13,298 nucleotides of DNA from Phycisphaerae bacterium (GTDB lineage Bacteria; Planctomycetota; Phycisphaerae; Sedimentisphaerales; SG8-4): contig JAUVYQ010000072.1 of the NCBI GenBank assembly GCA_030603035.1, forward strand, positions 1 through 13,298, read 5' to 3'. Positions 1 to 13,298 of this stretch are shown piece after piece (position 1 is the first letter of the stretch; each line of letters opens with the position of its first letter). The translations under genes were made by a program, and so were the position numbers. Below the pieces are notes generated by a model that searched no databases, was not told the DNA's origin, and was given only the letters and a program-made list of their open reading frames with translations.

Positions 1-32
1 TCTTTCATTTGGTCTAAAATTTCTTCATACAT
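1..32 (-). CDS. 5' end of an unidentified gene running off the left edge
   Basis: The - strand reads ATG at 32-30 followed by codons for MYEEILDQMK with no stop before the edge. A strong Shine-Dalgarno GGAGGG (complement of 40-45) sits 7 bases before the ATG, which is why I believe this start despite only ten codons being visible. It follows the sulfatase stop (115) on the same strand with an 82-base gap, so it may share its transcript. The acidic helical start gives no family. The SD lies in one arm of an inverted repeat (39-47 with 101-109), so its translation may be structure-controlled. Confidence 0.6.
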   Translation of the reverse strand, partial: MYEEILDQMK

Positions 33-38
33 TTTTTT

Positions 39-109
39 GCCCTCCAATGGCAGAAACATTTTTAGGTGAATTTTAAGCTAATTTACCAAAAATGCACCTG
101 TTGGAGGGC
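39..109 (-). promoter_or_regulatory. Inverted repeat able to hide the SD of the leftmost gene
   Basis: GCCCTCCAA at 39-47 is the exact reverse complement of TTGGAGGGC at 101-109 (9 bp, 53-base loop). An inner AGGTG (64-68) can pair with CACCT (95-99). In the - strand RNA the upstream arm is an anti-SD starting a few bases after the sulfatase stop codon, and the downstream arm contains the GGAGGG SD of the gene starting at 32. Pairing would block initiation, and a ribosome finishing the sulfatase would cover the anti-SD. The repeat is seen; the role is inference. Confidence 0.4.
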
Positions 110-114
110 TATTT

Positions 115-1605
115 TTACCTACAAACTTGACGGGCACCCTGCCAGAACTTACTGCTGTCGCCCAGTTTGTCCTTCCATCTCAGCAGTTCCTTGCGCAGGC
201 GTTTCAGGTGTGTAGCGTATCGCGAGTTGTCCGTTAGGCTGTTAATCTCCCAGGGGTCCGCTTGCAGGTCGAAGAGCTGGGTCGTCCTTTTGCCTTTCAC
301 GGCGTACTCGATGAGCTTATAGCGCTCGTCGCGGACGCCACGCTGAATATCCTTATATGCGAAGAAAAGGGTGTCCCGTATCTTCCGCTTCCGGCTGATA
401 ATGCCGGCGAGACTGCGTCCCTCCACCGAGCCGGGAATCGGCACGCCGGTCAGGTCACAGAGAGTCGGGAAGATGTCCAGCAGGTAGCAGAAGGCATCGC
501 GTCTTTGGCCTTTCGGAATGTCCGGGCCGCTCATTATCAAGGGCACGTGCACGCTGTGCTCGTAGAGGTTCTGCTTACCCATCAGGCCGTGTCGGCCCAC
601 GGCCAGGCCGTTGTCCCCGGCGAAAACGATAATCGTGTTCTTGGCCTGCCCCGTTTTCTTCAGCGCACTAAGCACCCGTCCAATCTGGGCGTCCATGTGC
701 GTAATTATGGCATAGTAGTCGGCGATATGTCTGCGGATTTCCTTCGGCGTTCGAGGCCAGGACGCCAGCTTTTCGTCGCGGATTTTCACCTCGCCGTTAT
801 CAAACGGATGCTCAGGCAGAAAATTCTTCGGCAGGACAATCTTCTCAGGATTGTACATTTGCCGGTACTTCTCAGGTGCCTGCCGCGGGTCATGCGGTGC
901 CGTGTAGGCGACGTACACAAAAAAGGGCTTGTCGTTCTTGTAGTCGCGCAGGAAGTCGATAGCCGCATCGCTGAACAGCTCGCTGGAATGCTTATCACCC
1001 TTGTATCGCTGGTTTCTCGGGTAGTTCCCGGTGGGGTCGAAATCGTTTACCGGAACGCTCCAATGATTGCCCATACCGCCTAAGAAGATATTGGCCCCCG
1101 TCGAAAAACATCGGGCGAATGTTTTTTTGTCCTGGTGCCACTTGCCCGTATGAAAGGTCGTGTAGCCGGCCTTCTGCAGGACTTCCGGCAGGGTCACATG
1201 CTTTTCCGGGATTGTATTCCCTGCACCCTCAAGACCGAACAGTGTCCGGCCGCTCATCAGCATAGCGCGGCTGGGTACACATACCGCCCCGCTCATCGAG
1301 CCCATAATATAGGCGTTCGTGAAGGTCGTGCCGTTGCGCACCAGTGAGTCCATATTGAGCGTGATGATGTGTTTGTTACCCAGCGAGTGTATCGTGTCGA
1401 AGCGCTGGTCGTCGGTGAAGAAGAAGAGGATGTTCGGCCGTTTTCTTTCTGCCCCCGTCATCTGGCCCATGCTGGCGCAGCCCGACATTGCCAGCGAAGC
1501 AGCCCCCACACCCACGCTTTTTAGAAAACTCCGGCGATTTAGACGGATGTCTGTTTCCACGTGCCTTTCGGGCAAATCGCGTCGTGTATAATCGAGCGTA
1601 CTCAT
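115..1605 (-). CDS. Tat-exported lipoprotein sulfatase (arylsulfatase family, S1-type)
   Basis: This 496-residue protein has the alkaline-phosphatase-fold sulfatase signature. Cys109-Val-Pro-Ser-Arg113 is the C-x-P-S-R motif whose cysteine is matured to formylglycine. Asp65-Asp66, Asp331-Asn332, His238, Lys155 (GKWH) and the RHGLMGK segment (338-344) match the usual calcium- and sulfate-binding positions. The N-terminus carries a twin-arginine motif (NRRSFLKS, residues 23-30), a short hydrophobic stretch and a Cys43 after MSG, so I expect Tat export followed by lipid anchoring. An AGGAG sequence at 1615-1619 supports the ATG at 1605. The substrate cannot be read from sequence; in Planctomycetota such enzymes usually desulfate polysaccharides. 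No formylglycine-generating enzyme is in the window. It is co-directional with the M16 pair, 112 bases downstream. Confidence 0.92.
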   Translation of the reverse strand: MSTLDYTRRDLPERHVETDIRLNRRSFLKSVGVGAASLAMSGCASMGQMTGAERKRPNILFFFTDDQRFDTIHSLGNKHIITLNMDSLVRNGTTFTNAYIMGSMSGAVCVPSRAMLMSGRTLFGLEGAGNTIPEKHVTLPEVLQKAGYTTFHTGKWHQDKKTFARCFSTGANIFLGGMGNHWSVPVNDFDPTGNYPRNQRYKGDKHSSELFSDAAIDFLRDYKNDKPFFVYVAYTAPHDPRQAPEKYRQMYNPEKIVLPKNFLPEHPFDNGEVKIRDEKLASWPRTPKEIRRHIADYYAIITHMDAQIGRVLSALKKTGQAKNTIIVFAGDNGLAVGRHGLMGKQNLYEHSVHVPLIMSGPDIPKGQRRDAFCYLLDIFPTLCDLTGVPIPGSVEGRSLAGIISRKRKIRDTLFFAYKDIQRGVRDERYKLIEYAVKGKRTTQLFDLQADPWEINSLTDNSRYATHLKRLRKELLRWKDKLGDSSKFWQGARQVCR

Positions 1606-1632
1606 TTTTTGGTTCTCCTAAGCTCCGCTCCC

Positions 1633-1687
1633 GTCATTGCGAGCCCCGCCCATCGGATGGGCTGGGCGAGCGAAGCGAAGCAATCTC
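1633..1687. repeat. ATTGC...GCAAT palindromic intergenic repeat, copy 1
   Basis: The outer arms ATTGC (1636-1640) and GCAAT (1680-1684) pair, and an inner GCCCATC (1648-1654) pairs with GATGGGC (1656-1662). The segment begins GTCATTGCGAG and ends GAAGCAATCTC, as do the copies near 8503 and 8686. It lies in the 112-base gap between the M16 gene and the sulfatase, just upstream of the sulfatase SD. It is REP-like in build. No transposase partner is visible. Confidence 0.65.
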
Positions 1688-1689
1688 AA

Positions 1690-1712
1690 AATAATCAATA
1701 ATCAATAATCAA
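1690..1712. repeat. Heptamer array, unit AATAATC (3.3 copies)
   Basis: Three perfect tandem copies of AATAATC and a partial fourth occupy the space between the palindromic repeat and the stop codon of the first M16 gene. It is one of nine 7-bp-period arrays in the window. Confidence 0.7.
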
Positions 1713-1717
1713 TTTCT

Positions 1718-2932
1718 TTAAGGCCCTATTGAAAGCTGCGTGAAATCGCCCGGGTTGAACTGCTCTATCAGCGAATGAACGTCATCGACGGTAACAGCTC
1801 TTATAGCGCTGATGTCGTCCTCGATGGTGCGATACTGCTCTAAATATATCCAGTTAAAACCAAGGTCAATCAGCCGGCCCATTGGCAGCTCATTCTTTAT
1901 TACCAGTGCACTTAAAATCTTATTTTTTGCCTTTCTTAATTCGTCATTGGTTATGCCGCTTTCGGTAAGACTACGGAAAATACCCCTGACGGTATCAAGC
2001 ACTTTGCAGACATTGCCGGCGCTGCATCGGATATAACTGCAAAATGCTCCTGTCCCATCCATAGCTCCAAATTGCATCGTTGCTGCTTCTGCTAATGCCT
2101 TGTCAACCAGCTCCCAGAAAAATCTTGACCCGACATCGTCACCGACGATAACGCCTAAAAGCGAAGCGGCGAACCTCCTCGTGTCTTGAGCCGACACACC
2201 GGGGCTCATAAGGCATATATGTTCGCGAGCCAGGTTTGATTTTTCAACTCTTTCTTTCTTTTTGCTGCCTTCCCAGTGTTCCAGCTTTCTGCCGGCAACC
2301 TGCTTTTGCCACTTGCTGCAGGGACTTTCAGCAATCGAGCAGATTTGGTCCCAGTCAAAATTACCCGCACACGCCAGCACCATATTGTTCGGTGCATAAC
2401 GCCTGGCGAAAAAGGAGCGCATCTGTTCGGCCGTCAGATTATCTATACTTTCCCCACTGCCTAAAACGCTGTTCCCGCAGGGATGGCCGTCGAAGTGCAG
2501 ACTTCTGCATCTCTCCATAACATCAAAGCTCGGCAGGTCCTTATACATTGCAATTTCTTCTTTGATTACATTTTTTTCAATATCGAAATCTTTATCTCTA
2601 AGGGCCGGCCTCATCAGCTCTATCCACAGCCCCGTTACCTCGGCCAGGTATTCCGGCAAAACAGCAGCATAAAAGACGGTATTTTCCTCACTGGTGGCAG
2701 CGTTGAATTGTGCACCTGTTCTATCGAATGCCTCATTGACTTCAAACGCACTTAGTCTTTCGGTGCCCTTGAACAGCATATGTTCCAGGAAATGCGACAC
2801 CCCGTTTATCTGTTTGGGCTCATCACGGGCACCGCTCTTGACAAAAAAACCCACCACTGCCGATTTGGCGGATTTATTAACTTCCCCGATTAAACTTAAG
2901 CCGTTCGCCAGTTTCTTCTTCTTAAATTCCAT
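1718..2932 (-). CDS. M16 family zinc peptidase, catalytic subunit
   Basis: This 404-residue protein belongs to the M16 (pitrilysin/mitochondrial processing peptidase) family. It carries the inverted zinc motif His47-Phe-Leu-Glu50-His51 and the third ligand region NVIKEEI (Glu125/Glu126), at the usual spacing of about 75 residues. The length fits an M16B single-subunit peptidase with two homologous domains. The C-terminal domain has Ser269-Arg270 but reads KALAEA (278-283) where family members have the RGLCY segment, so the substrate-binding Arg/Tyr pair is incomplete. That segment is present in the adjacent upstream gene, so the two proteins probably work as a heterodimer. The gap to that gene is 68 bases on the same strand. 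No strong SD is visible before the ATG. The substrate is unknown. Confidence 0.92.
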   Translation of the reverse strand: MEFKKKKLANGLSLIGEVNKSAKSAVVGFFVKSGARDEPKQINGVSHFLEHMLFKGTERLSAFEVNEAFDRTGAQFNAATSEENTVFYAAVLPEYLAEVTGLWIELMRPALRDKDFDIEKNVIKEEIAMYKDLPSFDVMERCRSLHFDGHPCGNSVLGSGESIDNLTAEQMRSFFARRYAPNNMVLACAGNFDWDQICSIAESPCSKWQKQVAGRKLEHWEGSKKKERVEKSNLAREHICLMSPGVSAQDTRRFAASLLGVIVGDDVGSRFFWELVDKALAEAATMQFGAMDGTGAFCSYIRCSAGNVCKVLDTVRGIFRSLTESGITNDELRKAKNKILSALVIKNELPMGRLIDLGFNWIYLEQYRTIEDDISAIRAVTVDDVHSLIEQFNPGDFTQLSIGP

Positions 2933-2976
2933 ACTTTACTCTGACATTTTTAGTTTTGAATTCTCAATTGTTAGTT

Positions 2977-3006
2977 AACTCAAAACTCAACACTAAAAAC
3001 TCAAAA
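2977..3006. repeat. Heptamer array over an M16 stop codon, unit CTCAAAA
   Basis: Four tandem units (CTCAAAA, CTCAACA, CTAAAAA, CTCAAAA) run in phase from 2979 to 3006, preceded by AA. The TGA stop of the upstream M16 gene (3001-3003) falls inside the array, so the last residues of that protein are partly array-encoded. Confidence 0.6.
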
Positions 3007-4236
3007 CTTTACTTCTTTCGGGCCTATTGTTACTACCGTAAAATCTTTGAACTTGTTATTCCGCAGAAAACCCAGAACTGAATCAACGCTGGTCTCTTCG
3101 ATTTTACTCTTAATTTCATCCAGGCTTCGAACTCTGCCCAAGATGTAGTAGTCGCTTCCAATTCCCCCGGCCCGGCTGCTGGACGATTCGCTTTGCAGAA
3201 TTAGTGAGCTTTTTAATCCCACTTTGGCCCGCTCGATTTCTTCTTTGCTGATTTCAACACTTAGCCGATTGAACTCGCCGATTATCACATCGAGTGTTTC
3301 CTGACCCTTTTCCGGCGTCGTCCCTGCGTAGCACATTATACCAGCCGCACTTTTGAGACCGTGGTACCGCGCCCCTATTGCGTAGCACAGACCTCGTTTT
3401 TCTCTTACCTCTGTAAATAATCTGGCACTCATCCCGCCCGAAAGAACTGATACCGCCACCCTCGCATTGTAGTAGTCCTCATCGGCTGGTTTAACCGTCT
3501 CGGTCATCAGGCCGATGTGCACCTGCGCACCATCGTTATGCAGATGCGTATATTTACTTGATGCTGGATGCTCGATGCTGGATGCTCGATGCTGGATGTT
3601 GGTATCGAGAATCGAGAATCGAGAATCGAGAATCGAGACAATAGCATCGAAGTCGTATTTGCCGGCAACCGCAAAAATCGTCTGCGACAGATTGAAGCGG
3701 TTCTTTATAATCGCTCTTGTACTCTGGGCCGTCAAAGCCTTCAATTCGTCGATATGCCCTACAACACTGCGCCCCAGAGGACTCGGATAAAATTGCTCTC
3801 GAAGTTCGAGCATGACCTTTTGCCGGGGGTCATCGTCTAAAGCAAGCACACCATCAATTGCTAATTGCCTGGCTAATTCAAACTGGTCTTCTTTCAAGCT
3901 GGCTTCAAGTATAATATCAGCGTATAAATCTAAAGCTTGCGATAAGTTGTTGGCTTCCAGGGCCGCCCCAATGGTTATATGGGAGCTGCCGACCCCGCCT
4001 GCGCGATGCAGACCCAGCCCGTCGAGTGCGTCACCGAGTTGCCTGCTGTTTTTATCGCCGGCACCTCTGAAAACCCAGTCGGCGATAACACTCCCGGCAC
4101 CGCAGCAGCCCTCCGGCAGCAAAGCCTCTCCAGCCGGCAGCATAAAACCAAACGCCACCGACTCAACCGCCTCCATCGGCTCGCCGAAAAGGACCATCCC
4201 GTTCTTCAAGATACATTTGTCAAATCTTTCCGCCAT
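3001..4236 (-). CDS. M16 family protein, non-catalytic subunit
   Basis: This 411-residue protein has the M16 fold but no HxxEH zinc motif: the equivalent stretch reads VIADWVFRGAG (50-60). It keeps the C-terminal substrate-binding region, with Arg272 in GGMSARLF and RGLCYAIGA (281-289, Tyr285). This is the mirror image of the neighbouring gene, which has the zinc site but lacks RGLCY, and matches known heterodimeric M16B peptidases. A SD-like AAGGAA lies 7-8 bases before the ATG at 4236. Residues about 201-227 (SILDSRFSILD then HRASSIEHPASS) are encoded by a heptamer tandem array at 3560-3636 and look like an in-frame insertion between the KYDFDAIV strand and the domain linker. Its reading frame depends on the array copy number. 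Confidence 0.88.
   Translation of the reverse strand: MAERFDKCILKNGMVLFGEPMEAVESVAFGFMLPAGEALLPEGCCGAGSVIADWVFRGAGDKNSRQLGDALDGLGLHRAGGVGSSHITIGAALEANNLSQALDLYADIILEASLKEDQFELARQLAIDGVLALDDDPRQKVMLELREQFYPSPLGRSVVGHIDELKALTAQSTRAIIKNRFNLSQTIFAVAGKYDFDAIVSILDSRFSILDTNIQHRASSIEHPASSKYTHLHNDGAQVHIGLMTETVKPADEDYYNARVAVSVLSGGMSARLFTEVREKRGLCYAIGARYHGLKSAAGIMCYAGTTPEKGQETLDVIIGEFNRLSVEISKEEIERAKVGLKSSLILQSESSSSRAGGIGSDYYILGRVRSLDEIKSKIEETSVDSVLGFLRNNKFKDFTVVTIGPKEVKF
3560..3636. repeat. Intragenic heptamer array in the M16 gene (11 units)
   Basis: Eleven 7-bp units run in unbroken phase on the + strand. GATGCTG and GATGCTC alternate for five units, followed by GATGTTG, GTATCGA and four GAATCGA. 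The array is wholly inside the coding sequence and translated. The same words occur, reverse-complemented, in the intergenic array at 12395-12443. Seven is not a multiple of three, so loss or gain of one unit would shift the frame. Confidence 0.85.
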
Positions 4237-4254
4237 CCAAACATTCCTTTTTTA

Positions 4255-4278
4255 TCATTCCCGCGAAAGCGGGAATCC
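4255..4278. repeat. ATTCCCGC-GAAA-GCGGGAAT hairpin repeat, copy A
   Basis: A perfect 8-bp stem (4257-4264 with 4269-4276) is closed by a GAAA loop. The shape ATTCCC-N8-GGGAAT is that of the dRS3-type repeats known from Neisseria, though homology is not implied. It lies just upstream of the SD of the non-catalytic M16 subunit. The gap 4237-4531 holds two copies of this hairpin, two other hairpins and a heptamer array. I find no gene in it. Confidence 0.75.
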
Positions 4279-4287
4279 AGAGTATTT

Positions 4288-4340
4288 AGCCCCGAAATTT
4301 ATTGCGGGGTTGTTTAGCCGTCGCCGGCACGGCGACGCTT
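4288..4340. repeat. Two TTTAGCC-led GC hairpins
   Basis: Between the two GAAA-loop hairpins are CCCCG...CGGGG (about 4291-4310) and GTCGCCG-GCA-CGGCGAC (about 4319-4335), each preceded by TTTAGCC. A third TTTAGCC-led hairpin lies at 8733-8751. They look like members of one loose palindromic family. Confidence 0.4.
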
Positions 4341-4344
4341 TATT

Positions 4345-4368
4345 GTCATTCCCGCGAAAGCAGGAATC
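4345..4368. repeat. ATTCCCGC-GAAA hairpin repeat, copy B
   Basis: It has the same sequence as copy A except for one stem mismatch (GCAGGAAT instead of GCGGGAAT, 4360-4367). The arms are 4348-4355 and 4360-4367 around a GAAA loop. The two copies are in direct orientation 91 bases apart. Confidence 0.7.
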
Positions 4369-4497
4369 TATCTTAAATATCCACAAAAAGGAGGGCGGAT
4401 TTTACCAATAAGCAGGGATGTTTTCAACTGTGAATTGAATTTTCAGCAAAAAAACTCTAAATATTGGAGGGTTGTTGCCAATAGCCGAAAAAAGCGA

Positions 4498-4532
4498 ACG
4501 CAATACAAGATACACACAACGCAATACGAAGT
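4498..4532. repeat. Heptamer array, unit ACGCAAT and variants (5 units)
   Basis: The units ACGCAAT, ACAAGAT, ACACACA, ACGCAAT and ACGAAGT are in phase and end at the stop codon of the zinc-ribbon gene. The ACGCAAT unit is shared with the array at 8755-8789. Confidence 0.6.
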
Positions 4533-4843
4533 TAGTGAATCCCGAGTTCACTTATCGAGTCCAAGAATCGAGTATAGACGAGTATTGCGAAATAGCCTAA
4601 CAAAAAAGTAAAGACAATAACTAAACTTGTGACCACGACCTTGGTAATTATTTTATAACGCGGGTTGAACCACACCAGCGATAGGGCAAGTGGACCTAAG
4701 CACACCAGAGCAATTACGACGGCAGACGTGGTAAAGTACCATTTTCCTTTCGGCTTGCTGGGGTCATCAAGAAACTCGCCGCAAAAACGGCACTTCACGG
4801 CCTCATCCTGAATTTCCTCTGCGCAAAAGGGGCACTTCTTCAT
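4532..4843 (-). CDS. Small zinc-ribbon membrane protein downstream of smc
   Basis: From the ATG at 4843 this is a 103-residue protein. The N-terminus [12 protein letters not shown]...KCRFCGEF carries two CxxC pairs (Cys4/Cys7 and Cys18/Cys21), a double-CxxC zinc ribbon of the kind found at the start of many small bacterial membrane proteins. Two hydrophobic segments follow (about 37-60 and 67-92), so the ribbon should be cytoplasmic on a two-helix anchor. A GTG at 4852 in frame would add three residues. I prefer the ATG because the MKKCPFC start is typical, but neither start has a good SD. It begins a few bases after the smc stop (4858), which suggests co-transcription, perhaps translational coupling. 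Function is unknown. Confidence 0.75.
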
Positions 4844-4857
4844 AATACGCACTGCGT

Positions 4858-7800
4858 TTATGCTACGGCGGCCTCCTCTTCAACCTCGTCGAACCCACCG
4901 AAGCTCACGCTTATCTTCTTGCTCACCCCCCGTGTTTGCATCGTTATCCCGAACAGCACGTCCGCAATGCTCATCGTGCGCTTGGCGTGAGTGATTATTA
5001 TAAACTGCGAATCCTTCTCGAATTCACGAATCAGCATATTGAAACGCTCATTATTTGCCTCGTCCAGTGCAGCGTCAATTTCGTCAAGGAAGCAGAACGG
5101 CGACGGCTTTGTCTTGAAAACCGCAAACAAAAGGGCAATTGCAGCCAGCGCCTTTTCACCGCCGCTGAGCAATGATATGCTCCTTGTCCCCTTGCCGGGC
5201 GGCCGGGCTATTACTTCTATACCTGCTTCGAGGATATCTTCGGCATCTTCAAGAACTACATCGGCCTTGCCCCCACCGAACAGCTTGCGGAAAATCTGCT
5301 GGAAATGGACCCTGATTTCTTCGAAGGTCTCCCTGAATTTCTCCCTGCTCTTTTTGTTAAGCCGGCTTATCAATTGCTGTAGACTAACTCGGCTTGTGTT
5401 CAGGTCTTCAACTTGATTACTTAAAAAGTTGTATCGTTTCTCGAGGCCTTCCTGCTCATCTATCGCGTCCAAATTTACATTGCCGAGCCGTTCGATTTTG
5501 CTCCGAAGCTCAGCTATTTCTTCTCTTACCTTGTCCCAGTCAACCTCTTCGTCCCTGTAATTTTCGTAGGACTGGACCAGGTCAATCTGTAATTCCTCTT
5601 GCACTCTTTCAACCAGCGTCTGTGTCCTTACCTCTAACTGGCCCAGTTCTATTTTAAGCTCGCTTATTTTTTGCTCGGTTTCGCCTTGCTCAGTTCGTTT
5701 CTGACGAATTAGACGTTCTGTTTGTTTTTGTTCTTCGAGCAGCTTTTCTATTTCTTTATGCAGCTCCCTGCTGCTTTCCTGGTTCTTTTCTTTTTCGACG
5801 AACAGCTCCGACACCACCGCTTCGCAGTTAAGAATGTCCCTCTGTGAATTTTGGATTTCGGATTTCGAATTTCGAATTTCTCGCTGTGCCGCCTCAGTAG
5901 CCATCCGGTTTTCTAACATCTGGCTTTGCAGACTTACAATTGTTTGCTTCAGTGCCTTGCGGTGTTCGGTAATCTGACCCAGGGCAACTCTTAAATCCGT
6001 AAGCCGGCTCGTCTGCATCTGTTGTTCAGCTTTTTGTTCGGCGTATTTTGCCTCAAGCTCTGCTATATGAGACGTTCGCTCGCTATTTACCGCCTCCAGC
6101 TCCTGCAATTTCTGCTTCGAATCGTATTCCTTCTGCACCGATTGGGTGATCTGTTCTTCCAGCAGGTCGATTTCGCCGGCTATCAATGGCTGCTCATCTC
6201 TCAGCCGCTTTATATTTTGTTCTATTACGCCGAGCTTTGAGCTCACCTGCATCTTTTCCGTATTCGCTTCATAAACAGCCGTTCGCAGGTCCTTACACAA
6301 TTTAGCCAGATGTTCGTTCACCTGTTCATTTTTCTTAATTTGTCCTTCGGCCGCCTCAATCTCACCTGTAATATTGGCGATGGTCTCCTGCAATTGACGC
6401 AGTCGGCTTTTGCGTGATATCAAACCCATTGTTTTCCCTAAAGGCCCGAGGGTTATCGCCCCGTCAGCGCTTAACGATTCGCCCTTTAGAGTAACAAATT
6501 TATACCCATCTCCTGTGCTTTTGGCTAATTCAATTGCCGCATCGATTGAGTCAACGATTATCGTTTTGCCTAACAATTTCCAGACTAATGGTGCGTATTT
6601 GCTCTCATATTTTACGAATTCAACGACCCTGCCCATAACGGGCGGCAGTTTCGACAAATCTTTTTTGTCCACGAACGGCTCTATTTTATCCATACAGATG
6701 AAATTCGCTCTGCCTTCGAGTCTTTCGATTGTTTCCGTATCGGCCAACAGTCTGTTTGTGTTGTTGATTACCAGGGCGTCGGTTTTGCCCTCAAGGGCGG
6801 CCTCAACGGCATTTGCATATTTGACATCGGCCGCAATCATATCTGCCACTATTCCTTCGATGTAATCTAATTTATTGACTGACCGATTCGCTAAAATGCT
6901 TTTAACACCCGTATTAAGCCCCTCGCGTCTTCCCTCCATATCCGTCAATATCGCCAGCTCGACGCTCAGTGCGCTTCGTGCCTCGCGGCTCGCGGTTAAT
7001 CGCTTGTTGTCCGTTGCGAGCAGGCTGTTGATTTCTTCTGTTTTGTTGCGTTTGGTTTCTAAATTCTGTGTCAATTCACCTAACACTTTTTCGATATCGT
7101 TCAAGCGGGCCTTGTGTTGCGCCTTTTCGGTAAGCAGCTTTTCAAGTTCCGTGCAGGCACGTTCCGCCCGGCTGGCAAGACGGTCCTTCTGACCGGATAA
7201 ATTGTTGCGATAAACTGAAATGCTCTGGATTTCGTTATGAAGTTGCGCCGTCCTTCTGACTATATCGATAACGCCTGATTTCTCATCTTCCAAATCCGCC
7301 TCGAGCGAGCCACATTCGGTGTTTATTTCCTCGATGGCTTTTTGGATTTGCGAGACGGCCTGGCTTTTCTCTTCGAGCATCTTTTCGCAGTTTGCCAGCT
7401 CGCTGTTGTATTGTGCTGAATCTGCTGTAAAGAGGTTTTTCTGCTCCTGCAGTTTTTCGACTCTCTCACCTGCCGAGTCCTTTCTTTGCTGCAGTTCTGT
7501 AATTCTCGTTCGCAAAAATTCAATTCGTTGAAGCTGCTGCTCGATTTTGCTCTCAACGGCAACAAGGCAATTGTCTGTATGGCTTAGTTTATGCTCCGCT
7601 TCTATTTTCTCTTCGCCCAGTTTGCTCATCAGGGCGTCATTCTTTGCTACCTCCGCTGCCAGCCGCCCCAACTGTTCCTCTACCTGCTCAAGAGCAATTT
7701 TCTTCTCTCCAAGTTGCGTCTTTATCTTGTGATATTCAACCAGCGAGTAATTGACCTGCAGCTCCTTGAGCCTTTGGCTGTATCGCAGGTAGTTTCGCGC

Positions 7801-8445
7801 TTTACCCGCCTGAAGTTTCACACTTCGCAGTCTCTTTGTCACTTCGCCCAGGATATCCGCAAGCCGCAGCAGGTTTTGTTCCGCATGTTCCAGTTTACGA
7901 AGTGCCTCTTTCTTGTGCGCTTTATACTTGCTTATGCCCGCCGCTTCTTCGAATATAACCCTTCTGTCTGTTTTCGATGCGCTTAATAACTGCTCAATCT
8001 GTCCCTGCTCAAGAATCGAGTATGCTCTGGCGCCTATGCCGGTGTCCATAAATAGTTCTCGGACATCTTTCAATCGGCAGATTTTATTGTTTATCCGATA
8101 TTCACTCTCCCCGCTCTTGTATATCCGCCGTGTAATTTGCACCTCGTCGGCCTCAATTGGCAGCTGTCTCGTCCCGGTTCCATCGGAATTGGAGATAAAT
8201 AAGTTCACTTCAGCTGCGCCGAGAGGTTTTCTGCTGCTGCTTCCGCTGAATATCACATCAGCCATCTGCCCGCCTCGCAGGCTCTTGACACTTTGTTCCC
8301 CGAGTACCCACTTTACCGCATCGACGATATTGCTCTTACCGCAGCCGTTCGGTCCAACAATGGCGGTTATAGACGAATCGAAAGCAAATTTTGTTTTGTC
8401 GGCGAAACTTTTGAATCCATCAAGAACGATTTTTTCAAGTCTCAT
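4858..8445 (-). CDS. smc: Chromosome segregation protein SMC
   Basis: This is a complete 1195-residue SMC ATPase, the usual length for bacterial SMC. The N-terminal head has Walker A GPNGCGKS (31-38) and the [10 protein letters not shown] segment (about 143-152). Long coiled coils flank a hinge at about 520-670. The C-terminal head has the signature LSGGEK (1093-1098), Walker B FCFLDEID (1117-1124) and a switch histidine in ITHAKRT (about 1153). It should dimerise at the hinge and act with ScpA/ScpB in chromosome compaction and segregation; neither partner gene is in the window. A SD-like AGGG lies 8 bases before the ATG. Residues 856-867 ([12 protein letters not shown]) in the second coiled coil are encoded by a heptamer array at 5846-5880, apparently an in-frame insertion. 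Confidence 0.97.
5846..5880. repeat. Intragenic heptamer array in smc (5 units)
   Basis: The units GAATTTT, GGATTTC, GGATTTC, GAATTTC and GAATTTC are in phase inside the smc coding sequence. Read on the - strand they encode [12 protein letters not shown] within the C-terminal coiled coil. The 35 bases plus one make twelve codons, so the frame is kept. Confidence 0.75.
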
Positions 8446-8471
8446 TTTTTTTACCCTGCTGGTAGTGTGTT

Positions 8472-8530
8472 GTCATTGCGAGGCCTGCGATTACTCCAAT
8501 TAGTCATTGCGAGCGCAGCGAAGCAATCCC
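8472..8530. repeat. ATTGC...GCAAT palindromic repeat, one partial and one full copy
   Basis: A truncated copy (GTCATTGCGAGGCCTGCGA, 8472-8490) is followed by a full short copy at 8503-8530 with arms ATTGC (8506-8510) and GCAAT (8523-8527). They lie directly upstream of smc. The gap 8446-8823 (378 bases) holds this pair, a hairpin, two heptamer arrays, a third palindromic copy and a GC hairpin. I see no gene in it. Confidence 0.6.
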
Positions 8531-8542
8531 TTCTTCCGCCTG

Positions 8543-8579
8543 GGTGGCACCCTCAAACTTGTTTGGGGGTGATTCCACC
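8543..8579. repeat. Long hairpin upstream of smc
   Basis: GGTGG (8543-8547) pairs with CCACC (8575-8579), and CACCCTCAAAC (8548-8558) pairs with GTTTGGGGGTG (8561-8571) with one G-T type mismatch and a two-base loop. A three-base bulge separates the two stems. It is probably a dispersed palindromic repeat. There is no T tract, so a terminator role is not supported. Confidence 0.55.
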
Positions 8580-8587
8580 ACTCATCT

Positions 8588-8678
8588 GTCCTCTGTCGTC
8601 CGTCCTCTGTCGTCTGTCGTCCGTCCTCTGTCGTCCGTCCTCTGTCGTCCGTCCTCTGTCGTCCGTCCCCTGTCCTCT
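8588..8678. repeat. Heptamer array, units GTCCTCT and GTCGTCC (13 units)
   Basis: This is the longest array in the window, with thirteen units in unbroken phase. They mostly alternate GTCCTCT and GTCGTCC, so they can also be read as a 14-mer, with GTCGTCT and GTCCCCT variants. It is intergenic between the FlgI-like gene and smc. The apparent + strand reading frames across it are repeat translations, not genes. Confidence 0.9.
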
Positions 8679-8685
8679 ACACCCT

Positions 8686-8723
8686 GTCATTGCGAGGCCT
8701 GCGAAGCAGGCCGTGGCAATCTC
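8686..8723. repeat. ATTGC...GCAAT palindromic repeat with internal 7-bp hairpin
   Basis: ATTGC (8689-8693) and GCAAT (8716-8720) enclose GGCCTGC-GAA-GCAGGCC (8696-8712). The start GTCATTGCGAGGCCTGCGA is identical to the truncated copy at 8472, so that copy has probably lost its right half. Confidence 0.65.
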
Positions 8724-8732
8724 AATATTTAG

Positions 8733-8751
8733 CCGGCGGTTTTACCGCCGG
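8733..8751. repeat. Perfect 8-bp GC hairpin, TTT loop
   Basis: CCGGCGGT (8733-8740) pairs with ACCGCCGG (8744-8751). It lies between the FlgI-like stop codon (8824) and smc, so it could end or process the FlgI-like transcript. No T tract follows on either strand, and a similar TTTAGCC-led arrangement at 4288-4340 suggests a dispersed repeat. Confidence 0.5.
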
Positions 8752-8754
8752 TTA

Positions 8755-8789
8755 ACGCAATACGCAATACGATATACGCAATACGATAT
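8755..8789. repeat. Heptamer array, units ACGCAAT and ACGATAT (5 units)
   Basis: The order is ACGCAAT, ACGCAAT, ACGATAT, ACGCAAT, ACGATAT, without interruption, between the GC hairpin and the FlgI-like stop codon. It shares its unit with the array at 4498-4532. Confidence 0.8.
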
Positions 8790-8823
8790 TATTATCGGCC
8801 GAGGGTCTGTTTTCTCTTGACAA

Positions 8824-10419
8824 TTAGTCGATTTTTGGTAAGGGCCCAGCCCGAAACTCTGCTCTTACAGCGCCTTTATCGCACATCTGCTTCAAAAGGG
8901 CTATCATATCAGCGTATGAAACGCCCAAGCCGAGGTGTCCTTCCGCAGCTTTTTTGATGGGCTCTTCGCAGAGTGTTCGAATAATATCGCCGAGTTCAAA
9001 AGTGCTTTTCAATTGCACTATTACGCTGGGCCGCTTGGGGTGTTTGCGCATTATTGAGACATATTTTTGCCCGGCCGGTGCATTTATTGTTATATTGCCG
9101 TCTGATGACTCCACAAAAATATTGCGCTGGCAGGATATCGGCGCACCGAATAACACAATTCGGGGCTGACCACTCCGAGAAACGAAAATCGTCGTGTGTT
9201 TCGTTTGTGCGATTTCTTCAAGATAAAAATTATGCGCAACGAGCGTTTGTGTTACGGCAATATCGTCTAATTTCCGCAGTTGCTCGTATGCAGCCAATCT
9301 GATTGCAAAATCTTCGTCCCGCAGCAGTCGTTGTGATATCGCAGCCGCAGCAGTGCGCCTCGCCGCCGAGGTGATTGCCTCCAGCGCCTCGATGCGATAA
9401 GCCGAACCTTTATGCATTGCTATCTCCCTGAGCGTCTCCAGACCAATGTCACTGCCCAGATTGAGCGTACATCTGGCTGCTCGCAGACGAACCTCCTCAT
9501 CGGACGAATTCAACAGCGCAGCCAGCTTGCTAAGACTTTCGTTGCCTATCGCCTCAAGAGCAATTTCGCCGGCATACTTGTCCTTGGAAACAGCAAGCTT
9601 TCTAACAAATCTCTTTATTCTTTCTCTGGTGATTTCCCGCGTTTCAAAAAGATACGTTGCCTTGACTATCGAGACGAACCTTTGTTTTTGTTCTTTGTAT
9701 TTAGCCGGTACTTTCAATACAATCTGCCACTCGTTTACCGCTTTGGCCATATCGTCCCAGCGTCCGTTTAAGCGGTCGCGAATACGGGCTGCGGTTCTAT
9801 AATCCGGACGCCGAAGTGCCAGCCATACCCTGTAATCATCAAGCACCGTCCCGCCGGCCAGGACATATCCATTTTTTTTATCTGTTCCGGAAGTGCTGAT
9901 TGTATTTATGAAGACAGGACCTTTTGCCGCAGCCAGAACTTTTGTAGTTATGCCGAGGCCGCCTGCTATCTTAAGCTCAGCGTCATACAACCAGCCGCCT
10001 TCCAGAGAAGTTGTTTGCGTACCCGGCAGGGCAGCTACTCGTACATCGAAGTATTGGTTTTTCGAAGCTGTTGCCGGTATCAGCCCGTGCACTAATACTA
10101 CAGCGGTATCGCGACTGCTAATAAATTTTTCAACGTCTATTTTGGCCTCGGGCAATTGCGTCAGGATATATTTTGTAAGATATGCTCTAATCTGTGGCGG
10201 ACATTCCGCAGAACCTGTCCCGTTAAGACCGGCTACCATCCCGTACCCTTCGACGAGGATTGATTCAAGTGAGAACACCTCGACCAGCGACCCTATTGTA
10301 GGGCCTAAATCTATATCGGGTGCGAGTTCTTTACCGACCGGCTCACCACAGCCGGCTATCAAAAAACCGATAAGCAGTATGCTTGTTACACAAACCGTTT
10401 TTATACTCCGGATATCCAT
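8824..10419 (-). CDS. FlgI-like (flagellar P-ring-like) lipoprotein with HEAT-like insertion
   Basis: From the ATG at 10419 this is 531 residues. A short basic start, a hydrophobic stretch and LIAGC (Cys24) form a clear lipoprotein signal. Residues about 42-255 follow FlgI: VEGYGMVAGLNGTG matches the FlgI VGYGLVVGLNGTGD region, with later FDVRVAALPGTQTTSLEGGWL and a RIRDRLNGR...VLKVP stretch. About 280-390 is helical and HEAT-like, with repeated Leu/Ala-rich pairs such as EEVRLRAARCTL and EDFAIRLAAYEQL. After a strand-rich part, the C-terminus returns to FlgI with VSYADMIALLKQMCDKGAVRAEF. FlgI is normally about 350-380 residues and not a lipoprotein, so this is a divergent paralogue, perhaps in another envelope ring. 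No flagellar genes adjoin. A GTG at 10434 is an alternative start; neither has a clear SD. Confidence 0.75.
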   Translation of the reverse strand: MDIRSIKTVCVTSILLIGFLIAGCGEPVGKELAPDIDLGPTIGSLVEVFSLESILVEGYGMVAGLNGTGSAECPPQIRAYLTKYILTQLPEAKIDVEKFISSRDTAVVLVHGLIPATASKNQYFDVRVAALPGTQTTSLEGGWLYDAELKIAGGLGITTKVLAAAKGPVFINTISTSGTDKKNGYVLAGGTVLDDYRVWLALRRPDYRTAARIRDRLNGRWDDMAKAVNEWQIVLKVPAKYKEQKQRFVSIVKATYLFETREITRERIKRFVRKLAVSKDKYAGEIALEAIGNESLSKLAALLNSSDEEVRLRAARCTLNLGSDIGLETLREIAMHKGSAYRIEALEAITSAARRTAAAAISQRLLRDEDFAIRLAAYEQLRKLDDIAVTQTLVAHNFYLEEIAQTKHTTIFVSRSGQPRIVLFGAPISCQRNIFVESSDGNITINAPAGQKYVSIMRKHPKRPSVIVQLKSTFELGDIIRTLCEEPIKKAAEGHLGLGVSYADMIALLKQMCDKGAVRAEFRAGPLPKID

Positions 10420-10444
10420 AGAAATAAACACCACAAAAAAACCG

Positions 10445-10513
10445 TTTTCTATTTACTATTCGTACTAAATACGCATCCTCTTCAATAGTAAATAGAAAAT
10501 AACAAATAGTCAA
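10445..10513. repeat. Inverted pair of heptamer arrays forming a 16-bp stem
   Basis: A 16-base arm (10445-10460) is perfectly complementary to 10484-10499, with a 23-base loop. The right arm continues as the units TAGTAAA, TAGAAAA, TAACAAA and TAGTCAA (10486-10513). The left arm is the reverse complement of the first two. A further GAGTAAA-TAGTAAA pair lies at 10541-10554. It sits upstream of the FlgI-like start in the 139-base gap after yjbQ. Confidence 0.75.
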
Positions 10514-10558
10514 TATCGAAGATCCGGCGTCTTTTTGACGGAGTAAATAGTAAATTGT

Positions 10559-10978
10559 TCACTCGCCGATTATCTGGCAGATGACCGTTCTTGTTCTCGA
10601 CCTCGTATCGAAATCTACTAAGATAATTTGCTGCCAGGTACCGAGCGTTAATCGGCCGTCAACGACAGGCACGCTCAAAGAAGGCCCCAAAATCGAAGCC
10701 CGCACGTGGGAATGACCGTTATCGTCGTGCCAGGTCTCTTCGTGCTCATACCGGGCGTTTCGCGGTGCGATTTTCTCAAACGCCGCTGCTATATCGTAAT
10801 TAACTAGCCCCGGCTCATATTCCGTAGTCGTAATCCCTGCCGTCGAGCCGACATTGAAAAGCGTAACGGCTCCCTCTCTAATACCCGATTGTGCCGCTGC
10901 CTCGCTGACCTGCTCGGTAATATTGACTATATCGCAGTTACCTTTTGTTTCGACCTTTATCTTTTCCGTCTTAACCAT
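10559..10978 (-). CDS. YjbQ/UPF0047 family protein
   Basis: This is a 139-residue protein, the normal length for the UPF0047/YjbQ family, whose E. coli member has weak thiamine-phosphate synthase activity; the main role is unsettled. Family landmarks are STAGITTTEYEPGLVNYDI (45-63), HDDNGHSHVRASILGPS (84-100) with putative metal ligands His84, His89 and His91, and DGRLTLGTWQQI (107-118). I chose the ATG at 10978. An upstream ATG at 11107 in frame would add 43 residues translated from a palindromic repeat and is not credible. There is no proper SD, but a promoter-like TTGCAA-N17-TATACT ends 7 bases before the ATG, suggesting a leaderless message. It is divergent from the phosphodiesterase-fold gene at 11310. 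Confidence 0.9.
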   Translation of the reverse strand: MVKTEKIKVETKGNCDIVNITEQVSEAAAQSGIREGAVTLFNVGSTAGITTTEYEPGLVNYDIAAAFEKIAPRNARYEHEETWHDDNGHSHVRASILGPSLSVPVVDGRLTLGTWQQIILVDFDTRSRTRTVICQIIGE

Positions 10979-11014
10979 ATTGCAAAGTATACCACCAAAG
11001 GTGGAGTATTGCAA
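10979..11014 (-). promoter_or_regulatory. Putative leaderless promoter of yjbQ with operator-like palindrome
   Basis: On the - strand, TTGCAA (11014-11009) and TATACT (10991-10986) are 17 bases apart, and TATACT ends 7 bases before the ATG, so transcription should start at or next to the start codon. The spacer is largely filled by the palindrome CCACCAAAGGTGG (10992-11004), a good operator candidate. This fits the absence of an SD. The regulator is unknown. Confidence 0.45.
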
Positions 11015-11028
11015 CCATCCCCGATTAG

Positions 11029-11079
11029 CCCCGACCCCTGCCTGTCCGCCGAAGCCTCGGCGAAGGCGGATGGTCGGGG
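11029..11079. repeat. 51-bp palindromic repeat upstream of yjbQ
   Basis: CCCCGACC (11029-11036) pairs with GGTCGGGG (11072-11079). TCCGCC (11045-11050) pairs with GGCGGA (11065-11070), and an inner GCCGA/TCGGC can close the tip. It creates the false N-terminal extension of yjbQ. It lies in the 331-base gap between the divergent genes; the rest of that gap holds the yjbQ promoter, the restriction-modification remnant and the SD of the + strand gene. Confidence 0.65.
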
Positions 11080-11191
11080 TCCCTGCAGTCGGCGTCTTTC
11101 CCGTCATACAAAATACACTTGCCTTTTCCCACTCTTGATGGTACTATTGTCCTAAATCTGGCTATAACAATGCCTATGGAGAAACACCCAA

Positions 11192-11278
11192 ATGTCTAAC
11201 GCGCCGCCCAGAGTTACAGAACTTATCGAAACGTTTGACCATAACATCGACGCCCACAACGACTGGCCAATGAAATAG
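11192..11278 (+). pseudogene. Remnant resembling the N-terminus of an Eco57I-type restriction-modification protein
   Basis: A 28-codon frame starts at ATG 11192, with GGAG at 11178-11181 as SD, and ends at TAG 11276-11278. Its start, MSNAPP then RVTELIETFDHNIDAHN, resembles from memory the beginning of type IIG/Eco57I-like enzymes (ELVERFDRNIDAYKSG-YNEAQ-RREF). In another frame just downstream, about 11260-11300, NEIVRERVLGG recalls the next conserved piece, suggesting a frameshift and then a deletion into the following gene. It could instead be a real short leader peptide for the gene at 11310. Homology is recalled, not computed. Confidence 0.4.
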
Positions 11279-11309
11279 TTCGTGAGAGAGTACTTGGAGG
11301 TCATACAAT

Positions 11310-12140
11310 ATGAAGACTTTCTCAATTGCGTTAAGAGCACTGCTAATCATAATATTGGCTGTCAGCGTGTGTACCGGAGGTTGTGCCGGTACAAAACTTG
11401 GATCGCCGACAAGGGTTGCGGTTTTAACGTACAATATCTACCACGGCGAGGACGCCGATGGAGGTTCGAATCTGGATGCCGTTGCCAGGATAATAAACAC
11501 GCTGGAACCCGATCTTGTTGCGCTTCAGGAAGTCGACAAAAAGACGACACGCGCCAAAGGGCTCGACCTGACGGCCGAATTAAGCAAACGCACCGGCATG
11601 CAGGGAGTGTTTGGCAAAGCTATGGACTACGCCGGTGGTGGGTATGGAGAAGCCGTTCTTTCCCGCTATCCTGTCCTCTATACGAAGAATAACCCGCTGC
11701 CGCACAGCGCTAAAGCTGAGCCGCGAACCGCCCTGGAAGTTCAGATAGAACTGCCGAATGGAGCGAAAATAGCGTTTGTAGGTACGCACTTGGATCATCT
11801 GCGGGACCAGAGCAATAGGATGATGCAGGCAAGCCGTATCAGGGAGTTGTACGAGAATTATGACCTTCCGATAGTCTTGGCGGGCGATCTGAACGCGGTT
11901 CCAGGCAGCGACCCAATCAATCTTCTCAGCCGACAATGGTCTTATGCCGCCCAAGGTAATCCGCAGCCGACAGCTCCTTCCGTCAGGCCAAGAAGAAAAA
12001 TCGACTACATTATGTACAAACCGAAGGACCGATGGAAGGTAGTGGAGGTACGGGTGATAGATGAGAAAGTTGCCTCAGATCACTGCCCGGTGTTCTCGGT
12101 GCTGGAGCTGCTGCCGGACGGCGAGGGCAAGAAACGCTAA
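11310..12140 (+). CDS. Lipoprotein of the endonuclease/exonuclease/phosphatase family
   Basis: This 276-residue metal-dependent hydrolase belongs to the DNase I/synaptojanin-like fold. Motifs in order are LTYNIYHG (39-46, Asn42), ALQEVD (71-76, metal ligand Glu74), GTHLDH (158-163, His160), AGDLNAVPGS (191-200, Asp193/Asn195), IDYIMY (231-236) and SDHCPV (256-261, catalytic Asp257-His258). All key residues are present. The N-terminus has a hydrophobic core and TGGC at Cys25, so it should be a lipid-anchored envelope protein acting on an exported or outside phosphoester. The family covers nucleases, sphingomyelinases and inositol phosphatases, and I cannot choose. The ATG at 11310 has a GGAGG SD 9 bases upstream. 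It transcribes toward the rRNA operon, and no convincing terminator follows. Confidence 0.9.
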   Translation: MKTFSIALRALLIIILAVSVCTGGCAGTKLGSPTRVAVLTYNIYHGEDADGGSNLDAVARIINTLEPDLVALQEVDKKTTRAKGLDLTAELSKRTGMQGVFGKAMDYAGGGYGEAVLSRYPVLYTKNNPLPHSAKAEPRTALEVQIELPNGAKIAFVGTHLDHLRDQSNRMMQASRIRELYENYDLPIVLAGDLNAVPGSDPINLLSRQWSYAAQGNPQPTAPSVRPRRKIDYIMYKPKDRWKVVEVRVIDEKVASDHCPVFSVLELLPDGEGKKR

Positions 12141-12321
12141 TCGCGGCGGCTGGCCAATAAAAAACCAAAGTCGAAACTTCGCCCGTAGGGCCTCCACAAT
12201 TTTGCATTTTACACTCGCCTGTCAGAAGCGAATCTCACGATTTTAATTTTTGCATTTCCCTCCCCCAATAGTCAACCAAAATCAACCCCAAAAGCTTGTC
12301 CTGCCTGTCCCGTCCCAAATA

Positions 12322-12357
12322 GGCTTCTCCCGTCATTTGGTGCGGGGAGCAAAGCCG
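12322..12357. repeat. Imperfect hairpin repeat
   Basis: GGCTT plus CTCCCG pair with CGGGGAG plus AAGCC around a loop of about ten bases, with bulges. It lies in the non-coding stretch 12141-12560 after the phosphodiesterase-fold gene. That stretch otherwise holds a heptamer array and AT-rich sequence before the rRNA promoter, and I see no gene in it. Confidence 0.35.
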
Positions 12358-12394
12358 AAGGATCAAAAACCTCCAATTCTGCCCCAACCACCAA

Positions 12395-12443
12395 GAATCG
12401 AGCATCCAGCATCGAGCATCGAGCGACAAGCGACGAGCAACGA
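12395..12443. repeat. Heptamer array, unit GCATCGA and variants (7 units)
   Basis: The units GAATCGA, GCATCCA, GCATCGA, GCATCGA, GCGACAA, GCGACGA and GCAACGA are in phase. The GCATCGA and GCATCCA words are the reverse complement of those in the intragenic array at 3560-3636, and GAATCGA occurs in both, tying the two loci together. Confidence 0.85.
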
Positions 12444-12525
12444 CCTAAAATCCGCGTCAATCTGCGTCTAAAAAATTTGTGCTAATTCGTGGCTAAAACA
12501 AAGTTCGCTTAATCCTGTTATTTTG

Positions 12526-12598
12526 TCTAAAAAAAATTTCAAAAAATTTTATTTTTTTTAGCTTATTATATTGACGATATCATTATTTAGGTTAAAAT
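12526..12598 (+). promoter_or_regulatory. rRNA operon promoter with AT-rich upstream region
   Basis: TTGACG (12571-12576) and TAAAAT (12593-12598) are separated by 16 bases, and transcription should start near 12605. The 45 bases upstream are almost all A/T with A and T tracts, like an UP element. The position about 320 bases before 16S and the strength of the match support a sigma-70-type rRNA promoter. Confidence 0.7.
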
Positions 12599-12652
12599 AG
12601 CATATTGGTGGCCAGGTAGAGGACGTATGATGATATCTGACCGCTGATTTGT

Positions 12653-12681
12653 TCTGTAAATACAGGAAAGCTCTTTGACAA
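12653..12681 (+). promoter_or_regulatory. boxB-like hairpin and boxA antitermination site of the rRNA leader
   Basis: A small hairpin, CTGTA-AA-TACAG (12654-12665), is followed by GCTCTTTGACAA (12670-12681), which closely matches the rRNA boxA (TGCTCTTTAACA in E. coli). The order boxB then boxA is that of bacterial rRNA leaders. It should bind NusB-S10 and protect the untranslated transcript from Rho. Confidence 0.7.
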
Positions 12682-12703
12682 GTTAACAGTTAAGCCAAAT
12701 TTA

Positions 12704-12732
12704 CCCCGTTAGAAAGAAATTTCTAATTGGGG
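12704..12732 (+). repeat. Hairpin in the rRNA leader
   Basis: CCCC (12704-12707) with GGGG (12729-12732) and TTAGAAA (12709-12715) with TTTCTAA (12720-12726) form a near-perfect stem 22 bases after boxA. It could be part of leader processing or an inserted palindromic repeat. Confidence 0.45.
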
Positions 12733-12793
12733 AAAGCAGCGAAAGTGCAGTTGTTGTGACGGGATACGCCCAATCACAGCTACCTTAAACTTG

Positions 12794-12908
12794 TCCCCGC
12801 GAAAGCGGGGAACTATTTTCAATTCGGCACTTTCGGTGCGTATGCCAAAGTGTTGAGCCTTTATTGACGATATCCACCCTTCTTGCTTTCGCAAGAAAGC
12901 AGGGGGGA
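12794..12908 (+). repeat. Three hairpins in the rRNA leader, one of the GCGAAAGC family
   Basis: TCCCCGC-GAAA-GCGGGGA (12794-12811) repeats the GAAA-loop hairpin seen at 4255 and 4345. CACTTT...AAAGTG (12828-12852) and TTCTTGC-TTTC-GCAAGAA (12880-12897) follow. All three would be transcribed in the precursor rRNA and lie within 130 bases of the 16S 5' end. Confidence 0.55.
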
Positions 12909-12922
12909 GGATTCGACGATAC

Positions 12923-13298
12923 AAATTGAAGGGTTTGATCCTGGCTCAGAACAAACGCTGGCGGCGTGGCTAAGACATGCAAGTCGAACGGACCATTAAT
13001 TTATTAATGGTTAGTGGCGTAAGGGTTAGTAATGGACAGGTAACGTACCCTGTGCTCCGGAATAGCGTCGTTCGCTTTCGGGCGAGCTTCCGAAAGGGGC
13101 GGTAATACCGGATAATATCATTTGTTGATGGGCGAATGATCAAAGATTTATCGGCATAGGAGCGGCCTATCTCCTATCAGCTTGTTGGTGAGGTAACGGC
13201 TCACCAAGGCAATGACGGGTAGCGGGACTGAGAGGTTGGCCCGCAACATCGGGACTGAGACACTGCCCGGACCTCCACGGAGGGCTGCAGTAACGAAT
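12923..13298 (+). rRNA. rrs: 16S ribosomal RNA, 5' part (runs off the right edge)
   Basis: The mature 5' end is placed at AAATTGAAG (12923), by alignment to the E. coli 16S start. GGGTTTGATCCTGGCTCAG (12931-12949), ACGCTGGCGGCGTG and ACATGCAAGTCGAACG are universal 5' blocks. The V1 helix is an intact 8-bp stem (12992-12999 with 13004-13011). GGTAATACCGGATAA and the 240-330 region follow, and the window ends near E. coli position 365. The 338-355 region reads ACCTCCACGGAGGGCTGC (13271-13288), unlike the common bacterial form but with paired changes in its stem. The overall character suggests Planctomycetota. Confidence 0.97.

What the first reader, a model, noticed from the sequence alone, without database searches (positions are those of the whole stretch)
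1690..12443. Nine unrelated-looking tandem arrays all have a 7-bp period
Arrays at 1690-1712, 2977-3006, 3560-3636, 4498-4532, 5846-5880, 8588-8678, 8755-8789, 10445-10513 and 12395-12443 use different words (AATAATC, CTCAAAA, GATGCTG, ACGCAAT, GGATTTC, GTCCTCT, TAGTAAA, GCATCGA), yet each steps by exactly seven, often mixing two sister units that differ at one to three positions. Ordinary slippage would give varied periods, so a shared seven-base mechanism is suggested. Heptanucleotide repeats (STRR) are known in heterocystous cyanobacteria; I do not know of a description for this group.
Basis: partly seen in the sequence, partly recalled or inferred. Interest (0 to 1): 0.85.

Follow-up and report, generated by a model that had tools for sequence, protein, structure and literature searches.

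The report
Seven-base repeat arrays, some hairpin-paired
A lineage of uncultured planctomycete bacteria carries many short DNA arrays that all repeat every seven bases although their words differ; a minority lie in mirror-image pairs that can fold into hairpins, and some sit inside genes without breaking them.

Summary
Seven of nine listed arrays exceed all 300 shuffles at lag 7; 4498-4532 and 10445-10513 do not. In the window no lag from 4 to 35 other than multiples of 7 reaches that level. By its relatives the window is Phycisphaerae, near Sedimentisphaerales. In the nearest held genome, 40 stretches (656 kb) give 41 period-7 segments against at most 5 at any other period from 4 to 13. A period-7 excess with a polymerase-slippage explanation is already in print, so that idea is not new. 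Added here: many words at once (65 among 132 arrays), shared between two relatives (31 of 68 against 3.3 expected); about a fifth of arrays have an inverted partner within 100 bp, and 12 of 12 neighbouring arrays are inverted; arrays sit in frame inside SMC, an M16-family gene, fumarase, a pseudouridine synthase and a helicase; orthologous intergenic sites hold different words. Best reading: arrays grow in 7-bp steps during replication, and some are carried by dispersed repeats. Why seven is inferred, not shown.

The parts
1690..1713 (.). array A1, word AATAATC, 3.4 copies, directly 3' of the M16-family gene that ends at 1718 (- strand), abutting a palindromic repeat (about 1632-1687)
2977..3008 (.). 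array A2, AACTCAA type, intergenic, with inverted partner on its left; the same site holds heptamer-like AATCAAT/AGTAAAT sequence in L002 and a different palindrome in L010 and L001
3560..3602 (.). array A3 left arm, GATGCTG/GATGCTC, inside the M16-family gene (3001-4236, - strand), in frame
3604..3638 (.). array A3 right arm, ATCGAGA x5, inverted relative to the left arm; together an imperfect hairpin (DNA folding z -6.8)
4497..4532 (.). A4, ACGCAAT-like, decayed; does not pass the lag-7 test
5846..5880 (.). array A5, GAATTTC/GGATTTC, inside smc, in frame; same length as the ordinary coding sequence of relatives
8585..8678 (.). array A6, GTCCTCT/GTCGTCC, about 13 units with 14- and 35-bp higher-order periods; no hairpin (z 0.4)
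8502..8684. stretch absent from L010 and L046 that holds A6 together with a palindromic repeat (GTCATTGCGAGCGCAGCGAAGCAATC) and a second palindrome; ends approximate, read
8755..8789 (.). array A7, ACGCAAT/ACGATAT, identical in L046 (genome G002)
10445..10460 (.). A8 left hairpin arm (TTTTCTATTTACTATT)
10484..10499 (.). A8 right hairpin arm (AATAGTAAATAGAAAA), followed by decayed heptamers to about 10515; hairpin also folds in L010, L001 and L046; L010 and L001 differ by 14 bp
12395..12443 (.). array A9, ATCGAGC/ATCCAGC passing into GACGAGC/AACGACC, 480 bp before the 16S rRNA gene; L010 has a related array there with other units

Best explanation
These are heptanucleotide tandem arrays of the 'long simple sequence repeat' kind, present across the genomes of this Phycisphaerae/Sedimentisphaerales lineage. 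Shown: the period is fixed at 7 while the words vary; copy number differs by whole 7-bp units between some homologous arrays; words are re-used within and between genomes; a minority of arrays form the two arms of an imperfect hairpin; one set of arrays is carried by a dispersed repeat; in-gene arrays keep the reading frame. Inferred: arrays are born and lengthened by replication slippage or template switching whose step is set by the replication machinery (about 7 bp of primer-template duplex) and not by the word. Fold-back copying, or slippage at both feet of a hairpin, makes the inverted pairs. Selection on the frame leaves in-gene copies only in tolerant places; in SMC the 7-residue repeat encoded by a 7-bp array fits the coiled-coil heptad.
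For: Period: (G001: 41 segments at 7; 0, 0, 1, 5, 1, 2, 0, 2, 0 at 4, 5, 6, 8, 9, 10, 11, 12, 13). TCGANNN x3: 116 in G001; TCGANNNN x3: 0. Unit steps: three copies of one dispersed element carry 5, 5 and 4 units, and L265 is a copy without array; L010 and L001 differ by 14 bp at A8. Inverted pairs: 23.4% of 128 arrays against 4.5% of controls, forward flank 4.7% against 4.7%; after dropping a G run 29 of 127 arrays at 23 places; 12 of 12 neighbouring arrays inverted, 8 strongly. A8 hairpin folds in four species, z -6.1, -4.1, -3.0, -2.6. Vocabulary. In-gene differences: SMC 0, M16-family +6, fumarase +63, helicase +45, pseudouridine synthase +96 nt against named relatives, all multiples of 3. 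SMC: 68 of 69 rows without a gap over 51 columns; residue 871 is Ile in 66 of 69 rows, 857 and 864 mostly hydrophobic.
Against: The step from 'period 7' to 'set by the polymerase' is not tested by any search. A3, A5 and A7 show no unit change between species, so slippage there is slow or selected against. Re-used words are not predicted by word-independent slippage. Arrays do not lie next to palindromes more often than random intergenic DNA does (p = 0.51), so a hairpin trigger for all arrays is not supported. The pseudouridine-synthase insert is a whole arm-spacer-arm unit, which looks like insertion and not local growth. Lengths of the two arms in 8 strong pairs are not correlated (rho 0.20, p 0.63). 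G002 shows no partner in 6 arrays and the window 1 in 7 by the flank test, which cannot see A3's inner pair.
Confidence: 0.5

Rival explanations
1. Mobile hairpin elements (MITE- or REP-like) whose arms happen to be heptamer arrays are inserted by an enzyme acting in trans; tandem growth is secondary.
For: A pseudouridine-synthase gene (PF01416) of G001 carries a 96-bp arm-spacer-arm insert missing from G303 and G004; HSP gaps in G003 fit too. Three arrays in G001 lie inside one dispersed element between direct repeats (20 bp, exact in two of three), and L265 is a copy with neither array nor second repeat. Fumarase holds an array in G001 and a palindromic element at the same site in L130. Same-word array pairs share flanks more often (11 of 234 against 2 of 1855), though in 6 of those 11 pairs the shared flank is itself array-like. 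All 7 array-bearing genomes tried have a Y1 transposase.
Against: No common terminal sequence (65 words). Y1 transposase is also in 5 of 7 array-poor genomes, and in G001 it scores low (28 bits, cut-off 23). No target-site duplication was seen at the pseudouridine-synthase insert. Most arrays have no detected partner.
Confidence: 0.22
2. Selected regulatory or terminator hairpins: the structure is kept while the sequence drifts, the 7-bp unit being a by-product.
For: 64 of 103 arrays are intergenic though about 16% of this DNA is intergenic. The A8 hairpin folds in four species. One orthologous site holds heptamer arrays of different words in G003 (L295) and G001 (L272), inverted in both as I read them (only L295 was folded).
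Against: Convergent gene pairs hold 6 of 64 intergenic arrays though 20% of intergenic bases, unlike terminators. 39 of 103 arrays lie inside longest-ORF calls. A6 and A7 do not fold. Words and presence turn over between species.
Confidence: 0.13
3. Ordinary word-by-word microsatellite slippage with no preferred length.
For: Arrays have degenerate sister units and higher-order 14-, 21- and 35-bp periods, as slippage or unequal exchange would give.
Against: Periods 4-6 and 8-13 are rare beside 7 in G001, G003 and the window.
Confidence: 0.05
4. Assembly artefact of metagenome bins.
For: The close relatives are MAGs.
Against: A3 and A5 stand at the same place with the same copy number in the window and in L010, and A7 in the window and L046; genes stay open through the arrays.
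Confidence: 0.03

Closest known systems
Heptanucleotide long simple sequence repeats of prokaryotes (Mrazek 2007; not held, seen only as cited in PMC4679880 and PMC4692102)
   Same: Unit of 7 nt over-represented in many genomes; polymerase-contact explanation proposed.
   Different: The cited passages do not mention inverted pairing, in-frame arrays in housekeeping genes, or word exchange at orthologous sites; what the paper itself says was not seen.
GGGAATC arrays of Xanthomonas and GGGGAYT arrays of Nostoc (Rehm 2015, PMC4692102; passages and section 10 read)
   Same: Heptamer arrays, mostly intergenic, dispersed; 70 cases in Xcc (186 repeats) and 75 in Xac (183) are inverted neighbours.
   Different: One G-rich word type per lineage, G-quadruplex forming; here 65 words, only 5 of 132 with GGG/CCC, and neither word found.
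TAACTGA direct repeats of marine Beggiatoaceae (MacGregor 2015, PMC4679880; abstract, introduction and section 8 read)
   Same: Heptamer direct repeats, intergenic, found in distant lineages.
   Different: A single favoured word, 169 direct sets and one inverted; the word is absent from our 132 arrays.
Heptanucleotide elements of Geobacter metallireducens (PMC2700814; passages read)
   Same: Dispersed elements of four or five heptamers; class 3 word MTYCTGA matches the consensus of 3 of 132 arrays here.
   Different: Two word types, annotated as putative regulatory elements.
7-bp repeats before hmw1A of Haemophilus influenzae (listing and abstract starts only)
   Same: Tandem 7-bp units.
   Different: One locus, phase variation; no such variation could be tested here.
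Palindromic repeats inserted in frame into genes of Rickettsia (RPE; recalled, one search gave only a listing)
   Same: Short repeats tolerated in frame inside housekeeping genes.
   Different: RPEs are families with fixed palindromes (recalled), not heptamer arrays.

Membership tests
Heptanucleotide long simple sequence repeats | tandem 7-nt units longer than chance | tested here: met
Heptanucleotide long simple sequence repeats | 7 is the favoured unit length among 5-11 | tested here: met
   (G001, G003, window clearly; small counts elsewhere)
Heptanucleotide long simple sequence repeats | copy number changes by whole units | tested here: inconclusive
   7 and 14 bp differences; no change in A3, A5 and A7; other indels also seen
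Xanthomonas/Nostoc G-rich heptamers | GGGNATC or GGGGAYT word | tested here: not met
   0 of 132 arrays
Xanthomonas/Nostoc G-rich heptamers | neighbouring arrays in inverted orientation | tested here: met
   12 of 12 neighbours within 100 bp, 8 strongly
TAACTGA repeats | word TAACTGA | tested here: not met
   0 of 132 arrays
Cyanobacterial STRR | the published STRR words | not tested
   no held paper has both search terms
MITE | shared terminal inverted repeats within a family | tested here: not met
   words differ between arrays
MITE | target-site duplication | tested here: inconclusive
   none visible at the pseudouridine-synthase insert; direct repeats flank the array in one dispersed element and are single in the empty copy L265
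Phase-variable contingency repeats | high copy-number variation between strains | not testable with these tools
   no two strains of one species were held; between species in-gene arrays A3 and A5 are unchanged

The most novel reading that the evidence does not exclude
A word-independent process with a built-in step of seven base pairs writes paired inverted heptamer arrays into bacterial chromosomes. It acts in lineages as far apart as Planctomycetota and Xanthomonas, and it replaces one word by another at the same site, so that the hairpin and the period persist while the sequence does not.
Probability: 0.2. Interest if true: 0.8.

Novelty: new variant of a known kind. Interest (0 to 1): 0.55.

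Why it matters
The excess of seven among bacterial repeat units has a proposed but, in what I read, untested explanation. A lineage with dozens of words, a sharp period, paired arms and arrays placed in aligned genes gives material to separate a polymerase-set step from copying and from selection. It also warns that repeats such as SRIENRE in predicted proteins of these bacteria are DNA-level arrays and not protein domains, and suggests that a 7-bp DNA repeat can be absorbed into a coiled coil because it encodes a 7-residue repeat.

Tried and rejected
Ku-dependent end joining as the source: Ku in 1 of 31 genomes, and that one (G320) has no TCGA array. Loss of mismatch repair: MutS domain V present in 28 of 31, G001 included; not found in G002, G305 and G320, which may be incomplete bins. 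Y1 (REP-type) transposase: 7 of 7 array-bearing and 5 of 7 array-poor genomes, so neither excluded nor supported. Palindromes beside arrays: no excess (77 flanks, 1500 controls, p = 0.51; stems of 7 or more 11.7% against 6.1%). 'Length-preserving overwriting' as a rule: it holds for SMC (0) but the other four genes show +6, +45, +63 and +96 nt. Word ATCGAGN across Planctomycetota: 5 of 294 genomes, G001 among them; the reversed control pattern was itself found in 6 others, so it is no clean control but shows other heptamer words elsewhere. Plasmids and phages: one Parabacteroides plasmid and one phage record with partial matches, two viral contigs; not pursued. Rfam: above the gathering score only the 16S rRNA in the window; for the dispersed element one chance-level match.

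Limits: the own genome is not held. Of the 20 Planctomycetota genomes, four (G150, G183, G187, G261) were chosen because the control pattern hit them, and 7 of the 20 stretches are under 10 kb. One 'array' of that sample (L196) is a G run; it is in the counts and was dropped. Seven of the 9 remaining arrays of that sample have a partner, most of them on one stretch (L194), against 22 of 118 in the other samples. Arrays nearer than 110 bp to a stretch end were dropped before the flank test (132 to 128). Neighbouring direct arrays closer than about 4 bp are merged by the method, which lowers the count of direct neighbours. Word sharing may include some arrays at orthologous sites. 'Inside ORF' (39) uses longest-ORF calls and includes spurious ORFs. 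For other periods the wider sample also has some inverted partners (5 of 59 against 1.6%).
Full report
What is in the window. The window carries a sulfatase, two M16-family peptidase genes, a small protein with a weak zinc-ribbon match, smc, a FlgI-like protein with HEAT repeats, UPF0047, an endonuclease/exonuclease/phosphatase-family protein and the start of a 16S rRNA gene. Its SMC protein is 92-93% identical to two MAG proteins (L010, L046) and 33-79% to the other 75 loci found; most titles name Planctomycetota, Phycisphaerae or Sedimentisphaerales. The window's own genome is not held.

Observation. Seven of the nine arrays beat all 300 shuffles at lag 7; two do not. In the window, scored segments of 12 or more occur only at lags 7, 14, 21, 28 and 35 among 4-35; exact runs with 100 shuffles agree apart from single runs at 26, 27 and 31. 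Two intervals are misdescribed: 3560-3638 is two arrays in inverted orientation, and 10445-10513 is a perfect 16-bp hairpin with decayed heptamers.

Genome-wide. In the nearest held genome (G001, that of L010), the first 20 stretches (312,579 bases) gave 24 arrays at period 7 and at most 7 at any other period up to 30; 40 stretches (656 kb) gave 41 scored segments at 7 and 22 at 14, with 0-5 at the other periods from 4 to 16. G003 (31 stretches, 475 kb) gave 28 at 7, 19 at 14 and at most 7 elsewhere. Samples of 18 relatives (255 kb) gave 5 at 7 and at most 1 elsewhere; G002 (74 kb) gave 2 at 7, 2 at 14 and at most 1 elsewhere, too few to judge. The 20-genome Planctomycetota sample (265 kb; four genomes chosen for control-pattern hits) gave 8 at 7, 5 at 9 and 4 at 12. 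With the fixed core TCGA, three copies spaced by 7 occur 116 times in G001, 98 in G003, 40 in G006 and 24 in G002, and in 19 of the 31 genomes; spaced by 8 they occur in 3 of those 31, once each, and not in G001. Twelve of the 31 have none at spacing 7, so the load varies between relatives.

Words. Among 132 arrays there are 65 consensus words. 31 of 68 G001 arrays have a word found exactly in G003 (base-shuffled words: mean 3.3, maximum 9 in 200 trials), 16 of 36 the other way; for the wider sample 2 of 10 against 0.4 (maximum 3). So the vocabulary is shared between these two relatives more than chance allows; for the wider sample this is not shown. One published word family, MTYCTGA of Geobacter metallireducens, matches 3 of the 132; the six other published words tried match none. 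Outside that set L039 has TGATTAG, the word class of GTGATTA named for Helicobacter pylori.

Inverted pairing. The reverse complement of an array is found within 100 bp (score 10 or more) for 23.4% of 128 arrays against 4.5% of controls (Mann-Whitney p 1.1e-6 on all scores), while the array itself in forward direction is not (4.7% and 4.7%). Without a G run it is 29 of 127 arrays at 23 places: G001 13 of 64, G003 7 of 36, window 1 of 7, G002 0 of 6, 18 relatives 1 of 5, wider sample 7 of 9. For period-7 segments alone it is 19 of 97 in the Sedimentisphaerales-type set (control 5.7%) and for other periods 2 of 46 (control 2.9%); with the wider sample 24 of 105 and 5 of 59 (controls 5.2% and 1.6%). 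Of 12 neighbouring arrays within 100 bp all 12 are closer in inverted orientation, eight of them strongly (score 9 or more). Single-strand DNA folding z-scores: -3.7 (L281), -4.6 (L295), -6.1 (A8), -6.8 (A3), -5.6 (L194), -1.4 (pseudouridine-synthase insert), +0.4 (A6, A7). In A3 the two arms use different variants of one word (GATGCTG/GATGCTC against GATTCTC read on one strand), which suggests that each arm was amplified on its own. Rehm 2015 reports such pairing for GGGAATC in Xanthomonas.

Inside genes. SMC: 68 of 69 aligned proteins have no gap over 51 columns around the array; residue 871 is Ile in 66 of 69, and residues 864 and 857, seven and fourteen residues before it, are mostly hydrophobic (Ile in the array). 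L020, whose SMC is 68% identical, carries a related, decayed heptamer stretch at the same place (29 of 37 bases equal to the window, 16-19 for four ordinary alleles; lag 7 is its best lag of 4-11). M16-family protein: array in window and L010, ordinary sequence 6 nt shorter in L001 and L002. In G001: fumarase (PF05681) +63 nt against L125, L126, L146 and L147, helicase +45 nt against G002, a tRNA pseudouridine synthase (PF01416, TruA-type by my reading) +96 nt against G303 and G004. All five differences are multiples of three, as selection on frame would require. Further in-gene arrays in G001 (RecG N-terminus, a TPR protein, SurE) were seen but not compared. Fumarase of G318 (L130) has a palindromic element at the site where G001 has its array.

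Change over time. In the window and L010, A3 and A5 have equal copy number with one substitution each; A7 is identical in L046. L010 and L001 differ by 14 bp in the A8 intergenic stretch (105 and 91 bp); the loop is conserved in window, L010 and L001 and diverged in L046, and a hairpin folds in all four (z -6.1, -4.1, -3.0, -2.6). Three copies of a dispersed element in G001 hold 5, 5 and 4 units of one array between direct repeats; L265 is a copy that runs through without array and with a single repeat, while L272, L280 and a second stretch of L100 have about 80 bp of the element's own sequence between the two matches and no heptamer array. At orthologous intergenic sites the word differs: L268:1907 against L298, L295:13827 against L272, window A2 against L002; in another case an array stands against a palindrome (L268:15340 against L298).

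Place. Of 103 arrays in G001, G003, G002 and the window, 64 are intergenic (40 between co-directional, 18 divergent, 6 convergent genes) and 39 inside longest-ORF calls; intergenic DNA is about 16% of these stretches.

Mechanism. Shown: period, word variety, re-use, inverted pairing, in-frame tolerance, some whole-unit changes, carriage in one dispersed element. Inferred: the step of seven is set by the replication machinery; pairs arise by fold-back copying or by slippage at both feet of a hairpin. Ku was not found in 30 of 31 genomes and MutS was found in 28 of 31, so neither end joining nor missing repair is the simple cause. Palindromes as a general trigger were tested and not supported.

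Compared with what is known. Heptanucleotide excess and the polymerase-contact idea are in print (Mrazek 2007, not held; as cited in the introduction of PMC4679880, and passages of PMC4692102). PMC6749651 (passages) lists Rhodopirellula baltica in its table of bacteria with many satellites and notes heptamer-derived families. PMC4060949 (passages) has no mention of heptamers under the terms tried. Searches for Planctomycet + heptamer + tandem repeat (2 papers), Sedimentisphaer + tandem repeat (none) and heptameric repeat + inverted repeat + intergenic (2 papers, one on Xanthomonas/Nostoc) found no description of multi-word paired arrays in this group; papers outside the held library were not searched.

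Noticed in passing
L115:7410-7584: A dispersed repeat of about 170 bp, with many matches in G002, G003, G303 and G004 and in the G001 stretches, containing ATTGGGTTTG units; some copies carry a heptamer array inside.
   Followed up: partly
window 1632-1687, 8502-8529, 8685-8723: Palindromic repeats of the GTCATTGCGAG...GCAATC type lying beside heptamer arrays; a general association was not significant.
   Followed up: partly
window 4256-4280 and about 4346-4370: Second palindromic repeat, TCATTCCCGCGAAAGCGGGAATC type; its first copy also matches twice in L010.
   Followed up: no
window 8827-10434: FlgI (flagellar P-ring) domain joined to HEAT repeats in one predicted protein.
   Followed up: partly
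L130 (fumarase gene of G318): In-frame palindromic element (TATTTAGCC type) at the site where G001 carries a heptamer array.
   Followed up: partly
L020 smc: Decayed heptamer stretch at the same SMC site as in the window in a more distant genome; independent origin or exchange is undecided.
   Followed up: partly
G183, G187: Reversed control pattern AGCTNNN x3 found 166 and 97 times: other Planctomycetota seem to have their own heptamer words.
   Followed up: no
L303, L304: ATCGAGA arrays in two IMG/VR viral contigs.
   Followed up: no
L305 (Parabacteroides distasonis plasmid 3): 35-nt match (91%) to the ATCGAGA array inside carA; not checked whether it is an array there.
   Followed up: no
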